Shown here piece by piece: positions 1 through 64,000 of a DNA stretch of 64,000 nt. Both the position numbers and the translations under genes were made by a program. Position 1 is the stretch's first letter. Every line of letters starts with the position of its first letter. The notes below the pieces were generated by a model. The model was given only the letters and a program-made list of their open reading frames with translations. It searched no databases and had not been told where the DNA came from. Origin of the DNA: Muricauda sp. SCSIO 64092 (GTDB lineage: Bacteria > Bacteroidota > Bacteroidia > Flavobacteriales > Flavobacteriaceae); assembly GCF_023016285.1 (NCBI RefSeq), contig NZ_CP095413.1, forward strand, positions 5,284,501 to 5,348,500, in the 5' to 3' direction.

Positions 1-754
1 GGACGGTAAAATCCGTATCGCTTACTTTTCCAAGTTTTACCTTTCGGTACGGAAGATGGTCAAAAAGTTGGGACAGTGCCTTTACGATGGTCAGTTCTTC
101 CCGTAAGGGAACCATTTCCCGTTTTCTTTTGGATAAAATATAACGATAGACCGTGGAGAAATGATCGGTCAACTCTTCCGCTTTGGCTGGATTTTCCTTC
201 ATCACCACCAACATGGCTTCCAAACTTTCAAAAAGCAGTTTGGGATTGATGCCATTGCGATAACTGGCAAAGTCATGTTCAATGGCCTGTTTTGCGCGAA
301 GTTCCTTTTCAATTTTTTGGGTGTTTTTCCGAAATAGGAAATAGTGCCCTAAATACAGTACCACGTAGAGTAAGGTAATGAAGGAAAAAATGCTGTTGAA
401 CACAAATAACTCCCTAAAATTTGGGGTATACAGTAATATGTATTTAAAGTAAAGGTACATGGATAGGTATACCAGGCCTATCGTCAATAGAATGGAAATG
501 CATATTTGCAACAATACTTTGAAAAGGAAGGATTTGGGGCGTTGCAACCGTTCAAACACCAAAAGCGATAAACGGGAAAATTCCTGGGTCAAGTAAGCCA
601 ATCCTATGCATACATACAATTCCTGGCTTAAAAAGTCCTCCTGGATGTAAAGCACGGCATTATTGATCAATAGCATAAGCAGATACACCAGCGTACCACT
701 AAAAAGTGGACTGAGTAACCGAAACCATGGATGATGCACAAATAACCTATTCAT
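1..754 (-). CDS. LytS-type sensor kinase-like protein lacking the phospho-acceptor His (partial, C-terminus beyond window)
   Basis: The reading frame starts at an ATG at 754 and runs off the left edge, so about 251 codons are visible. The N-terminal half holds about four hydrophobic segments, followed by a helical linker and then the His_kinase (LytS/YehU) signature region. In the neighbouring paralogue this motif reads SPHFLFNCINSL; here it reads NPKLLFESLEAM, so the phospho-accepting His is replaced by Lys. The ATG overlaps the end of the upstream kinase gene by 8 bp (ATGAATAG), which implies translational coupling. I infer a catalytically dead or regulatory partner of the adjacent kinase. 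The HATPase part lies mostly outside the window, so ATP binding cannot be judged. Confidence 0.8.
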   Translation of the reverse strand, partial: MNRLFVHHPWFRLLSPLFSGTLVYLLMLLINNAVLYIQEDFLSQELYVCIGLAYLTQEFSRLSLLVFERLQRPKSFLFKVLLQICISILLTIGLVYLSMYLYFKYILLYTPNFRELFVFNSIFSFITLLYVVLYLGHYFLFRKNTQKIEKELRAKQAIEHDFASYRNGINPKLLFESLEAMLVVMKENPAKAEELTDHFSTVYRYILSKRKREMVPLREELTIVKALSQLFDHLPYRKVKLGKVSDTDFTV

Positions 755-1790
755 TCTTCAGCAAGGGTAAATTGACCATGAAATGGGTATTGTCCTCAAT
801 TTTTATCTTGGCATTGGACAATATTCCATAGCGGCCGGTAATATTTTTCAATCCAATTCCCGTAGAGGGGGCGCTCTGTCGTTTCCTGATTTTGGTATTG
901 GTAATGGTTATAAAGTCCTCATTGCCCGTAATGGTAACCTTAATGGGATTGGCTTTCGTTACCGTATTATGCTTTACGGCATTTTCCACCAATATTTGAA
1001 GTGTCAATGGAGGAATCTTGCTTTGCAGATGATTCGCGTCCAAACCCACTTGTAGTCTAAAACCATCCCCGAACCTGGTCTTAAGCAGGAAGGCATAGGA
1101 CTCCACAAAAGCCAATTCTTCCCTTATGCTGATCAACGAAGTACTATGATTGTCCAGGGTATATCGATAGGACTTGGCCATGGAACGGATAAAGGTTTCG
1201 GCCTTTTCAGTATGGTCATGGAACAATACGGAAAGGGAATTGATGCAATTAAAAAGAAAATGTGGGCTTAATTGGGATTTTAGGGCTGCCAATTGCAATT
1301 CGGCCTGCCTTCGTTCGGTACGCAGCTCCAAAAATTGGGCCGTGGTATATTGGTCATAGGAATAGAACGCAAAATAGGCGATGTTATAAATAACTGCAGC
1401 GCAAAACAGAAGAATCCCCAGTTCCAAACGGGTTTCCAGGTCCATGGAGTTCAAAAAAGGTCTCCCCATTGTGAAATATCCGTACAGGCCAACACAGATG
1501 AATACGATGCCATAGGTGCTTACCATATTCCAGAGAATTCCAAGCAAAAGTCGAATCCCAGTATTTTTTTTCCATGCCAGTAACCTATTTAGGGGGCCAT
1601 TGGAGAAAAATACCAAATAGGCAACCAAAACACCTAAGACCCCACTTAAAATGAGTTGTCCCAGGCGCTGTGATTGTTCAAAATTGACAAAACCAAAGGT
1701 CAATGCGCCCAATACGAAGCCAATACCGAAAAGGCTCAGGTGTTTTTTCATGGTTGGTTGATATAGCAATCCAATAAAGTACCGCTTCAT
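747..1790 (-). CDS. LytS/YehU-type sensor histidine kinase
   Basis: The 347-aa protein has four predicted membrane segments (about residues 17-145), then a linker and the His_kinase domain with the canonical SPHFLFNCINSL motif around residue 175; His is the presumed phosphorylation site. A C-terminal HATPase follows, with an N-box-like ILVENAVKHN and a glycine-rich GIGLKNI. Family knowledge: such kinases signal to LytTR response regulators, which in flavobacteria are usually encoded directly downstream. That position would be beyond the left edge, after the second kinase-like gene. It is the middle gene of a minus-strand operon, 63 bp after the SDHHKA-repeat gene and overlapping the next gene by 8 bp. 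Confidence 0.92.
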   Translation of the reverse strand: MKRYFIGLLYQPTMKKHLSLFGIGFVLGALTFGFVNFEQSQRLGQLILSGVLGVLVAYLVFFSNGPLNRLLAWKKNTGIRLLLGILWNMVSTYGIVFICVGLYGYFTMGRPFLNSMDLETRLELGILLFCAAVIYNIAYFAFYSYDQYTTAQFLELRTERRQAELQLAALKSQLSPHFLFNCINSLSVLFHDHTEKAETFIRSMAKSYRYTLDNHSTSLISIREELAFVESYAFLLKTRFGDGFRLQVGLDANHLQSKIPPLTLQILVENAVKHNTVTKANPIKVTITGNEDFITITNTKIRKRQSAPSTGIGLKNITGRYGILSNAKIKIEDNTHFMVNLPLLKNE

Positions 1791-1853
1791 GCCACCAAAT
1801 TAGACAATAAAAGGTTTGTCCGCTTGGTTTGGGCGGTCCATAAAGGAATAGGT

Positions 1854-3302
1854 TTATCTGATGGCCCTTAAAACACGGCCCAAATGAGCATTCGACGAAA
1901 TACCATCGCTGGAATGGTGATAAGCGTCCAAAACACTTTCGGACTTGCCCCTTACCGACGGTGCAAAAGCCATCAATGTTTCCGCATGGTGATGGTCGGA
2001 ATTAATACTCCGGGTTGCCTTTAAAATCTGGACAAGGTCCCCATTGGAGTAGGAACGCTTGGAAAGCTGTTTAAAAACGGAAGCCTTGTGGTGATCGGAG
2101 TTTACATTTCGCAATGTGGATAGGTATGTCTCCAAAGCCATGCCCAACTCCTGTTCCTGGGCTATTTTTTTCAATATGCTTGCCTGATGTATATCTGAAG
2201 ATATATTTTCCTTCACTTGTTCCAATAAATGGGACAATGCTTCTTGATCCAGTTTTTCCCTTAGCATATCACTGAGGATACTGGCAATGTGATGGTCAGA
2301 ACTCATATTGTCCACGGAAGACAATAGGGAGTGATGGGCACTTGAGGACAGATTATTTGTTGAAAGGGCCTTCTTTAAAACGGATGCCTTATGGTGGTCG
2401 GAATCAATGGATTTGGAAGTTGAAATCAATAATTTGGTGTTCTCAGGATTTAAGGACCGACTGCTAAGGACTTTTAACAGCACATCGGCCTTGTGATGAT
2501 CGGAATCGATATCCCCAGCAATTCCGAACAACGCCTTCATTTGGTTGTCCGAAATTTCACGGTCCTGAATGGAACGTTTAAGGACTTCCGCCTTATGGTG
2601 GTCAGAATTGATTTTACCCGTAGTCTGGATATAAGCCGTGGTTACGGCATCCGAAGACAAAAAGGCCTTGGCATTGTGTTTTAAAATTTCCGCTTTATGA
2701 TGGTCAGAGCTAATCCCCCCTACCCTTTTTAAGGTAGAAATCAAACCTTTTTCATCCAATCGTTTATCCAAAAGGAGTCTTAAATATCGGGACTTCACGT
2801 GATTGCTTGAGATTTCGTCCACCTCCTTTAAAACGGGATAATATCCGCCCTTTTTATACATGCGGTCCACCCGTTTTTGTGAACCCAGTGTCGTGCTGCG
2901 CACCACTTCCAACAATATTTCGGAGAGCCACTTCTTTCCTTCGGAGTCAAAACTCTTTTGGGAACCGCCCACATAATATTTTTTGACCAGGTTTCCAGAA
3001 GCATCTGGTTCCATAACTATTCGCCTTCGGCTACCAAAAGCAGTTTTCTTGATCTCCATATAACCGCCCCTAGAGATGGACACTACATCGGAATCGTCAT
3101 CGGAAAGTTCTATTTCGCCTTTGTATTCTATAAAAAAGTTGTTCCCAAAACCATTTTTTATGGAAATCGTTGTTTTTCCATTATCGTTTACGTTAATGGA
3201 AGTGCTCCTTCGTTGTGCTTCCGAAAAGGAAGGGTAAAGGAGTGCCAATACCAAAAGGACCTTTATAAGAAAGCTTACCATAAGTTTTGATAGATACGTC
3301 AT
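1854..3302 (-). CDS. Secreted SDHHKA-repeat protein (unknown function)
   Basis: I place the start at the ATG at 3302, because a signal peptide (MTYLSKLMVSF... up to about SEAQR) begins there; an upstream in-frame ATG would bury it. The 482-aa product has a short beta-rich domain, then about ten copies of a roughly 36-residue repeat. Each repeat is centred on I(S/N)SDHHKAxxLK; degenerate copies at both ends read SSNHVKS and SSNAHLG. The repeats are mostly helical with paired histidines. Similar SDxxKAxxL repeats occur in periplasmic parts of Bacteroidota/Gemmatimonadota peptidase-M56 or anti-sigma-like proteins (from memory, not checked). It is first in an operon with two LytS-type kinases, so a role as ligand or sensor partner in that pathway is an inference. 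Confidence 0.8.
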   Translation of the reverse strand: MTYLSKLMVSFLIKVLLVLALLYPSFSEAQRRSTSINVNDNGKTTISIKNGFGNNFFIEYKGEIELSDDDSDVVSISRGGYMEIKKTAFGSRRRIVMEPDASGNLVKKYYVGGSQKSFDSEGKKWLSEILLEVVRSTTLGSQKRVDRMYKKGGYYPVLKEVDEISSNHVKSRYLRLLLDKRLDEKGLISTLKRVGGISSDHHKAEILKHNAKAFLSSDAVTTAYIQTTGKINSDHHKAEVLKRSIQDREISDNQMKALFGIAGDIDSDHHKADVLLKVLSSRSLNPENTKLLISTSKSIDSDHHKASVLKKALSTNNLSSSAHHSLLSSVDNMSSDHHIASILSDMLREKLDQEALSHLLEQVKENISSDIHQASILKKIAQEQELGMALETYLSTLRNVNSDHHKASVFKQLSKRSYSNGDLVQILKATRSINSDHHHAETLMAFAPSVRGKSESVLDAYHHSSDGISSNAHLGRVLRAIR

Positions 3303-3318
3303 GATTGTTCGTTTTTTT

Positions 3319-3351
3319 AAATCGTCCGCCCTTGATGAAAGCGGACGATTT
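3319..3351 (-). promoter_or_regulatory. 5'-leader hairpin of the SDHHKA-repeat gene
   Basis: There is a perfect 11-bp inverted repeat (AAATCGTCCGC / GCGGACGATTT) with an 11-nt loop, 17 bp upstream of the ATG at 3302. On the minus strand it is followed by a run of A, not T, so it is not an intrinsic terminator for that strand. It could stabilise the leader or control access to the ribosome-binding region. Confidence 0.5.
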
Positions 3352-3370
3352 GATGATTGCCTATTCGTTT

Positions 3371-3487
3371 TTTGATTGATGATGGTACCATTTTGATTGA
3401 TGATGGTACAAATATCATAGTGGACTTCCAATCAAAAAAATGCAATGTAGTGGATCGTACCGTTGGTGTAGTGAATTGTACAATCCA
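3371..3487 (-). promoter_or_regulatory. Two pairs of 21-bp-spaced direct repeats, probable LytTR operators
   Basis: One pair starts at 3371 and 3392 and shares TTTGATTGATGATGGTAC. A second pair starts at 3446 and 3467 and shares TGTAGTGrATyGTAC. In both pairs the centre-to-centre spacing is exactly 21 bp, two helical turns, which is the known architecture of LytTR response-regulator sites. Read on the minus strand, all four sites contain GTACnATymAy, with the GTAC cores at 3385, 3406, 3457 and 3478. They lie 70-185 bp upstream of the repeat-protein gene that heads the operon encoding two LytS-type kinases, which fits autoregulation by the cognate regulator. Confidence 0.6.
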
Positions 3488-3501
3488 CGAAATGAGGATG
3501 G

Positions 3502-3717
3502 TTATTCCGAAAGTCCGGCGATTGAAATCAACTCCAACTTTCTGAACTCTACTTCAGCACCTTCTGCTTGTAGCGCTATTTTCCCTTCCTTGGCCGTGGC
3601 ATTAAAACCATGATTTACCAGGTCGCCATTGACCCAAACCTTGATTTCATTCCCAAAACATTCAACAGTCAAGGAATTCCATTCTCCCAAGGGGAAAAGC
3701 AATGGGATACGCCTCAT
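3502..3717 (-). pseudogene. 3' fragment of a DUF1080 (3-keto-disaccharide hydrolase-like) gene
   Basis: The 71 codons match the C-terminal strand pattern of DUF1080/LamG-like proteins: GEWNSLTVECFGNEIKVWVN, then GKIALQAEGAEVEFRKLEL. The family is normally 200 aa or more with a signal peptide, so this is only the last third. Its first ATG overlaps the TGA stop of the EamA gene (ATGA), so it may be translated by coupling, but no catalytic fold can form. It marks a deletion or rearrangement junction directly at the end of eamA. Confidence 0.65.
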
Positions 3718-4631
3718 TTTTTAAACCGATTCAGGATTTTAAGGGTTTTCTTGGTATTGATAAAATAAACGCCCGTAAGGAGAATGATAGCGGCAACAAT
3801 GGATTGCACACTGATTTGTTCATTTAAAAAATACCAGCCCAACACCATGGCAACAATGGGGTTTACATAGGTATTTGTGGCCACTTTTTCCGGAGAAACC
3901 ACCCGTAATAGGAAATTAAATGAGGTAAATGCCACAATACTGCCAAAAATGATTAAAAGTACCATGGACCATTGCACCCCGTCTGACCACGTTGTGGGGG
4001 ACGACCACGGTTCATTAAAGGCAAAACTGATGATAAACAATAACACCCCACCAGTCAGCATTTGATAGCCCGTATTTACAAAATAGTTTTTGGGTAGATC
4101 GGCCTTGGCCACAAACAAACTTCCATAGGCCCAACTCAACATGGCACCAAAGATCATAAGCATCCCAAGAACGGCATTCTCCTGTCCCAGGATATTCCTT
4201 TGACTTACCAGTAGATAAATCCCCAACATCCCCAAAAACACGCCGAATAAGGACATAGGTTGGATTTTTTTGCCCTGTAGGATCCACATCATCAATAAAA
4301 TGACCAAGGGTTGGGCGGATATTTCCAGGGCGGCAAAATTGCTGTCCACAAATTTTAATGCCCAAACCACTACCCCATTGCCAAAGCTGAGGAACAAAAA
4401 GCCCAGGAATACCGAATTCCAAAATTGTTTTTTGGAGACCTTTATCGATTTTCCACTTAATAGCGCCATGCCAAAGATCAAGATACCGGCGGTAACAAAA
4501 CGTATCCCTGCCAAAAAGAAAGGAGGGATTTCCTGAACCGCTATTTTGTTCAGCAAATAGGTGGAGCCCCAAATCACGTAGATGGCAAAGAACGCTAAAA
4601 TAATGAGCGTGGTCTTTTTCTTTTCCTGCAT
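3714..4631 (-). CDS. EamA/DMT-family permease
   Basis: The 305-aa protein has ten predicted transmembrane helices arranged as two EamA halves (about residues 8-140 and 155-290). The typical WGSTYLLNKIAV segment near residue 21 and GVFLGMLGIYLL around residue 130 are present. The family exports metabolites such as amino acids or nucleosides; the substrate cannot be told from sequence. It is monocistronic except for the overlapping DUF1080 remnant. Its promoter and first ~22 codons are duplicated at 28074-28193, on the other side of the Rhs island. Confidence 0.9.
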   Translation of the reverse strand: MQEKKKTTLIILAFFAIYVIWGSTYLLNKIAVQEIPPFFLAGIRFVTAGILIFGMALLSGKSIKVSKKQFWNSVFLGFLFLSFGNGVVVWALKFVDSNFAALEISAQPLVILLMMWILQGKKIQPMSLFGVFLGMLGIYLLVSQRNILGQENAVLGMLMIFGAMLSWAYGSLFVAKADLPKNYFVNTGYQMLTGGVLLFIISFAFNEPWSSPTTWSDGVQWSMVLLIIFGSIVAFTSFNFLLRVVSPEKVATNTYVNPIVAMVLGWYFLNEQISVQSIVAAIILLTGVYFINTKKTLKILNRFKK

Positions 4632-4684
4632 TGATTAAAAGAAATGGCTATGGAATTCAATATTACGCCTAATAATTAAATTTT
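4563..4684. repeat. Left copy of ~120-bp direct repeat flanking the Rhs island (eamA 5' end)
   Basis: These 122 bp cover the first codons of eamA and its upstream region. They recur at 28074-28193 in the same orientation with a 2-bp gap and a handful of mismatches. The matching stops abruptly at both ends (after AAATTTT on the outer side). The two copies enclose about 23.4 kb that holds all Rhs cassettes. Confidence 0.85.
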
Positions 4685-4789
4685 GGAGCAATAGTATTGA
4701 AAAGCTTGTTGGATTTCGATGGAATTGCGATTAGTCTATAGGGGGAAATAAGAATCTTTTATATGTATCATTTAGAAGGTACACCACAA

Positions 4790-5008
4790 TGAGATTGCCT
4801 CTTTTTTATTATTGTTGATTGTGCCTTGTAGCTGTAAAGCTCAAGATATAGAACTAATTAATTTACCAACCAAAAAGACCATCTCCAGTCAACGGATATG
4901 GATATGAAGGCCTTGGTGGAAAGTAGAAAAACACTTTTAAAAAATACGGATTACATCATTCCAGGTGATGGAAAGATGTTTAAAGCAGGGGACAACCTCC
5001 GCCCTTAA
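4790..5008 (+). pseudogene. Decayed metallo-beta-lactamase-fold hydrolase gene
   Basis: An ATG at 4790 would encode a lipoprotein signal (MRLPLF, then LLLLIVPCSCKAQ) if one T were restored in a T-run near 4801-4807; as it stands the frame closes at once. A second frame change near 4890 leads into DMKALVESRKTLLKN followed by TDYIIPGDGKMFK, which resembles the C-terminal part of the MBL fold, where IIPGHG normally carries a metal-ligand His (here Asp). The middle of the domain is missing. This is a dead gene with two frameshifts and an internal deletion. Confidence 0.55.
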
Positions 5009-5262
5009 ACTAAGGTAGTTCCCCGGACCCGGCCGTGCTTTAGCTCCACTTTGTTACCGGACAAGGTTTGTCCGTTGGCCATTTTCCTTTCCAGGATTTT
5101 CCCTGCCCCGATCCCCTGTGGCATCATCCCAGTTGAATGCGGTGCGAATGGGCTATGTAACCCTGATAATCGCCCAACCATCCCCCTGAACTTTCGCTTG
5201 TTACATTAGGTTTTTGATTCAACCCCCAGTGCTTGAAATTCGCGGCCACTAACTCTTTTGCC
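5009..5262 (-). other. Degraded coding remnant, minus strand
   Basis: Reading right to left from about 5262 an open stretch gives a protein-like segment (AKELVAANFKHWGLNQ... GGWLGDYQGYIAH) that ends at a TGA. A shifted frame continues with GKILERKMANGQTLSG and ends near 5012. The amino-acid composition looks like real protein in both pieces, but no family is recognised. Most likely a frameshifted relic between the MBL remnant and the Rhs island. Confidence 0.3.
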
Positions 5263-5426
5263 GTACATGCACACTTCAACCAGAATACTTATTCCAGCGT
5301 ATACTATTCTATCCCCATTTTTCAGCGCTATGGGATATCACCAAGGGAAAACCCCTATCCATAAAAGCTATCCCAGCCCAATGCCATACGCAGACCCTTG
5401 TTGCTGCCCTTTCCCATATCCTGATT

Positions 5427-5996
5427 TTGGGGACAAGAATCGATATAAAGAGATGGTTGCTAGCAACGAGGCATCCACCACCTTTTCAATGGACGCCTAT
5501 GAAAGGTAACACCTACCCCCCGAATGCAAATCCTACCGTAAAAGGAAACATTCCTACCGAAGAAATCAGGGCCAATTTTTCAGTTCCCAAACCTGATAGT
5601 ATTTTCAGAGCGGGGAGTGGACCAAAATCCTCTAGCACTGGTTTTAAAAATGCCATCAAAAAGTTTAATGGGGATTTTCCTGTTGGCTACATTCCCTTTA
5701 AAATAAACAATACGCTTCCTTCTGGAAATTATGGAATCCCCGACCAGGATCCGTTCCACCTTTTCGATACCGGCCCTTGGGATGTCCCTCCAATTCCCTT
5801 TTTCGTCCCCAATTCAACCGATTTCAACACTTTTTTTGGTCATACTATTATAGTAAAATTAAGATTTGCCAAAGGCAATCTTCTGAGTTGTGGATGTAGC
5901 GAAATCCATATTGGGTGGTATTCTCCATGGAGCAATCCAGTAAGCTCTTTCAGCTATAAGACTGAAAATGAAATGGTATATAACATAAGAAAATGA
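5427..5996 (+). CDS. Hypothetical protein coupled to the YD-repeat gene, probably 5'-frameshifted
   Basis: The open frame ends in a TGA that overlaps the ATG of the next gene (ATGA at 5993), which indicates co-translation with the YD-repeat companion. The reliable part is about residues 25-189: Pro/Phe/Asn-rich with aromatic patches (WDVPPIPFFVP, HIGWYSPWS) and a CGC motif; no signal peptide and no recognised domain. The first ~25 codons look unnatural. An overlapping frame at 5258-5509 reads more protein-like (PYADPCCCPFPYPDFGDK) and would join this one if a single base near 5507 were removed. I therefore suspect a frameshifted gene whose true start is upstream. Confidence 0.4.
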   Translation: MGTRIDIKRWLLATRHPPPFQWTPMKGNTYPPNANPTVKGNIPTEEIRANFSVPKPDSIFRAGSGPKSSSTGFKNAIKKFNGDFPVGYIPFKINNTLPSGNYGIPDQDPFHLFDTGPWDVPPIPFFVPNSTDFNTFFGHTIIVKLRFAKGNLLSCGCSEIHIGWYSPWSNPVSSFSYKTENEMVYNIRK

Positions 5997-8900
5997 AAAG
6001 AACACTTCTAGTGATTAGCCTGCTATGCTTTGGCATAAGACCCTACGCACAGGGTTTGCCCAAGGTAATCCCCCCGACCCCTGATGTTGCCGCATTGGGT
6101 CAATTTGGAGAATATCCAGTAGCAACAAATTACGGTACCGTACCGGTATCGATACCCCTATTTGAACTCACGTCTGGGGATATTACCGTACCGGTGTACA
6201 TAGCCTACCATACAGGGGGCATTAAGGTGAACCAAGAGGCCACGTCCATTGGTCTCGGGTGGAGCTTGAACGCCGGGGGCACTATCTCCAAATCGGTGCG
6301 AGGAGCAGATGACAGGAGTAAGAAACGTGACCTTCAAACCAAAAACACAAGCTTTTTGTTCGATGGTTCGGCCACTTTGAACAATTACTATAATGTGAAG
6401 CCGACATTGGCCTATGAAGATGGCAACCACGAGGTCTTCTTTTTGGACTATCGTATTGTGGGCCAAGAGGTGGACGGCCAATCCGATGTCTATTTTTTCA
6501 ACTTTATGGACCGTTCGGGAAAATTCGTCTTCAAGGGCGGCGGCACCAATGATGTATTGATATATCCGGTACAACAGAACCTCAAGTTCGATTTCAAGAA
6601 AAATGTAAGGAGCAACCTTTTGCCGGGGGCCGGTTACATGGACGGTTTTCATGTGACCGGGGACAACGGGCTGGAATATTGGTTCTACGACCAGGAAAGT
6701 GTACTACATACAAGTCCTACGAACGTGACCCATAAAACGGCCACGGCATGGAACCTTTCACAGATCCATTCCATGACCTCGGACAGTTATATATTGTTCG
6801 ACTACGATGATTTTGATTATTCGAAGTGGAACTACAGTTACTACAACGATTATGACCCTACCATTAATGCAGGCAGGATTCCGAGCTTTTTCACACAGGC
6901 CATTTCCTCCAATTATTTTCATAGGGTCAACTCGACTTCGGTAGATTACCAGACCAAGGCCCTAAAAGAGATCCGGGCCTATGACCATAATGACGTTGGT
7001 GGGGCCAAATTGGTACTGGAGACGGCCGAGGACCGGGAAGACCAAATGGCGAACCGGGGCTTCCGTTATAAGTCCATTACCCTTTTCGATAAATATGGGC
7101 AACAGATCAAAAAGGCCATTTTCCACCATTCCTATTTCAATGCCAAGAACGGTTATGTCGAGAGTTTTGCCAACAACCTACAGGGAAAAAAACGGATGCG
7201 CCTTGATTCGGTAACCATTATCGGAAAGACCGATGTAGTGAAGCAGGTCTACCGTTTTGAATATCACAGCGAAAAACTGCCCCATATCAATTCTCTGGAA
7301 AGGGACTATTGGGGCTATTACAATGGCAGGGACGCACAAAAAATACTGCCTTCCGCACCATATACCAGCTATAACGGCGCAGATTTGAATTCGCACCCGG
7401 ACCGGATACTGGCGGGCAGTCTCAAACGCGTATATTATCCTACAGGAGGTTATACGGAATTTGAGTTTGAGGCCAATGAAGTGCGTGCCAGTAGCACGAC
7501 CATGCCGATTACCGAGCCAATCACCAAAATCTACTCAGAATCGGGCATCTGCCAAGGAAACCATAATGCGTACATATACCGCGAAGTTGATGTGACAGGG
7601 GTTGTCAATTTATCGGTCGACGTGACCATCAACTTCCCCAATATCCCCGCCAACGCTTTTGGGGGCACGCACCCCAAAGACGTGGTTTCCGGAAATTTTG
7701 TGACCATTCGCGGGGCAGGTAGTACGGCCATAACCGTCGATGGGACCGGATACTATCTGGACGCTGGTTTCTATAAGCATGACCCCGTTACCGTTCAAAA
7801 CCAAACTTTTGTAAACCAGAATACCGGCAGCCAAGATCTGATCTTGGTCAGTTATAGATATATCTGCAGCAATGATGGGTTCAATGCCTATGGTCCCCAG
7901 ATACGGATAAATTATGACAGGCTCTATGGTGGTAGTGGGCAACAGTTCTTCAACGCTCCTGCCGGGGGATTGCGCATCAAAAAAATTACCAATAGGACCG
8001 AAAACGGTATCGCACAAATCAAAGAATATGGTTATACCCACGGAAATGGCAACAGTACCGGAACCTTTGTGCACACAGGTGGCCTGCCCACGCAATCATA
8101 CACAAAACAGGAATTTTGGGGAGGTGCCACTCCAGGTGCACAGGGCAGCAAACGCAATATTATAAGGGTGTTTGACCGCTCGTTGTACGATCTGAATATT
8201 TCCGGCAGCACCGTTTGTTACGGGAAGGTCACCGAGACACTTAAGAACGGCAGTGGCCAGACCTTGGGGAGAACGGAATATCGGTATGGTACCACAAGGA
8301 ACAGCAACTCGGCCGCTTTGGGCTTTCCCTTTGCACCCTTACAGGACAAAGGCCATAAACGTAGCTTGAAGTCCAAAAGGGTGTACAATGCCAGCAACGA
8401 CCTGGTATATAAGGACACTATTGTGGATACCTATACCGGTCTGCAAGAGGCCAAGCAGTTACTGGTCAGGGGACTTTTGACCCATAGGTCAAATGGCATG
8501 GGGACGGAATTTTTTGATGAGCAAAAAGCAGCATTATGGGAATATGATTGGTCTAAAATTACAGTTAATTACTACAATGGCGGCGGTTTTTCCGATGGCT
8601 TTGGTGCCAATCCCAACATTAAAAACCATTACAGCATCATAAATGAGTATATGAGCAGTAGCCAGGTGACTACCACACGCTACGATACGGATGGCAATAA
8701 CCCCAATGTAACGGTAACGACCAACACCTATGGCAACTCCGCACACTTACAGGTGACCAGTTCGGATATCAGGGACTCAAGCGGTGATGGGTCAAGGACC
8801 AAGATGCATTACCCTGACGATATTGGCACCGCGTTGACCGTAGGGGGCAATCTTGATGCCACGGACGCTTCCGTAATTGGGCTTTTGCGCGGCGACAATA

Positions 8901-9505
8901 GGAAAACCATACCCATACAGACCGAGATTTATGAGTTGGAGGGCCTTTTGCCTACCGTAAAGTTGGTTTCGGTACAGCGCAACCTGTACGGTTCCTTTGG
9001 CGGCATGCTCCTGCCAAAGAACGTACAGACCGCGAAGGGCAATGACAACGTTGAACCGCGTATTGTCCATTATGGTTATGACGCGCAGGGCAATCCACAG
9101 GAAGTCTCCAGGGAAGATGGTGCACACCGCTATTACATCTGGGGGTACAACAAACAATATCCCATTGCCAAGCTCGAAAACTTTACCTCGTCCGATGCCG
9201 CAACGGTACAGGCGTTGATCAATGCTGCGGTCATCGCTTCGGATGCCGATAATGACAACTGCAGTGATTCTTCCTGTAAAGAGCAACAACTTAGGAATGC
9301 CCTGAAAGCTATAAGAAACCACTCCGTAGCTTCAAAGGCAATGGTGACCACCTACACCTACGACCCTTTAGTGGGGGTGACGAGCATGACCGACCCAAAG
9401 GGCTATGCCATTTTTTATGAGTATGATGATTTTAACCGCCTTAAATCCGTCAAGGATGCCGATAACAACCTGGTGACTGACTATGAGTATCATTACAAAA
9501 ACTGA
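5993..9505 (+). CDS. Secreted YD-repeat protein, companion of the Rhs toxin
   Basis: The 1170-aa protein has a signal peptide (residues 1-20, ending PYAQG), then an N-terminal region typical of Bacteroidota Rhs partners: VSIPLFELTSGDITVPVYIA and GIKVNQEATSIGLGWSLNAG (SpvB/TcaC-like). It ends in YD-type repeats (YTYDPLVGVTSMTDPKGY, YEYDDFNRLKSVKDADNN). It lacks an Rhs core and toxin tip. By analogy with TcB-TcC toxins, where a B component and the Rhs shell form one cocoon, I infer it helps build or carry the shell of the 2127-aa protein encoded 79 bp downstream. Its GC content resembles the downstream Rhs core rather than the AT-rich tips. Confidence 0.85.
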   Translation: MKRTLLVISLLCFGIRPYAQGLPKVIPPTPDVAALGQFGEYPVATNYGTVPVSIPLFELTSGDITVPVYIAYHTGGIKVNQEATSIGLGWSLNAGGTISKSVRGADDRSKKRDLQTKNTSFLFDGSATLNNYYNVKPTLAYEDGNHEVFFLDYRIVGQEVDGQSDVYFFNFMDRSGKFVFKGGGTNDVLIYPVQQNLKFDFKKNVRSNLLPGAGYMDGFHVTGDNGLEYWFYDQESVLHTSPTNVTHKTATAWNLSQIHSMTSDSYILFDYDDFDYSKWNYSYYNDYDPTINAGRIPSFFTQAISSNYFHRVNSTSVDYQTKALKEIRAYDHNDVGGAKLVLETAEDREDQMANRGFRYKSITLFDKYGQQIKKAIFHHSYFNAKNGYVESFANNLQGKKRMRLDSVTIIGKTDVVKQVYRFEYHSEKLPHINSLERDYWGYYNGRDAQKILPSAPYTSYNGADLNSHPDRILAGSLKRVYYPTGGYTEFEFEANEVRASSTTMPITEPITKIYSESGICQGNHNAYIYREVDVTGVVNLSVDVTINFPNIPANAFGGTHPKDVVSGNFVTIRGAGSTAITVDGTGYYLDAGFYKHDPVTVQNQTFVNQNTGSQDLILVSYRYICSNDGFNAYGPQIRINYDRLYGGSGQQFFNAPAGGLRIKKITNRTENGIAQIKEYGYTHGNGNSTGTFVHTGGLPTQSYTKQEFWGGATPGAQGSKRNIIRVFDRSLYDLNISGSTVCYGKVTETLKNGSGQTLGRTEYRYGTTRNSNSAALGFPFAPLQDKGHKRSLKSKRVYNASNDLVYKDTIVDTYTGLQEAKQLLVRGLLTHRSNGMGTEFFDEQKAALWEYDWSKITVNYYNGGGFSDGFGANPNIKNHYSIINEYMSSSQVTTTRYDTDGNNPNVTVTTNTYGNSAHLQVTSSDIRDSSGDGSRTKMHYPDDIGTALTVGGNLDATDASVIGLLRGDNRKTIPIQTEIYELEGLLPTVKLVSVQRNLYGSFGGMLLPKNVQTAKGNDNVEPRIVHYGYDAQGNPQEVSREDGAHRYYIWGYNKQYPIAKLENFTSSDAATVQALINAAVIASDADNDNCSDSSCKEQQLRNALKAIRNHSVASKAMVTTYTYDPLVGVTSMTDPKGYAIFYEYDDFNRLKSVKDADNNLVTDYEYHYKN

Positions 9506-9584
9506 CGGTTTCGACATTTGGCCATTATATCACTTTTAAAAGACCCCTTATCCCTTCCCCACAACCTAAAAACTTAGTGAACCT

Positions 9585-12500
9585 ATGAAAAGACCGTTTC
9601 AACCACAATCACCCGTCATGGGCCATTTTACAAAATGGGCCTGGGCAAGAATGGGGCTGTTGGCCCTGTCCCTTATTTCCATGACCGTTCCCCAACAGCT
9701 GGGGGGCCAGACCATCAGCGGCCCCACAACGGTAGTTGAGGGAACGACCCATACGTATTATCTGAATTATTCAGGAGCGGTAAGCAACACTTCCTGGGTG
9801 AAGCCCAGTGGGAGCACCATATTGAGTTCATCCACTTTTAGTGTCCGATTGCGCTTTAACAGTGCCGGCACAGACTTTTTAAGAGTTGGTTTCAACAGTG
9901 GTGGGTCACCCCAATATACGGGGCTGCAAATTACAGTGACCCCTGCCGCCCCGGGGATGCCCCCGACACCCACGGTCACCAAACATTGTGGCCGTACCCA
10001 ACTGATCAGGGCAAACCCACCTTCTGGGGTGACCTATTACTGGCAGGGATCCGGTTCGGGCACCAGCACCTCCAACTCGGGAAAGACCCTTAACCGTACC
10101 ACTGGTACGGTATACTATCTCAGGGGAAGGAACAACGGTACGGGCCTTTGGGGCCCTTCCCGTTCGGTCAACTACAGCATAACTACGTTGCCCCCGCAGC
10201 CCCCGACACCAACTGTGACCAACAACTGCGGCAACAGTGAACTGACCCGTTCGGGGAGCCCACCAAAGGGGATCACGTGGTACTGGCAGGATACCGCAGG
10301 GGGCGTGAGCACATTGAACTCCAAAATTTCAGCAACGCGCAGCAGTGGTACGGTATACTACCTCAGGGCAAGGAGCCGCAGTGGCTGTTGGAGCACGGCA
10401 CGGGCGGTAAGCTATAGTGTAAAATCCGTTCCCGGCCAGCCGCCAGTGCCATCATCGATCGCGAACTGCGGAACCACCACCCTGGTACGTGCCGACCCGC
10501 CCAGTGGTGTTACCTATTATTGGCAGGGATCCGGTTCGGGCACCAGCACCTCCAACGCGGGAAAGACCCTTAACCGTACCAGTGGGACGGTATACTATCT
10601 CAGGGCCAGGCACAACAGTTCGGGCTGTTGGGGCCCTTCCCGTACGGTGACCTATAGCGTAAAGACGATGCCCGCGCAGCCATCGGCACCCAGCGTGGCC
10701 AACAACTGTGGCAGCAGTGTACTTACCCGTTCGGGGAGCCCACCGGCCAACACGACCTGGTACTGGCAGGGCAGCGCATCGGGGACCAGCACCTCAAATT
10801 CCAATGGTTCCATTACCCGCACCTCCAGCAATGTTTACTACCTCAGGGCCAGGCACAACGTTTCTGGCTGTTGGGGCCCTTCCCGTACGGTAAGCTATAA
10901 CATAAAAGCGGTGCCCACGCAGCCATCAGTACCGAGCGTGACCAACAACTGCGGTAGCAGTGTGCTGACCCGTGGCACTCCCCCCAGTGGGACCACCTGG
11001 TACTGGCAGGGCAGCGCATCGGGGACCAGTACATCAAATTCCAATGGTTCCATTACCCGTACCAGTGGCACGGTATACTACCTAAGGGGAAGGCACAACA
11101 TTTCGGGCTGTTGGGGCCCTTCCCGGACGGTAAGCTATAGCATAAATACGGTGCCCGCGCAGCCATCGGCACCCAGCGTGACCAACAACTGTGGCAACAG
11201 TGTACTGACCCGTGGCAACCCCCCCAGTGGGACCACCTGGTACTGGCAGGGCAGCGCATCGGGGACCAGTACATCAAATTCCAATGGTTCCATTACCCGT
11301 ACCTCCGGCACAGTATATTACCTCCGGGCCAGGAACAACAGTACGGGCTGTTGGGGCCCGGCCCGGGCGGTAAGCTATAGCATAAAAGCGGTTCCCCCAC
11401 AGCCATCATACCCGAGTGTGACCAACAACTGCGACAACAGTGTACTTACCCGTTCGGGTAGTCCACCGGCCAATACCACCTGGTACTGGCAGGGCAGCGC
11501 ATCGGGGACCAGCACTTCAAATTCCAATGGTTCCATTACCCGTACCTCCGGCACGGTATACTACCTTAGGGCAAGGAACAACAGTTCGGGCTGTTGGGCC
11601 CCGGCACTGTCGATCAACTACACCATCAACAAGGGGGCGGTTTGGTATGCCGATACCGATGGGGACGGCTTTGGGGATCCGACCAACAGCATCCAGGCCT
11701 GTTCCCGGCCCACGGGCTATGTGGAGAACGGGGATGACAGGAACGTTTCGGTGGCCGGTGCCCATTTTGGGACAACGGGTCCCGCCCCGGGTTCCGGCGC
11801 CTATGCCCCCGTGACCAAAAGCAATGAGAACTATATCCATACCCGGAGCTACCAAACCGCTTTAAAGGAAGGTGACCCCATAGGCCTGAACAGTGACGTG
11901 ATCGAAGGGATCACCTACTTTGATGGACTGGGCCGTGGCAAGCAGCAGGTGGCCATCAAGGGGTCCGGGAGGGAGGCCCAAAAGCTTATCCATGCCTCAA
12001 ATGTGCCCGGATGGTCCATGGACTGGACCCCGGGAAGTGGCGGTACCGCCTTCTTCAACCAGAACGGCAGTACCGTGGAGAACCAAAGGATCAACGGCTC
12101 CGATCCCCATGGGGCCATATCGTTGTTATGGGAATGCGGCAATGAGGCCGACAACCATGCCGATGGGGGTTGGAACACCGATTATTTTGCGGTGGACAAA
12201 AATGCGGCCTACCGGTATACGGTCTGGGTAAAACGTACACATTCCCAGAATGGCAGTACCTACCATGGCACCCAGAACGTGAACAACCTTAATGGCTCTG
12301 CCAACGGTAATCCCTATTTCTGGTCCGGGGACTTGCCGCAATTGGATACCTGGTACCTTTTGGTGGGCATCGTACACCCGGTGGGCCATTCCGGTGGCGA
12401 CAGTGGGATGAGCGGAGTCTACGACCTACAGGGCAACAAGGTAATCGACGGTACCGAATATACCTGGAGCTCTACGACCACCACCGCCAGGTTTCGGAGC

Positions 12501-15500
12501 TACCTCTACTATGCCACCGATGTGGGGGTACGGCAGTACTTCCATGATCCCGTGCTCCAGAAACTGGACGGTACCGAGGATGCCCTCGGGAACATCATCG
12601 CCGGGACCGCGTACAGTGAGGAGCTTAAGGACCTGGTCACCCATATGGGCTATGACGCCTATGGGCGACAGGCCAGGGAATGGCTGCCCCATAAAGCGGC
12701 CTCGGGCAGTTTTGGCAGTTTCCGGGGCACGGCGGAAACGGATACCGATAGCTATTATGTGGCCAATTATTCGGATGATATTGTATCGGCAACGCCCAAT
12801 CCTTTTTCGGAAAGGGCCTTTGAGTCCTCGCCCCTGGACCGGGTATTGAAACAGGCCGCCCCCGGGTACGATTGGCGCATGGGCGGGGGACATGAAATTG
12901 AATTTGGTTATGCTACAAACGCGGCCAACGAGGTACGGAAGTACAAGGTCACCACCACCCTTGCCAACAGTACCTATACCCCCAGCCTGGTCGCCGATGG
13001 CCACTATACCGCCGGGACGCTCTATAGGACCACCACCTATGATGAAAACCACGCATCGACCTCAAAACTGCACAGCACGGAGGAGTTTACGGACCAACAG
13101 GGCCGTGTGGTGCTCAAGCGTACCTATGCCCTGGTGGGGAGTACCGAAACGGCCCATGATACCTATTATGTGTATGATGACTACGGGAACCTCACCTATG
13201 TGATCCCGCCCAAGGTGGTGACCGGTGATGGGGTGAGTGCCACGGAACTCGGTGAACTCTGCTACCAGTACAGATACGATTACCGCAACCGCTTGGTGGA
13301 AAAGAAACTCCCCGGTAAGGGTACGGCAAGTACCTGGGAAGAGATTGTGTACAACAAACTGGACCAACCGATCATGACCCGGGATCCCAACCTAAGGGTG
13401 CAGGGAAAATGGCGCTTTACCAAATACGATGCTTTTGGCAGGGTGGCCTATACCGGAATGGTAAGTAGCACCAGTAATAGGGCCAGCCTGCAAACAGCGG
13501 CAAACAATGCTACTGCCCAGTACGAATCCCGCCAGACAAGCTCCCCTACCCTGGCAGACGAAAAGGTACTGTATTCCAATAGCGCCTACCCCAATACACT
13601 TGCTATGGAGATCCATACGGTAAACTATTACGATAGCTATGCGGATACCGATGGCCTTAGCGTACCCACAACGGTTCTGGGGCAAACCAAGGCCAGCAAC
13701 GTAAAGGGCCTTGCCACGGTAAGCAAGGTACGGGTGCTGGACCCCTCGGCAACCGCAGGGCAGGCCGACTGGATCACGACCATCACCGGTTACGATGTCA
13801 AGGGCAGGCCCATCTATACCGCCAGCAAGAACGGGTACCTGAACACGACCGATATTGTGGAGACTCAACTGGACTTTGGGGGCAAGGTGGTACGGACCAG
13901 GACCTCCCATACCAGGGGGACCAATGCGGCCCTGGTCACCACGGATAATTTTAGCTATGACCATAGGGGCCGGTTGGTAAAGCAGGAGCAGACCATAGGC
14001 TCGCATACCGAGACCATCGTGGAGAACCACTACGATGACCTGGGCCGGTTGGCACAAAAAAAGGTGGGCGGTGGTTCGACAGGCTCACCAACCGCGCTAC
14101 AGGAGGTGGACTATAGGTACAATGTTCGTGGGTGGCTCAAGTCCATAAACAACGGAACCGCCGCGGGCGGTGACCTTTGGGGGATGGAGATTGCCTACAA
14201 CGACCCTACCAATTTTGGGGGCAACGAGAACCCAATGGCACTCTTTAACGGCAACATCTCGCAGGTTCAATGGAAGACGGCGAGCCCCAACAATACGGGC
14301 AACCTTGTCAGTGAACGATACTCGTTCGGTTATGATGCGCTGAACCGGCTTACCAGTGCCAGGGACAATACGATCCGTTATAATATGACCGCTCTGTACG
14401 ATAAGAACGGTAACATTACCGAACTGAACAGAAATGGCCATACCAATCCCGCAGCGACCACCTTCGGTGCAATGGACATGTTGGGTTATAGTTATGATGC
14501 CGGTAACAAGCTGACCAAGGTTTTGGACAGTGGGAACAAAACCTATGGCTTTAAGGATGGCAACACCGATGGCCATGACTATTGGTACGATGCCAACGGG
14601 AATATGGTGCGTGACCTCAACAAGGGCATAGGGACCGCCAGTGTGGACGGGATAAGCTATAATCACTTAAACCTTCCCACCAGTGTTGTGATCAATAATG
14701 CACAACATAACGGTACAATTTCCTATATTTATGATGCCACTGGGGTTAAACTAAAAAAGACTGTGGGAAGTACTACTACAGAATATGCTGGCAACTACAT
14801 CTATGAGAATAATGCCCTACAGTTCTTTGGCCACCCAGAGGGCTATGTGAGTGTGGAAAACAACGGATATCGGTATGTGTACCAATATAAAGACCATTTG
14901 GGCAACGTACGTCTGTCCTATGCCGATGATCCGAGTAACCCAGGGCAGCCTATAATCATGGAGGAGAACAACTACTACCCATTCGGAATGTTCCACGAGG
15001 GATATAACAATGTGGTAAATGGTGTTGAGAACAATTACAAGACGTTCCAAGACCAAGAGTTTACCGAGGACCTTGGGTTAAACGTACACGAATTCGCCTT
15101 TAGAACTTATGACCCAGCAATCGGAAGATTTTGGAGTGTTGACCCTGTTGCCGATAGCTATCCACACAACGGAACCTACAATTTTTCTGAAAACAGGGTT
15201 GTTGATGGTATTGAACTTGAAGGTTTGGAGTATGTATCACGTATTCATATTATGGATGGAGATGAACATATTGCGACTTTAGATATTAGTTATTATCAAA
15301 TGTCGGAGGAGCAAATTGAAGCTGCAGGAGGTACATATCAAGGTCTTGACAATGCAGCTTCCTATGGGCCAGAAGGGAAAGGGGTAAAGCATACTTATTT
15401 CAATGTGGCTGATGGTAACAAAAGTGAAAGATGGGATTTTAGGGATGATAGCACTCGTCATGGTCTTTATTCGGGAGCAGGTGCTATTACAGATTGGGCA

Positions 15501-15968
15501 GGCAATGACGATTTTTCATTTCAACCAGTTGATTTAGCTGATGCCATAGCTAAAGAGCATGATAGAGATTATGCAAATGTGGCAAGTTCTAACTATAAAG
15601 GATTTGTAGAAGATACAAGAACATTAGCTGCTGATGATCTTATGGTAGATAGGGTTAATAGTGTATTAACTTCGTCAGCACCATTAGCAAGACAGTATGG
15701 ATTAGAAACACCTTTTAGGGGTGGTTTTTCAGGAGAGATGTATAGAGCCTTAGCGGGCCAGAGTTTATTTATTGGAACATTAGCAAACTACAAGGGTTGG
15801 AAATCTACTAGGATGCAAAGTTTAGGTTTAAGTCCAGATAAGCCACAGGATATGGCGAAAGTGTCTATTCTGAATACAGGAGATTTTTTAAGATACTCTG
15901 CTAATAGTGGTGTAGGCAGAGCTGCTATTATTCGTGCTGCTGAGAGCAAAAGGTTAGAAAATAAGTAA
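9585..15968 (+). CDS. Full-length Rhs polymorphic toxin with phospholipase A2-like tip
   Basis: The 2127-aa protein reads in order: signal peptide (about 1-41); Ig-like segment; seven near-identical ~80-residue repeats (about 127-685) with YYWQG and GTVYYLRAR; a calcium-type DTDGDGFGD segment (~690); DUF6443 (from ~749, ITYFDGLGRGKQQ); YD repeats; Rhs-associated core (DHLGNVRLSY ~1767, then YDPAIGRFWSVDP); and a variable tip after GIELEGLE (~1881). The tip contains a glycine-rich GLYSGAGA followed by AKEHDRDYA (~1989); HDxxY is the catalytic signature of the PLA2-like fold. The tip DNA is clearly more AT-rich than the core. It is the only Rhs copy here with a start and export signal, hence the expressed one. 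Lipid attack is an inference. Confidence 0.9.
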   Translation: MKRPFQPQSPVMGHFTKWAWARMGLLALSLISMTVPQQLGGQTISGPTTVVEGTTHTYYLNYSGAVSNTSWVKPSGSTILSSSTFSVRLRFNSAGTDFLRVGFNSGGSPQYTGLQITVTPAAPGMPPTPTVTKHCGRTQLIRANPPSGVTYYWQGSGSGTSTSNSGKTLNRTTGTVYYLRGRNNGTGLWGPSRSVNYSITTLPPQPPTPTVTNNCGNSELTRSGSPPKGITWYWQDTAGGVSTLNSKISATRSSGTVYYLRARSRSGCWSTARAVSYSVKSVPGQPPVPSSIANCGTTTLVRADPPSGVTYYWQGSGSGTSTSNAGKTLNRTSGTVYYLRARHNSSGCWGPSRTVTYSVKTMPAQPSAPSVANNCGSSVLTRSGSPPANTTWYWQGSASGTSTSNSNGSITRTSSNVYYLRARHNVSGCWGPSRTVSYNIKAVPTQPSVPSVTNNCGSSVLTRGTPPSGTTWYWQGSASGTSTSNSNGSITRTSGTVYYLRGRHNISGCWGPSRTVSYSINTVPAQPSAPSVTNNCGNSVLTRGNPPSGTTWYWQGSASGTSTSNSNGSITRTSGTVYYLRARNNSTGCWGPARAVSYSIKAVPPQPSYPSVTNNCDNSVLTRSGSPPANTTWYWQGSASGTSTSNSNGSITRTSGTVYYLRARNNSSGCWAPALSINYTINKGAVWYADTDGDGFGDPTNSIQACSRPTGYVENGDDRNVSVAGAHFGTTGPAPGSGAYAPVTKSNENYIHTRSYQTALKEGDPIGLNSDVIEGITYFDGLGRGKQQVAIKGSGREAQKLIHASNVPGWSMDWTPGSGGTAFFNQNGSTVENQRINGSDPHGAISLLWECGNEADNHADGGWNTDYFAVDKNAAYRYTVWVKRTHSQNGSTYHGTQNVNNLNGSANGNPYFWSGDLPQLDTWYLLVGIVHPVGHSGGDSGMSGVYDLQGNKVIDGTEYTWSSTTTTARFRSYLYYATDVGVRQYFHDPVLQKLDGTEDALGNIIAGTAYSEELKDLVTHMGYDAYGRQAREWLPHKAASGSFGSFRGTAETDTDSYYVANYSDDIVSATPNPFSERAFESSPLDRVLKQAAPGYDWRMGGGHEIEFGYATNAANEVRKYKVTTTLANSTYTPSLVADGHYTAGTLYRTTTYDENHASTSKLHSTEEFTDQQGRVVLKRTYALVGSTETAHDTYYVYDDYGNLTYVIPPKVVTGDGVSATELGELCYQYRYDYRNRLVEKKLPGKGTASTWEEIVYNKLDQPIMTRDPNLRVQGKWRFTKYDAFGRVAYTGMVSSTSNRASLQTAANNATAQYESRQTSSPTLADEKVLYSNSAYPNTLAMEIHTVNYYDSYADTDGLSVPTTVLGQTKASNVKGLATVSKVRVLDPSATAGQADWITTITGYDVKGRPIYTASKNGYLNTTDIVETQLDFGGKVVRTRTSHTRGTNAALVTTDNFSYDHRGRLVKQEQTIGSHTETIVENHYDDLGRLAQKKVGGGSTGSPTALQEVDYRYNVRGWLKSINNGTAAGGDLWGMEIAYNDPTNFGGNENPMALFNGNISQVQWKTASPNNTGNLVSERYSFGYDALNRLTSARDNTIRYNMTALYDKNGNITELNRNGHTNPAATTFGAMDMLGYSYDAGNKLTKVLDSGNKTYGFKDGNTDGHDYWYDANGNMVRDLNKGIGTASVDGISYNHLNLPTSVVINNAQHNGTISYIYDATGVKLKKTVGSTTTEYAGNYIYENNALQFFGHPEGYVSVENNGYRYVYQYKDHLGNVRLSYADDPSNPGQPIIMEENNYYPFGMFHEGYNNVVNGVENNYKTFQDQEFTEDLGLNVHEFAFRTYDPAIGRFWSVDPVADSYPHNGTYNFSENRVVDGIELEGLEYVSRIHIMDGDEHIATLDISYYQMSEEQIEAAGGTYQGLDNAASYGPEGKGVKHTYFNVADGNKSERWDFRDDSTRHGLYSGAGAITDWAGNDDFSFQPVDLADAIAKEHDRDYANVASSNYKGFVEDTRTLAADDLMVDRVNSVLTSSAPLARQYGLETPFRGGFSGEMYRALAGQSLFIGTLANYKGWKSTRMQSLGLSPDKPQDMAKVSILNTGDFLRYSANSGVGRAAIIRAAESKRLENK
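9963..11640 (+). repeat. Seven tandem ~240-bp coding repeats (Ig-like domains)
   Basis: Seven units start near 9963, 10203, 10439, 10680, 10922, 11162 and 11402. Each has a TNNCG-type beginning, a YWQGS(A/G)SGTSTSN centre and a GTVYYLRAR end. Units 4-7 are almost identical at the DNA level, which points to recent expansion or homogenisation, and unit number probably varies between strains. Likely a surface stalk that sets the reach of the toxin. Confidence 0.85.
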
Positions 15969-15970
15969 TT

Positions 15971-16507
15971 ATGCTAAAAATATTTAAATTCTTATTTGTT
16001 GTAATTACTACTTTGACTATTAGCAGTTGTAACAAAATAAAAATAACTAAAGAGTATATTGAAAATGACTATTGGAATAGTCAAAACAATGCCATCCAAA
16101 TTACCAAGATGAAAGTTATAGACAGTACATTGAATGTTCTGTCTTCAGATTTTGAAATTGAACCTAATCATTGGAATATTGTAGATAAAATTGAAATTGA
16201 TACTTCCTTTTATGCTTCATACTCTGGCTTAAATGACATTTATCCAAATAAATCTAAACTTAAAGGCAAAGTTTATTTCAACAAGGATAATGGTTGGAAA
16301 TGGCTATATAAGAGTTCCTTATACCCAAATCAAGAAGGATTAAATTGGTCGTCAAAAGCACAAGAAGAAGTAACTATCGGTGAATTAGAAAATAACACAT
16401 GGTATAGATTTTCTGGGTTAAAGATGAATACTAAATTCTATATATATGTTTATGTAGATGAAAATGGAAGTACACATAATTTTGGGGTAAATCTATCCAA
16501 TTACTGA
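15971..16507 (+). CDS. Lipoprotein, candidate immunity protein for the PLA2-like tip
   Basis: It begins 2 bp after the toxin stop, is 178 aa long and has a lipoprotein signal (FVVITTLTISSCNK; lipidated Cys at residue 20). The rest is soluble, rich in aromatic and charged residues (GWKWLYKSSLYPN, NTWYRFSGL), with no family I recognise. Position, spacing and strong AT-richness match Rhs immunity genes. A periplasm-facing lipoprotein suits a toxin acting on membranes from the periplasmic side. A terminator follows. Confidence 0.6.
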   Translation: MLKIFKFLFVVITTLTISSCNKIKITKEYIENDYWNSQNNAIQITKMKVIDSTLNVLSSDFEIEPNHWNIVDKIEIDTSFYASYSGLNDIYPNKSKLKGKVYFNKDNGWKWLYKSSLYPNQEGLNWSSKAQEEVTIGELENNTWYRFSGLKMNTKFYIYVYVDENGSTHNFGVNLSNY

Positions 16508-16530
16508 AACCAGTTATAATAGATTATTTG

Positions 16531-16553
16531 AGCCACTTTCGGGTGGTTTTTTT
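16531..16553 (+). terminator. Intrinsic terminator of Rhs cassette 1
   Basis: A short hairpin (CCAC/GTGG extended by A-T and wobble pairs, loop about 6 nt) is directly followed by seven T, 24 bp after the immunity gene stop. Confidence 0.7.
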
Positions 16554-16590
16554 GCGAGTTGTTTTTGGATGTCCTTTTGGAATACGCCCC

Positions 16591-16609
16591 CCCCAGCTAG
16601 CGCGAGGGT
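16591..16609. repeat. Truncated palindromic junction element
   Basis: A C-run followed by GCTAGCGCGAGGG matches the left arm (GCTAGCGC) of the elements at 24507 and 27317. It is cut where homology to the Rhs core of the full-length gene begins (CACTATACCGCC, equal to about 13002). Confidence 0.5.
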
Positions 16610-19396
16610 CACTATACCGCCGGGACGCTCTATAGGACCACCACCTATGATGAAAACCACGCTTCGACCTCAAAACTGCACAGCACGGAGGAGTTTACCG
16701 ACAAACAGGGCCGCGTAATCTTAAAGCGCACCTACGCCCTGGTCGAGAGCACCGAAACGGCCCACGACACCTACTATGTGTACGACGATTTTGGAAACCT
16801 GACCTATACCCTCCCGCCCAAGGTGGTGACCGGTGACGGGGTGAGTGCCACGGAGCTCAGTGAACTGTGCTACCAGTACACCTACGACCACCGCAACCGC
16901 CTGGTGGAAAAGAAAGTGCCGGGCAAGGGTTGGGAAGAAATCGTGTACAACAAACTGGACCGGCCCATCCTGACCCGGGATCCGAACCTCAAGGCCAATG
17001 ACCAATGGCTGTTTACCAAGTACGATGCCTTTGGGCGGGTGGCCTATACCGGACTGGTAAGCTCCACAAGTTCCCGGAGCGCCCACCAGACCGCGGCGGA
17101 TCAGGTGGCCGCCCAGTACGAATCGCCATCGGCCACACCCACCAAGTTTGAGTCCAATACCGTTTCGGTGCACTACGGAAACGGTGCCTATCCCAAAACG
17201 GACCTCTCCAAGATCCACACCATAAACCATTACGACGGCTATGTGGACGCCAATGGCCTTAGCGTTCCCACCAAGGTGCTGGAGCAGGCCACGGCCACCA
17301 ATACCAGGGGCCTGGCCACGGTGGGCAAGGTACGGGTGCTGGGCACCTCCAATTGGATTACTACAATCACCGGTTATGATGTCAAGGGCAGGCCCATCTA
17401 TACGGCCAGCAAGAACGGGTACCTGAACACGACCGATATTGTGGAGACCCAGCTGGACTTTGGGGGCAAGGTGGTACGGACCAAGACCTCCCATACCAGG
17501 GGGACCAATGCGGCCCTGGTCACTACGGATAGTCTTAGCTATGACCATAGGGGCCGGTTGCTGAAACAAGAGCAGACCATAGGCTCGCATACCGAAACGA
17601 TTGTGGAGAACGGCTATGATGACCTGGGCCAGTTGGTAAGCAAAAAGGTGGGCGGGGGCCTGCAGGACGTTAACTATGGCTATAATGTTAGGGGGTGGCT
17701 TACGGACATCAACGATGTGGGTAACACCGCCAAATTGTTTAATTTTAGGATTGGTTACAACCAAGGGACCAATCCATTGTACAACGGCAATATCAGCCGG
17801 ACCCAATGGAGGACGGCCAATAGTGACGACAGTTCTTTGAAATCCTATGACTATACCTATGATGCACTGAACCGCATCATAAGCGCAGCGGACAATACAG
17901 GGAACTATAGTCTGGCCAACGTCACCTATGACAAGAATGGAAACATAGGCAAATTGAAGCGTTTGGGCTGGACCGTTGAAAGTCCTTCCTTGGTCCTAAA
18001 TACAGGTTTTGGTACCATGGACGACCTGGTCTATACCTACGACAATGGCAACAAGCTCACCAAGGTGCTGGACAATGGGAACGACACCTATGGCTTTACG
18101 GACAGCTCGGCCAACAATCAGGACTATTGGTACGATGCCAACGGCAACATGACGTCCGACCTCAATAAGGGGATTGCGGCCAACGGTATCGAGTACAACC
18201 ATCTCAACATGCCCACCAAGATAACCGTGAGCAATGCAGGAGCCAACAACGGTGTTGTTGACTACGTATACGCTGCCGATAGGACGAAGCTCCAGAAGAG
18301 GACGACCCAAGGGGGCAATGTCACGACCACGGACTACAATGGCAACTATGTTTACGAAAACGGTAACCTGAAACAGATTACGCAGCCCGAAGGTTATATC
18401 GAACCTGATGGAGGTTCTTGGCAGTATGTCTACCGTTATGCCGACATCTGGGGCAACACCCGTATCACCTACGCTGATGACAATGGGGATGGAAGCGTGG
18501 ACAGTTCCGAAATCAGGAGGGAGCAGAACTACTACCCCTTCGGCATGGAACACAAGGGCTACAACAGCGGTTCCTACGGTGTGGAGAACAACTTGAAGAC
18601 CTATCAGGGACAGGATTTCATGGAAGATCTTGGACTCAATATCCATGAGTGGAAATACCGTGTCAGCGACCCATCTATAGGCAGGTTTTGGCAAGTAGAT
18701 CCCAAGGCAAGCAACTATCCTTATAATGCGGTTTATGCCTTTCAGGAGAACAAGTTGGGATCTGGCATCGAACTGGAAGGTGCGGAGAACCATGTGTTCA
18801 ACAGAGATCCCTTATTGAACCAGTCTTTCAATACCTTGACGACAGGGGAAACATCACCTGAGGATTTGCTCAATACCAGTAAAGATATTATTGCAGCGGA
18901 TACTGCTGCTGCTTCGTTATTCTTACCAGGGCCGGAGGATTTGGTCATAGGTGCGTTCGTTGCAACGAAAATTGGTGGTGCAGTACTGAAAGGACTTTCC
19001 AAACTTTTTGGTAGGTCAGTTTCGAAAGCAGATGATGCTATCGAAGTAGCAAGTGACGTCAAAAAAGTAAATAAAAATGCTAATGACGCAGAGGGTAACT
19101 TTGTTTTATATGAAGTTAAACAAAGTGATGAAATATTAAAGGTCGGCAAAGCGGATGCTGATGATGTGATGGCAGATGGCACTACTATCAGAAGAGTACA
19201 TACAAGTACAAGGAAAGCCAAAAAAGAGGGATATGAGAATGCCACTGGAGAAGTTGTTGAAGATTTAGGGACTACTACAACCAAGAAAGCTAAACAAGCA
19301 GAAGCGGCTAGAGTAAGGAACCTTAGAGAAAATGGTAATGAATTACCTTTGAACAGAGAAAGAGACAAGTCTTATAAGCCTAACAATGGAAGCTAA
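16601..19396 (+). CDS. Headless Rhs cassette 2 with GIY-YIG/URI-like tip
   Basis: The frame opens at 16601, after a stop, and aligns from 16610 with codon ~1140 of the full-length Rhs gene; there is no signal peptide and no proper start (the first GTG is 16778). It holds YD repeats, the Rhs core (YRYADIWGNTRITYADD; DPSIGRFWQVDP) and a new tip after GIELEGAEN (18775). The tip has a hydrophobic pre-toxin stretch (LFLPGPEDLVIGAFVATKI) and a C-terminal domain with LYEV, ILKVGKA, IRRVHTSTRK, AEAARVR and PLNRERDKSY. That order of Tyr, VGK, Arg, Glu and Asn fits GIY-YIG/URI nucleases, though the first GIY is degenerate. It is a displaced cassette, silent unless recombined. Confidence 0.75.
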   Translation, partial: REGHYTAGTLYRTTTYDENHASTSKLHSTEEFTDKQGRVILKRTYALVESTETAHDTYYVYDDFGNLTYTLPPKVVTGDGVSATELSELCYQYTYDHRNRLVEKKVPGKGWEEIVYNKLDRPILTRDPNLKANDQWLFTKYDAFGRVAYTGLVSSTSSRSAHQTAADQVAAQYESPSATPTKFESNTVSVHYGNGAYPKTDLSKIHTINHYDGYVDANGLSVPTKVLEQATATNTRGLATVGKVRVLGTSNWITTITGYDVKGRPIYTASKNGYLNTTDIVETQLDFGGKVVRTKTSHTRGTNAALVTTDSLSYDHRGRLLKQEQTIGSHTETIVENGYDDLGQLVSKKVGGGLQDVNYGYNVRGWLTDINDVGNTAKLFNFRIGYNQGTNPLYNGNISRTQWRTANSDDSSLKSYDYTYDALNRIISAADNTGNYSLANVTYDKNGNIGKLKRLGWTVESPSLVLNTGFGTMDDLVYTYDNGNKLTKVLDNGNDTYGFTDSSANNQDYWYDANGNMTSDLNKGIAANGIEYNHLNMPTKITVSNAGANNGVVDYVYAADRTKLQKRTTQGGNVTTTDYNGNYVYENGNLKQITQPEGYIEPDGGSWQYVYRYADIWGNTRITYADDNGDGSVDSSEIRREQNYYPFGMEHKGYNSGSYGVENNLKTYQGQDFMEDLGLNIHEWKYRVSDPSIGRFWQVDPKASNYPYNAVYAFQENKLGSGIELEGAENHVFNRDPLLNQSFNTLTTGETSPEDLLNTSKDIIAADTAAASLFLPGPEDLVIGAFVATKIGGAVLKGLSKLFGRSVSKADDAIEVASDVKKVNKNANDAEGNFVLYEVKQSDEILKVGKADADDVMADGTTIRRVHTSTRKAKKEGYENATGEVVEDLGTTTTKKAKQAEAARVRNLRENGNELPLNRERDKSYKPNNGS

Positions 19397-19402
19397 TCAA
19401 AT

Positions 19403-19867
19403 ATGAAGGTAACGATAACACATATTTCGAACGTAATTGACTTTTTAAATAAAGGATTCGATACAGTAGATATTGACAAATCTATTTTAAAAGAGATACA
19501 GCTACTAATAAATAATCTTGAGCTTAAAAAATTAGTTGATTGGGAATTAGAGTTCGTAGCATCCTATGTAAAGGCAGATGAAATTAGGATTTTTAATAAA
19601 ATACCTATTGATAAGGAAGAGAAATTAAAATCAGTTATAATACATGTGCCTATTCCATTACAAGATAAGGTTGAATGGGGTGTTTTGCCCAATCAACATA
19701 TTTCAAGAACAGGAAATAAACCGTTAAAGAATGTTGAATACCTGAATATTGATTGTAAGGATTATGACAATCGTAAAGATTATGTCAGAGAATGTATAAA
19801 TAAGGGGATTCATCGTAGCCTAGAACTTGGATTCTCAATAGATGGTACTAAAGTGAAAACTAAATAG
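19403..19867 (+). CDS. Candidate immunity protein of cassette 2
   Basis: The 154-aa cytoplasmic-type protein (no signal peptide) begins 6 bp after the cassette 2 stop. It is acidic to neutral, with WELEFVASYVKADEIRIFN and VIIHVPIPLQDKVEWGV segments that suggest an alpha/beta fold. No family is recognised with confidence. Small size, AT-rich codons and its place between tip and terminator are typical of Rhs immunity genes; a cytoplasmic location fits a nuclease tip. Confidence 0.6.
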   Translation: MKVTITHISNVIDFLNKGFDTVDIDKSILKEIQLLINNLELKKLVDWELEFVASYVKADEIRIFNKIPIDKEEKLKSVIIHVPIPLQDKVEWGVLPNQHISRTGNKPLKNVEYLNIDCKDYDNRKDYVRECINKGIHRSLELGFSIDGTKVKTK

Positions 19868-19883
19868 GAAATCAAAGGGAGAG

Positions 19884-19914
19884 AAAAGCCAGCACCATCC
19901 GTGTTGGCTTTTTT
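19884..19914 (+). terminator. Intrinsic terminator of cassette 2
   Basis: A ten-base-pair stem (AAGCCAGCAC / GTGTTGGCTT, one G-T pair) with a 5-nt loop ends in TTTTTT, just downstream of the immunity gene. Confidence 0.8.
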
Positions 19915-19929
19915 ATTGCCCACCCGCTC

Positions 19930-19972
19930 ACCGCTAGTCCCACTGGTGCGCGATTAGCTTAGCATATCGCGT
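19930..19972. repeat. Palindromic junction element (variant type)
   Basis: The stretch contains CCGCTAG, as in the other junction elements, then CGCGAT (19949) and its inverted copy ATCGCG (19966) around an 11-nt spacer. The next Rhs fragment begins within a few bases of it. It is a different sequence from the pair at 24507/27317 but in the same structural position. Confidence 0.45.
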
Positions 19973-20044
19973 TCCCAGAACCTGCAGCAAAAAGGGTATA
20001 CCGCCCTGGACGGTAGCGGACAGGTCACCTCATTCTCCGGTACC

Positions 20045-21481
20045 ATGGACATTCTGGATTACGATTACCATAACGGTGAGGTAAGCAACCGCCTTTATAA
20101 AGTGAACGATACGGGCAGCAATACTTACGGTTTTAAGAACAGCTCGGCCAACAACCAGGACTATTGGTACGATGCCAACGGCAATATGGTCCGTGACCTG
20201 AACAAGGGCATTGGGACGTCCAGTGTGGATGGGATAAGCTATAACCACCTGAACCTGCCCACAGAAGTAAAGTTTGACAACAATAACAACAAAAAGATCA
20301 GCTATATTTACGATGCCCTTGGAACGAAACTAAAGAAAATGACCTATAACAACGGTGTTTCGACCACGACCGATTATGCGGGCAATTACATTTATGAGAA
20401 CAATGCCCTACAGTTTTCCCCCCATCCGGAAGGCTATGTGATGCCCAATAGCAGTGGGGGCTATGACTATGTCTACCAGTATAGGGACCATTTGGGCAAC
20501 ATACGGCTGTCCTATACGGATGATCCGAGTAACCCGGGTACGCCAACGATTATTGAAGAGAACAACTATTATCCCTTTGGGCTTAAACATAAAGGGTACA
20601 ATAGTAATGTAAGTTCATTGGGGAACAGTGTGGCCCAACGTTGGAAGTTTGGTGGTAAGGAATATCAAGAAGAACTTGATCTTAACTGGTACGATATAAC
20701 GGCTCGAAATTATGATCCAGCTTTAGGGCGCTGGATGAACCTTGACCCCTTGGCCGAACAGATGAGAAGGCACTCACCGTATAATTTTTCATTCAACAAT
20801 CCGATTTACTTCCAAGATTATGATGGAATGTCCCCGACAGGTTGCTGTGGAAATCCAAGTCCTATTCCTACTTATGGCGTTAGAATAACAATGGGACTGA
20901 TAAATGCTGGAAGAAAGTTCTTGGGAATGGATCCTATTAGAGTTGAAGGGTCAGGTGTAGATAGGAGCAGTGGTGACGGTTACGAATTTGAAACAGATAG
21001 CGGGGAACAATCAGGAGTCCAAGATTTAATCACCAAAACAGATGGAAACACGGATAAGGTAAACGTAACTGGGCTAGAAGCTTTAACGATTATTGCTGGC
21101 GGCAAAAAAGGAAGTAAGGGCGATGGTATGACAACAGCGAAGAATCCTAATAAAAAGAATGCCGCCAGTTCATTTGGTGATGGTGCTGATAGAGCAAGTG
21201 ATGTTGGTAATTCAGCCGATGCTGTTGATGCCTCTGGGGGCAATTCAATGGAAACAGCGAATAAATCAGAACCTGATACAACAATGACCATAACAACGTA
21301 TAGTGTAGGTGAATCAGGGACCAACGATTTAGGGAGTCCATATGTTTATGAAATACCGAATACCAGAGACACAACTGTTTCCAAAGACCAAGTGAAAAAT
21401 GTGAACAAGAGCGTCAGCTCTCAAAATGAGCAAACAAAAAAGAAAGTAGATGAAATTCTTTTAGGCAATGGTAGTAATTAA
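20045..21481 (+). CDS. Headless Rhs cassette 3 with unrecognised low-complexity tip
   Basis: The frame is open from 19958 and shows Rhs-like sequence before the first ATG (20045), so this too is a 5'-truncated cassette. Core motifs are YRDHLGNIRLSYTDD, NNYYPFG and YDPALGRWMNLDP. The tip begins after NPIYFQDYDGMS (~residue 260) with a CCGNPSP motif and ends in a Ser/Asp/Asn/Lys-rich tail without any nuclease, protease or lipase motif I can identify. It overlaps the following YwqK-like gene by 14 bp. The tip could be a new toxin type or a decayed one. Confidence 0.7.
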   Translation: MDILDYDYHNGEVSNRLYKVNDTGSNTYGFKNSSANNQDYWYDANGNMVRDLNKGIGTSSVDGISYNHLNLPTEVKFDNNNNKKISYIYDALGTKLKKMTYNNGVSTTTDYAGNYIYENNALQFSPHPEGYVMPNSSGGYDYVYQYRDHLGNIRLSYTDDPSNPGTPTIIEENNYYPFGLKHKGYNSNVSSLGNSVAQRWKFGGKEYQEELDLNWYDITARNYDPALGRWMNLDPLAEQMRRHSPYNFSFNNPIYFQDYDGMSPTGCCGNPSPIPTYGVRITMGLINAGRKFLGMDPIRVEGSGVDRSSGDGYEFETDSGEQSGVQDLITKTDGNTDKVNVTGLEALTIIAGGKKGSKGDGMTTAKNPNKKNAASSFGDGADRASDVGNSADAVDASGGNSMETANKSEPDTTMTITTYSVGESGTNDLGSPYVYEIPNTRDTTVSKDQVKNVNKSVSSQNEQTKKKVDEILLGNGSN

Positions 21482-22352
21482 TTTATTGAAACAATCCAAA
21501 GAGGCAATAATATTAGCGGTCTGTGCTGTGATGCTATCTTCTTGTCAGGAGAAGACACACTTTGTAAAACGTCATTATTATCCTTCAGGGGAATTGCTCT
21601 CAGAGGTTCCATATAGAATAGCCGATAGTGTAAAGGATGGCACCTACAAAGATTTTTATAAGAATGGACAGTTAAAACAGGTCATTCAGATTAAGGATGG
21701 GGTTCCTGTAGATTCAGCCCTAAAATATTATGAGACTGGCGAACTCCATTACAAGGAAATCAGAGCTAAAGATAGTATCTATGGGATATACTTCTATAAA
21801 AATGGAAATATGGCAGCGAAAAACAATTTTTTAGATACAGACCCTCCCCAGCAAGTTGGAATGTCCCACATATACTCAGAAGAAGGAAATGTTAAGGATA
21901 GCATGGGGTATGTTAATATTGGAGGGAAAAGCCACCTAAATACTAGGTATCATCACAATGATTTAGGTGAAGTTGTTCTTGACAGCAGTTACTTTTACAA
22001 GTTCAAAATCAGTAGAATCAACAATACGGACCGTTATCGTCTAAAGATTGATTATGTTCCTTCAATGAAAGAGGCCCAGATAGCTATGGTCATCGGAGAA
22101 GATCTCGCAGAGGATTTTAGTAATCTGAACAATGTTCGGTTGGACACGATTGTAATGGACGGAAACAGTATCGTTACCGACAATTTGAAAAAACCAAATA
22201 GAAGACTAAAGGGCTTCTTTTACGAGTATCTCAGTAAAGTAAAGGATACTGTTGGTAAGGATAGCATAAAAATGGAAATAATGGAGAAGAAAACGTTTTT
22301 TAACGAAAATGTAAAAGTCTCCGACACCATAGACATATCGGACAAAGGGTAG
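21468..22352 (+). CDS. YwqK/MORN-like lipoprotein, candidate immunity protein of cassette 3
   Basis: The 294-aa protein has a lipoprotein signal (AVCAVMLSSCQEK) and several MORN-variant/YwqK repeats: YYPSGELLSEVPY, DGTYKDFYKNGQLKQV, LKYYETGELHYKEI, GIYFYKNGNMAAK. YwqK-type proteins are known as antitoxins or immunity partners of secreted toxins. A more soluble region of about 130 residues follows. The start (ATG at 21468) lies inside the 3' end of the toxin frame, so translation is probably coupled. Lipidation suggests it neutralises its toxin in the periplasm. Confidence 0.65.
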   Translation: MVVINLLKQSKEAIILAVCAVMLSSCQEKTHFVKRHYYPSGELLSEVPYRIADSVKDGTYKDFYKNGQLKQVIQIKDGVPVDSALKYYETGELHYKEIRAKDSIYGIYFYKNGNMAAKNNFLDTDPPQQVGMSHIYSEEGNVKDSMGYVNIGGKSHLNTRYHHNDLGEVVLDSSYFYKFKISRINNTDRYRLKIDYVPSMKEAQIAMVIGEDLAEDFSNLNNVRLDTIVMDGNSIVTDNLKKPNRRLKGFFYEYLSKVKDTVGKDSIKMEIMEKKTFFNENVKVSDTIDISDKG

Positions 22353-22377
22353 AAAACCAAATTAGGGCGTGGTTGCT

Positions 22378-23133
22378 TCAAAAGCTATTTTGACTTAACT
22401 GTTCGGTTATTCTTTTATCCCATTTTTCGACTTCTTTATCAATGGTGCCATTATCTGTTTCAGCATCAAAGGCTCTCTGTACTTTCTCAGAAAGTCTGAA
22501 GAAGTGTTCCACCACCTCATATTTTTGGTCATATGAGTAGAAAATCATCTTGTCCAAACTATCCTGGGCACCTCTGATATAGATTTCCATTATATCTAGA
22601 TGTCGTTTCTCATGCTGCAATGTGCGTTCTAACAATTTATTATCCACATCTGTGTTGTTGAATTGAAAGGTGTCAATCCATGAATGGTTCTTACGGTCCG
22701 AAGCAAACAGAATGGCGGGCGGGTAGTTATAGACCCTGCTGATAGCACCTCCAACAGTTGGATTGACAATGGCTACTGTATCGTTTTCCATGTTCTTTTT
22801 TATCTTAAAGTGCGATAAATCCAAAGGCTCTTCCGACCAAAAATAGCGATGGCTCTTTCTGAGCTTATATAAAGTCCTATCAGGAAAAACAAAACATAGA
22901 AAATTGATGGTTAGCAGTGCCCAAAAAACAATTCTAAAATCTCTGGAAAGATTATGTTTTTTGAGTAAAAAGGCCAATATGCACATGGCCACTATGGGAA
23001 ACATCAAGTTGTAATGCTCAAACCTAAACTTGACCACAACGACAAATGTTGTAAACAACAATAGTGGCACCAAAGCTTTTTTGGGGATATTGGACTTAGC
23101 TCTAGGAGCGGATGGATGAACTGGCTCACTCAA
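22378..23133 (-). CDS. Membrane protein with DUF922-like HExxH metallopeptidase domain
   Basis: The protein is 251 aa, and the listed start is a TTG. Three hydrophobic segments (about 20-38, 42-56, 68-84) are followed by an extracytoplasmic domain with LQHEKRHLDIMEIYIRG, an HExxH zinc motif set as in DUF922 (HEQ-HFDI-E-YA), and AFDAETDNG...EKWDKRITEQL near the end, the second DUF922 hallmark. It is the only gene on the minus strand in the Rhs array and faces the cassette 3 immunity gene. Function unknown; possibly a passenger gene or an immunity/processing factor. A 31-codon ORF overlaps its start (23126-23221), so a frameshifted longer N-terminus is possible. Confidence 0.6.
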   Translation of the reverse strand: MSEPVHPSAPRAKSNIPKKALVPLLLFTTFVVVVKFRFEHYNLMFPIVAMCILAFLLKKHNLSRDFRIVFWALLTINFLCFVFPDRTLYKLRKSHRYFWSEEPLDLSHFKIKKNMENDTVAIVNPTVGGAISRVYNYPPAILFASDRKNHSWIDTFQFNNTDVDNKLLERTLQHEKRHLDIMEIYIRGAQDSLDKMIFYSYDQKYEVVEHFFRLSEKVQRAFDAETDNGTIDKEVEKWDKRITEQLSQNSF

Positions 23134-23221
23134 TATCTTGGAGTACAGTCTTTAGGGTGACCGTGAACTCACGTTTAGCGACCAAGGCACCCAATACGTT
23201 GAACCGGATTTTCTTTGTCAT
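23126..23221 (-). CDS. Short ORF overlapping the start of the DUF922-like gene
   Basis: The ATG at 23221 opens 31 codons (MTKKIRFNVLGALV... LKTVLQDIE) and stops with a TGA inside the DUF922-like gene start. The composition is protein-like. Either it is a small coupled leader gene, or the true N-terminus of the next gene separated by a frameshift. Confidence 0.3.
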   Translation of the reverse strand: MTKKIRFNVLGALVAKREFTVTLKTVLQDIE

Positions 23222-24513
23222 GGCAATGTATATCTAGTGTAAATTTAAACAATAATGACTTACATTGTAGTGAACTCTTTGCCTTTAGGATAAACTACAA
23301 CGACCCCCAGAATTTTGGGGTGGAGGAGAACTCTACTGCACTTTTTAACGGGAACATCTCCCAGATTATATGGAAGACGGCCAGTACATATGCAAGTGGT
23401 CACCCTGTAAGTTAAAGGTACTCGTTCGGCTATGATGGACTGAACCGCATCATAAGCGCAGCGGACAATACGGGCAAGTTCAACGTATCCGGCATCATCT
23501 ATGACAAGAATGGTAACATAGGCAAATTGAAGCGTTTGGGCTGGACCGTTGAAAGTCCTTCCTTGGTCCTAAATACAGGTTTTGGTACCATGGACGACCT
23601 GGTCTATACCTACGGCAGTGGCAACAAGCCCACCAAGGTGCTGGACAATGGGAACAAAACCTATGGCTTTAAGGATGGCAACACCGATGGCCATGACTAT
23701 TGGTACGATGCCAACGGCAATATGGTCCGTGACCTGAACAAGGGCATTGGGACGGCCAGTGTGGATGGGATTGGCTATAACCACCTGGACCTGCCCACAG
23801 AGGTAAAGTTTGACAACAGCAGTGCTAAAAAGATTACCTATATTTACGATGCCCTTGGAACGAAGCTAAAGAAAATGACCTACAGCAACGGTGTTTCGAC
23901 CACGACCGATTATGCGGGTAACTACGTTTATGAGAATAATGCCCTACAGTTCTTCAGCCACCCGGAGGGCTACGTGATGCCCAATAGCAGCGGTGGCTAT
24001 GATTACGTCTACCAGTATAGGGACCACTTGGGGAATGTACGGCTATCGTACACCGATAACAACGGAACCCTTGAGATTGTTGAGGAGAACAACTATTATC
24101 CTTTTGGGCTTAAACATAAAGGGTACAATAGTAATATAAGTGCTTTGGGGAACAGTGTGGCCCAACGTTGGAAGTTTGGGGGCAAGGAGTTTGATGAGGG
24201 GCATGACCTCAACACCTATGATTTTGGGGCCAGAAATTATATGCCCGATATTGGACGGTGGGGGAATATGGATCCGTTGGCTGAATTCATGCGTAACCAA
24301 TCACCTTTTAACTTTGGGTTCAACAACCCTATATATTTCAGCGATTATGCTGGGACCATTCCTTGGCCAGTACCAGAAATGTTCAGAAACTGGTATAGAA
24401 GGTTAGGTAGCCCTTTTGGACCAAGAACTAGAAATGGGAGAACTAAAAACCATAATGGGGTAGATATTAATTTTTCTAGAGGATATAATACAGATTATGG
24501 CGCCCCCCGCTAG
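23215..24513 (+). pseudogene. Headless Rhs cassette 4, nonsense-interrupted, with truncated M23 peptidase tip
   Basis: Rhs similarity starts near 23265 (ELFAFRINYNDPQNF). A TAA at 23413 interrupts the frame exactly where the full-length gene has a Glu codon (NLVSERYSFGYD becomes HPVS*RYSFGYD). The frame then continues through the core (DHLGNVRLSYTDN, MPDIGRWGNMDP) to a tip with YRRLGSPFGP and NHNGVDI, the start of a LytM/M23 peptidoglycan endopeptidase domain with its first zinc-ligand motif. The domain is cut after ~40 residues: the stop codon TAG at 24511 is supplied by the palindromic element. No immunity gene follows. Confidence 0.75.
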
Positions 24514-24554
24514 CGCTCGTCTGCGACGAGTGCCGTATCGAGTAGGCAAAAAAC
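24507..24554. repeat. 48-bp palindromic junction element, copy A
   Basis: Forty-six of 48 bases match 27317-27364. It contains the palindrome CGCTAGCG, then a 9-bp stem (GCGCTCGTC / GACGAGTGC, one G-T pair) with a 3-nt loop, and a constant tail GTATCGAGTAGGCAAAAAAC. The only two differences lie in the hairpin loop (TGC versus TCT), as expected for a structured, REP-like element. It truncates the M23 tip of cassette 4. Confidence 0.75.
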
Positions 24555-24569
24555 AAAAAAACCTAACAG

Positions 24570-24598
24570 AAGCCATGACGTATGTTGTGGCTTTTTTA
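24570..24598 (+). terminator. Intrinsic terminator after cassette 4
   Basis: A ten-pair stem AAGCCATGAC / GTTGTGGCTT (two G-T pairs) with a 4-nt loop is followed by TTTTTT. It stands alone behind the junction element and is probably all that remains of a lost tip/immunity unit. Confidence 0.65.
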
Positions 24599-24621
24599 TT
24601 ATTGGGATTTCTCACATACAC

Positions 24622-26712
24622 GATTACCTGAACACTACGGACATTGTGGAAACGGAGCTGGACTTTGGGGGCAAGGTGGTACGGACCAAGGCCTCCCATA
24701 CCAAGGGGACCAATGCGGCCCTGATCACTACGGATAGTCTTAGCTATGACCATAGGGGCCGGTTGGTCAAACAGGAGCAGACCATAGGCTCGCATACCGA
24801 AACGATTGTGGAGAACGGCTATGATGACCTGGGCCGGTTGGTAAGCAAAAAGGTGGGCGGGGGCCTACAGGACGTGGACTATAGGTACAATGTACGTGGG
24901 TGGCTCACGGACATCAACGATGTGGGTAACACCGCCAAATTGTTTAATTTTAGGATTGGTTACAACCAAGGGACCAATCCATTGTACAACGGCAATATCA
25001 GCCGGACCCAATGGAGGACGGCCAATAGTGACGACAGTTCTTTGAAATCCTATGACTATACCTATGATGCACTGAACCGCATCATAAGCGCAGCGGACAA
25101 TACGGGCAAGTTCAACGTATTCGGCATCATCTATGACAAGAATGGAAACATAGGCAAATTGAAGCGTTTGGGCTGGACCGTTGAAAGTCCTTCCTTGGTC
25201 CTAAATACAGGTTTTGGTACCATGGACGACCTGGTCTATACCTACGACAATGGCAACAAGCTCACCAAGGTGCTGGACAATGGGAACGACAGCCATGGCT
25301 TTACGGACAGCTCGGCCAACAACCAGGACTACTGGTACGATGCCAACGGGAACATGGTGCGCGACCTGAACAAGGGGATTGGGACGTCCACTGTGGACGG
25401 GATAAGCTATAACCACCTGAACCTGCCTCAGGAAATAAAGTTTGACAACAACAATAATAAAAAGATCAACTATATTTATGATGCCTTGGGCACCAAAATG
25501 CAAAAGGTGGCCAATGACAACGGTTCTTTGACAACCACGGACTATGCTGGGAATTATATCTATGAGAATGGTACCCTACAGTTTTTCTCCCATCCCGAGG
25601 GTTATGTCAACGCCAATGGCGGAGGCTTTGAGTATGTCTACCAATACAAGGACCATTTGGGGAACGTACGTTTGTCCTATACGGATGACCCCAGTAACCC
25701 CGGTACACCTACCATTATTGAGGAAAACAATTACTATCCCTTTGGGCTTAAGCATAAGGGGTACAATAGCAATGTAAGTTCATTGGGGAACAGTGCGGCC
25801 CAACGTTGGAAGTTTGGGGGTAAGGAGTTTGATGAGGGTCATGACCTAAACACCTATGATTTTGGGGCAAGGAACTATGACCCTTGGATAGGGCGTTGGT
25901 TCAATACAGATCCCCTTGTTCAGTTTGAAAGCCCATACGTATATGCTGGCAATGACCCTGTCCGTTACATAGACCCAACGGGAATGTACTCTACCGATGA
26001 ATGGAAAAAGGACAATGGAATCAGCGACGACGATTTGGTAACCGTATATCAGGCAGATGATTCCCAAGGTGGTGATGAAGACTGTTGTGGAGACGATGAT
26101 GATGGTGGAATCATTGGTAATTTGATAAGTTCTGTTAAGAGCTTCTTCAGTAGTATTGGTTCCGAAGATGGTCCAGACGAGGAAAGTCGCAAGAGTATCA
26201 ATAGAACTTCTTCTGGATTTAGGCAGGCCGCAAAGAATACAAATGAGGTGGCGGAATCGTTCGATGTGGTCGGTGCATCTTCACCAGCAAGGTTGGCTGC
26301 TGCCCTCTCCAATGGAGAAATATCGGTAGCAGAGTACTATGAAAGGATGAATGATTACCTAGGTACAGATAATACCGTTAAAGGAGATGCGATATGGAGT
26401 GCTGTATTCTTTATGCCTGGTGGCGGAGAAATAAAAGCTGGTGGTAAAACCATTCAATTTCTAGGGCGTGGCTCTACAGGAAGGGCTATAGCTAATTCTC
26501 TTCCTGAACAACTGGCAATGAAAGAAATTTTATCTAACCCAAATCTTGGCAGGGTCGTGATGGAGGGAATGAAGGATGGTCGATGGGCAGGATGGAATAA
26601 GATGCAGTATACCCATAGAGCTTTGGACGGTACAAAAACTACTATACATTATGTTGGTCAGTTTGAAAATGGTGTGCTTAAAGCCGTTGATGATTTTAAA
26701 TTTGTTAAATAA
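24622..26712 (+). CDS. Headless Rhs cassette 5 with BECR-like nuclease tip
   Basis: Homology to the full-length gene begins at 24622 (DYLNTTDIVETELDFGGK); no signal peptide or native start exists (first GTG 24646). Core motifs are complete (YKDHLGNVRLSYTDD; YDPWIGRWFNTDP; RYIDPTGMY). The tip starts at ~25986 with an acidic CCGDDDDGG stretch and a helical linker. It ends in a ~70-residue domain: LPEQLAMKEIL, MKDGRWAGWNKMQY, THYV-type IHYVGQFENG and DDFKFVK. This pattern resembles Barnase/EndoU/ColicinE5-RelE (BECR) fold tips of polymorphic toxins, with RNase activity as the likely role. That assignment is tentative. Confidence 0.7.
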   Translation, partial: DYLNTTDIVETELDFGGKVVRTKASHTKGTNAALITTDSLSYDHRGRLVKQEQTIGSHTETIVENGYDDLGRLVSKKVGGGLQDVDYRYNVRGWLTDINDVGNTAKLFNFRIGYNQGTNPLYNGNISRTQWRTANSDDSSLKSYDYTYDALNRIISAADNTGKFNVFGIIYDKNGNIGKLKRLGWTVESPSLVLNTGFGTMDDLVYTYDNGNKLTKVLDNGNDSHGFTDSSANNQDYWYDANGNMVRDLNKGIGTSTVDGISYNHLNLPQEIKFDNNNNKKINYIYDALGTKMQKVANDNGSLTTTDYAGNYIYENGTLQFFSHPEGYVNANGGGFEYVYQYKDHLGNVRLSYTDDPSNPGTPTIIEENNYYPFGLKHKGYNSNVSSLGNSAAQRWKFGGKEFDEGHDLNTYDFGARNYDPWIGRWFNTDPLVQFESPYVYAGNDPVRYIDPTGMYSTDEWKKDNGISDDDLVTVYQADDSQGGDEDCCGDDDDGGIIGNLISSVKSFFSSIGSEDGPDEESRKSINRTSSGFRQAAKNTNEVAESFDVVGASSPARLAAALSNGEISVAEYYERMNDYLGTDNTVKGDAIWSAVFFMPGGGEIKAGGKTIQFLGRGSTGRAIANSLPEQLAMKEILSNPNLGRVVMEGMKDGRWAGWNKMQYTHRALDGTKTTIHYVGQFENGVLKAVDDFKFVK

Positions 26713-26717
26713 TATTT

Positions 26718-27149
26718 ATGAAGGTAAGATGTATTCATAATTCAGGGGAAGCATTAAGGGCTTATGAAAATAAGCAACTAAATAAAGATGAAATAGGGAG
26801 ATTTGGTGCTACAGGATATACTGAATATGGAGAAGTAGAAATAGGTAAGGAATATTTAGTGATGGGGATTATAGTTTTTGAAACCTATCAAGCATACCTA
26901 ATTGATGATGATGGTTTTATATCTGCTTGCCCTTGTCAACTATTTGAAGTACTTGATGATAAAGTAGGCACAAATTGGAGTTTTAGATTAATTGATAAGG
27001 ATGAGAGTGCTTATCCTTCCATACAAGCTATTATCGGGTATCCCGAATTATGTTCTGATAAAGAAGCGTACGAAAATCTTATAATAGAGAAAAAAGAAGT
27101 TGCACAGCGGATTTATTTTAAACGAAAAATTGAGCTTGAAAATCTGTAA
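26718..27149 (+). CDS. Candidate immunity protein of cassette 5
   Basis: The 143-aa cytoplasmic-type protein starts 5 bp after the cassette 5 stop, and a strong terminator follows it. It has features of a small beta-rich fold (EVEIGKEYLVMGIIVFETYQ, PCQLFEVLDDKVGTNW) and a helical C-terminus (EAYENLIIEKKEVAQRIYF). No family is named with confidence. Position, size and AT-rich composition support an immunity role against the adjacent nuclease-like tip. Confidence 0.6.
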   Translation: MKVRCIHNSGEALRAYENKQLNKDEIGRFGATGYTEYGEVEIGKEYLVMGIIVFETYQAYLIDDDGFISACPCQLFEVLDDKVGTNWSFRLIDKDESAYPSIQAIIGYPELCSDKEAYENLIIEKKEVAQRIYFKRKIELENL

Positions 27150-27171
27150 CTAGAGTTTACCATAAAAACAG

Positions 27172-27200
27172 AAAGCCACAGTGAAAGCTGTGGTTTTTTT
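27172..27200 (+). terminator. Intrinsic terminator of cassette 5
   Basis: The stem CCACAG / CTGTGG is extended by AAAG / TTTT pairs, with a 6-nt loop and a T-run, 22 bp after the immunity gene. Confidence 0.85.
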
Positions 27201-27236
27201 ATGCGTAGGTGTTACGCGCAAACGAAAGTGATTGGT

Positions 27237-27312
27237 CTATCTGTTCAAAAAGAACTCGGAAAATGCCTTGGTGTTCCGCTCCACGGCATCGGGGTCTATG
27301 AGCAGCTTTCCC
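27237..27312 (-). pseudogene. 3' terminal fragment of an unidentified gene
   Basis: On the minus strand about 25 codons read GGKLLIDPDAVERNTKAF...FLNR and end in TAG (27237). The upstream part is cut off exactly at the palindromic element. The composition is protein-like, but the fragment is too short to assign. It is another sign of a recombination join. Confidence 0.35.
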
Positions 27313-27316
27313 CCCA

Positions 27317-27364
27317 CCGCTAGCGCTCGTCTCTGACGAGTGCCGTATCGAGTAGGCAAAAAAC
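27317..27364. repeat. 48-bp palindromic junction element, copy B
   Basis: This is the same element as 24507-24554 (two loop differences). It separates a cut minus-strand gene end from the tail of a lost Rhs tip. Confidence 0.75.
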
Positions 27365-27430
27365 CCGGCACCAGCACCTAAGCCACAACCTGTGATACCA
27401 AGGCCCAACTGTGTGGACTGTGGATTTTAA
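27362..27430 (+). pseudogene. Tail of a lost Rhs tip (cassette 6)
   Basis: An open frame coming out of the junction element reads a Pro-rich end (PAPAPKPQPVIPRPN, then CVDCGF) and stops at 27428. It is followed 18 bp later by a lipoprotein gene, the same tip-to-immunity geometry as in cassettes 1-5. Only about 22 codons survive. Confidence 0.45.
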
Positions 27431-27448
27431 AATGAGAAACCAAAAGAT

Positions 27449-27955
27449 ATGATACGAATAAAATTGACCGTAGTCGTTTTGATAATGTTGGCAGCATTTT
27501 CCTGTAAACAGGAACCTCGCAACAAAGAGGCTTCTCCAAATGCCATTGAACCGCCTAACTCGTACAAAAAGGCGGAGGCAAATGAAGATATTGAAATCTT
27601 TACAGAAATGGCCAAAGACTGCGACCAGACCTTTGATGACTTCTTTAAAAGGTTTGCCAGGGACAGCACCTTTCAAAAAACTAGGGTCAAATTCCCATTA
27701 AGGTTATCCTATTATAAAGATGTTTTAGATGATAGTTTGTCTATTGATGTTATTAAAAAATCATCGTATAGTTATATTGATCTTAGAGAAAACAATCCGA
27801 TGGTAGGTAATGACTATGAAGTTTCATTTGAAGAAAATGGTAACCAAATGGATTACTATTTAACGGGAATTGATAATGGTATTCTGATTACTTATGTATT
27901 CAAACAGAATGAAAACTGTTGGTATTTGGTGGAGATATTGGACGAATCCACATGA
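27449..27955 (+). CDS. DUF4348-type lipoprotein, candidate orphan immunity protein
   Basis: The 168-aa protein has a lipoprotein signal (VVLIMLAAFSCKQ). The DUF4348 hallmark occurs around residues 60-85: a block beginning FDDFFKRFARDS followed by KTRVKFPLRL; an aromatic C-terminus (CWYLVEILD) ends it. DUF4348 is a domain of unknown function found in Bacteroidota lipoproteins. Its place right behind a surviving tip tail suggests an immunity protein kept after the toxin was lost; this is inference. Confidence 0.65.
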   Translation: MIRIKLTVVVLIMLAAFSCKQEPRNKEASPNAIEPPNSYKKAEANEDIEIFTEMAKDCDQTFDDFFKRFARDSTFQKTRVKFPLRLSYYKDVLDDSLSIDVIKKSSYSYIDLRENNPMVGNDYEVSFEENGNQMDYYLTGIDNGILITYVFKQNENCWYLVEILDEST

Positions 27956-28073
27956 TTAAAGAAGAATCCCCGCTCCGCACATCCACTAAAGGCGGACAGG
28001 GTTGTACGGCTGCGGCATGAGCGTTTTTAAAAGTTTTGATAATAAAGCGAAGCAGTCAAGCTACTTCGCAGCG
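27956..28073. other. Spacer between last immunity gene and right flank of the island
   Basis: There is no coding sequence. It contains a small inverted repeat (GCGAAG at 28047 and CTTCGC at 28064) immediately before the duplicated eamA segment begins, so the join lies at or near this hairpin. Confidence 0.4.
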
Positions 28074-28193
28074 GGAGCCCCAAATCACAAATGGCAAAGA
28101 ACGCTAAAATGATGAGCGTGGTCTTTTTCTTTTCCTGCATTGATTAAAAGAAATGGCTATGGAATTCAATATTACGTCGAATAATTAAATTTT
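28074..28193. repeat. Right copy of the ~120-bp island-flanking direct repeat (truncated eamA start)
   Basis: It matches 4563-4684. On the minus strand it still encodes MQEKKKTTLIILAFFAI from an ATG at 28140, but a 2-bp deletion changes the frame and homology ends after ~22 codons, so this is a dead eamA 5' fragment. It was created by duplication at insertion, or left by a rearrangement. Confidence 0.85.
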
Positions 28194-28253
28194 AAGGGAT
28201 TTCATGACAATTGTATTCACTATCTTACATAAAGGGATTATTTATCATGACCA

Positions 28254-28874
28254 ATGGCTACTAAGATCAATACACTTCTTTTTATCGTTCTTTTCGTTTT
28301 TAACAACCTTCAAGCGCAGGAAAAATCGGTAAAGGTCATAGAAGAACAGAAAGGAAACCGCATCGCTTTTTATGCCATCAATGAAGATGAACAACCCTAT
28401 GATGTTTTATTTGAGGTTAAGGGCTCGGATTTTCGGCAAAGTGCTGCCAGGCCAAGATTAACAAGGGTGCCGGCCACTTCAAAAGTCCATTTGAAGACCA
28501 TAATTCTGTACCGGGACAAAACACCAAAATATACCCATACACTTCAAGTGAACGATAGCCTTTCCCGTAGGGCCTTAAAAAAGGAATACACAATTATTGA
28601 AGTACCACCAAAGATGATAACCCCAAAGCGAAACATTACCATTTACAGGACATCAAGTTGCTTGTCCTGTGATACCATTGTTAACAAGCTGAATGAAAAT
28701 CGCTATATCTTTAAGCTTATTGACCTTCAGGAAAAAAAAGAAGTCAAGGAAGCCCTCTCCAAAACTTTGGGTAAGTCATTGGACTCCATTGCGTATCCCA
28801 TAATTAATCTAGGGGGGCATTTATATACGTGGATAACAAACTATGAAACCCTATTGTCCGAAATGGATAAATGA
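28254..28874 (+). CDS. Secreted thioredoxin/glutaredoxin-fold protein with CxxC
   Basis: The 206-aa protein has a signal peptide (MATKINTLLFIVLFVF... LQAQ), a beta-sandwich-like N-terminal half and a C-terminal glutaredoxin-like domain from ~125: NITIYRTSSCLSCDTIVNKL carries the CLSC redox pair, followed by YIFKLIDLQEKKEVKEAL and a cis-Pro-like AYPIINLGGHLY. This order is typical of the thioredoxin fold. It is probably a periplasmic thiol-disulfide protein; the partner is unknown. It is the first intact gene right of the island and ends 3 bp from the convergent pcm gene. Confidence 0.75.
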   Translation: MATKINTLLFIVLFVFNNLQAQEKSVKVIEEQKGNRIAFYAINEDEQPYDVLFEVKGSDFRQSAARPRLTRVPATSKVHLKTIILYRDKTPKYTHTLQVNDSLSRRALKKEYTIIEVPPKMITPKRNITIYRTSSCLSCDTIVNKLNENRYIFKLIDLQEKKEVKEALSKTLGKSLDSIAYPIINLGGHLYTWITNYETLLSEMDK

Positions 28875-28877
28875 CTC

Positions 28878-29585
28878 CTATTCCTTTCTGGTAAAGGGTA
28901 CAAATCGCACAGGCATCAATTTCCTGGTCTTTATTCGACCTTTCTTTTTTTGAACCAACACTAAATCGCGGATGCCGTTATGCGGCCCTATCGGTATGAC
29001 CATTCGCCCCCCTTCTTTTAACTGTTCCAGGAGCGGTTCCGGGATTTCTTCGGCACCGGCAGTCACCATAATGGCATCAAAAGGAGCATGGGCTTTCCAA
29101 CCGTGGTAGCCATCACCAATCTTTACCGTAATGTTCGTATACCCCAATTCATCCAAAAGTTTTTTTGCCCGTAACCCCAGTGGTTCAACGATTTCCACGG
29201 TATAAACGGAAGCCACAATTTCTGCCAATACCGCGGCCTGATAGCCCGATCCCGTACCAATTTCTAGGACGTTGTCCTTTTTTCCAAGTCGAAGGGACTG
29301 GGTCATAAATGCAACCATATAGGGCTGTGAAATGGTTTGCTTGTATCCTATGGGCAATGGACGGTCGGAATAGGCAAATAACTGTTGGTCCTTGGGCACA
29401 AAATGGTGCCTTGGTACCTGGAGCATGGCGTCCAAGGTAGTACGGTCGTAGATGTCCCTTCCCTCCAATTGTAGTTTTACCATGGCCTTTCTCATGGAGA
29501 CAAAATCCAATTCCTGGGCAAAGGCGGTCCAGGTGATACCAAAGACGATAAGTAGTGCCCAAACTTTTTGATTGTTGTTTCCCAT
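28878..29585 (-). CDS. pcm: Protein-L-isoaspartate O-methyltransferase
   Basis: I take the ATG at 29585 (MGNNNQKVWALLIVF...) because it begins a signal peptide (ending TAFAQ), giving 235 aa. The PCMT core follows: RHHFVP, YSDRPLPIGYKQTISQPYMVA, SAM-binding VLEIGTGSGYQAAVLA, YTVEIVEPL, GDGYHGW, DAIMVTAGA and RMVIPIG. It methylates isoaspartyl residues to start repair. A signal peptide implies the periplasmic form seen in several Bacteroidota. The upstream in-frame extension runs through the MscS promoter region and is rejected. Confidence 0.9.
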   Translation of the reverse strand: MGNNNQKVWALLIVFGITWTAFAQELDFVSMRKAMVKLQLEGRDIYDRTTLDAMLQVPRHHFVPKDQQLFAYSDRPLPIGYKQTISQPYMVAFMTQSLRLGKKDNVLEIGTGSGYQAAVLAEIVASVYTVEIVEPLGLRAKKLLDELGYTNITVKIGDGYHGWKAHAPFDAIMVTAGAEEIPEPLLEQLKEGGRMVIPIGPHNGIRDLVLVQKKKGRIKTRKLMPVRFVPFTRKE

Positions 29586-29687
29586 CCTGAGTACTTTAAA
29601 ATACAAAATTTTTAAGGAACTGAACTGTCGGTTATCATTTCGCCAAAGCCCTAAATTCAATAATTTTGCACTTTTAAAAAAAACGTC

Positions 29688-30938
29688 ATGGAGAAACCGT
29701 ATTGGGGTCATTTTTTGCATGATATATTGGTGGATAAGGGCGTTCCTGAAAATTGGGCCGTCTACCTTAATGTCATTATCCTGCTTGTTCTGGGAATCGT
29801 TTTGGTTTTTCTGGTGGATTTCGTCATATGGAAAATCCTTAGAAAGTTCTCCGCCGGTATGGCCAAACGGACCAAAACCAATTTTGACAATTTTGCGGTC
29901 ACCAATAGGCTGCCCCGCTTTTTGGCCCATATTTTTCCACTACTGCTCGCCCTGGAACTTGCCCCAATGGTGTTCTACGATTTTCAGTATGCCGAAAACA
30001 TTGCATTTAAGGCGTTGAATATTTTGGGCGTGCTTTTGGCCTTACGGATTGCCAGAAGCTTTTTCCAGACGGTTAGGGATTATCTTAAGACCCTTCCCAG
30101 ATTTAAGGACAAACCCATTGACAGTTATATACAGGTGTTCATGTTTTTCGCCTGGGCGGCGGGTATCATGACCATTTTGGCCATTGTTACCGGTACCGAC
30201 ATTTGGAAATTCCTCACCGGTCTTGGTGCGGCTTCGGCCATCCTGCTTTTGATTTTCAGGGATACCATTTTGGGTTTTGTGGCCAGTATTCAGGTCACTA
30301 TCAATGATATGGTACGTATTGGGGATTGGATAACGTTTGAAAAATACGGTGCCGATGGGGATGTGATTGAAATCAACCTGGCAACGGTGAAAGTCCAAAA
30401 CTTCGATAAGACCATTACCACCATACCTACCTATGCCCTGATATCCGACAGCTTTAAAAACTGGAGGGGAATGCAATCCTCTGGAGGGAGGCGTATCAAA
30501 AGGGCCGTAATCATTAAGCAGCAAAGTATTCAGTTCCTGACTCCGGATGCCATCGAGGAACTGAAACAAATTGAACTCATTAGGGACTATTTGGATGACA
30601 GGCAAAGAAAAATCGACCTCTCCAATGAAGAAAAGGGAGTGGACAAGTCTGTATTGCTCAACGGTCGCAACATGACCAATCTGGGGGTTCTTAGAAAGTA
30701 TATCGAAAGTTACCTGGAATCCCATTCCGCCATTAATGACGATATGATTTTGATGACCCGTCAGTTGGAGCCTACCACCCAGGGCATCCCTCTGGAAATC
30801 TATGCCTTTAGCGGTGATAAAAGATGGCAAAACTACGAGTACATCATGGCCGATATTTTCGACCATGTACTCGCAGCTGTGCCCTACTTTGATTTGGAAG
30901 TCTTTGAGCTTCCCACATCCCTTAAAACTAGTTCTTAA
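29688..30938 (+). CDS. MscS-family mechanosensitive channel (YbdG-like)
   Basis: The 416-aa protein has about five transmembrane segments; the pore-lining helix is at ~175-205 (TGLGAASAILLLIFRDTILG), with the MscS motif FVASIQVTINDMVRIGDWI. The beta domain (GDVIEINLATVKVQNFDKTI, PTYALISDSFKNWRGM) follows, then a C-terminal domain with the insertion found in YbdG/MscM-type proteins. It releases solutes upon hypo-osmotic stress. Divergent to pcm; its 3' end overlaps the convergent BNR-repeat gene by 11 bp. Confidence 0.9.
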   Translation: MEKPYWGHFLHDILVDKGVPENWAVYLNVIILLVLGIVLVFLVDFVIWKILRKFSAGMAKRTKTNFDNFAVTNRLPRFLAHIFPLLLALELAPMVFYDFQYAENIAFKALNILGVLLALRIARSFFQTVRDYLKTLPRFKDKPIDSYIQVFMFFAWAAGIMTILAIVTGTDIWKFLTGLGAASAILLLIFRDTILGFVASIQVTINDMVRIGDWITFEKYGADGDVIEINLATVKVQNFDKTITTIPTYALISDSFKNWRGMQSSGGRRIKRAVIIKQQSIQFLTPDAIEELKQIELIRDYLDDRQRKIDLSNEEKGVDKSVLLNGRNMTNLGVLRKYIESYLESHSAINDDMILMTRQLEPTTQGIPLEIYAFSGDKRWQNYEYIMADIFDHVLAAVPYFDLEVFELPTSLKTSS

Positions 30939-33900
30939 GCAAGCCCTGTCCCTCTATCCAGGGAGCGCCTGCTGCCTTTAGTTCGGCTTCCAGGCCTGGC
31001 AATGTGGTCTCCACCACTCTGGCCAATTCCGTCTTCACGGTTTGCAATTGTTGATTTGCCCTGTTGAATGCCTTTAAATGGTTGCCCGTAGGGCCGTAGG
31101 TGTTGCCCAGGGCCACAAAACCAACAAACGATCCGTTGCCTGGTGAAGGTGGGTTCCGTTCGCCGATTTCATTTTTGGCCGGATTACCGTTCATGGTTTC
31201 GTCAATGGATTGCAAGCTCTTTTTGGCGGCATTGATTCGGGCAAACAAATCGTTGCTGGGCGTTTTTGCCTGGGCATGCGCCCGTTTCATGGCATCTACC
31301 TTTTCCATTCCTTTTTTTAGCGCCGTATTGGTTGCCATTAAATCTTGCTGGAAGTTTTGGAACGATTGACGGAACGCATCGATTTCTTCCGTGGGTTTGG
31401 ATGGCAGTGCCCCTTCGCGAAGGCGTTTTACCTCTATGGAAATGGGGCCGGCAACCTTGGTCATCATCCCGTTTTCCCTTTTGTATAGCTCAGCGGAATA
31501 GGTGCCCGGAGTCGCCATGTACGGAGAACCGAAAAAACCATCTTCTTCACTGGGTTTGGGAGCTTTTAAGGGAATACCGCTCCTACTGGCATACGTTAAA
31601 TCCCAATTCACACGATTGAACCCCTTTTTATTGGTGCCGTTTACCCGGTTGACAATCGTTCCCGCGGCATCTTTGATGAGGAACACGTAACCCGGTTTTT
31701 CCTGGTTCTTTTCTTCGGCAAGGGCATCCCAGCCCGCAAAGGGAATGGATTTATTGTCCTTGTTGAGTTCCTTCTCCTTTTTGGTACGGACATCCTTTAA
31801 GGTATTCAACTTTTCCGGTAAATAATAGGTGAGGATGGCCCCAAAAGCAGGGTTTTTGGCCTTATACATATTATCTCCCTGGGCATAAACCCCATTCTTG
31901 GGAACGTACCAATAGGCCGTTCTGGTATCAAACAGTTGTACCTCATTGGATTTTGAGGCCTCATAATCACGTAAGGGGCCAATATCATCCAAAACAAAGA
32001 AACCACGACCGAAGGAAGCCGCCGCTATATCGTCTTCCCGACGTTGAATGGTAATGTCCCTAAATGAGATGGTGGGCACCCCTCCTTTGAACTGTGTCCA
32101 CGTACCACCGCCGTTTTTGGTAAAGTAAATACCGAATTCCGTAGCGGCAAAAAGCAAACTTTTATCCACATGGTCCTGTACAATCCTCCAGGTCAATAGT
32201 CGTTTGGGAAGGTTTCCGTTCATCATGGTCCAGCTTCGTCCCTTATCGGTACTCTTTAAAAGATAGGGTTTAAAATCGCCTTCCTTGTGGTTGTCCAAAA
32301 CCAAATACACGGTATTGGCATCGTATAAATCGGCACGTACGTCATTTACAAATGCCCGGTTGGGCACTCCTTTGATGCTGCCCAACATAATTTTGCGCCA
32401 ATTGCTTCCCCCATCTTCCGAAACCTGTAGGATACCATCGTCGGTTCCCGCATACAACAGCCCCTCTTGCACAGGTGATTCGGACAATGAGGTAATAGTG
32501 TTATATACGCTCATGGCCCCAACATCCCAGGGATTGTCCCAACTTTGCTGTTTTCCCAGAATGGGCAATTCAATACGTTCCTCATTTCGGGTAAGATCTC
32601 CGGAAATGGCGGTCCAATCATCTCCCCTATTTTCGGACTTCCACACCCTGTAGGAGGCAAAATACAAGCGGGTAGGCTTATGTGGACTCACCAAAATGGG
32701 GGCATCCCAATTAAATCGCTCATGGGGATCGCCCGCTGCCGGTTGGGGTTGTATAAAGACCGTCTCTCCTGTAGTCTGGTCAATTCGCCACAGCCAACCT
32801 TGCTGGAACTCACCGTAAGTAATATCCGGATTCCCCGGTTCCGTTGCCGATTGGTGTCCGTCCGCCCCCAGCGTTATCCACCAATCCTGATTTAGGATAC
32901 CATCTTCCCTTATGGTTCGGGACGGCCCACCATGGGAACCATTGTCCTGTGTACCGCCATAAAGATTGTAGAAAGGTGCGGAATCGTCCACCGCGACCTT
33001 GTAGTATTGAGTTATGGGCAGATTTGAAAAATAACGCCAGGTCTTGGTGAGGTCATAGGATTCATACAACCCACCGTCCGTACCAAAAAGCACGTAGTCC
33101 GGATCATCCTTTTTAAAGGCCATGGCATGACTGTCCACGTGTTTATTCTTTTCGTTCATGGTAACAAAGGTTTTGCCATGGTCATCGGAAACCTGAACGT
33201 AGTTGTTCATGAGGTACAACCTTCCTTTTTGATGTGGGGAGGCGTACAACTCTTGATAATAATGCGGGCCCGTTCCCCCGGAGACCGTATTGGACTGCTT
33301 ACTCCAGGAAGCACCACCATTGTTGGAAATGAAGATGCCCCCTTTTTTTCTATCCAATTCAATGGCGGCATAAATGGTATTGCTATCAAAAGGAGAAATG
33401 GCCAAACCGATCTTTCCTAAGTTGGATTTTGGAATGCCATTGTCCAGTTTTGTCCATGTTTTTCCACCATCGGTGGATTTATGAAGGCCAGAGCCCGGTC
33501 CTCCCCCCATATAGGCGGCAACGGTCCTATGCCTGTCCCAGGTGGCCGCATACAGTATATTGGGGTCGGCAGCATCCATAACAATGTCGGTCACACCTGT
33601 CCATTCATCATTTCCCAGGGTTCTGGTCCAGGTGGCTCCCCCATCCTCGGACCGATAAAAACCGCGTTCCCCTCCCTTGCTCCAAAGCGGTCCTTGAACG
33701 GCAACATAGAGTATTTGGGAATTATCGGGATGGACAATAATCCTTGAAATGTGTTCGGATTTCTTGAGCCCCATATTCTTCCAGCTTTTTCCTTCGTTAT
33801 GGCTCACATAGATGCCATCCCCAAAGCCAACATGGCGACCACCGACATTCTCGCCCGTACCTACCCAAATGGTACTGGGGTCAGTAGGGTCTAGGGTAAT

Positions 33901-34188
33901 GCAGCCTATGGAATAACTGGATTCCCCATCAAAAATGGGTTTGAACGTGGTTCCTGAATTGGTGGTTTTCCAAACCCCACCGGAACCTACCGCAATGTAC
34001 CAGGTACTTTCATTTTCTGGGTGGATGGCAATATCCGCTATTCGACCCGAGGTCAGGGCAGGTCCAATATTCCTGAACTCAAGTCCTTTGTAGATATCAT
34101 CCTTTTTTTCTTCTTCCTGGCCAAAAGCAAAAGGGATAAACAGTAGGAAAGATAGGGACAGTAATGAAGCGATGCGTTGTATGATCAT
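30928..34188 (-). CDS. Secreted BNR/VPS10-like beta-propeller protein
   Basis: I choose the ATG at 34188, directly before the signal peptide (MIIQRIASLLSLSFLLF... AFGQ); length 1086 aa. The body has repeated Asp-box/BNR motifs (SEDGGATW, STDGGKTW, SNNGGASW, SEDGGSNW, STDKGRSW, TKNGGGTW), as in sortilin/VPS10 and xyloglucanase propellers, covering about residues 30-720. A C-terminal ~330-residue region resembles the usual 'glycosyl hydrolase' annotation in Bacteroidota, but no catalytic residues can be assigned. Probably a periplasmic or surface protein; substrate unknown. Confidence 0.85.
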   Translation of the reverse strand: MIIQRIASLLSLSFLLFIPFAFGQEEEKKDDIYKGLEFRNIGPALTSGRIADIAIHPENESTWYIAVGSGGVWKTTNSGTTFKPIFDGESSYSIGCITLDPTDPSTIWVGTGENVGGRHVGFGDGIYVSHNEGKSWKNMGLKKSEHISRIIVHPDNSQILYVAVQGPLWSKGGERGFYRSEDGGATWTRTLGNDEWTGVTDIVMDAADPNILYAATWDRHRTVAAYMGGGPGSGLHKSTDGGKTWTKLDNGIPKSNLGKIGLAISPFDSNTIYAAIELDRKKGGIFISNNGGASWSKQSNTVSGGTGPHYYQELYASPHQKGRLYLMNNYVQVSDDHGKTFVTMNEKNKHVDSHAMAFKKDDPDYVLFGTDGGLYESYDLTKTWRYFSNLPITQYYKVAVDDSAPFYNLYGGTQDNGSHGGPSRTIREDGILNQDWWITLGADGHQSATEPGNPDITYGEFQQGWLWRIDQTTGETVFIQPQPAAGDPHERFNWDAPILVSPHKPTRLYFASYRVWKSENRGDDWTAISGDLTRNEERIELPILGKQQSWDNPWDVGAMSVYNTITSLSESPVQEGLLYAGTDDGILQVSEDGGSNWRKIMLGSIKGVPNRAFVNDVRADLYDANTVYLVLDNHKEGDFKPYLLKSTDKGRSWTMMNGNLPKRLLTWRIVQDHVDKSLLFAATEFGIYFTKNGGGTWTQFKGGVPTISFRDITIQRREDDIAAASFGRGFFVLDDIGPLRDYEASKSNEVQLFDTRTAYWYVPKNGVYAQGDNMYKAKNPAFGAILTYYLPEKLNTLKDVRTKKEKELNKDNKSIPFAGWDALAEEKNQEKPGYVFLIKDAAGTIVNRVNGTNKKGFNRVNWDLTYASRSGIPLKAPKPSEEDGFFGSPYMATPGTYSAELYKRENGMMTKVAGPISIEVKRLREGALPSKPTEEIDAFRQSFQNFQQDLMATNTALKKGMEKVDAMKRAHAQAKTPSNDLFARINAAKKSLQSIDETMNGNPAKNEIGERNPPSPGNGSFVGFVALGNTYGPTGNHLKAFNRANQQLQTVKTELARVVETTLPGLEAELKAAGAPWIEGQGLLKN

Positions 34189-34271
34189 TGAAATACAATT
34201 TTGGTTAATCAATCCCGTAAGATAACCAAATTCCTACTCATACAGGAGAATTGTCGACCCTATATTAAATG

Positions 34272-34295
34272 AAAAAAGCCCCAAAATGGGGCTTT
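34272..34295 (-). terminator. Intrinsic terminator of the 34317-35084 lipoprotein gene
   Basis: An eight-base stem (AAAGCCCC / GGGGCTTT) with a 5-nt loop is followed on the minus strand by a run of six T. Confidence 0.85.
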
Positions 34296-34316
34296 GTATT
34301 TTAAGTAGCGGAATTG

Positions 34317-35084
34317 TTACAGTGTTATGTTTTGAGTAGCCCCATTAGGATAGGTCAATACAGCTTGGTCATCACATGTTCCATCGCCAAAATCCACATC
34401 CACGGCCAATCCGTTCTTGCTTACGTTCATGGTTCCTTGGGTCCAGTATTCACAAATAAAGTTTGTGGACACGTTTCCGGAAATGGTATAGGTATCCCCA
34501 TCTATTTGGACCGTCCAATTGCCCGAAAGGTTCCAAAGGGTATCCTGTCCTTCTTCAAAGACCACCGCAAAGGTTTTTGTACCGTTCTCTGAAATGGTTT
34601 CCCCATCTTCAAATTCAAGGGAAATGTTACTGGTTATACTGAATGAAAGCGAATTGGCTTCTTCCGAACCAGTCAATGTAAACGTCTGTGTCCCATTGAC
34701 TTTTATGGTTCCCACAAAGAAATCCTCAAAAGTTGCCGTGTAGGTAGCGGATGACTCCCCTATTCCATAGGTGATATTAAGCGTACCGTTGACATTTTCG
34801 GTCTCGTTTAACGCACAGTTGTTGAATGTGGCCACAAATCCGTTGTCCAAATACTCCACACTATAACAATCGTTGGAGAAATCTTTGCTGGTAGCACCAT
34901 TGTCAAAATAGAAGTCGGACAAAATTTGATCCACGGAACTGGTGACCTCATCCGTTTCCAGAATGGTTTGTACTTCGGTTTGGGTAAGTTCCCCTTCAAT
35001 AGTTTGATTGTCGTCGGCATCATCACTACAGGAAAGCAGGAATACAAAGGCGGACAAACAGGCAAATAGACTTATTTTTTTCAT
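34317..35084 (-). CDS. Lipoprotein of unknown function
   Basis: The 255-aa protein has a lipoprotein signal (AFVFLLSCSDD). The mature part is acidic and Thr/Asn-rich with many short beta-strands (GTLNITYGIG, TATFEDFFVGTIKVNGTQTF, NWTVQIDGDTYTISGNVST), suggesting a beta-sandwich or lipocalin-like barrel. Two cysteine pairs could form disulfides. Monocistronic with its own terminator. No function assigned. Confidence 0.75.
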   Translation of the reverse strand: MKKISLFACLSAFVFLLSCSDDADDNQTIEGELTQTEVQTILETDEVTSSVDQILSDFYFDNGATSKDFSNDCYSVEYLDNGFVATFNNCALNETENVNGTLNITYGIGESSATYTATFEDFFVGTIKVNGTQTFTLTGSEEANSLSFSITSNISLEFEDGETISENGTKTFAVVFEEGQDTLWNLSGNWTVQIDGDTYTISGNVSTNFICEYWTQGTMNVSKNGLAVDVDFGDGTCDDQAVLTYPNGATQNITL

Positions 35085-35172
35085 ATCAACTTAAGTTTTG
35101 GTTGTTGGCAAAACGCTGTTGTAGCTGCTTTAGTACAAGGAATTGAAATAAATCGACAAAAAGCAGGGAATA

Positions 35173-35589
35173 TTAACGGTCTTTGGTCCGATACACAAAT
35201 TTAAGTCCGCTCCAGTCCTCATCAATAGCGGCAACTTTCACATCCACCAATCCAATTTTGAGGAGATATTCCCGAATTCCGTCGCGTTTTAAATCCGTGG
35301 GTATGGAGGAACTCCCTTTGGGCCAACTTATCCATAGGAGTCCTGTTTTTTTTAGGTACGTTTTGCACGCTAAGGCATTACTTCCCAAGGCTTCCATAGT
35401 TGTGCAAAAGAGATGGATGAAGTCAATGGAATCCTCGGTGGGTGTATGGATTTTTTGAAGCCCTTCGGGAAGTGTGGCGAAAAGTTTCCAATAGTGACCG
35501 GGTTGATTTTTGAGATAAACACTATACCCTGTTTTCAATCCCAGCTTTTTGTCCAGTGGAGTACGCGAATATCCTTCAGGAGGGCTCAT
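35173..35589 (-). CDS. DUF3052 family protein
   Basis: The 138-aa cytoplasmic protein contains GYSRTPLDKKLGLK near the N-terminus and the DUF3052 block LLWISWPKGSSSIPTDLKRD, ending DVKVAAIDEDWSGLKFVYR. Domain length is complete. Function unknown. It overlaps the stop of the upstream 180-aa gene by 4 bp, so the two form a small operon. Confidence 0.85.
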   Translation of the reverse strand: MSPPEGYSRTPLDKKLGLKTGYSVYLKNQPGHYWKLFATLPEGLQKIHTPTEDSIDFIHLFCTTMEALGSNALACKTYLKKTGLLWISWPKGSSSIPTDLKRDGIREYLLKIGLVDVKVAAIDEDWSGLKFVYRTKDR

Positions 35590-36128
35590 TCCTCAATCGC
35601 TTGTGGAATCTCTTCCTGGGATGAGATCAACCATTTGTCGTTATATATGGAGCGATATGTTATTTCGAAATTGAACCCTCTTTCTTGATAATCACTTATC
35701 AGGCCGGAAAACGTATCAAAATCCTTCCTATTGGCCCCAACCCCCAACATAACCGCCCTACCACCTGCCGGAATGGCCTTGCCCCGGTAGATACTTGACC
35801 AATCCACAATCTCAATACTATCCATTTCCCGCACATTCTCCCTAAAAAAGGTATAGAAATCCTTGGCATACGTGGTGCCCTCCATCTCCAATTGGATATC
35901 CTCAATAATTGCCGGCCCTACTCCGTGGTTGACCAAGGCGATCTGCATATAATGTTCGCTGTTATTTGTACTACTTTCCACCATAAGATAGGGCAAAGCG
36001 GAAAGCCTGCTCTGTTTGTCCATGATATTGGTCTGTCGGACAAAAATAATGAGCGTGACCAAGCTGATCAACATGGCCGTTAGTCCAAAAATCTTATCGG
36101 AAGTGAAAAAAGATTTTTTTCTTGCCAT
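35586..36128 (-). CDS. Membrane-anchored protein of unknown function
   Basis: The 180-aa protein has one N-terminal membrane segment (FGLTAMLISLVTLIIFV, about residues 14-30). The remainder is extracytoplasmic with an Ig-like pattern (LPYLMVESSTNNSEHYMQIA, LVNHGVGPAIIEDIQLEMEG), similar to the small membrane-tethered proteins often seen beside regulators. Coupled to the DUF3052 gene by a 4-bp overlap. Confidence 0.7.
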   Translation of the reverse strand: MARKKSFFTSDKIFGLTAMLISLVTLIIFVRQTNIMDKQSRLSALPYLMVESSTNNSEHYMQIALVNHGVGPAIIEDIQLEMEGTTYAKDFYTFFRENVREMDSIEIVDWSSIYRGKAIPAGGRAVMLGVGANRKDFDTFSGLISDYQERGFNFEITYRSIYNDKWLISSQEEIPQAIEE

Positions 36129-36164
36129 TGGGGTTATTTTAGGGAAAAATACAAAGTTTTAAGG

Positions 36165-37253
36165 TTAATCGACCTCCTTTTTCATTTGAACGTAGGCATA
36201 AAGATTGTCCATGGCATTGTTCAAGTTCTTCTTGAAAAGGCGCTTGGCCACCAGAAGGATCAGTAGTTTCTTGAATGGCGATTTTGCTTCCCAGAACAGT
36301 TCCAGCTCCAATTTGCATGAGTTTTCGGAGGTGGGCGTTACGATAAAAAACTGATATAAGGTATCAAAAGGAGGCGTATCCGTGGTCAGTTCCCCGTAAA
36401 CGGACTGGTTTTTTTCCACCGGTTTTTTTATGGCCGTAAAATTGAGGTTTTTCCCGTTGATAACACAGACATGTTCCGTACCCAAACGGGTGACTTCATT
36501 GGAATTGTATTCAAACCGGTCTACGCCCTTTGCCCATTCCGAACGGCGGGTGTAATTGGTTAAATATTCCAGCAAGGTCGCCGTATTGACCGGAAAACTT
36601 CTGGTTTCGGTCAAATTGGGCGGCCGATGGAACTGCACTTCCTTGACCGTAGGAACTTCATTGAGTTGCAATTGATTGGCATCAATAAGGGAATAGAGGT
36701 ATTCCACTTCAGTATTATCGTAGGTATCGGAACTTTTACGAAATCGGAAAATCTTACTCGAATAATACTTGGACAACTGAATTTCCAGGGCCAGTGCACT
36801 GCTGATCAATACGTAATTGGAGCTGTCCACGGAATTTTTCAACAGTCTATGTGCTTCAATGACCTGCTGTCCAAACGGTTTTCGGTTGCCCTGAACCTCA
36901 ATATGTTGTAAATCCCCGGCATGTGCAATTATTTTTAATTCAAGATTGGGGGCCGTGGCACAGGCATTGCACGGACAGATCCTATTCTCCTCCAAAAGTT
37001 TCAAATGGCTGTGGAAAGCGGTAAACATGGTCTCAATCTGGGCAAGAAGCCGTTCCTGGGATGGAATTTCGCCATCCTTATAGAAGAACAGGGCATCCCC
37101 TTCAATTTCCGCCAAATGTAAATTTTCCGTGTTCGCAGCAATCAAAATTTCCAATAACTCGGAAATCACATGTTGGCTATGCTCCACCTCCGTGGTCTGT
37201 ATGAACTTGGTATAGCCTGAAATATCGGGCAAAAACAATAGGGATTTGGCCAT
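36165..37253 (-). CDS. DUF2652 plus SRPBCC domain protein
   Basis: In the 362-aa protein the N-terminal ~190 residues match DUF2652: LLFLPDISGYTKFI, then EIEGDALFFYKDG. This looks like a class III nucleotide-cyclase fold (the cyclase metal Asp may lie in LPDISGYT), with a CPCNAC cluster at ~95. The C-terminal ~140 residues look like a SRPBCC/START-like lipid or polyketide-binding domain (NTATLLEYLTNYTRRSEWAKG, TDTPPFDTLYQFFIVTP). Real cyclase activity is not shown. Divergent from the GntR gene across a 236-bp region. Confidence 0.8.
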   Translation of the reverse strand: MAKSLLFLPDISGYTKFIQTTEVEHSQHVISELLEILIAANTENLHLAEIEGDALFFYKDGEIPSQERLLAQIETMFTAFHSHLKLLEENRICPCNACATAPNLELKIIAHAGDLQHIEVQGNRKPFGQQVIEAHRLLKNSVDSSNYVLISSALALEIQLSKYYSSKIFRFRKSSDTYDNTEVEYLYSLIDANQLQLNEVPTVKEVQFHRPPNLTETRSFPVNTATLLEYLTNYTRRSEWAKGVDRFEYNSNEVTRLGTEHVCVINGKNLNFTAIKKPVEKNQSVYGELTTDTPPFDTLYQFFIVTPTSENSCKLELELFWEAKSPFKKLLILLVAKRLFKKNLNNAMDNLYAYVQMKKEVD

Positions 37254-37464
37254 TTTCTTTAGTTAGGGGTCCTTTGTTTGGTCTTCAGGAATGGGGATAG
37301 GTTACATTGAAAAGTGTTAAACCCTATTTTAACTCCTCCCCTTTTATATCCATTATGCTTTTGAAGCTTGGGGAACTGCCAATAAAATTCGAACCTTCAT
37401 CGTTATCTCAACATTGTATTTGACCTCTAAATATAAGGCATTAAACGAATAATGGCTGGAGATA

Positions 37465-37485
37465 AATCGTATACGATTATTTTTG
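37465..37485 (+). promoter_or_regulatory. GntR operator palindrome overlapping a -7 box
   Basis: The perfect 14-bp palindrome AATCGTATACGATT lies at 37465-37478. It fits the TnGTATACnA type of sites bound by FCD-subfamily GntR regulators. The Bacteroidota -7 box TATTTTTG (TAnnTTTG) overlaps its end at 37478-37485. The regulator's ATG is at 37490, so transcription should start at or within a few bases of the start codon, and bound GntR would block it. No good -33 TTG box is seen. Confidence 0.6.
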
Positions 37486-37489
37486 CAGT

Positions 37490-38167
37490 ATGTCCAAACC
37501 AACAATTTTAAGGGATTCCGTTAAGGACCACCTTTTACATTTGATCCGACAGGGAGAAATTGAAATTGGCAAAACCATTAACCTTGCCGCACTGTCCAGA
37601 ACATTGAACATTAGCGTTACCCCAATCAGGGAGGCGCTGACACAACTGGAACAGTCACGAATTTTAAAGGCGGTACCCAACCGAGGTTTTATTGTACCCA
37701 AACTTTCCCTGACCGAGGCCGAAAACCTCTATAGAACCATTGCCGATCTTGAAGTGCTGGCCGTTGAAGGTACAACTTATGATGAACAGTTGGTGAAGGA
37801 GTTACGGAACGAACAATTGCATTTACAGCAGACACATACCCCATCTGCCCGATTGGCCTCACGGGTGAATTTTCATCGAATTCTGATTAAAAAATGCCCC
37901 AATACCATTCTGACCGAGATTTTAGGCGATCTTGAATCCCGAGTCCTTTTTTACGAACAGATGTTTGTTCTTGATGCCTCGTTCTATGAACATATAGACA
38001 ACCAGAATGAAGCCATTATCCGTGCCATTGAGGAGGACAATGTACCAACGGCCGCTTTGATCTTGAATATGAACTGGATGACCGTATTGGAATATGTACA
38101 AAAACAGTTGGTCCTGCAGCAATCCACCAATTATGAGGTTGTCTCACTTTCTTTGCCAAAACAATGA
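37490..38167 (+). CDS. GntR-family transcriptional regulator (FCD type)
   Basis: The 225-aa protein has an N-terminal winged helix (residues ~5-70, NLAALSRTLNISVTPIREAL and a wing at NRGFIVPKLS) and an all-helical C-terminal FCD effector domain with metal-ligand-like histidines (FHRILIKKC, ...). It likely represses its own promoter through the palindrome 12 bp upstream. The Moco/hydroxylase cluster on the opposite strand ends 160 bp downstream and may or may not be a target. Confidence 0.88.
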   Translation: MSKPTILRDSVKDHLLHLIRQGEIEIGKTINLAALSRTLNISVTPIREALTQLEQSRILKAVPNRGFIVPKLSLTEAENLYRTIADLEVLAVEGTTYDEQLVKELRNEQLHLQQTHTPSARLASRVNFHRILIKKCPNTILTEILGDLESRVLFYEQMFVLDASFYEHIDNQNEAIIRAIEEDNVPTAALILNMNWMTVLEYVQKQLVLQQSTNYEVVSLSLPKQ

Positions 38168-38326
38168 TTTTACAATCACATCGTTACAGGAATATGGAAT
38201 TTCTCAACCCACAAATCGCAAAATTGGCCAAGGCCAAAAAGCGTTCACTGCTGCGCAAGCAGATTTCATGCGGCATTTTTCAGGACGTATCACCTTCGGA
38301 CCTGAAAACAAAACAACATGAGGAGG

Positions 38327-39439
38327 CTACTCAGGGAAAAGGGTCCTATCCAAATCAGGAATAAGGTTAAGGGCATTTTTATAGTAGACCTTTTTAAGCA
38401 CTTCACCCGGTAAATCCAATCCATACATTGCCCAAAACGCGTGGTATTTTTTGTAGTAGGGAAAGTACTCGTCCGCAGTTTCCAGCACCCTGAAATAGGT
38501 TGGGAATTCATCGGGGTTCCAGGCATCCTTGCCAAAAAGTATCCTATCCTGATATTGAATAAAAAACTGTTTTGCCCTTCGGGGTTGTCTTCCCAATTCT
38601 GCAATAATCGCAGCTATACCAACTGACATATTGGGTATTTCCTCCATTAATTCGGCCAGTCGGTCAAGGTTATTGGCATACCATCCCATGTGGGCATTGA
38701 TAAACTTGGTATTAGGGTGTTTTTTGAACATACGGTGTTGTTCATCTATAATTTGTTGCCACGGGGCTGGATCGGTGTCCGACCTTTTCCTTCCAGGCCG
38801 AGTTTTCAGTTCCAACCAACGTTCGTTATCGCTGTCCATGGGGTCCCAAAAGGACTTTGGATCGGCCGAATGGATCAAAACCGGGATATTCAGCGCCGCA
38901 CACTTTTCCCAAATGGGATTCAAACGGGAATCATCAACGGCAATTCGATTTCCGTTTACATCTTTGTTGCGTAGGCCCAAACTTTTGTACACTTTAAGTC
39001 CCTTGGCGCCCGCTTTAACATCGGCCTCCAATTGTGCCGCCGCCTGTTTCCCCCAACCGAGGTTCCCTACCCCGTTAAAGTCCACATTGGCAAACAGCAC
39101 GATGCGATTGGGGTAATGGTCATTTACATTCTTCAATTTGGCCCGTAATCCATCTCCGGACCCCCCACTAAGGTTGACCATAATTCCCAAATTGATACGG
39201 TCCATGTCTGCGATAAGTTCCGACAAATTTTGACTTTCCATTCTAAAATGATGGCTATGCACATCGATAAAAGTGAATTTTGCTTTCGATGTCGGGTGTT
39301 TGGGAACCACTAAGGTAGATTTGGGATTGTACTCCTCAAAACCCATTTCCTGGGCGCTACCAGGAAAAACCGTACCAGTGAATAACAAGATTGCCATAAC
39401 CTTTCTCAGCGCCAAATATGCATATTTGCTATGTTCCAT
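38327..39439 (-). CDS. Secreted amidohydrolase (COG2159 type)
   Basis: I start at the ATG at 39439 (MEHSKYAYLALRKVMAIL...), which gives an N-terminal hydrophobic signal ending GSAQE and a normal 11-bp overlap with the upstream gene; 370 aa. The TIM-barrel metal motif is FIDVHSHHF at ~55, with KGLKVYKSLG, HSADP, FINAHMGWY and LFGKDAW (last metal Asp) further on. This is the amidohydrolase-2 pattern (decarboxylases and related hydrolases). Last gene of the molybdenum hydroxylase cluster, so it may act on a substrate or product of that enzyme. Confidence 0.82.
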   Translation of the reverse strand: MEHSKYAYLALRKVMAILLFTGTVFPGSAQEMGFEEYNPKSTLVVPKHPTSKAKFTFIDVHSHHFRMESQNLSELIADMDRINLGIMVNLSGGSGDGLRAKLKNVNDHYPNRIVLFANVDFNGVGNLGWGKQAAAQLEADVKAGAKGLKVYKSLGLRNKDVNGNRIAVDDSRLNPIWEKCAALNIPVLIHSADPKSFWDPMDSDNERWLELKTRPGRKRSDTDPAPWQQIIDEQHRMFKKHPNTKFINAHMGWYANNLDRLAELMEEIPNMSVGIAAIIAELGRQPRRAKQFFIQYQDRILFGKDAWNPDEFPTYFRVLETADEYFPYYKKYHAFWAMYGLDLPGEVLKKVYYKNALNLIPDLDRTLFPE

Positions 39440-40037
39440 ATTTTTTGAATAGTTTTTTATAGGCGTCCCAGGTATCCATATCCACAAATTTTCCCTTGGA
39501 TGGAATGGAGGGAACGGAATGTCCGTACGATCGTATGATATGTCTTGCCCCAAAATCGTTTTCCAATTTTCCCAATTCAGGAAATAGGGTTTGATCAAAT
39601 ATGGCGGGAACTCCCAGATTTTCGTTGTAATCAGTACAAACCATGGTATTTTGGGAGCTTTGGAACAACTGTGTCAGGGCCAATAAGTGATTTCTGTCCA
39701 ACAGGGGCTGATCCACAAGCATGACCAGTGCGGCCTTGAAGCTGTTGTTTTTCATCAAATGTTCAATTCCTTTGGAAATGGATTTTCCCATACCATCCTC
39801 CCAAAGGTCATTTTTAACGATTTCAACATTTTTTTCATGGATGGTATGGTGTATTTCCGAAAAATGTGCCCCCAAAACCACAAACACATGATCGGTCACT
39901 TCCAAGGCCTCGTCAATAGCGTATTCCAGCAAGGTTTTTCCTCTCCAGGGCAATAATTGCTTGGGTTGTCCCATACGTGAGGAACCCCCTGCAGCCAGGA
40001 TTAGGACAGCCAGTTCCCCTTTACGGCTTTTGCTCAT
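39429..40037 (-). CDS. mocA: Molybdenum cofactor cytidylyltransferase-like NTP transferase
   Basis: The 202-aa protein has the nucleotidyltransferase signature LILAAGGSSRMGQPKQLLPW at residues 12-31, then VMLVDQPLLD (metal Asp) and a C-terminal FVDMDTWDAY. MocA converts Mo-MPT to the cytosine dinucleotide form used by xanthine-oxidase-family enzymes, consistent with the CoxL gene of this cluster. Overlaps XdhC by 4 bp. Confidence 0.88.
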   Translation of the reverse strand: MSKSRKGELAVLILAAGGSSRMGQPKQLLPWRGKTLLEYAIDEALEVTDHVFVVLGAHFSEIHHTIHEKNVEIVKNDLWEDGMGKSISKGIEHLMKNNSFKAALVMLVDQPLLDRNHLLALTQLFQSSQNTMVCTDYNENLGVPAIFDQTLFPELGKLENDFGARHIIRSYGHSVPSIPSKGKFVDMDTWDAYKKLFKKYGT

Positions 40038-41044
40038 GCGTGTATCCTACCTTTCTTTTCCCGTAATGAAATGGCCTCTTTTTGGTTGATGACCGCCAAT
40101 ATTTCCGACAGTACCGACAATGCGATTTCCTGAGGGGTCTCCGCCCCCAATTCCAGTCCGGCGGGACCATGGACGGATTCTATGAATTCCAATGGGGTAT
40201 CCGGGTTTTGCTCCAACAGTTCATTGAACAATTTTTCCCGTCTTCTGGCGGGTCCAAGAATGCCAAAATAGGCTGGCTCATGTCCGCTAAGGGCCATTAA
40301 AAACTGTAAATCCTTTACATAGCTATGGGTCATGAGCACAATGGCCGTTTGATGATCGGCATTGATGTGAAGCGTTTCAGCTTCAGCATTCACAAAATCG
40401 GTAGATCCAGGGAAATCCATAGCGGTCTTCCCTTCCTTGGGATGGGCCACAACGGTCACCTCCCACCCCATAAGTCCTGCCATTGAACATAACTGAACGG
40501 CATCGTGTTCCGCTCCAATGATGACCAATCGAAAACAGGGAGGTAAGGTTTGATGAAAACTTTCCAAATCGGTAGGAATCACGTATCCTTCCCTAAGGGG
40601 AAGTATCGTTTCGTTCACTTCCAGGACCGAGCCATAGTTGACGTCTTCCCCAAAGTGGGGATTAAAATAACTCCTCATATGAAAAGCAGTCCTTTGGCCA
40701 ATACTAGCCCAAAACTGGGTGATTACTTCCGGGGAAGGTCGAAAAGGTTCCAATAAAATGAACAATATCCCTTCGCAACCCAATCGATAACGACCGTCAT
40801 AGGTCATAATTTTGGGAACCTGGGTTGTAAAAACAGAGTGTGCTTGTCGGTATACCTCCTTCTCCACACATCCTCCACTTACGGCACCTACCATGGTTCC
40901 GTCTTCCAATAGGAGCATCCGAACCCCTGGTCTTCGGTATGAAGAACCTTCCAGGGCCACCACGGTCGCCAAAACGGCTTTTTGACCGTTTTTGTGCGCC
41001 GCTTCGTAGGAATTGACAATTTTTTTTAGTTCGTGGGTCGTCAT
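40034..41044 (-). CDS. XdhC/CoxI family Mo-hydroxylase maturation factor
   Basis: The 336-aa protein has an N-terminal XdhC_CoxI domain (VLATVVALEGSSYRRPGVRM, VGAVSGGCVEKEV) and a C-terminal Rossmann-like domain (LVIIGAEHDAVQLCSMAGLMG, IVLMTHSYVKDLQFL, YFGILGPARRR). The family binds Moco and promotes sulfuration and insertion into the apoenzyme. Overlaps moeA and mocA by 4 bp each. Confidence 0.9.
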   Translation of the reverse strand: MTTHELKKIVNSYEAAHKNGQKAVLATVVALEGSSYRRPGVRMLLLEDGTMVGAVSGGCVEKEVYRQAHSVFTTQVPKIMTYDGRYRLGCEGILFILLEPFRPSPEVITQFWASIGQRTAFHMRSYFNPHFGEDVNYGSVLEVNETILPLREGYVIPTDLESFHQTLPPCFRLVIIGAEHDAVQLCSMAGLMGWEVTVVAHPKEGKTAMDFPGSTDFVNAEAETLHINADHQTAIVLMTHSYVKDLQFLMALSGHEPAYFGILGPARRREKLFNELLEQNPDTPLEFIESVHGPAGLELGAETPQEIALSVLSEILAVINQKEAISLREKKGRIHA

Positions 41045-42234
41045 ATTATTTTTCGTGTGGGAATAAACCCTACTTTTTCATTGTTTTCTATGGTTTGTCC
41101 AGGCTTAACCTTGATAAAACCATTGGCCTTCGTAAGGCTGGTCAGGTCACCGGAACCATTGCCGTCGATTAAATTCCCGCGCATTTTTCCCTCCTTTATA
41201 TAGGCTTTGGCCCGAATGAACCGCATTAAATCCGTGGTATTTTCAAATGATTCTTCTAAAAATACTTGAATTTCGGCATTTGCCTGTCCCAAACATTTGT
41301 TAAGCCATGGTTTAAAATAGATATGAAAATTGGCAAAAGTGGATGTGGGATTTCCGGGAAAGCCAAAAATAGTGGTATTGCTATCGGTATGTTCCCCAAA
41401 CCAAAACGGCTTTCCAGGTCTTTGGAGTACCCGATGAAAACGCTTTTGTACCCCAATCCCTTCCAGAACCTCGGGCAAATAATCGTATTTTCCTTTGGAG
41501 ACACCGCCACTTACCAACAGGACCTCACTGTTTTCCAAAGCGGACAGCAACGCCTTTTCAATTTTGGCCCTATCATCCTTGATATGTATTATTTCCGAGG
41601 CAATACCGTTTTCGAAAAGAGCGGCGCGCAGGGTATGTGAATTGGATTGCCTAATTTGATGTGGTTTGGGTACCTGGTTCACAGGGACCAGTTCATCTCC
41701 TGTGGAAAACAGCGTAATCCTGGGATTCTTTTTTACCAATAGTTCCGCTTTTCCTATAGAAGCCAATACGCCGATTTCGGCAGCTGTGACCAATGTACCC
41801 TCACTGAGGACCACGGCACCTTGGGCTTCGTCACTCCCCCTATAATGGATATTCTGCCCTTTTGTAACAGGCTTGACAATTTTGGCTGAGCCGTCCCGTA
41901 TATCCAAATGCTCATACATTACCACAGTATCGGTGTTTTTGGGGAGTACCGCCCCAGTCATGATTTCGTAACAACCGGAAGCGGACTGCAGTTCCTTTTG
42001 GGGGGAGCCAGCAGCGGCAACACCTTCTATGGCAAAGGTATCCAATGGCATTTCCTGATCAAACCGTATGGCAATACCGTCCTTGGTCGCACGATCAAAA
42101 GGCGGAAAATCCCTATCTGCAAAGACGTTTTCGGCCAGTATGCGGCCATCGGCTTTTGCCAAGGGAACGGTAACATTCCCAAAATCATGGGTCTTACTTA
42201 AAACGATTTGATATGCCTCCTCAAATGAAATCAT
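41041..42234 (-). CDS. moeA: Molybdopterin molybdotransferase MoeA
   Basis: The 397-aa protein has all MoeA blocks: ADRDFPPFDRATKDGIAIR, GCYEIMTGAVLP, VFSTGDELVPV-type LFSTGDELVPVNQ, LVSGGVSKGKYDYLPEVL and the FGFPGNPTSTFANF loop. It inserts molybdate into adenylated molybdopterin. Four-base overlaps on both sides (TauE upstream, XdhC downstream). Confidence 0.95.
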   Translation of the reverse strand: MISFEEAYQIVLSKTHDFGNVTVPLAKADGRILAENVFADRDFPPFDRATKDGIAIRFDQEMPLDTFAIEGVAAAGSPQKELQSASGCYEIMTGAVLPKNTDTVVMYEHLDIRDGSAKIVKPVTKGQNIHYRGSDEAQGAVVLSEGTLVTAAEIGVLASIGKAELLVKKNPRITLFSTGDELVPVNQVPKPHQIRQSNSHTLRAALFENGIASEIIHIKDDRAKIEKALLSALENSEVLLVSGGVSKGKYDYLPEVLEGIGVQKRFHRVLQRPGKPFWFGEHTDSNTTIFGFPGNPTSTFANFHIYFKPWLNKCLGQANAEIQVFLEESFENTTDLMRFIRAKAYIKEGKMRGNLIDGNGSGDLTSLTKANGFIKVKPGQTIENNEKVGFIPTRKII

Positions 42235-43013
42235 GAAAAAAGATGAATTTGAAGTCCGTTCCCAATCAGCACGCGAACACCTACCAAAAAGACCAGAACA
42301 GCCGTCAATATCCGAATGCCCTTTGGGGAAATCTTCACTAAGGTCATACGGACCCCTAACTGTCCTCCAATGAAAACGGCCAATATCAGACCTAACAATT
42401 CCGGCCAGAATACCTCAAAAGTACCACTGGTCACCAAACCTGTAATCCCTGAAATGGAATTCACCAAAATGAAGAAACTCGCCAAAGCAGCTATGTTCAA
42501 TGGCTTATCCCATTTCATATAATTCAGGATCGGGGCTAAAAATATGCCCCCTCCAATACCGACAAGGCCGGATAACAGGCCCACTCCACCCCCAATCCCA
42601 TAAGAAAACCAGAGCGGATACTTAGAAGGTTGGTAATTGGATTGTAGGTTCAATGTCTGAAAAATCAAAGAAAGTGCAGCCAATATCAATGCAATTCCCA
42701 GTAAGATAAAAAAGATATGTTCCTCCAGGCGAAATACCGCACCAATAAATGCCAAAGGAATACTGGTCAGTATAAAAGGTAAAAATTTCTTGAACTTCAG
42801 GTGGCCTGCCCTATAAAACAGGAAACAACTCCCGGAAACCACAACGAGATTACAGACCAATGCCGTACTTCGTATGACAAAAAAGGGGGTAATGGAAAGG
42901 GCCAAAATGGCCAAATAACTGGACCCACCTCCAAAGCCTACGGAAGAATAAAGCAGTGCAATACAGAAAAAGGCAAGTACCAAGAGGATAAATTCACCCC
43001 ATTCTAGTGACAT
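42231..43013 (-). CDS. TauE/SafE family sulfite/anion exporter
   Basis: The 260-aa protein has eight predicted membrane helices and the two family motifs GFGGGSSYLAILAL (residue ~27) and GLLSGLVGIGGGIFLAPIL (~139). The substrate is likely a sulfur oxyanion or sulfonate. In a Moco cluster it may export sulfite or thiosulfate from sulfur transfer, or help move oxyanions; this is inference. Overlaps moeB by 10 bp and moeA by 4 bp. Confidence 0.9.
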   Translation of the reverse strand: MSLEWGEFILLVLAFFCIALLYSSVGFGGGSSYLAILALSITPFFVIRSTALVCNLVVVSGSCFLFYRAGHLKFKKFLPFILTSIPLAFIGAVFRLEEHIFFILLGIALILAALSLIFQTLNLQSNYQPSKYPLWFSYGIGGGVGLLSGLVGIGGGIFLAPILNYMKWDKPLNIAALASFFILVNSISGITGLVTSGTFEVFWPELLGLILAVFIGGQLGVRMTLVKISPKGIRILTAVLVFLVGVRVLIGNGLQIHLFS

Positions 43014-44071
43014 AACATGGAAATTTGGTTCATTCCTCCCTCAATGCTGTATATTTTTGCATTGGGATGGGCCTGGACGAGTTGTTGCGCGGCCTGGGCA
43101 CTCCGTTTACCGGATTGGCAAACTAGATATATAGGGGTTTTAAAATCAATTTGATGAAGTGTTTCGCCCAAAGTGGGCAATGGGATGTTTACCGCTCCCT
43201 CCCAATGGTTTTCCTCAAACTCCTTCAATGAGCGAACATCTATAACTTGTTTTGGATGGTCCAAAGCCAGGAATTCAGTGGCATCCAGGTTTAGGTCTAT
43301 GGAACAAGGTGGAGAGCCGTAGGAGTCGGCCAATAGTTCCATCGCTTTATTCTTTGGATTTGCATTAAATTGTACCAATCGGTTTTCTTGAGACAGTCCA
43401 TTGTATATCAATAGTTTTCCAGATAACACCTCTCCTACTCCAGTTAAGATTTTAACCACTTCCAACGCCTGAAGACTTCCTACAATACCAGGAATTACAC
43501 CGAGAACACCATTTTCATCGCAGTTTGGTATTTCTTCCATACGCGGCATCTTTGGGAACAAACAGCGGTACGTGGGACCGTCATTATGGTTAAAAACGCT
43601 AACCTGTCCTTCAAAATCATGCAATGCGCCATAAACAAAAGGCTTGCCCAATATCACACAAGCATCGTTTACCAGATAACGTGTGGCAAAATTATCGGAC
43701 GCATCCACTACTACATCATAGTCTTTGATGATTTCCAGGGCATTGTCCTTGGTTAAGTAAGCCGGGATGACGGTGATGGAGGTTTGTGGATTTTGCTTTT
43801 TCAACTTCGTTGCCGCCACCTGTACCTTGGATTGGCCTACTTCCGCCTCAGTATACAGTACTTGCCGATGTAGATTATGGAGTGCAATGGTGTCATTATC
43901 CATAATACCCAAAGCCCCAACACCCATGGCGTTCAGGTACTGGACAACGGGCACACCCAAACCTCCTAAACCAATTATTAATACCTGACTATCAGCTAAT
44001 TTTAATTGATTATCTAAACCAAAGCTTTCAAGATTAATCTGTCTTTGATATTTCGATAAACCTGGAATCAT
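43004..44071 (-). CDS. moeB: MoeB/ThiF-type adenylyltransferase with C-terminal rhodanese domain
   Basis: Starting at ATG 44071 (MIPGLSKYQRQINLESFG) gives 355 aa. It has the ATP-binding VLIIGLGGLGVPVVQYL, the adenylation DVVVDASDNFATRYL and a zinc/catalytic segment (YRCLFPKMP). A C-terminal rhodanese domain from ~255 carries IDVRSLKEFEENHWEGAVNI and the active-site loop CQSGKRS. It adenylates the MoaD C-terminus and probably hands over sulfur through the rhodanese Cys. The start overlaps the mobA stop by 4 bp, so I reject a longer upstream start. Confidence 0.92.
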   Translation of the reverse strand: MIPGLSKYQRQINLESFGLDNQLKLADSQVLIIGLGGLGVPVVQYLNAMGVGALGIMDNDTIALHNLHRQVLYTEAEVGQSKVQVAATKLKKQNPQTSITVIPAYLTKDNALEIIKDYDVVVDASDNFATRYLVNDACVILGKPFVYGALHDFEGQVSVFNHNDGPTYRCLFPKMPRMEEIPNCDENGVLGVIPGIVGSLQALEVVKILTGVGEVLSGKLLIYNGLSQENRLVQFNANPKNKAMELLADSYGSPPCSIDLNLDATEFLALDHPKQVIDVRSLKEFEENHWEGAVNIPLPTLGETLHQIDFKTPIYLVCQSGKRSAQAAQQLVQAHPNAKIYSIEGGMNQISMLCH

Positions 44072-44661
44072 CCTAACTTTTCCTTTGCCAATTGGTATTC
44101 CTCCATGGAATTGGCGTTGAACAAAAAATCTTCTTGGGAAGGTTCCACCAATTGGATATCCGAATTGATCAAAAACTTTCTTGGGCAAGAGCTTTGCACC
44201 GTTTTTAGGTATTCTTTTGCCGCGACCAGGGCCTGTGGTTCCCATATGGCTATCAAGGGTTCCGGCAATCCAGAGCCTTTGGCTGAAAAAGCTGTAGCCA
44301 CTTTGTCCTGGTTTCGATGGGAAACCAGTTCGTACAATCCCTTTTTGTCCAAAAGTGGTAAGTCGCAGGCCAAAACCAACCAGGCTACGTTGGGATGTGC
44401 GGAATGTGCACTTAGTATGCCATTAAAAGGACCACGGTATGTATTTTGATCGGTGATAACCGGCATATGGTCCGGGAAGGATTGGAGTTGGTCCTGTCGG
44501 GCACTGAAGTACACGTTATCACAAAACCCTTCGGCCAACTCAAAAAGATACTCCCGTTGGGGTTTTCCATGATAGGTCAATAAGCCCTTATCATTTCCCA
44601 TACGGTTGCTTTGGCCCCCGGAAAGGATCAAACCATAGAGTCTAGGTGGTTTGCTGTTCAT
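44068..44661 (-). CDS. mobA: Molybdenum cofactor guanylyltransferase
   Basis: The 197-aa protein has the signature GLILSGGQSNRMGNDKGLL (residues 10-28), VLACDLPLLD metal site and GPFNGILSAH. MobA makes the guanine dinucleotide form of Moco. The cluster thus carries both a MobA and a MocA homologue; which one serves the adjacent hydroxylase is open. First gene of the downstream half of the cluster, after a 90-bp gap behind moaA. Confidence 0.9.
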   Translation of the reverse strand: MNSKPPRLYGLILSGGQSNRMGNDKGLLTYHGKPQREYLFELAEGFCDNVYFSARQDQLQSFPDHMPVITDQNTYRGPFNGILSAHSAHPNVAWLVLACDLPLLDKKGLYELVSHRNQDKVATAFSAKGSGLPEPLIAIWEPQALVAAKEYLKTVQSSCPRKFLINSDIQLVEPSQEDFLFNANSMEEYQLAKEKLG

Positions 44662-44751
44662 TGTAGTCCTTACTATTTCTCTGTTACACCTGTAGTATCC
44701 TATAGTGGGAAACCCATTGGTTATTTCTATTTGTTTTTAACTAGGACCTCG

Positions 44752-45738
44752 CTACCCCCCTATTGAGGTCATGCTATTGTCAAAAACCGAGGCTTGATGT
44801 TCTTTTTGTGCATCAAAGCCCGTTTTGGCCCTTGTTCCTATGGCGCCCAAAATGGCCTCCCTGATTTTTTCCCCGGAGTTTTCGCCCCTAACCAAATCCC
44901 GGACATTGGTTTTGGGTTTTCCATAAAGGCAGGTAATCACATCCCCCTTTGCCGTGACCCGTAATCGATTGCAGCTTCCGCAAAATGTTCGACTGAAGGA
45001 TGGGATGATTCCAAACGTACCCTTATGTCCTTCAATTTTATAGTTGATGGACGTTGACGTTTTGGGAGAATCCAGTTTTTGGTAATGCGGATAATGCCCT
45101 TTTATATACTCCAAAATGGTTTTATAATCCCATTTAATGCTCCCAAAGGAACGGGAACCTCCATTAAAGGGCATTTCCTCCAAAAACCGAACCGATACCG
45201 GATAGTTCTTCATGGCTTCCAAAATAGGCAGGATGTCCTGCTCATTCTGTCCATCCAGGACAATGAAATTGATACGTACATTGAAGCCTTCCTCAATCAA
45301 CCGTATCAGGTTTTCCATAACCACCTCATAATTGTCCCTTCGGGTTATCCGCCGAAACGTCTCTTTATCGATGGCATCCAAACTCACGTTGACATTTTGG
45401 ACCCCCAATGCCTTAAGCTCGGTAATATGGGAACCTATCAATGTGGCATTGGTCGTTACGGAGATATCCTTCAACCCCTCCAGTGGTGCCAGAAAGCGTA
45501 ACAGTTCCATTAAATCCTTACGTACAAAGGGTTCACCTCCGGTCAAGCGAATTTTATCGATTCCCATATCAATCAAGAGTTGGGCAACGAACTTCAATTC
45601 GTCCGTAGTCAATAGCTGTTCCCTTTTGGCAAAGTTTATCCCCTCTGCGGGCATGCAATAGTTGCAACGGAGATTGCAACGATCGGTCACTGCCAATCGC
45701 AAATAATTGATTTGTCTTCCATGGTTATCAATCAGCAT
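44752..45738 (-). CDS. moaA: GTP 3',8-cyclase (radical SAM)
   Basis: The 328-aa protein has the radical-SAM cluster motif CNLRCNYC (residues 20-27), KIRLTGGEPFVR, a second [4Fe-4S] site FCGSCNRLRVTAKGDVITC in the C-terminal part, and the conserved C-terminal Gly-Gly (MTSIGG). It catalyses the first step of Moco synthesis. It needs MoaC as partner, which is not in this window. Lies 9 bp behind the transglutaminase gene. Confidence 0.96.
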   Translation of the reverse strand: MLIDNHGRQINYLRLAVTDRCNLRCNYCMPAEGINFAKREQLLTTDELKFVAQLLIDMGIDKIRLTGGEPFVRKDLMELLRFLAPLEGLKDISVTTNATLIGSHITELKALGVQNVNVSLDAIDKETFRRITRRDNYEVVMENLIRLIEEGFNVRINFIVLDGQNEQDILPILEAMKNYPVSVRFLEEMPFNGGSRSFGSIKWDYKTILEYIKGHYPHYQKLDSPKTSTSINYKIEGHKGTFGIIPSFSRTFCGSCNRLRVTAKGDVITCLYGKPKTNVRDLVRGENSGEKIREAILGAIGTRAKTGFDAQKEHQASVFDNSMTSIGG

Positions 45739-45747
45739 AACCCTAAA

Positions 45748-46383
45748 TTAAAAACGATATTCGACAATTCCATTATCCAAATCAAAAATTTCGGGATAAT
45801 GTTCTCGTAAATTTTGAATCATAAAGTCCAAGGGAACATCTTCAAAATGCCCGTAATCTTCCAGATACTCCATGAATTTCTGCCCCTCTTCATTGTATTC
45901 CTGAAATATGGAATCCGTTGTCCCATCAAACTCCAATGGTTTCACATTGCACTTATCGCAGAGTGCCTTGTTAAAAGCCGGGGTGGCTTTTACCCACTGA
46001 TTGTCCAAGAAAACGTCCACCATACCATGCGGTGTCAAAATATTGGTGCCAAAACGCTCCGTTAAGCGTTCCACGGCAATATGATTGGTCACTTTGGCAA
46101 AATGTAAACGTGCGGGTATCCCCAACCCCCGAAGACATGCTGTTAAAAGGACTGCTTTCTCCACGCAATGTCCTTCCGATTTTTTGGCAATGGTGCTGGC
46201 ACGATAATTCTCGGGGTTCAAACTGATTTGATAGGGATTGTAACGCCACCTGTCCCGTATGACCAGATACATACCCTTTGCCTTTTCCATGGGGGACAGT
46301 TCCTCCGATGTAAAAGGCGAAATCAAGTCCTGAATAGCCGCAGAATCATAGTCCAAATATGTGGTTGCTTTTATATACTCCAT
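45748..46383 (-). CDS. Transglutaminase-like cysteine protein in the Moco cluster
   Basis: I use the ATG at 46383, 4 bp after the moaD stop; a GTG further up would overlap moaD. The 211-aa protein shows the transglutaminase-like fold: catalytic Cys in SEGHCVEKAVLLTACLRGLG, His in TPHGMVDVFLDNQWV and the following Asp/Asn. These domains act as peptidases or amide-bond enzymes. Sitting between moaD and moaA where moaE or moaC might be expected, it may process a cluster protein. Function unproven. Confidence 0.8.
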   Translation of the reverse strand: MEYIKATTYLDYDSAAIQDLISPFTSEELSPMEKAKGMYLVIRDRWRYNPYQISLNPENYRASTIAKKSEGHCVEKAVLLTACLRGLGIPARLHFAKVTNHIAVERLTERFGTNILTPHGMVDVFLDNQWVKATPAFNKALCDKCNVKPLEFDGTTDSIFQEYNEEGQKFMEYLEDYGHFEDVPLDFMIQNLREHYPEIFDLDNGIVEYRF

Positions 46384-46387
46384 AACC

Positions 46388-46642
46388 TTACCCACCACTC
46401 ACAGGAGGAATTAATGCAATTTCATCATAGGAATTCACTTCGGTTTTATCATCTGCATATGAATTATTGACCGCAATGGCCAAAGATGATAATTTATTGA
46501 GTTCGGGATAGGCATTCCCAAGAAATTGCCGTAATTCCCCTACATTCTTGGGCAATTTCCTCCCATTGATAGTTGTACTTGGTATAGAAAGCGAAGGGCT
46601 ACCAATGATATCCTTGGTAACCCCAAATAATAAAATAGTCAT
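46388..46642 (-). CDS. moaD: MoaD/ThiS family sulfur carrier
   Basis: The 84-aa ubiquitin-fold protein has the essential C-terminal Gly-Gly (LIPPVSGG), adenylated by MoeB and converted to thiocarboxylate. Other family features are MTILLFGVTKDIIG at the start and VNSYDEIALIPP before the tail. The second subunit of MPT synthase, MoaE, is not encoded nearby. Confidence 0.92.
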   Translation of the reverse strand: MTILLFGVTKDIIGSPSLSIPSTTINGRKLPKNVGELRQFLGNAYPELNKLSSLAIAVNNSYADDKTEVNSYDEIALIPPVSGG

Positions 46643-46649
46643 ATATGAT

Positions 46650-48884
46650 TTATCCGATTATTTCTTGTTTTTTAGGTTTTAATAACTCTGGAAACTTGGC
46701 AAAGGGCTGTTTATAGAGACGGTTCCCGGTGGCTGCTTTTAAGGCATTGGCCACGGCCCCACCAGCTGGAGGCAAAGTGGGTTCGCCCAGTCCAGTGGGT
46801 GCAATTTCGTTTTCTATGAAATGGGTCTCCACCAAAGGTGCTTCCTTCATCCGTATCAATCGGTAACGGTCATAATTGCTGGCCAGGGGTTTTCCGTTCT
46901 CAAAACCAAAATCACCATACATGGCATGTCCAATACCATCCAGTATACCTCCTTCAATCTGATTTAAAGCCCCTAAAGGATTGACGACAATTCCACAATC
47001 CACAACACACGTTACTTTCTTTATCACGGGCTGTCCGTTTTCAATCTCAACATCGGCCACTTCCGCAACGTGGGTATTGTGGCAATAGTAATTCACAAAA
47101 CCTTGATAAACATTGCTGGGTTTTGTTCCCCAACCCGATTTCTCAACGGCGGTCTCAATTACCTTAATCATGCGTTCCGGGGAATATTGAATACGTTCAT
47201 CAGCCTCGGCATCCACTTTTTTAAGTAGATCAATACGCATTTGAACTTTGTCCACTTCCATTAACTCTGCAAGCTCGTCAAAGAAGCTCTGTTCCGCGAA
47301 AGCCAGGAAATTGGTGTAGGGCGCACGCCAGGCACCTGTGGTAATATTACTTTTGTACACGGCGGCATCCACTTTATAGTTTGCGATGGCTCCCGCCGGG
47401 AAAAAGTTAGGGATGAGTCCGTACATATTGGAGTTTACGGCTGCTTCTTTTAAATGGTATGCCGTCACCTTCCCGTCTTTTACCCCCGCTTTGATCCGAT
47501 ACTTCAAGGCCATGCGGTAGATACCATCATTCATATCATCCTCACGGGTATAGACCACTTTGACGGGTTTTCTGATCTTGTCCGCAATTTCTGCGGCCTC
47601 CAACACAAAATCCCCATATAGCCTTCGACCAAAACCACCTCCTTGTCGGGTCATTTCCAACTCGATTTCTTCCGGTTTTCTGTCGAGCATTGCAGAAACG
47701 GCACCGGCCTTCCATGCCGGTGTTTGTATGGGGCCAACCAAATGTACTTTCTCATCGGTGATATGGGCATAAAAATTCATGGGCTCCATGCAATTATGGG
47801 GAAGGAATGGTGCTTCATACGTCCGCTCAAGAATTTGATCGGCCTCGGCAAAGGCCTTTTCCACATTGCCATCCTCACGCATGGTATTGAATTCCTTGCC
47901 ATCCAATAATTCGTTCATTACCTTATCGTGGTCTTCCGTACTTTCCATCTTTACATCATCTTCCCACGCCGCCTCAATGCTTTCTTTTGCTTTGAATGCC
48001 TGCCAGGTGGTCTTTGCCACCACGACTACCTTATCACTGGTTGAGAGAATATTGGCAATGTTGGGTTGTGCTTCAATAAGTTTTCTGGCTTTATCACCAA
48101 TGGTGAGCACCTCCAAAACACCGGGCATTGATTTTGCTTCGCTGGCGTCAAAGGAAGTTAGTTTTTGTCCAAATGCCGGTGGCCTGACCACAGCGGCATA
48201 GACCATGCCTTCTGCTTTGTAATCCAAACCAAATAAAGGTTTCCCTGTAATGATTTCATCAATATCCACGTTTTGGGCATCCTTACCAATAATTTTATAA
48301 TCCTTGGGTTTTTTCAACGTAACGTTTTCCGGAACCTCCAATTGGGCAGCTTCGGTCACTACTTCCCCATAGCCCAAGGTTTCCCCATTCGGATTGGTAA
48401 TTACACCTTCACTGACCGTACATTGGGAAGCGTCCACTCCCCAGCGCGCCGCAGCCGCATTGACCAACATTTGTTTGGCCGTGGCTCCGGTCTGCCGAAG
48501 GGCATCCCAACCATGCCTAAGGGATTGACTTCCTCCAGCTACCTGCCTTTCAAAGTTTTCCGTATCCAATTTCCCCTGGACCACGTGAACATTTTTCCAA
48601 GCCACGTCCAATTCTTCCGCGATGATCATTGGCATGGAGGTTTTTACCCCTTGTCCAATCTCCGGATTGGGGGAAAAAATGGTGACCACCCCATTTTCAG
48701 CTATTTTGATAAAAGCATTAAAATCTTTGTAATCCAAGTTGGAAAGATCTACGGGTGGTTCTATCTTCACTTGCGGTTTACACGCCTGAAACAGGTTGAA
48801 ACCGATTAACATTCCGCCTCCGGCCAAACTTGTGGTCCGCATGAAGGCCCTTCTGCTAAATGCCATTTTAGTATTTGTTGCCAT
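46650..48884 (-). CDS. Molybdopterin-binding subunit of a Tat-exported Mo hydroxylase
   Basis: The 744-aa large subunit (CoxL/IorB-type) has a Tat signal with SRRAFM (residues 9-14) and a hydrophobic stretch ending FQACK. Mo-binding blocks include PEIGQGVKTSMPM, QGKLDTENFERQVAGGSQS, FGRRLYGDF, GAWRAPYTNFLAF and a late GLGEPTLPPAGGAVANAL with the conserved catalytic Glu. Two-subunit enzymes of this kind (isoquinoline 1-oxidoreductase or aldehyde oxidase type) lack a FAD subunit and pass electrons through the [2Fe-2S] protein. Substrate unknown. Confidence 0.9.
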   Translation of the reverse strand: MATNTKMAFSRRAFMRTTSLAGGGMLIGFNLFQACKPQVKIEPPVDLSNLDYKDFNAFIKIAENGVVTIFSPNPEIGQGVKTSMPMIIAEELDVAWKNVHVVQGKLDTENFERQVAGGSQSLRHGWDALRQTGATAKQMLVNAAAARWGVDASQCTVSEGVITNPNGETLGYGEVVTEAAQLEVPENVTLKKPKDYKIIGKDAQNVDIDEIITGKPLFGLDYKAEGMVYAAVVRPPAFGQKLTSFDASEAKSMPGVLEVLTIGDKARKLIEAQPNIANILSTSDKVVVVAKTTWQAFKAKESIEAAWEDDVKMESTEDHDKVMNELLDGKEFNTMREDGNVEKAFAEADQILERTYEAPFLPHNCMEPMNFYAHITDEKVHLVGPIQTPAWKAGAVSAMLDRKPEEIELEMTRQGGGFGRRLYGDFVLEAAEIADKIRKPVKVVYTREDDMNDGIYRMALKYRIKAGVKDGKVTAYHLKEAAVNSNMYGLIPNFFPAGAIANYKVDAAVYKSNITTGAWRAPYTNFLAFAEQSFFDELAELMEVDKVQMRIDLLKKVDAEADERIQYSPERMIKVIETAVEKSGWGTKPSNVYQGFVNYYCHNTHVAEVADVEIENGQPVIKKVTCVVDCGIVVNPLGALNQIEGGILDGIGHAMYGDFGFENGKPLASNYDRYRLIRMKEAPLVETHFIENEIAPTGLGEPTLPPAGGAVANALKAATGNRLYKQPFAKFPELLKPKKQEIIG

Positions 48885-48902
48885 CTGAATTCCTTGTTTG
48901 GG

Positions 48903-49364
48903 TTAACGCATGTTTTCAGCAGCTTTTTCCACTGCCCTATAGATTCGGTTGTAACTGGCACACCTACAAATATTGCCGTTCATGGCATTTTTGATTTCAT
49001 CCTCCGTTGGGTTGGGATTGCCCTCTAAGAATGCGGAAGCCGTCATGATCTGTCCTGCCTGGCAATATCCACATTGTGGAACGTCAATTTCCTTCCAGGC
49101 CTGTTGAACGGGATGTTCCCCAAATTCCGATAGGCCTTCAATTGTAGTGATCGATTTTCCTTCCACCTGTTCCAAGGTCATGGTACAACTCCGCATGGCC
49201 GTTCCATCTACATGGACCGTGCAGGCACCACATACATTTATTCCACAACCATACTTTGTTCCAACTAGGTCTAAATGATCCCGCAGTACCCAAAGTAAAG
49301 GTGTATCTGCGGCTACATCAACGGACTGGGATACTCCGTTGACGGTAATCTGATACGTTGGCAT
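48903..49364 (-). CDS. [2Fe-2S] subunit of the Mo hydroxylase
   Basis: The 153-aa protein has an N-terminal plant-type ferredoxin site (CGINVCGACTVHVDG) and a C-terminal second cluster (CGYCQAGQIM ... NICRCASYNRI), the standard CoxS/IorA layout. There is no signal peptide, so it should be co-exported with the Tat-tagged large subunit, which begins 18 bp downstream. First gene of the cluster. Confidence 0.93.
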   Translation of the reverse strand: MPTYQITVNGVSQSVDVAADTPLLWVLRDHLDLVGTKYGCGINVCGACTVHVDGTAMRSCTMTLEQVEGKSITTIEGLSEFGEHPVQQAWKEIDVPQCGYCQAGQIMTASAFLEGNPNPTEDEIKNAMNGNICRCASYNRIYRAVEKAAENMR

Positions 49365-49748
49365 AGCTTTTTGATTTCTGTTCTCCTGTTGAAGGTACCA
49401 AAATTTGAAGTTGCCCTGCCTTTTTTAACCGTAGAAGGACGGCTTTTAACTTTTTTTTACGAACCCTGTTTAAGGATAAGGTCCCTAAATGAAAGCTGAT
49501 GCTCCGGTCCCAAGGCTCGCCTGCAAAACCCTGTTGCGCTCACTTTGGACAAACCCAAACAAAGGCCAGAGGTTTTTGATGTCAAAAAGTTTTCCAAGAC
49601 CTACGTTCCCGTCCATTGGATATCCCGGAACCATTTGAATTCAATGCAAGAATCCCTGCTTTTTCTTTTTTTGATTTTTTTTAGGTATTTTGTTGCAACT
49701 GGATTTACGTTCAAAATCTCGCGTTATAGTATTTAAGTTCACTTCCAT
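49365..49748. other. Divergent intergenic region between Mo cluster and glucan-locus regulator
   Basis: There is no credible gene. TTTAAC occurs twice 21 bp apart (49424 and 49445), similar to the core of the repeats behind the regulator gene at 52545; the match is short and may be chance. No clear TAnnTTTG/TTG pair was recognised for either gene. Confidence 0.35.
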
Positions 49749-52541
49749 TTGAAAAATACACTCTGGATTACCTGTCTACTGTTTTGGGGCCTCAACGCCC
49801 AGGAACTTCCTCCAATCCAAAATTTTTATCCCAAGGATTATCAGGGCGAAAATCAAAATTGGGCCATTTCGCAGTCTGCGGAAAAACTGATTTATGTTGC
49901 CAATAGCAAGGGCTTACTGGAGTACAATGGTGCGAATTGGACACTCTATCCCTCACCCAATGAAACCATTATGCGATCTGTCCGGGTGGTAAGGGACCGG
50001 ATTTATACAGGCTGCTTTATGGAATTCGGTTATTGGAAAAGGGATGCCCTTGGCAGCCTGGTGTATACCTCCTTGTCAAAAAACATTGCCATGGACCTTC
50101 TTGAGGATGAGGAGTTCTGGGAGATTTTTGAAGTGGAGGATTATATGGTCTTCCAATCGCTAAAACGGATTTATATCTACAATGTGGATGACGGTTCCGT
50201 GAATACGATTGAGTCGAACAGTACCATTACCAAAATGTACCGTGTAGACGAAGATATCTATTTCCAAAGGATGGGACAGGGCCTGTACAAAATAGAATCA
50301 GGCAAGGATTTTTTGGTTTTCAACGATGAAATTGTAAAAAACGATGAAGTCATTCATGTTTTTCCCGCCGAAAACGATTTGTTGGTCCTCACTAAGAATA
50401 ACGGATTTTATAGGCAAAAAGATAGTGTGTTGGTTGCCTCAGAAAACTTTCCCAATGCGTATTTATCGCAGCTAAGTTTGTACGATGGCGTTCAACTGGA
50501 AGATGAAAGCTATATTTTGGGCACCATATCCAATGGGTTAATTTACCTTAACAACAATGGGGAACTGCGTTATCAGATAGATCAGGATGAGGGGTTGCTG
50601 AACAATACGGTTTTATCCCTGTTTGAAGATATGGACAGAAACATTTGGCTGGGCCTGGATCATGGTATCAGTTATATCAATATAGAAGCGCCCTATAAGG
50701 TTTTTAATGATTTTAAAGGTGTTTTGGGCAGTGTCTATGCCTCATCGATCCATGAAGGAAAACTATATCTGGGAACAAATCAGGGTCTTTTTTATAGGGA
50801 ATTGGACAACACCAAGGATTTTGAATTGATCAATGGAACACAGGGCCAGGTTTGGTGTTTGGAAAAGCTCGATGGCAAACTGTTCTGCGGGCATAACTCA
50901 GGTACCTTTTTGGTCAATGGGAACAAGGTGCAAAAAATAGCCTCCGTTCAAGGGACCTGGGACATTGCCGAGTTGAAGGACAAACCAAATTTATTGCTTC
51001 AGGGAAATTATGATGGACTCTATGTCCTCGAGAAATCAAAGGGCTCTTGGCGTATGCGAAACAAGATCAAAGGGTTCAACAATAGCTCCCGTTATTTTGA
51101 AACCCTGGGAACCCAAATCCTGGTAAACCATGAATACAATGGCGTTTTTAAGATAACCGTGGACAGCACATTTTCCGAGCTTGGGGACATGAAAATCGAT
51201 ACGGTGATAAAGGGTTCCAATTCCGGCATTGTCAAATACAACGGAAAGCTGTTCTACGCGTACAAAAAAGGGATTTTTGAGTATGACGAAACCAATGGGG
51301 ATTTTCAGAAGGATAGTGTGCTAAGTACCATTTATACGGAAGACGAATACGAATCCGGAAAACTTATTGTGGATGAAAGTGATAATACCTTATGGGTATT
51401 TACCACCTCCAACATAAGTTATGTTACCCCTGTACGACTTACCAGGGCTGCCAAAATGAAGCGCATACCACTGACAAAGGAAATGCGGGAAGGGATTTTG
51501 GGATACGAAAATATTACGAGATTGGACGATTCCGGAAATTATCTCCTGGGAAAAACCTCTGGGTATATGACCTTTAGTCTCAATGGGATTGTTCCCCGTG
51601 ATTTTCGTATTTACCTGGCCAATGTTTCCAATGGCATCGCAAAAGGCGAGGAAGCGTTAAGGGACAGATCGCAGAAAGGCAATTTTAAGAGCCATGAAAA
51701 CAATCTGGGATTCTCCTTTTATGCGCCAGAGTATCATAAATACCTGAACACCCAGTACCAATATCGATTGCGGGGATTTTATGACAGTTGGAGCAACTGG
51801 TCGCAAGACCACGAGGCCTACTTCGAAAACCTACCCTTTGGGGATTATGTATTCCACGTGCGCGCAAAGATTGGGGATACCGTTTCTGAAAATACGGCCT
51901 CCTACTCCTTTTCCATAGCCAAGCCATGGTACATCTCAAATACCATGATTGTCCTCTATATCCTGGGAATACTCCTGTTTTCATTGTTTATGCATACGCT
52001 CTACAGACGGTATTATAAAAAACAACGTCAAAAGCTTATAGAGAAGAACCAAAAGGAATTGGAGTTCGCACAGGTTCAAAATGAGAAAGAGATCATTAGG
52101 ATAAAAAACAAGCAATTGGAGTTGGAAAACAAGAATAAGGGTAAGGAATTGGCGGCGTCCACAATGAATATCATCAAGAAAAATGAGTTGTTGACGAATA
52201 TAAAGAGCGAACTAAAGACCATTAGGGACCAGAACATCGTCAAGCCCGTTATTAAGATCATTGATAATAGTCTAAACCAGAATGACGACTGGGAACTTTT
52301 CCAGGAAGCATTTAACAATGCCGACAGTGAATTTTTAAAGAATATCAAAAAAATGCATCCTTCCCTATCCCCTAACGATCTTAAATTATGCGCCTACTTA
52401 AGACTGAATCTCTCTTCCAAGGAAATAGCCCAATTGTTGAACATATCACCCAAAAGTGTCGAAATCAAACGTTATAGGTTGCGAAAAAAACTGGATTTGC
52501 AACACGAAGACAATCTCGTGAACTATATTTTGGAGTTATGA
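49749..52541 (+). CDS. Propeller/triple-Tyr sensor with LuxR-type HTH (glucan-locus regulator)
   Basis: The start is a TTG codon at 49749 directly before a signal peptide (LWITCLLFWGLNAQ); no ATG fits. The order is: two-component-regulator propeller repeats (residues ~20-600, e.g. LFEDMDRNIWLGLDHGISYI), a Y_Y_Y domain (~650-735, YRLRGFYDSWSNWSQDHEAY), one membrane helix (~738-758), a cytoplasmic coiled coil (~765-840) and a C-terminal LuxR-type HTH (LSSKEIAQLLNISPKSVEIKRYRLRKKL). There is no histidine-kinase domain. It probably senses glucan fragments in the periplasm and directly controls the downstream genes, whose promoter region carries three 21-bp repeats. Confidence 0.88.
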   Translation: MKNTLWITCLLFWGLNAQELPPIQNFYPKDYQGENQNWAISQSAEKLIYVANSKGLLEYNGANWTLYPSPNETIMRSVRVVRDRIYTGCFMEFGYWKRDALGSLVYTSLSKNIAMDLLEDEEFWEIFEVEDYMVFQSLKRIYIYNVDDGSVNTIESNSTITKMYRVDEDIYFQRMGQGLYKIESGKDFLVFNDEIVKNDEVIHVFPAENDLLVLTKNNGFYRQKDSVLVASENFPNAYLSQLSLYDGVQLEDESYILGTISNGLIYLNNNGELRYQIDQDEGLLNNTVLSLFEDMDRNIWLGLDHGISYINIEAPYKVFNDFKGVLGSVYASSIHEGKLYLGTNQGLFYRELDNTKDFELINGTQGQVWCLEKLDGKLFCGHNSGTFLVNGNKVQKIASVQGTWDIAELKDKPNLLLQGNYDGLYVLEKSKGSWRMRNKIKGFNNSSRYFETLGTQILVNHEYNGVFKITVDSTFSELGDMKIDTVIKGSNSGIVKYNGKLFYAYKKGIFEYDETNGDFQKDSVLSTIYTEDEYESGKLIVDESDNTLWVFTTSNISYVTPVRLTRAAKMKRIPLTKEMREGILGYENITRLDDSGNYLLGKTSGYMTFSLNGIVPRDFRIYLANVSNGIAKGEEALRDRSQKGNFKSHENNLGFSFYAPEYHKYLNTQYQYRLRGFYDSWSNWSQDHEAYFENLPFGDYVFHVRAKIGDTVSENTASYSFSIAKPWYISNTMIVLYILGILLFSLFMHTLYRRYYKKQRQKLIEKNQKELEFAQVQNEKEIIRIKNKQLELENKNKGKELAASTMNIIKKNELLTNIKSELKTIRDQNIVKPVIKIIDNSLNQNDDWELFQEAFNNADSEFLKNIKKMHPSLSPNDLKLCAYLRLNLSSKEIAQLLNISPKSVEIKRYRLRKKLDLQHEDNLVNYILEL

Positions 52542-52544
52542 TAA

Positions 52545-52594
52545 CCTTAACATAATTTTTCGAAACCTTAACAAAAGCCCCACCCACCTTAACA
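52545..52594 (+). promoter_or_regulatory. Three CCTTAACA direct repeats at 21-bp spacing
   Basis: CCTTAACA occurs at 52545, 52566 and 52587, each exactly 21 bp apart, starting 3 bp after the regulator's stop. The even helical phasing is typical of a protein-binding array. The likely ligand is the LuxR-HTH regulator just upstream; the likely target is the GH operon starting at 52812. Confidence 0.6.
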
Positions 52595-52811
52595 ATACCT
52601 CTACAAACCCGTTTTTACACCCTTTATTTACCACTACGGCACACTTTTTAACATTTGTTGAAAACCCTTCAAATACAGGAGTTCAAAAGATTTTGCAATA
52701 TCAAATTGACAGAATTAATGCCCTTTTTTTAACATGTATACTTTTTGTAGTGGTTCATTTTATGGTATCCGCAATTTTTGCTCATAAGTTTAGTACATCA
52801 AAAAATGCTCA

Positions 52812-55800
52812 ATGGATACGATTCAGAAAAAATTACTCAAACTGACTTTTCTCTTATTCACAACGATTGCCTTTACACAGACCGATAAGGTAATGGTTGT
52901 GGATGAAGGAGGAGGTCCAAAGTTGGTGGTCAATGGGAAGGATTTTATGATCAATGGGATGAACTGGGATTACATACCCATTGGAACTAACACTGTGAAC
53001 GCCGCTTTTTGGAAAAAATCCGATGATATCATTAAAGCGGGATTGGATACGGAAATGTCCCTTTTGAAAAACATGGGGGTAAATGTCATTCGTCAATATA
53101 CCGGAGTACCTGCCAAATGGATTCGGTACATCTATGAGAATTATGGGATTTACACCATGCTGAACCATTCTTTTGGACGTTACGGCCTAACCCTGAATGG
53201 TGTCTGGACTCCTGTGACCATTTATGATGACCCAACAACCGTAGATTTTTTGATGTCCGAAATGGAACAATTGGTCAGGGATTATAAGAATACACCAGGG
53301 CTCCTCATGTATTTACTGGGGAATGAGAACAATTATGGTCTATTCTGGGCGGGAGCCGAAACCGAAGATTTCCCGGATGATGAGGGCAGAATACAGTTTA
53401 TAGGGGAAAGCAGGGGAAGGCCCATGTACAGGTTAATGAATGAGGCCGCCAAAATGATGAAAGAACTGGATGCATCACATCCTGTAGCGATTTGCAACGG
53501 AGATGTACTGTTCATAGATATTGTAGCTGAGGAGTGTAAAGACGTGGACATCTACGGAACCAATACCTACAGAGGTCTTTCCTTTGGTGATATGTTCCAA
53601 GTGGTCAAAGATAAATTGAACAAACCCATAATGTTTACTGAATTTGGTGCGGATGCCTACAATGCCATGGAAAACAAGGAAGATCAGTTCTCCCAGGCCT
53701 ATTATATGGTGGGCAATTGGAAAGAGATTTATGAGAATGCCGCCGGACTTGGAAAAGTAGGAAATTCCATTGGTGGTTTTACCTTTCAATTCAGTGATGG
53801 TTGGTGGAAATTTGGTTTTGATGATAGAAAAAATGCTGATGTTCATGATAACAATGCCTCGTGGTCCAATGGAGGATATGCCAGGGATTTGGCCGCCCCA
53901 GGTGCCAATAACATGAACGAGGAATGGTTTGGTATCTGTGCCAAAGGTGCCACAAACCCCAGGGGGCTTTATGAACTATACCCCAGGGCCGCTTATTATG
54001 CATTGAAAGAGGCACATCAATTGGATCCCTATGGGCAGGGCGTGAATCTGGACTTTGTACAGAACCATTTTAACAATATTCAATTAATGGATGCCGTACT
54101 CAAGGCACGCGGGGATAAAGCTGCACTTAGCGGTGAGGATAGTAAGATGCTCCGTATCAGTAACCTTCAGGCAAAGCTTGCCACTTTTAGCACCGGGGGC
54201 AGTCTTATCACCACTCCGGACAATCCCGATCCGAACAATCCCAATACGTTTCCCAACCAATTGGGATTTGACCATATGCAATCCTATTTTGTTGGTGTGG
54301 AAGGCAACCCAGCTTCCAATATGCGGGCCGAGGTAAACGTAAACGTCGTTGGAAATGTTGCCCAAAACCCCATCAACGAGCTTTTTTATGAGAACAATTC
54401 ACGTCCCATTGATGTCAGCACCGATCGTGGGGATGTTATTGTTTCGGACGTCAATAGGGTTCGGATCTATCAAGCGGAATTTGAGTGGAACGCCAAAGAA
54501 TTCGATTTAAGGGGATTCTATAGAACAGGACATTATCATTGGGGGTATGAAGGCGATTTTTTTGGCTTCTATCCTGAAGCCAACTATGGCCCCAACCTGG
54601 ATATCTACAACGGGGAAATCCTGGGTGCAGAACTGGATGGTAAGGGGCCGTTAAAAGGCCTAAAGGTTGCTTTGGGTCCCCAACTTTGGTGGGGTTCAAA
54701 TCCAACCATGCTCTTTAAGTACCAAAGGCACATCGGAAAATTTGATGTCACCGGTATTTACCATAGGGACTTTGAAACAAATATCGTATTTGATGACACT
54801 GGACGCCGGGTTTTGGATATAAACCAATTGCGAAGTGGTGTCGTACCGCCCTGGCCAACAGAAAGGGCCTCTATTGCCATAGAACGGGAATTTGGAAAAT
54901 TTGGAGTCATGGTAGGAGGAATTTGGGCAGGAAGCCCCTTGAATGGCACATCCTTTCAAGACGTTAGGGGTACACCAGGAAACTATGTGGTCTTTGAAGA
55001 TAGGATCCAGTCCAGCGATAATTGGGGGGGTAAAGCGAAAATCACCTATGAAGGCGGTAAGTTCAATTGGTACGGCCAAGCTTCGGCAATGGGATTGATT
55101 GCCAATGGTGGCGCGGACCAAACACTCACCTTTACCGGTTGGAAATTGAGGGATACCGGAAGTGGTAACGTAACTAGTGTATTTTCTGGATTTACGTTCG
55201 CTGCAGGAAATTTCCAGATTGCTCCCAACTTTATGTGGCAAAAACCATTGGTAGAGGCCATCCCTCAAGATGTACAGGCGCCAGGTCGACTAAGAAACAT
55301 TATTGACGATCCTTTTGCGGTGCGTTGGAATCGAGAAACCACTGCAGGTGAAATACTGTTTACCTATGACCCTACTCCAGGTACATGGATGTACGAATGG
55401 GACAATGATCGTGCAGAAGATGCCGAGTTTGCCATGAACTTGGGTTTTGTATATCGTCGTCTGCCAACCACCATGGATGCACATATAGGATTTTTAGCCG
55501 ACCGGACCATTTTTTCCTTCCCAAATTCGGCACCGGCCGAAGACCTTTGGGAAGTACATTCCAGAATGGTATCCAAAATTGGCCCTGATTTCGGTATGGT
55601 CGGTAATTTTTATTATGGAAACGGACAGGGAAATGGGGATTCAGATCGGTTGATCAAACGGTTTGGAGGTGATGTTCGCATCCTCTATAAAAACTTCAAA
55701 TTGCATTACGAACAAAAAATTAACGATTGGGGACCTTATGATTACCATCGCGATTTTAACTTAACGTTCCCCGTGCAATTGATGTTGGACCTCTCCACTA

Positions 55801-56012
55801 CCCTGGGCAAACCGGACTGGTTTATTCTACCAAGTACACAGATAGGGATACGGGGCATATGGCGATCCTTGGATGAATTCTCACCACGGTATGCGCCAAC
55901 CGCCGTTCCACCTAACACATTTCAGCGAGAGCCCATTCTAAGTCCTGTAGGATTTGATAATGGTAATGAATGGGAAATCATGACATACATACACATCAAT
56001 ATTGGGAAATAA
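52812..56012 (+). CDS. GH2-like TIM-barrel glycosidase fused to an outer-membrane beta-barrel-like domain
   Basis: The 1066-aa protein has a signal peptide (LLFTTIAFTQ). Residues ~35-420 form a (beta/alpha)8 glycosidase: NMGVNVIRQYTG, the acid/base Glu in LLGNENNYGLF (~180) and the nucleophile Glu in IMFTEFGADAY (~275), as in GH2-type barrels. Residues ~450-1066 have repeated amphipathic beta-strands rich in Tyr/Trp/Gly (FEWNAKEFDLRGFYRTG, KLHYEQKINDWG) and end in YIHINIGK, which resembles a porin-like barrel. The fusion would tether the enzyme to the outer membrane. First gene of the operon. Confidence 0.7.
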   Translation: MDTIQKKLLKLTFLLFTTIAFTQTDKVMVVDEGGGPKLVVNGKDFMINGMNWDYIPIGTNTVNAAFWKKSDDIIKAGLDTEMSLLKNMGVNVIRQYTGVPAKWIRYIYENYGIYTMLNHSFGRYGLTLNGVWTPVTIYDDPTTVDFLMSEMEQLVRDYKNTPGLLMYLLGNENNYGLFWAGAETEDFPDDEGRIQFIGESRGRPMYRLMNEAAKMMKELDASHPVAICNGDVLFIDIVAEECKDVDIYGTNTYRGLSFGDMFQVVKDKLNKPIMFTEFGADAYNAMENKEDQFSQAYYMVGNWKEIYENAAGLGKVGNSIGGFTFQFSDGWWKFGFDDRKNADVHDNNASWSNGGYARDLAAPGANNMNEEWFGICAKGATNPRGLYELYPRAAYYALKEAHQLDPYGQGVNLDFVQNHFNNIQLMDAVLKARGDKAALSGEDSKMLRISNLQAKLATFSTGGSLITTPDNPDPNNPNTFPNQLGFDHMQSYFVGVEGNPASNMRAEVNVNVVGNVAQNPINELFYENNSRPIDVSTDRGDVIVSDVNRVRIYQAEFEWNAKEFDLRGFYRTGHYHWGYEGDFFGFYPEANYGPNLDIYNGEILGAELDGKGPLKGLKVALGPQLWWGSNPTMLFKYQRHIGKFDVTGIYHRDFETNIVFDDTGRRVLDINQLRSGVVPPWPTERASIAIEREFGKFGVMVGGIWAGSPLNGTSFQDVRGTPGNYVVFEDRIQSSDNWGGKAKITYEGGKFNWYGQASAMGLIANGGADQTLTFTGWKLRDTGSGNVTSVFSGFTFAAGNFQIAPNFMWQKPLVEAIPQDVQAPGRLRNIIDDPFAVRWNRETTAGEILFTYDPTPGTWMYEWDNDRAEDAEFAMNLGFVYRRLPTTMDAHIGFLADRTIFSFPNSAPAEDLWEVHSRMVSKIGPDFGMVGNFYYGNGQGNGDSDRLIKRFGGDVRILYKNFKLHYEQKINDWGPYDYHRDFNLTFPVQLMLDLSTTLGKPDWFILPSTQIGIRGIWRSLDEFSPRYAPTAVPPNTFQREPILSPVGFDNGNEWEIMTYIHINIGK

Positions 56013-56024
56013 AAAGATAGCACT

Positions 56025-57407
56025 ATGAAAAATCTAATATATATCAATGTAAGACGTGTTCTTTTTCTGAGTTTGGGCATCACTGTTTTTTACAGTTGTG
56101 AAAGAGACCTTTCAGAAGACGTACAATTTGCTACATTTCCCATCAATGGTGACATATTTACGGATGACCCGGTAGGTCTTACCGATCAGTTTTTTGATTC
56201 TTTTGATCCTGCAACGGGAGCAAACCCGGAAGGTTTTGATAGAGATGATGAGGTCGCTTTTGAAGGGTCAGCGTCCATTCGAATCGATGTCCCCGCGCCG
56301 GATGACCCGGATGGGGGTTTTATTGGTGGTATTTTCCTTGATCGCGGTGACGGTAGGGATTTGACCGGTTTTGATGCCCTGACCTTCTATGCCAGAGGCT
56401 CTACAACGGCTACTATTGGGGAAGTTGGTTTTGGAACCGATTTTGGGGAAAACAAATTTGCGGTTACCGCTAACAATATTCGACTATCGACGGATTGGCG
56501 AAAAATCATCATTCCTATTCCAGATCCTTCAAAATTGGTACAGGAAAGGGGCATGTTTTTCTTTTCGGCCGGTACCCAAAGTACCAATGGTTTTGGGTTT
56601 ACCTTCTGGATCGATGAGTTGCGGTTTGAACGTTTGGGGACAATAGGGCAATCCAGACCTTCCATCTTGGGAGGCAATGATGGCCGTTTTCCAACAACGG
56701 TGGGCGGAAGTCTTACCATTGACCAATTGCAGCAGACGTTTAATTTGGGGTCCGGTATCAATCAAACCGTAATTCCCGCGCCTTCTTATTTTGATTTCAA
56801 AAGTTCCGATCCAAATGTGGCGTTTGTCAACGAACTGGGAGAGGTTACTGTGATCAATACCGGTACAACAGAGATCACCGCTTCTATTGCTGGGGTCCTG
56901 GCAGCGGGCAGGATATCGGTGGAATCATCGGAAACCGCACAAATAATTTCCATTTTTAGTGATTTGTTTGCCGACGTTCCCGTAGATAATTTCAATGGCT
57001 TTTTTGAGAATCAGACAACACAAGGTGGAGTGTTTGATGAGAATGGTAATGACATCATAAAATATACTAACCTCAATTTTGTGAGTATCAATTTCTTTAG
57101 CGAGGAAAATAGGATTGATGCCTCCGAAATGACAACCCTTAATTTACAGATCAGGGTTGATGAAACCATTGATACAGGTGATTTCATTAGGTTGGAACTC
57201 AATAATTTCCTTAACGGTGTTGAATCGGGATCATCTTTTACCATCCCGTCAACCGAACTGATTGCCAATGAATTTGTAGACTTTGCCATTCCACTTTCGG
57301 AGTTTCAAGGGTTAACGGACAGATCGGGACTGGGATTGTTATTCTTTGTCACCGAGGGTACCATATCCAATATTTCGGTGGATAACATCTTTTTCTCTGC
57401 CGAATAA
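56025..57407 (+). CDS. Surface lipoprotein with carbohydrate-binding and Ig-like domains
   Basis: The 460-aa protein has a lipoprotein signal (LGITVFYSCERD) followed by acidic residues that favour surface export. An N-terminal CBM11-like beta-sandwich (~40-205, DLTGFDALTFYARGS, FTFWIDELRFERLG) is followed by a Big_2-like domain (~215-305, SDPNVAFVNELGEVTVINTG) and a second sandwich (~315-460, NISVDNIFFSAE). It probably holds glucan near the enzymes, like SusE/F. Lies 12 bp behind the GH2-like gene. Confidence 0.75.
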   Translation: MKNLIYINVRRVLFLSLGITVFYSCERDLSEDVQFATFPINGDIFTDDPVGLTDQFFDSFDPATGANPEGFDRDDEVAFEGSASIRIDVPAPDDPDGGFIGGIFLDRGDGRDLTGFDALTFYARGSTTATIGEVGFGTDFGENKFAVTANNIRLSTDWRKIIIPIPDPSKLVQERGMFFFSAGTQSTNGFGFTFWIDELRFERLGTIGQSRPSILGGNDGRFPTTVGGSLTIDQLQQTFNLGSGINQTVIPAPSYFDFKSSDPNVAFVNELGEVTVINTGTTEITASIAGVLAAGRISVESSETAQIISIFSDLFADVPVDNFNGFFENQTTQGGVFDENGNDIIKYTNLNFVSINFFSEENRIDASEMTTLNLQIRVDETIDTGDFIRLELNNFLNGVESGSSFTIPSTELIANEFVDFAIPLSEFQGLTDRSGLGLLFFVTEGTISNISVDNIFFSAE

Positions 57408-57428
57408 CAGTTAAATCAGTACTAAGCC

Positions 57429-58295
57429 ATGAAAAATAAAATTTTAAATACACATATGAGATCAACACTGGGTTGCAGGATACTTAGCTTAAGCATATTC
57501 CTTCTGGTTTTGGGATGCGAAAATGATGATGCCCAGACCGTAGCTAGGCTCACAACTTTAGTATGGGAGGATAACTTTGATGTAGACGGTGCTCCAGATC
57601 CGACTCGTTGGAGGTTTGACCTCGGCGATGGAACCGCACAAGGTATCCCAGGCTGGGGAAACGATGAATTGCAGTACTACACGGATAGACCGGAAAATGT
57701 TACGGTCCAAAACGGGTTTTTATTGATCACTGCAAGACAGGAGGATTTCAATGGGGCCGAGTTTACCTCTGCAAGGCTTACCACCCAAGGATTGTTTGAA
57801 CGGGCCTATGGACGTTTTGAAGCACGTATCCGGGTACCTTTTGGACAAGGTTATTGGCCTGCATTTTGGTTATTGGGAAATAATTGCGATGAAAACCCTT
57901 GGCCTGCCTGTGGGGAGATTGACATCATGGAAAATGTAGGCGATGAACCGACCATTGTTTTTGGTAGTGTCCATGGCCCTGGTTATTCAGGTGGGGATTC
58001 CATTGGTAAGGACTATGAATTGACCGACGATCGTTTTGATACGGGATTCCACGTCTTTGGAATTGAGTGGTCACCGGAATTTATCAATTATTATGTGGAT
58101 GGCGATCTGTACCAAAGTATTACACCGGAAGACATAGACGAAGAAACGGATGGTGAAGGCCAATGGATTTTTGACCGTCCTTTTTATATCATCCTTAACG
58201 TGGCCGTCGGCGGTAATTTACCCGGCTCCCCAAACAGCGAAACAGTTTTTCCCCAAACCATGCTCGTAGACTACGTACGTGTATATGAACAGTAA
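57429..58295 (+). CDS. GH16 endo-beta-1,3-glucanase (laminarinase) lipoprotein
   Basis: The 288-aa protein has a lipoprotein signal (FLLVLGCENDD) and the complete GH16 domain: LVWEDNFDVDG, the wall-shaping RYGRFEARIRVPFGQGYWPAFW-like block at ~130-150, the catalytic GEIDIMENVG (nucleophile and acid/base Glu of ExDxxE, ~165) and a C-terminal PQTMLVDYVRVYE. The 'PWPACGEIDIMEN' form is usual for beta-1,3-glucanases. It should cut laminarin at the cell surface. Confidence 0.93.
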   Translation: MKNKILNTHMRSTLGCRILSLSIFLLVLGCENDDAQTVARLTTLVWEDNFDVDGAPDPTRWRFDLGDGTAQGIPGWGNDELQYYTDRPENVTVQNGFLLITARQEDFNGAEFTSARLTTQGLFERAYGRFEARIRVPFGQGYWPAFWLLGNNCDENPWPACGEIDIMENVGDEPTIVFGSVHGPGYSGGDSIGKDYELTDDRFDTGFHVFGIEWSPEFINYYVDGDLYQSITPEDIDEETDGEGQWIFDRPFYIILNVAVGGNLPGSPNSETVFPQTMLVDYVRVYEQ

Positions 58296-58314
58296 AAAGA
58301 AAAAACACTCTATT

Positions 58315-61134
58315 ATGAAACAGACAATTGAAGCAATAAAACTACTCTCGGTCTTCTTTTTGGTACTAACATTCTTAGGTTGCGAGGATGACGATACCGT
58401 ACTACCTGTGGTAGAAGCAGGTTTTACCTTTACACAGGACCAAAATACCGGTACGGTAACCTTTATAAATACCTCTACCAATGCCGATAGCTTTGCCTGG
58501 AACTTTGGGGATGGGACAAGCTCAGAGGAGATCAATCCCACAAAAATCTACGCGGCAAATGGTACGTTTACGGTGGTACTCACAGCATCCAGTGTGGCAG
58601 GTGCTTCTGGTACTTTTGAAGGTGAAATCACCATTAGTGTCCCAGAACCTCTTGGGCCAATAGCATTGCCCATTAATTTTGACGGCACCAATGTGGATTA
58701 TGATGCTATTGTAGGCGACAATATTGGGTTCTCCATAGTAACAAACCCAGAAACTGGCAATGGAAACACCACCAGTGTTGGCCAAATGGTAGCTGGTGGC
58801 GGTCAATTCCAAAATATACAGTTCCCTTTAGGAACGGCAGTAGACTTTAGCGGTGAAAATAAGACGATTCAATTGGAATTGTTCTCATCAGCTGAAATTG
58901 CTGTTTTGATTAAGTTTGAAGAAGGTGTTGATGGCGCACGGGATGTAGAGGTTGGGGCGACCCATACCGGTTCAGGTTGGGAAACATTAAGTTTTGACTT
59001 TGCCACGGATGCCGTAGCTAGTTTTATTCAAGATGATCCCCAAAATGGCCAGGCTTTGGTTCCGGATGGTCAATATGGTGAGATGGTATTATTTGTAGGA
59101 TTCGCTGCTGACCCTGGAGTTGAGGGCACTTTCTTTGTAGATAATATTGTCCAAACCACAACCGACGGCGGAGGCATGGCCACCGAACCAACAATGGCTG
59201 CAACGGCACCGACCCAGGATGCAGCAAGCGTGGTTTCGGTGTTCAGCAACGCGTATACCAACATAGGGGGAACAAACCCCAGGGCATTTGGAAATGATGG
59301 CGGGGCTACCTTCTCCGAAATCCAAGTGGCCGGTGATGACGTGTGGAGCTATGCCGACACCAATTTTGTGGGCCTCCAGAACGATGCAGGTTTTGACCTC
59401 ACCGGAAGGACCAACTTCAGTATGGACATTTGGGTGGCCGAGGATGTTTCGTTCAGGGCCGGTCTCATTTCATTTACCAACCCCGCTTCCCGGGAGGACG
59501 TAGAGGTGAACTTGACCGGTGGTCAATGGAACAACATCGATGTGGCCCTTACGGACCTGGTACCCTCTATAGGTGGCGAAGGAGCATTGCCCAACGACCC
59601 AACGATCAACCAAATCATCTTCGACGTTCTGGGAGATGGGGTTGAGGCAAGCATTTTTGTGGACAACGTATTTTTCTATACAGCCGATGGTGGCGGGGGA
59701 ATGGCCACCGAACCCGCAATGGCCGCACCAACACCGACCCAGGATGCCGCGAACGTGACTTCGGTGTTTAGCAATGCGTATACCAACGCAGCGGGCACGA
59801 ACCCCAGGGCGTTTGGAAACGATGGCGGGGCCACGTTCTCCGAGATTCAGGTGGGCGGTGATGACGTGTGGAGCTATGCCGACACCAATTTCGTAGGCTT
59901 ACAGAACGATACAGGTTTTGACGGAAGGACCAACTTCAGCATGGACATTTGGGTGGCCGAGGACGTTTCGTTCAGGGCCGGTCTCATTTCGTTCACCAAT
60001 CCCGCTTCCAGGGAGGACGTAGAGGTGAACTTGACCGGTGGTCAATGGAATAACATCGATGTGGCCCTTGCGGACCTGGTACCCTCTATAGGTGGCGAAG
60101 GAGCATTGCCCAACGACCCAACGATCAACCAAATCATCTTTGACGTTCTGGGAGATGGGGTTGAGGCAAGCATTTTTGTGGACAACGTATTTTTCTATAC
60201 AGCCGATGGCGGCGGCGGATCTGCCGTAAGTCCATTCTGTAGGACCCAGATACAAGCCTTTGCCGGTGACGCCGGTTCAGACATCTTTTTGTCGGTTTTC
60301 AATGTGGATGCCCAGACCATGCGTGTAGAAATTGAGTCTGCCGATTCAGACCCTGTGGACTTATTGATTCTCCCAGCAGGCGCATGGAATCCTTCCAATG
60401 CCGGAATTTCCTTATCACCAGCTGAAGTATCCCCAGGGGTATGGGCCGGAGAGTTCTTCTTTCCAGGTGGAGCACCGGACAATGTGGAGTTCTTTATTGA
60501 ATGGAGTAAGCTATCGTTTCCAGGAAACTGGAGATCCACGGACCCTGCAGGCTCCCTGGATACGGTTCCTTTTACGGCTACCTGTGATACCTCCGGTGGT
60601 GGCGGTGGAAGCGCCAGTGGATGTACGGGCACGGAAATTGCTGCAACAGCACTTCCTTTGGATTTTGAAGGTTGTGAGACATTCCTTGCCTCGGCTAATT
60701 TTGGTAGCGGACTAACTTCTGAACTTGCTGCTAATCCATCCAAAACAGGCATCAATACCTCTGATTTTGTTTTAAGAATTGATAAACCGGCAAGCTCGGA
60801 CGTTTTCGCAGGCATTCAAAATACATTTCCGACCAATTTTGATCTCACGACCACTAACACCTTCAAAGTAAAGGTGTATTCAACAAAAGCCAATGTGAAT
60901 TTCAGATTTGAGTTGGCGGTTATTCCAAATGATGGCAGTATAGGTAATCCCGCACCTGTGGTAGTCAATATCCCAAATGCCAATGAATGGACCGAGGTAG
61001 AATTCACTTTTGTTAATCTACCAGCTTCACCAACTACCTATAATCATTTGGTTATTAAGCCAGATAACGATTTAGTGGACAGTCCTCTTGTTGGGGATGG
61101 TACCTACTACATAGATGATTTAATTTTGGAATAA
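58315..61134 (+). CDS. PKD-domain surface lipoprotein with duplicated carbohydrate-binding modules
   Basis: I use the ATG at 58315 before the lipoprotein signal (FLVLTFLGCEDDD); length 939 aa. A PKD domain (~30-115, SFAWNFGDGTSSEEINPTK) is followed by one CBM-like sandwich (~120-280), two almost identical ~173-residue modules (from TEPTMAATAPTQDAA and TEPAMAAPTPTQDAA) joined by GGGG linkers, a starch/glucan-type module (~625-740) and a final CBM (~745-939). No catalytic site. It is likely the glucan-capturing surface protein of the locus. Confidence 0.8.
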   Translation: MKQTIEAIKLLSVFFLVLTFLGCEDDDTVLPVVEAGFTFTQDQNTGTVTFINTSTNADSFAWNFGDGTSSEEINPTKIYAANGTFTVVLTASSVAGASGTFEGEITISVPEPLGPIALPINFDGTNVDYDAIVGDNIGFSIVTNPETGNGNTTSVGQMVAGGGQFQNIQFPLGTAVDFSGENKTIQLELFSSAEIAVLIKFEEGVDGARDVEVGATHTGSGWETLSFDFATDAVASFIQDDPQNGQALVPDGQYGEMVLFVGFAADPGVEGTFFVDNIVQTTTDGGGMATEPTMAATAPTQDAASVVSVFSNAYTNIGGTNPRAFGNDGGATFSEIQVAGDDVWSYADTNFVGLQNDAGFDLTGRTNFSMDIWVAEDVSFRAGLISFTNPASREDVEVNLTGGQWNNIDVALTDLVPSIGGEGALPNDPTINQIIFDVLGDGVEASIFVDNVFFYTADGGGGMATEPAMAAPTPTQDAANVTSVFSNAYTNAAGTNPRAFGNDGGATFSEIQVGGDDVWSYADTNFVGLQNDTGFDGRTNFSMDIWVAEDVSFRAGLISFTNPASREDVEVNLTGGQWNNIDVALADLVPSIGGEGALPNDPTINQIIFDVLGDGVEASIFVDNVFFYTADGGGGSAVSPFCRTQIQAFAGDAGSDIFLSVFNVDAQTMRVEIESADSDPVDLLILPAGAWNPSNAGISLSPAEVSPGVWAGEFFFPGGAPDNVEFFIEWSKLSFPGNWRSTDPAGSLDTVPFTATCDTSGGGGGSASGCTGTEIAATALPLDFEGCETFLASANFGSGLTSELAANPSKTGINTSDFVLRIDKPASSDVFAGIQNTFPTNFDLTTTNTFKVKVYSTKANVNFRFELAVIPNDGSIGNPAPVVVNIPNANEWTEVEFTFVNLPASPTTYNHLVIKPDNDLVDSPLVGDGTYYIDDLILE
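59176..60219 (+). repeat. Tandem ~520-bp in-frame duplication (two CBM modules)
   Basis: Copy 1 begins at 59176, copy 2 at 59701. They are nearly identical over their full length; copy 2 lacks two codons (GFDLTGRTNF versus GFDGRTNF), and a few silent and missense changes are scattered. The high identity indicates a recent duplication or gene conversion. Confidence 0.85.
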
Positions 61135-61161
61135 ACAAAACAACATTAAAAAACAAAGGAA

Positions 61162-61196
61162 AGGTCGGTACTGAAAGAAATTTTAAGGGCCGACCT
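61162..61196 (+). terminator. Intra-operon hairpin / attenuator
   Basis: A seven-pair stem AGGTCGG / CCGACCT with a long loop is followed by CTTTCAT, a poor T-run, between the PKD lipoprotein and the phosphorylase-like gene. It may reduce read-through or protect the 3' end of the upstream transcript. Confidence 0.4.
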
Positions 61197-61237
61197 CTTT
61201 CATAAAACTTAATACATCAACAACCTAAAGATTGGAA

Positions 61238-64000
61238 ATGTCTGAAACGGATATTTATATCGGGAACTCCAAAATAACCAGGACCCAAAAAGAAATCACG
61301 GGAAAACAGGTCAGGTTTGAAAACGAAAATTATTACAGGATTTCAAACTACGATACCATGCGTCCCTTCTTTATGAGCGTGGTGAGCGATTCGAATCACT
61401 GGATGTTTATCTCCAGTAATGGAGGTTTGTCCGCCGGGAGGCAGAATTCGGAATCCGCCCTATTTCCCTATTACACGGATGATAAAATAACGGAATCAGC
61501 AGATATTACGGGAAGCAAGACCCTACTCCATGTACATTCCGATGATGGGATTTTCTTATGGGAACCTTTTTCAGGGCAGTCTTCGGATGTATATACCATT
61601 CAACGAAACCTTTATAAAAACAGTCTTGGCAATAAGATTGTTTTTGAGGAAATCAATGATGATTTGGGCTTGACCTTCAGATACCACTGGAATTCGAGCA
61701 ATCGATTTGGGTTTGTAAAAAAATCCACACTTGAAAACAATCGTGACAAAGAGGTTAAGGTTACCGTTTTGGATGGTATCCAGAACATTATGCCCTACGG
61801 AGTGAATTCGGCCTTGCAAAATGCCAGTAGCAACCTTGTTGACGCCTACAAAAAAAATGAACTGGAAGCGGAAATCGGACTTGGTATTTACGCATTGAGT
61901 GCCATTATAGTGGACAAAGCAGAACCCAGTGAAGCTTTAAAAGCTACAACGGTCTGGTCCACTGGGATTGAAAATGCAAGATTTTTGCTTTCTTCATTAC
62001 AGTTGGATGCTTTCCGAAAAGGACAGCAAATTGAGCAGGAAATCGATATCAAAGCGGAAAGGGGAGCTTACTTTGTTAATGCGGATATCGTTCTAAAACC
62101 CAATGGCCAAAAAGATTGGATGTTGGTTGCCGAGGTAAACCAATCCAAAGCAGCTATTGCGGAAACTGCCCATCTGATCAAAACAAAAAAGAATCTTTTT
62201 GATGTTATTCAAGACGATGTTGAAAAAGGATCGGCCCTTTTGCTGCAACTCAATGCAGCTGCTGATGGAATACAATTGACTGCGGATAAGCTCAGAAATA
62301 CACGACATTTTTCCAATTCGCTTTTCAATATCATGCGGGGCGGAATTTTTGATGATGCCTATTCCATTGAAAAAGAGGACTTCATCACCTACATTCAAAA
62401 AGCGAATACCGAAGTCTATCTGGAGAAATTGGATAAACTCCATGAACTTCCAGTAAACTTCGCCTATAGCGAGCTCAAGGCCATTGCGGATAATGATGAC
62501 AATTCGGATTTTAGAAGGCTGGCGATGGAGTATATGCCGTTAAAGTTCAGTCGTAGGCATGGCGATCCCAGTCGCCCCTGGAACAGATTTTCCATCAATA
62601 CGGAAAATGAAGACGGCAAAAAGATCCTGGATTACGAAGGTAACTGGCGGGATATCTTCCAAAACTGGGAAGCCTTGGCCCATTCCTACCCTGCTTTTAT
62701 CGAAAGCATGATCTTCAAGTTTGTGAACGCCACTACTTTTGATGGATATAATCCCTATCGGGTGACCAAGGATGGTTTTGATTGGGAGATCATAGAACCG
62801 GATGACCCATGGTCCTACATTGGCTATTGGGGCGATCACCAAATCATTTACCTGCTCAAATTTCTTGAGTTCATTGAGGATCACTACCCACAGCAACTGG
62901 CATCCTATTTTAATGAGGACATTTTTACCTATGCCAATGTCCCCTACAGGATAAAAAATTATCAAGCAATACTTGAAAATCCAAAGGACACCATTGAATT
63001 TAATGAGGAACTGGATGCAAAAATCAATGAAGAACGCCAACAACTGGGTGCGGATGCCGCTTTATTGAAGGATACAAATAATAATATTTATAAGGTAAAC
63101 CTTCTGGAAAAATTATTGGCAACGGTACTCGCCAAAGTATCGAACTTTATTCCGGAAGGCGGTATCTGGATGAATACGCAACGTCCTGAATGGAACGATG
63201 CCAACAATGCTTTGGTGGGCAATGGCGTATCGATGGTTACTCTTTGTTACCTAAGACGATTCCTTCATTTTTTTGAAAAGGTGCTAAAGGATTCCGCTGA
63301 TACCGAATATCAGGTTTCGGAGGAACTCCTTCAATTCTTTAAAGCGAGCTGGGCTGCATTATCAGACAATTCATCCATGCTCTCAGGTGAAATTTCCAAT
63401 ACGGAAAGGAAGACCCTAATGGATGGATTGGGAAATTCCGGTAGTATTTACCGAAATACCATTTATGAAACAGGTTTTGGCGGTGAAAAGGCCGGGCTTA
63501 CCAAAGACCATCTCCTGCAATTTGTTCAAATCACCCTGAACTACCTGGAACATAGCATTGAAGCCAACAAAAGGCCGGATAATCTCTACCATGCCTACAA
63601 TCTGATGACGGTTGAAAACGACCATGAAGTCTCCATTTCCTATCTATCGGAAATGTTGGAGGGTCAAGTTGCCGTTTTGAGTTCGGGCTATATTTCGGGT
63701 AAAGCTTCCCTGGAACTTTTGGACGCATTAAAGCAAAGTGCCCTGTTCAGGCCGGACCAGTATAGCTATATTCTTTATCCGAATAAGGAATTGCCCCGTT
63801 TTTCCAATAAAAACAACATACCGACCAAAAAGATGGAGCAATCGGAGTTGGTACAAAAACTTTTGGAAGATGGAAATACGAAAATTGTTGAACAAACCAT
63901 CAATGGCAGCTATCATTTCAATGGCAATTTCAACAATGCCAATAGCTTAAAAGCGGCATTGAAAAGACTTCCGAAAGCATATGATGAATTGGTGGAGAAG
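61238..64000 (+). CDS. Glycoside phosphorylase-like (alpha/alpha)6-barrel protein (partial, 3' end beyond window)
   Basis: From the ATG at 61238 the frame stays open for 921 codons to the window end; no signal peptide, so cytoplasmic. The N-terminal ~270 residues are beta-rich (MRPFFMSVVSDSNHWMFIS, GGLSAGRQNSESALFPYYT), as in the lid domain of GH94-like phosphorylases. Helical barrel blocks follow: YEGNWRDIFQNWEALAHSYP (~470), PWSYIGYWGDHQIIYLLKF (~530) and TQRPEWNDANNALVGNGVS (~650), where the Asp is a likely general acid. In a beta-1,3-glucan locus this best fits a beta-1,3-glucan phosphorylase such as GH149, but family assignment is inference. Confidence 0.65.
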   Translation, partial: MSETDIYIGNSKITRTQKEITGKQVRFENENYYRISNYDTMRPFFMSVVSDSNHWMFISSNGGLSAGRQNSESALFPYYTDDKITESADITGSKTLLHVHSDDGIFLWEPFSGQSSDVYTIQRNLYKNSLGNKIVFEEINDDLGLTFRYHWNSSNRFGFVKKSTLENNRDKEVKVTVLDGIQNIMPYGVNSALQNASSNLVDAYKKNELEAEIGLGIYALSAIIVDKAEPSEALKATTVWSTGIENARFLLSSLQLDAFRKGQQIEQEIDIKAERGAYFVNADIVLKPNGQKDWMLVAEVNQSKAAIAETAHLIKTKKNLFDVIQDDVEKGSALLLQLNAAADGIQLTADKLRNTRHFSNSLFNIMRGGIFDDAYSIEKEDFITYIQKANTEVYLEKLDKLHELPVNFAYSELKAIADNDDNSDFRRLAMEYMPLKFSRRHGDPSRPWNRFSINTENEDGKKILDYEGNWRDIFQNWEALAHSYPAFIESMIFKFVNATTFDGYNPYRVTKDGFDWEIIEPDDPWSYIGYWGDHQIIYLLKFLEFIEDHYPQQLASYFNEDIFTYANVPYRIKNYQAILENPKDTIEFNEELDAKINEERQQLGADAALLKDTNNNIYKVNLLEKLLATVLAKVSNFIPEGGIWMNTQRPEWNDANNALVGNGVSMVTLCYLRRFLHFFEKVLKDSADTEYQVSEELLQFFKASWAALSDNSSMLSGEISNTERKTLMDGLGNSGSIYRNTIYETGFGGEKAGLTKDHLLQFVQITLNYLEHSIEANKRPDNLYHAYNLMTVENDHEVSISYLSEMLEGQVAVLSSGYISGKASLELLDALKQSALFRPDQYSYILYPNKELPRFSNKNNIPTKKMEQSELVQKLLEDGNTKIVEQTINGSYHFNGNFNNANSLKAALKRLPKAYDELVEK

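What the first reader, a model, noticed from the sequence alone, without database searches (positions are those of the whole stretch)
24507..27364. 48-bp REP-like palindrome marks cassette junctions
The elements at 24507-24554 and 27317-27364 match in 46 of 48 bases, and the two differences lie in the hairpin loop. One copy cuts the M23 tip and supplies its stop codon; the other cuts an unrelated gene end on one side and a tip tail on the other. Related GCTAG-containing palindromes sit at 16591 and 19930, the other cassette starts. A structured element found exactly at the joins could be the substrate of a dedicated cassette-moving activity, not just random homology.
Basis: partly seen in the sequence, partly recalled or inferred. 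Interest (0 to 1): 0.75.

Follow-up and report, generated by a model that had tools for sequence, protein, structure and literature searches.

The report
REP-RAYT elements mark Rhs cassette joins
A short palindrome found at joins of a bacterial toxin-cassette array is the end of a small mobile element whose own enzyme gene sits beside the same kind of toxin genes in many marine flavobacteria, which gives a testable candidate for how such cassettes are rearranged.

Summary
The two 48-bp elements match in 46 of 48 bases and form a 9-bp hairpin behind a GCTA foot. The genome has six near-exact copies, all in Rhs toxin loci; a wider palindrome pattern gives 12 places, 11 in Rhs loci.

The element is the left end (REP palindrome plus leader) of a REP-RAYT element. 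Two related RAYT genes exist here, one intact, one with an early stop. Each lies just behind an Rhs gene and its immunity-like neighbour, between inverted REPs.

In 49 other genomes of the family, drawn evenly, 7 of 15 RAYT loci lie within 3 kb downstream of an Rhs core (0.04 expected); a DDE-transposase control gave 0 of 93. Same-genome REP pairs share only the inner flank 116 times and only the outer flank 5 times, so the GCTA foot is the outer end of moved units. One unit carries an Rhs tip tail plus an immunity-like gene.

That RAYT moves cassettes is inferred. Against it, orphan Rhs fragments do not generally start at REPs (5 of 34; control ORFs 97 of 998). My searches found no paper linking RAYTs with Rhs. 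New variant of a known kind.

The parts
24507..24554 (+). 48-bp element, copy 1: GCTA foot 24509-24512, hairpin 24513-24533 (9-bp stem with one G.T pair, 3-nt loop), leader up to 24554; supplies TAG stop 24511-24513
27317..27364 (+). 48-bp element, copy 2: GCTA foot 27319-27322, hairpin 27323-27343, same leader
24503..24508 (+). C-run directly before the GCTA foot; the 12 genome copies aligned all have a C-rich run there, sometimes broken by one other base
23527..24513 (+). orphan Rhs tip ORF cut by copy 1 (M23-like motif by eye only; no Pfam match)
24555..24619 (+). terminator-like repeat behind copy 1, shared with L008 and L007 behind other REPs
24514..26709 (+). 5'-truncated orphan Rhs reading frame; Rhs homology from 24625
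27355..27430 (+). in-frame tail, read as that of an Rhs tip (PAPAPKPQPVIPRPNCVDCGF, stop), joined to copy 2
27449..27955 (+). immunity-like lipoprotein gene (DUF4348; role inferred from position); the block recurs at L007 13848 and, shorter, at L007 9316 and 15194
27967..28080 (+). about 115-bp element with CCCCGCT / AGCGGGG-like ends; right limit of the block shared with L007 13848-14625; 12 BLAST matches in the genome
16587..16602 (+). C-run plus half REP (GCTAGCGCGA) fused directly to Rhs core, whose homology starts at 16603
19945..19974 (+). different palindromic repeat (GGTGCGCGATTAGC..ATCGCGTTC) at the 19930 join; 5 genome matches, all at or near Rhs loci

Best explanation
The 48-bp element is the left terminal REP, plus about 20 bp of leader, of a REP-RAYT element like TnpA_REP subclass 2.6. 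SHOWN from sequence: (a) Two RAYT genes in this genome lie between inverted REPs, each just behind an Rhs gene and its immunity-like neighbour. RAYT1's REPs have the element's stem; RAYT2's have another stem with the same layout. (b) Across the family such RAYTs are strongly over-represented just downstream of Rhs cores, on the same strand, and arrived there repeatedly. (c) The GCTA foot is the outer edge of repeated units: whole RAYT elements, paired-REP miniatures (REPINs), and some units that carry other DNA, among them the tip-tail plus immunity-like block at 27319-28078. INFERRED: the RAYT, an HUH/Y1 single-strand nuclease, cuts at REP feet and moves whatever lies between two REP ends, so it copies REPs and pieces of Rhs tip and immunity DNA from one Rhs locus to another. 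Recombination between near-identical REPs may then join or delete cassettes. My odds: REP-RAYT identity 0.95; Rhs preference 0.9; RAYT-driven movement of cassette pieces about 0.45.
For: Copies: 6 of 6 near-exact copies in Rhs loci. RAYT1 lies between inverted REPs at L008 9599 and 8921; RAYT2 between REPs at about L020 6451 and 7161. RAYT2 passes NCBIfam NF047646 (82.6 against cut-off 80) and PF01797. The RAYT profile matches E. coli TnpA_REP, PDB 4er8 (E=1.7e-5). Rhs preference, even draw: 7 of 15 non-own RAYT loci within 3 kb and same strand, 0.039 expected; DDE_Tnp_1 control 0 of 93. Nearest 80 loci: among 57 with more than 5 kb on both sides, Rhs lies upstream on the same strand in 30, upstream opposite in 0, downstream in 4, neither in 26. 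RAYT tree: at least 17 changes of Rhs adjacency. REPs: 39 of 68 in Rhs-bearing genomes lie within 10 kb of an Rhs core, a zone of 0.4-3.2% of each genome. Unit ends: inner flank only 116 pairs, outer only 5, both 37. Cargo: window 27319 against L007 13848; L040 and L060. L059: three of four near-identical REPINs abut, in frame, a tip-like tail or truncated Rhs core.
Against: No transposition event was observed, and no empty target site was found. In the wider set REPs are not enriched at orphan 5' ends (5 of 34 against 97 of 998). About half of the RAYT loci are not near Rhs; some adjoin ordinary genes such as FeoB and an aldo/keto reductase. Two Rhs loci of this genome (C1 about 1.79 Mb and about 2.13 Mb) gave no match to the REP patterns, although degenerate palindromes are visible at the second. 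RAYT1 carries an in-frame stop. The blocks at L007 9316 and 15194 end inside or near the start of the immunity-like gene, not at a palindrome that I could see. Pair counts are not independent, because copies come in families.
Confidence: 0.6

Rival explanations
1. Passive model: REP-RAYT elements are selfish and simply survive best in the gene-poor, fast-decaying DNA behind Rhs-immunity pairs. The joins come from RecA-dependent or illegitimate recombination between short repeats, and the REPs only supply homology or are scars.
For: Near-identical 160-bp REPINs (99-100%) lie several times in one locus (L059), ideal for homologous exchange. Orphan starts elsewhere are not REP-linked. RAYTs without a detected Rhs also sit co-directionally behind genes (nearest upstream ORF of 150 aa or more on the same strand in 29 of 32 loci, counted by eye). 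The 16591 join looks like a fusion inside half a REP.
Against: Another transposase family in the same genomes shows no Rhs proximity (0 of 93), so Rhs loci are not general sinks. Inner-flank-only sharing (116 against 5) fits units with REP ends better than symmetric exchange between REPs.
Confidence: 0.33
2. REPs behind immunity genes act as RNA hairpins (3'-end protection or termination) and are kept for expression control; their presence at joins is a by-product.
For: Several REPs or REPINs lie just behind an immunity-like gene on its strand (L117; L059). A terminator-like repeat accompanies two copies of the element.
Against: Units move with both ends defined and different outer flanks. REPs also cut open reading frames (24507; L007 13848).
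Confidence: 0.08
3. A dedicated site-specific recombinase (tyrosine or integron type) moves Rhs cassettes and the palindrome is its site.
For: L040 has a Phage_integrase gene about 1 kb upstream of an orphan Rhs fragment.
Against: In this genome none of 16 Phage_integrase matches is within 10 kb of a listed Rhs core. The palindromes flank Y1 (HUH) genes instead.
Confidence: 0.03

Closest known systems
TnpA_REP subclass 2.6 (RAYT group 5) of Quentin et al. 2018, PMC6006769 (abstract, section 12, section 15 part 1, section 25 and find passages read)
   Same: Mostly Bacteroidetes; W-Q motif; Y-I-H-x-N-P motif; flanked by palindromes that lack the GT[AG]G foot, with copies elsewhere in the genome.
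   Different: The main text has no mention of Rhs (find). It calls the palindromes atypical; the layout seen here (C-run, GCTA foot, 9-bp stem with a G.T pair), the locus preference for Rhs and cargo-bearing units are not in the parts I read.
REPINs of Bertels and Rainey 2011, PMC3116915 (find passages read)
   Same: Two inverted REPs form the repeated unit, next to a RAYT. The authors suggest that REPINs which take up DNA useful to the host could gain an advantage.
   Different: There REPINs are studied in extragenic space (high numbers: recalled); here a handful per genome, concentrated in toxin loci, some with gene cargo. No mention of Rhs or Bacteroidetes in that paper (find).
GTAG- and CGTC-tagged REPs, PMC3733652 (find passages read)
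   Same: Short stem-loops tagged at one end.
   Different: The tag here is GCTA, or GCTC in some relatives; neither GTAG nor an unpaired CGTC tag.
Orphan Rhs tip-immunity cassettes (recalled; no paper read)
   Same: Arrays of 5'-truncated Rhs fragments with immunity genes behind an intact Rhs gene.
   Different: In the model I recall, exchange runs through homologous core sequence; no mobile-element end is involved.

Membership tests
REP-associated tyrosine transposase (RAYT) | Passes the curated family cut-off | tested here: met
   RAYT2 scores 82.6 against 80 for NF047646; truncated RAYT1 75.1, below it. Both pass the PF01797 cut-off.
REP-associated tyrosine transposase (RAYT) | HUH and catalytic-tyrosine motifs | tested here: met
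   H60, H62, Y144, N148, P149 invariant in 22 aligned sequences; motif meaning from PMC6006769.
REP-associated tyrosine transposase (RAYT) | Gene flanked by inverted REPs | tested here: met
   Own RAYT1 and RAYT2; of 80 related loci the scan saw a left REP in 56 and a right REP in 58.
TnpA_REP subclass 2.6 | WQ and YIH[QN]NP motifs, NH[LIV]H, Bacteroidetes | tested here: inconclusive
   WQ met; YIHGNP and YVHNNP in the own pair, YIHNNP in the consensus; the residue before HuH is S in 19 of 22 and N in 3 of 22. The subclass HMM was not available.
TnpA_REP subclass 2.6 | REP without GT[AG]G foot | tested here: met
   Foot is GCTA or GCTC.
Canonical REP (GTAG or CGTC tag) | GTAG or unpaired CGTC at the hairpin foot | tested here: not met
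REPIN | Two inverted REPs as one repeated unit | tested here: not met
   Not met for the two window copies: the scan found no inverted REP in the window. Met for units in L059, L065 and L038.
Cassette transposition by RAYT | RAYT-dependent excision or insertion with REP-foot junctions | not testable with these tools
   Needs an experiment; only sequence footprints were seen.

The most novel reading that the evidence does not exclude
Flavobacterial subclass-2.6-like RAYTs have been co-opted as shufflers of Rhs polymorphic-toxin loci. The enzyme treats any two REP feet as ends and copies the DNA between them, so tip tails, immunity genes and other small genes spread between Rhs loci as REP-ended single-strand cassettes.
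Probability: 0.27. Interest if true: 0.9.

Novelty: new variant of a known kind. Interest (0 to 1): 0.66.

Why it matters
What RAYTs do for their hosts, and how Rhs tip and immunity cassettes are rearranged, are to my knowledge both open. A RAYT family that repeatedly settles behind Rhs-immunity pairs, leaves its ends at some cassette joins and sometimes carries immunity-like DNA ties the two questions together. It can be tested with one purified protein, short oligonucleotides and a gene deletion.

Tried and rejected
General rule 'orphan cassettes begin at REPs': tested over 98 loci and not supported (5 of 34 orphan-like Rhs ORFs against 97 of 998 controls, p=0.37). L061 and L121 overlap, so one of the 34 is counted twice. 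The control rate is inflated because most loci were chosen for carrying RAYTs. Several orphans instead begin at a conserved YYPFG motif.

Tyrosine recombinase as agent: 16 matches in the genome, none near Rhs. Viral origin of the element: 0 viral contigs hold a 23-bp exact core. Single specialised RAYT clade: rejected, at least 17 label changes on the tree (bootstrap 16-19; shuffled mean 23.3, 3 of 500 as low, so weak clustering remains). The 115-bp element as Rhs-only: rejected, 3 of 12 matches lie among ordinary genes; one search shows at least one further copy (L007 14521) that one search did not list. Generic insertion hot spot: not supported by the DDE control. Hairpin stability against shuffles is unremarkable for the 48-mers (z -1.3 and -1.9); the case rests on recurrence, not energy. 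The Rhs profile used was built partly from hits in the same loci; the independent test is with the public TIGR03696 model. Detection of Rhs in the 80 loci by successive methods: 34 (tblastn), 32 (first profile), 39 (second profile). Paper searches brought nothing on RAYT with Rhs among the listed titles and abstract starts; of the papers listed I opened only the three named under Closest known systems.
Full report
OBSERVATION. The two elements at 24507-24554 and 27317-27364 are real. They match in 46 of 48 bases and the differences lie in the 3-nt loop. Each reads: C-rich run, foot GCTA, a 9-bp stem with one G.T pair, 3-nt loop, then the leader GTATCGAGTAGGCAAAAAAC. Folded as single-strand DNA, the top strand gives the 9-bp stem (-8.2 kcal/mol) and the bottom strand a 6-bp stem plus a second short helix (-7.1). 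The energy is not remarkable against shuffles (z -1.3 and -1.9), so the argument rests on recurrence.

COPIES IN THIS GENOME. The genome is one 5.69-Mb contig. A 32-base pattern with up to 3 mismatches gives 6 copies, reversed control 0: 2 in the window, 3 at C1 1.997-2.003 Mb (L007), 1 at 4.565 Mb (L008). All 6 lie in Rhs loci. The palindrome alone with up to 3 mismatches gives 8, control 0; the two extra ones flank a gene at L008. A wider pattern gives 13 rows. One row is the reverse reading of another, leaving 12 places, of which 11 are in Rhs loci and one (5490818) is beside ordinary genes.

THE ENZYME. PF01797 (Y1 transposase) has three matches in the genome. RAYT1 (L008 9036-9518, minus strand) and RAYT2 (L020 6569-7129) are 77% identical over 160 residues. 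The third match (C1 5487757) has a stop inside and was not pursued. RAYT2 is intact and passes the NCBIfam RAYT cut-off; RAYT1 has an in-frame TGA. Both lie just behind an Rhs gene and a neighbouring gene that I call immunity-like from its position, and before a cut tip tail (read by eye) and further genes. Both have inverted palindromes at their two ends. In relatives the left end reads REP, then a leader such as GCCGTACCGAGTAAGACAATAAAAAAC in L056. The 48-bp element is therefore read as a RAYT left end without its RAYT. RAYT2 and relatives share H60, H62, Y144, N148 and P149, and the profile matches E. coli TnpA_REP, 4er8. The WQ and YIHxNP motifs, Bacteroidetes hosts and a non-GTAG foot agree with subclass 2.6 of PMC6006769.

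PREFERENCE FOR RHS LOCI. In the 80 closest RAYT loci of named genomes (a sample biased towards this RAYT) an Rhs core within 5 kb lies upstream on the same strand in 36, upstream opposite in 0 and downstream in 6. Restricted to the 57 loci with more than 5 kb on both sides it is 30, 0 and 4, with 26 having none. There 15 RAYT loci outside the own genome were found (my collapse of neighbouring matches), and 7 have a TIGR03696 Rhs core within 3 kb upstream on the same strand; 0.039 were expected. As control, PF01609 transposases in the same genomes gave 0 of 93 within 10 kb of an Rhs core. Within Rhs-bearing genomes it is 7 of 12 against 0 of 63, Fisher p=4e-7. On a tree of 82 RAYTs, Rhs adjacency needs at least 17 changes, 6 forced by well-supported branches, so the association arose, or was lost, many times. 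It is not exclusive: other RAYTs lie beside FeoB or an aldo/keto reductase, and in Zobellia near VgrG-like and DUF4280 genes.

WHAT MOVES. A REP pattern finds 78 places in 15 of the 50 genomes, reversed control 0. Of 68 in Rhs-bearing genomes, 39 are within 10 kb of an Rhs core, a zone of 0.4-3.2% of each genome. A structural scan finds 280 REPs in the 80 loci against 10 in the reversed control. Same-genome REP pairs share the inner flank only in 116 cases, the outer flank only in 5 and both in 37 (315 REPs, 70 genome groups; pairs are not independent). The GCTA foot is thus the outer end of a repeated unit. Many units are paired-REP miniatures of about 130-215 bp. L059 has four near-identical ones and L065 three, and L087 has two RAYT elements of 747 bp at 99.5% identity with different flanks.

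CARGO AND JOINS. In this genome four copies (window 27319; L007 9316, 13848 and 15194) are homologous from the REP foot rightwards and unrelated to the left (alignment A3). Window 27319 and L007 13848 share the whole stretch through tip tail and immunity-like gene to the end of a 115-bp element with CCCCGCT/AGCGGGG-like ends, then diverge. In Flagellimonas pacifica (L040) a unit of about 750 bp with two small genes occurs twice (96.8%); in a Tenacibaculum (L060) a REP plus the first part of the adjacent gene occurs again, cut by the RAYT's left REP. In L059 the first three REPINs follow an immunity-like gene within about 30 bp, and directly at their right ends, in frame, stand a tip-like tail, an Rhs core from YQLTDHLGN and another from NIEGNYRYK. 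In G046 (L117) 4 of 5 REPs lie between an immunity-like gene and the next orphan.

AGAINST. Over 98 loci only 5 of 34 orphan-like Rhs ORFs start within 120 bp of a REP, against 97 of 998 control ORFs. Joins at REPs are a feature of some loci, not a law. Two Rhs loci of this genome gave no match to the REP patterns. No insertion event or empty site was seen. Tyrosine recombinases are not near these loci.

MECHANISM. Best reading: RAYT cuts single-strand DNA at REP feet and moves what lies between two feet, normally the RAYT element or a REPIN, sometimes neighbouring DNA. Afterwards, recombination between near-identical REPs can delete or join cassettes. The first sentence is inferred from unit ends and from what is known of HUH enzymes. 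The main rival is that REPs are passive scars and recombination substrates.

LITERATURE. Full-text searches for RAYT or REP-associated tyrosine transposase with Rhs returned 0 papers, and the searches also 0. RAYT with polymorphic toxin gave 3 papers, judged off topic from titles and abstract starts and not opened. Only openly licensed PMC papers were searched, so a subscription paper could have been missed.

Noticed in passing
L040 562, L040 7448, L046 3717, L048 5633, L053 90, L069 897, L095 7751, L096 8472, L119 2883, L124 10980: In several genera the stop-to-stop reading frame of an orphan Rhs fragment begins within about 20 residues of the conserved YYPFG motif of the core, as if cassette exchange has a fixed entry point there that is not a REP.
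   Followed up: no
window 27967-28080; G000:C1 2003967, 2005593, 2422446, 2423299, 2423837, 2424020, 2430157, 4462900, 4466006, 4468195, 4576310: An about 115-bp two-hairpin element with CCCCGCT/AGCGGGG-like ends, 12 BLAST matches, most in or near Rhs loci, three among ordinary genes.
   Followed up: partly
window 19945-19974; G000:C1 2143914, 2148995, 2429404, 4563042: Another palindromic repeat (GGTRCGCGATTAGC..ATCGCGTTC), 5 matches with reversed control 0, all at or near Rhs loci.
   Followed up: partly
L037 4644-8644, L038 4939-6309, L105 3968-6229: RAYTs of the same family near VgrG-like and DUF4280 genes in Zobellia and a WHH-nuclease gene in Tenacibaculum, so other toxin loci may attract them too.
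   Followed up: no
L115 and L116 (G017:C2:236000-262000): Cluster of 10 pattern-matched REPs in 18 kb, all on one strand and many sharing inner flanks, among ordinary-looking genes with no Rhs core detected.
   Followed up: partly
L040 5529-6419: Phage-integrase family gene about 1 kb upstream of an orphan Rhs fragment.
   Followed up: no
L008 6751-7763: Three near-identical tandem copies of a small ORF (HVYILYSPKFDKYYVGQT..; GIY-YIG-like by recall) near the RAYT1/Rhs locus.
   Followed up: no
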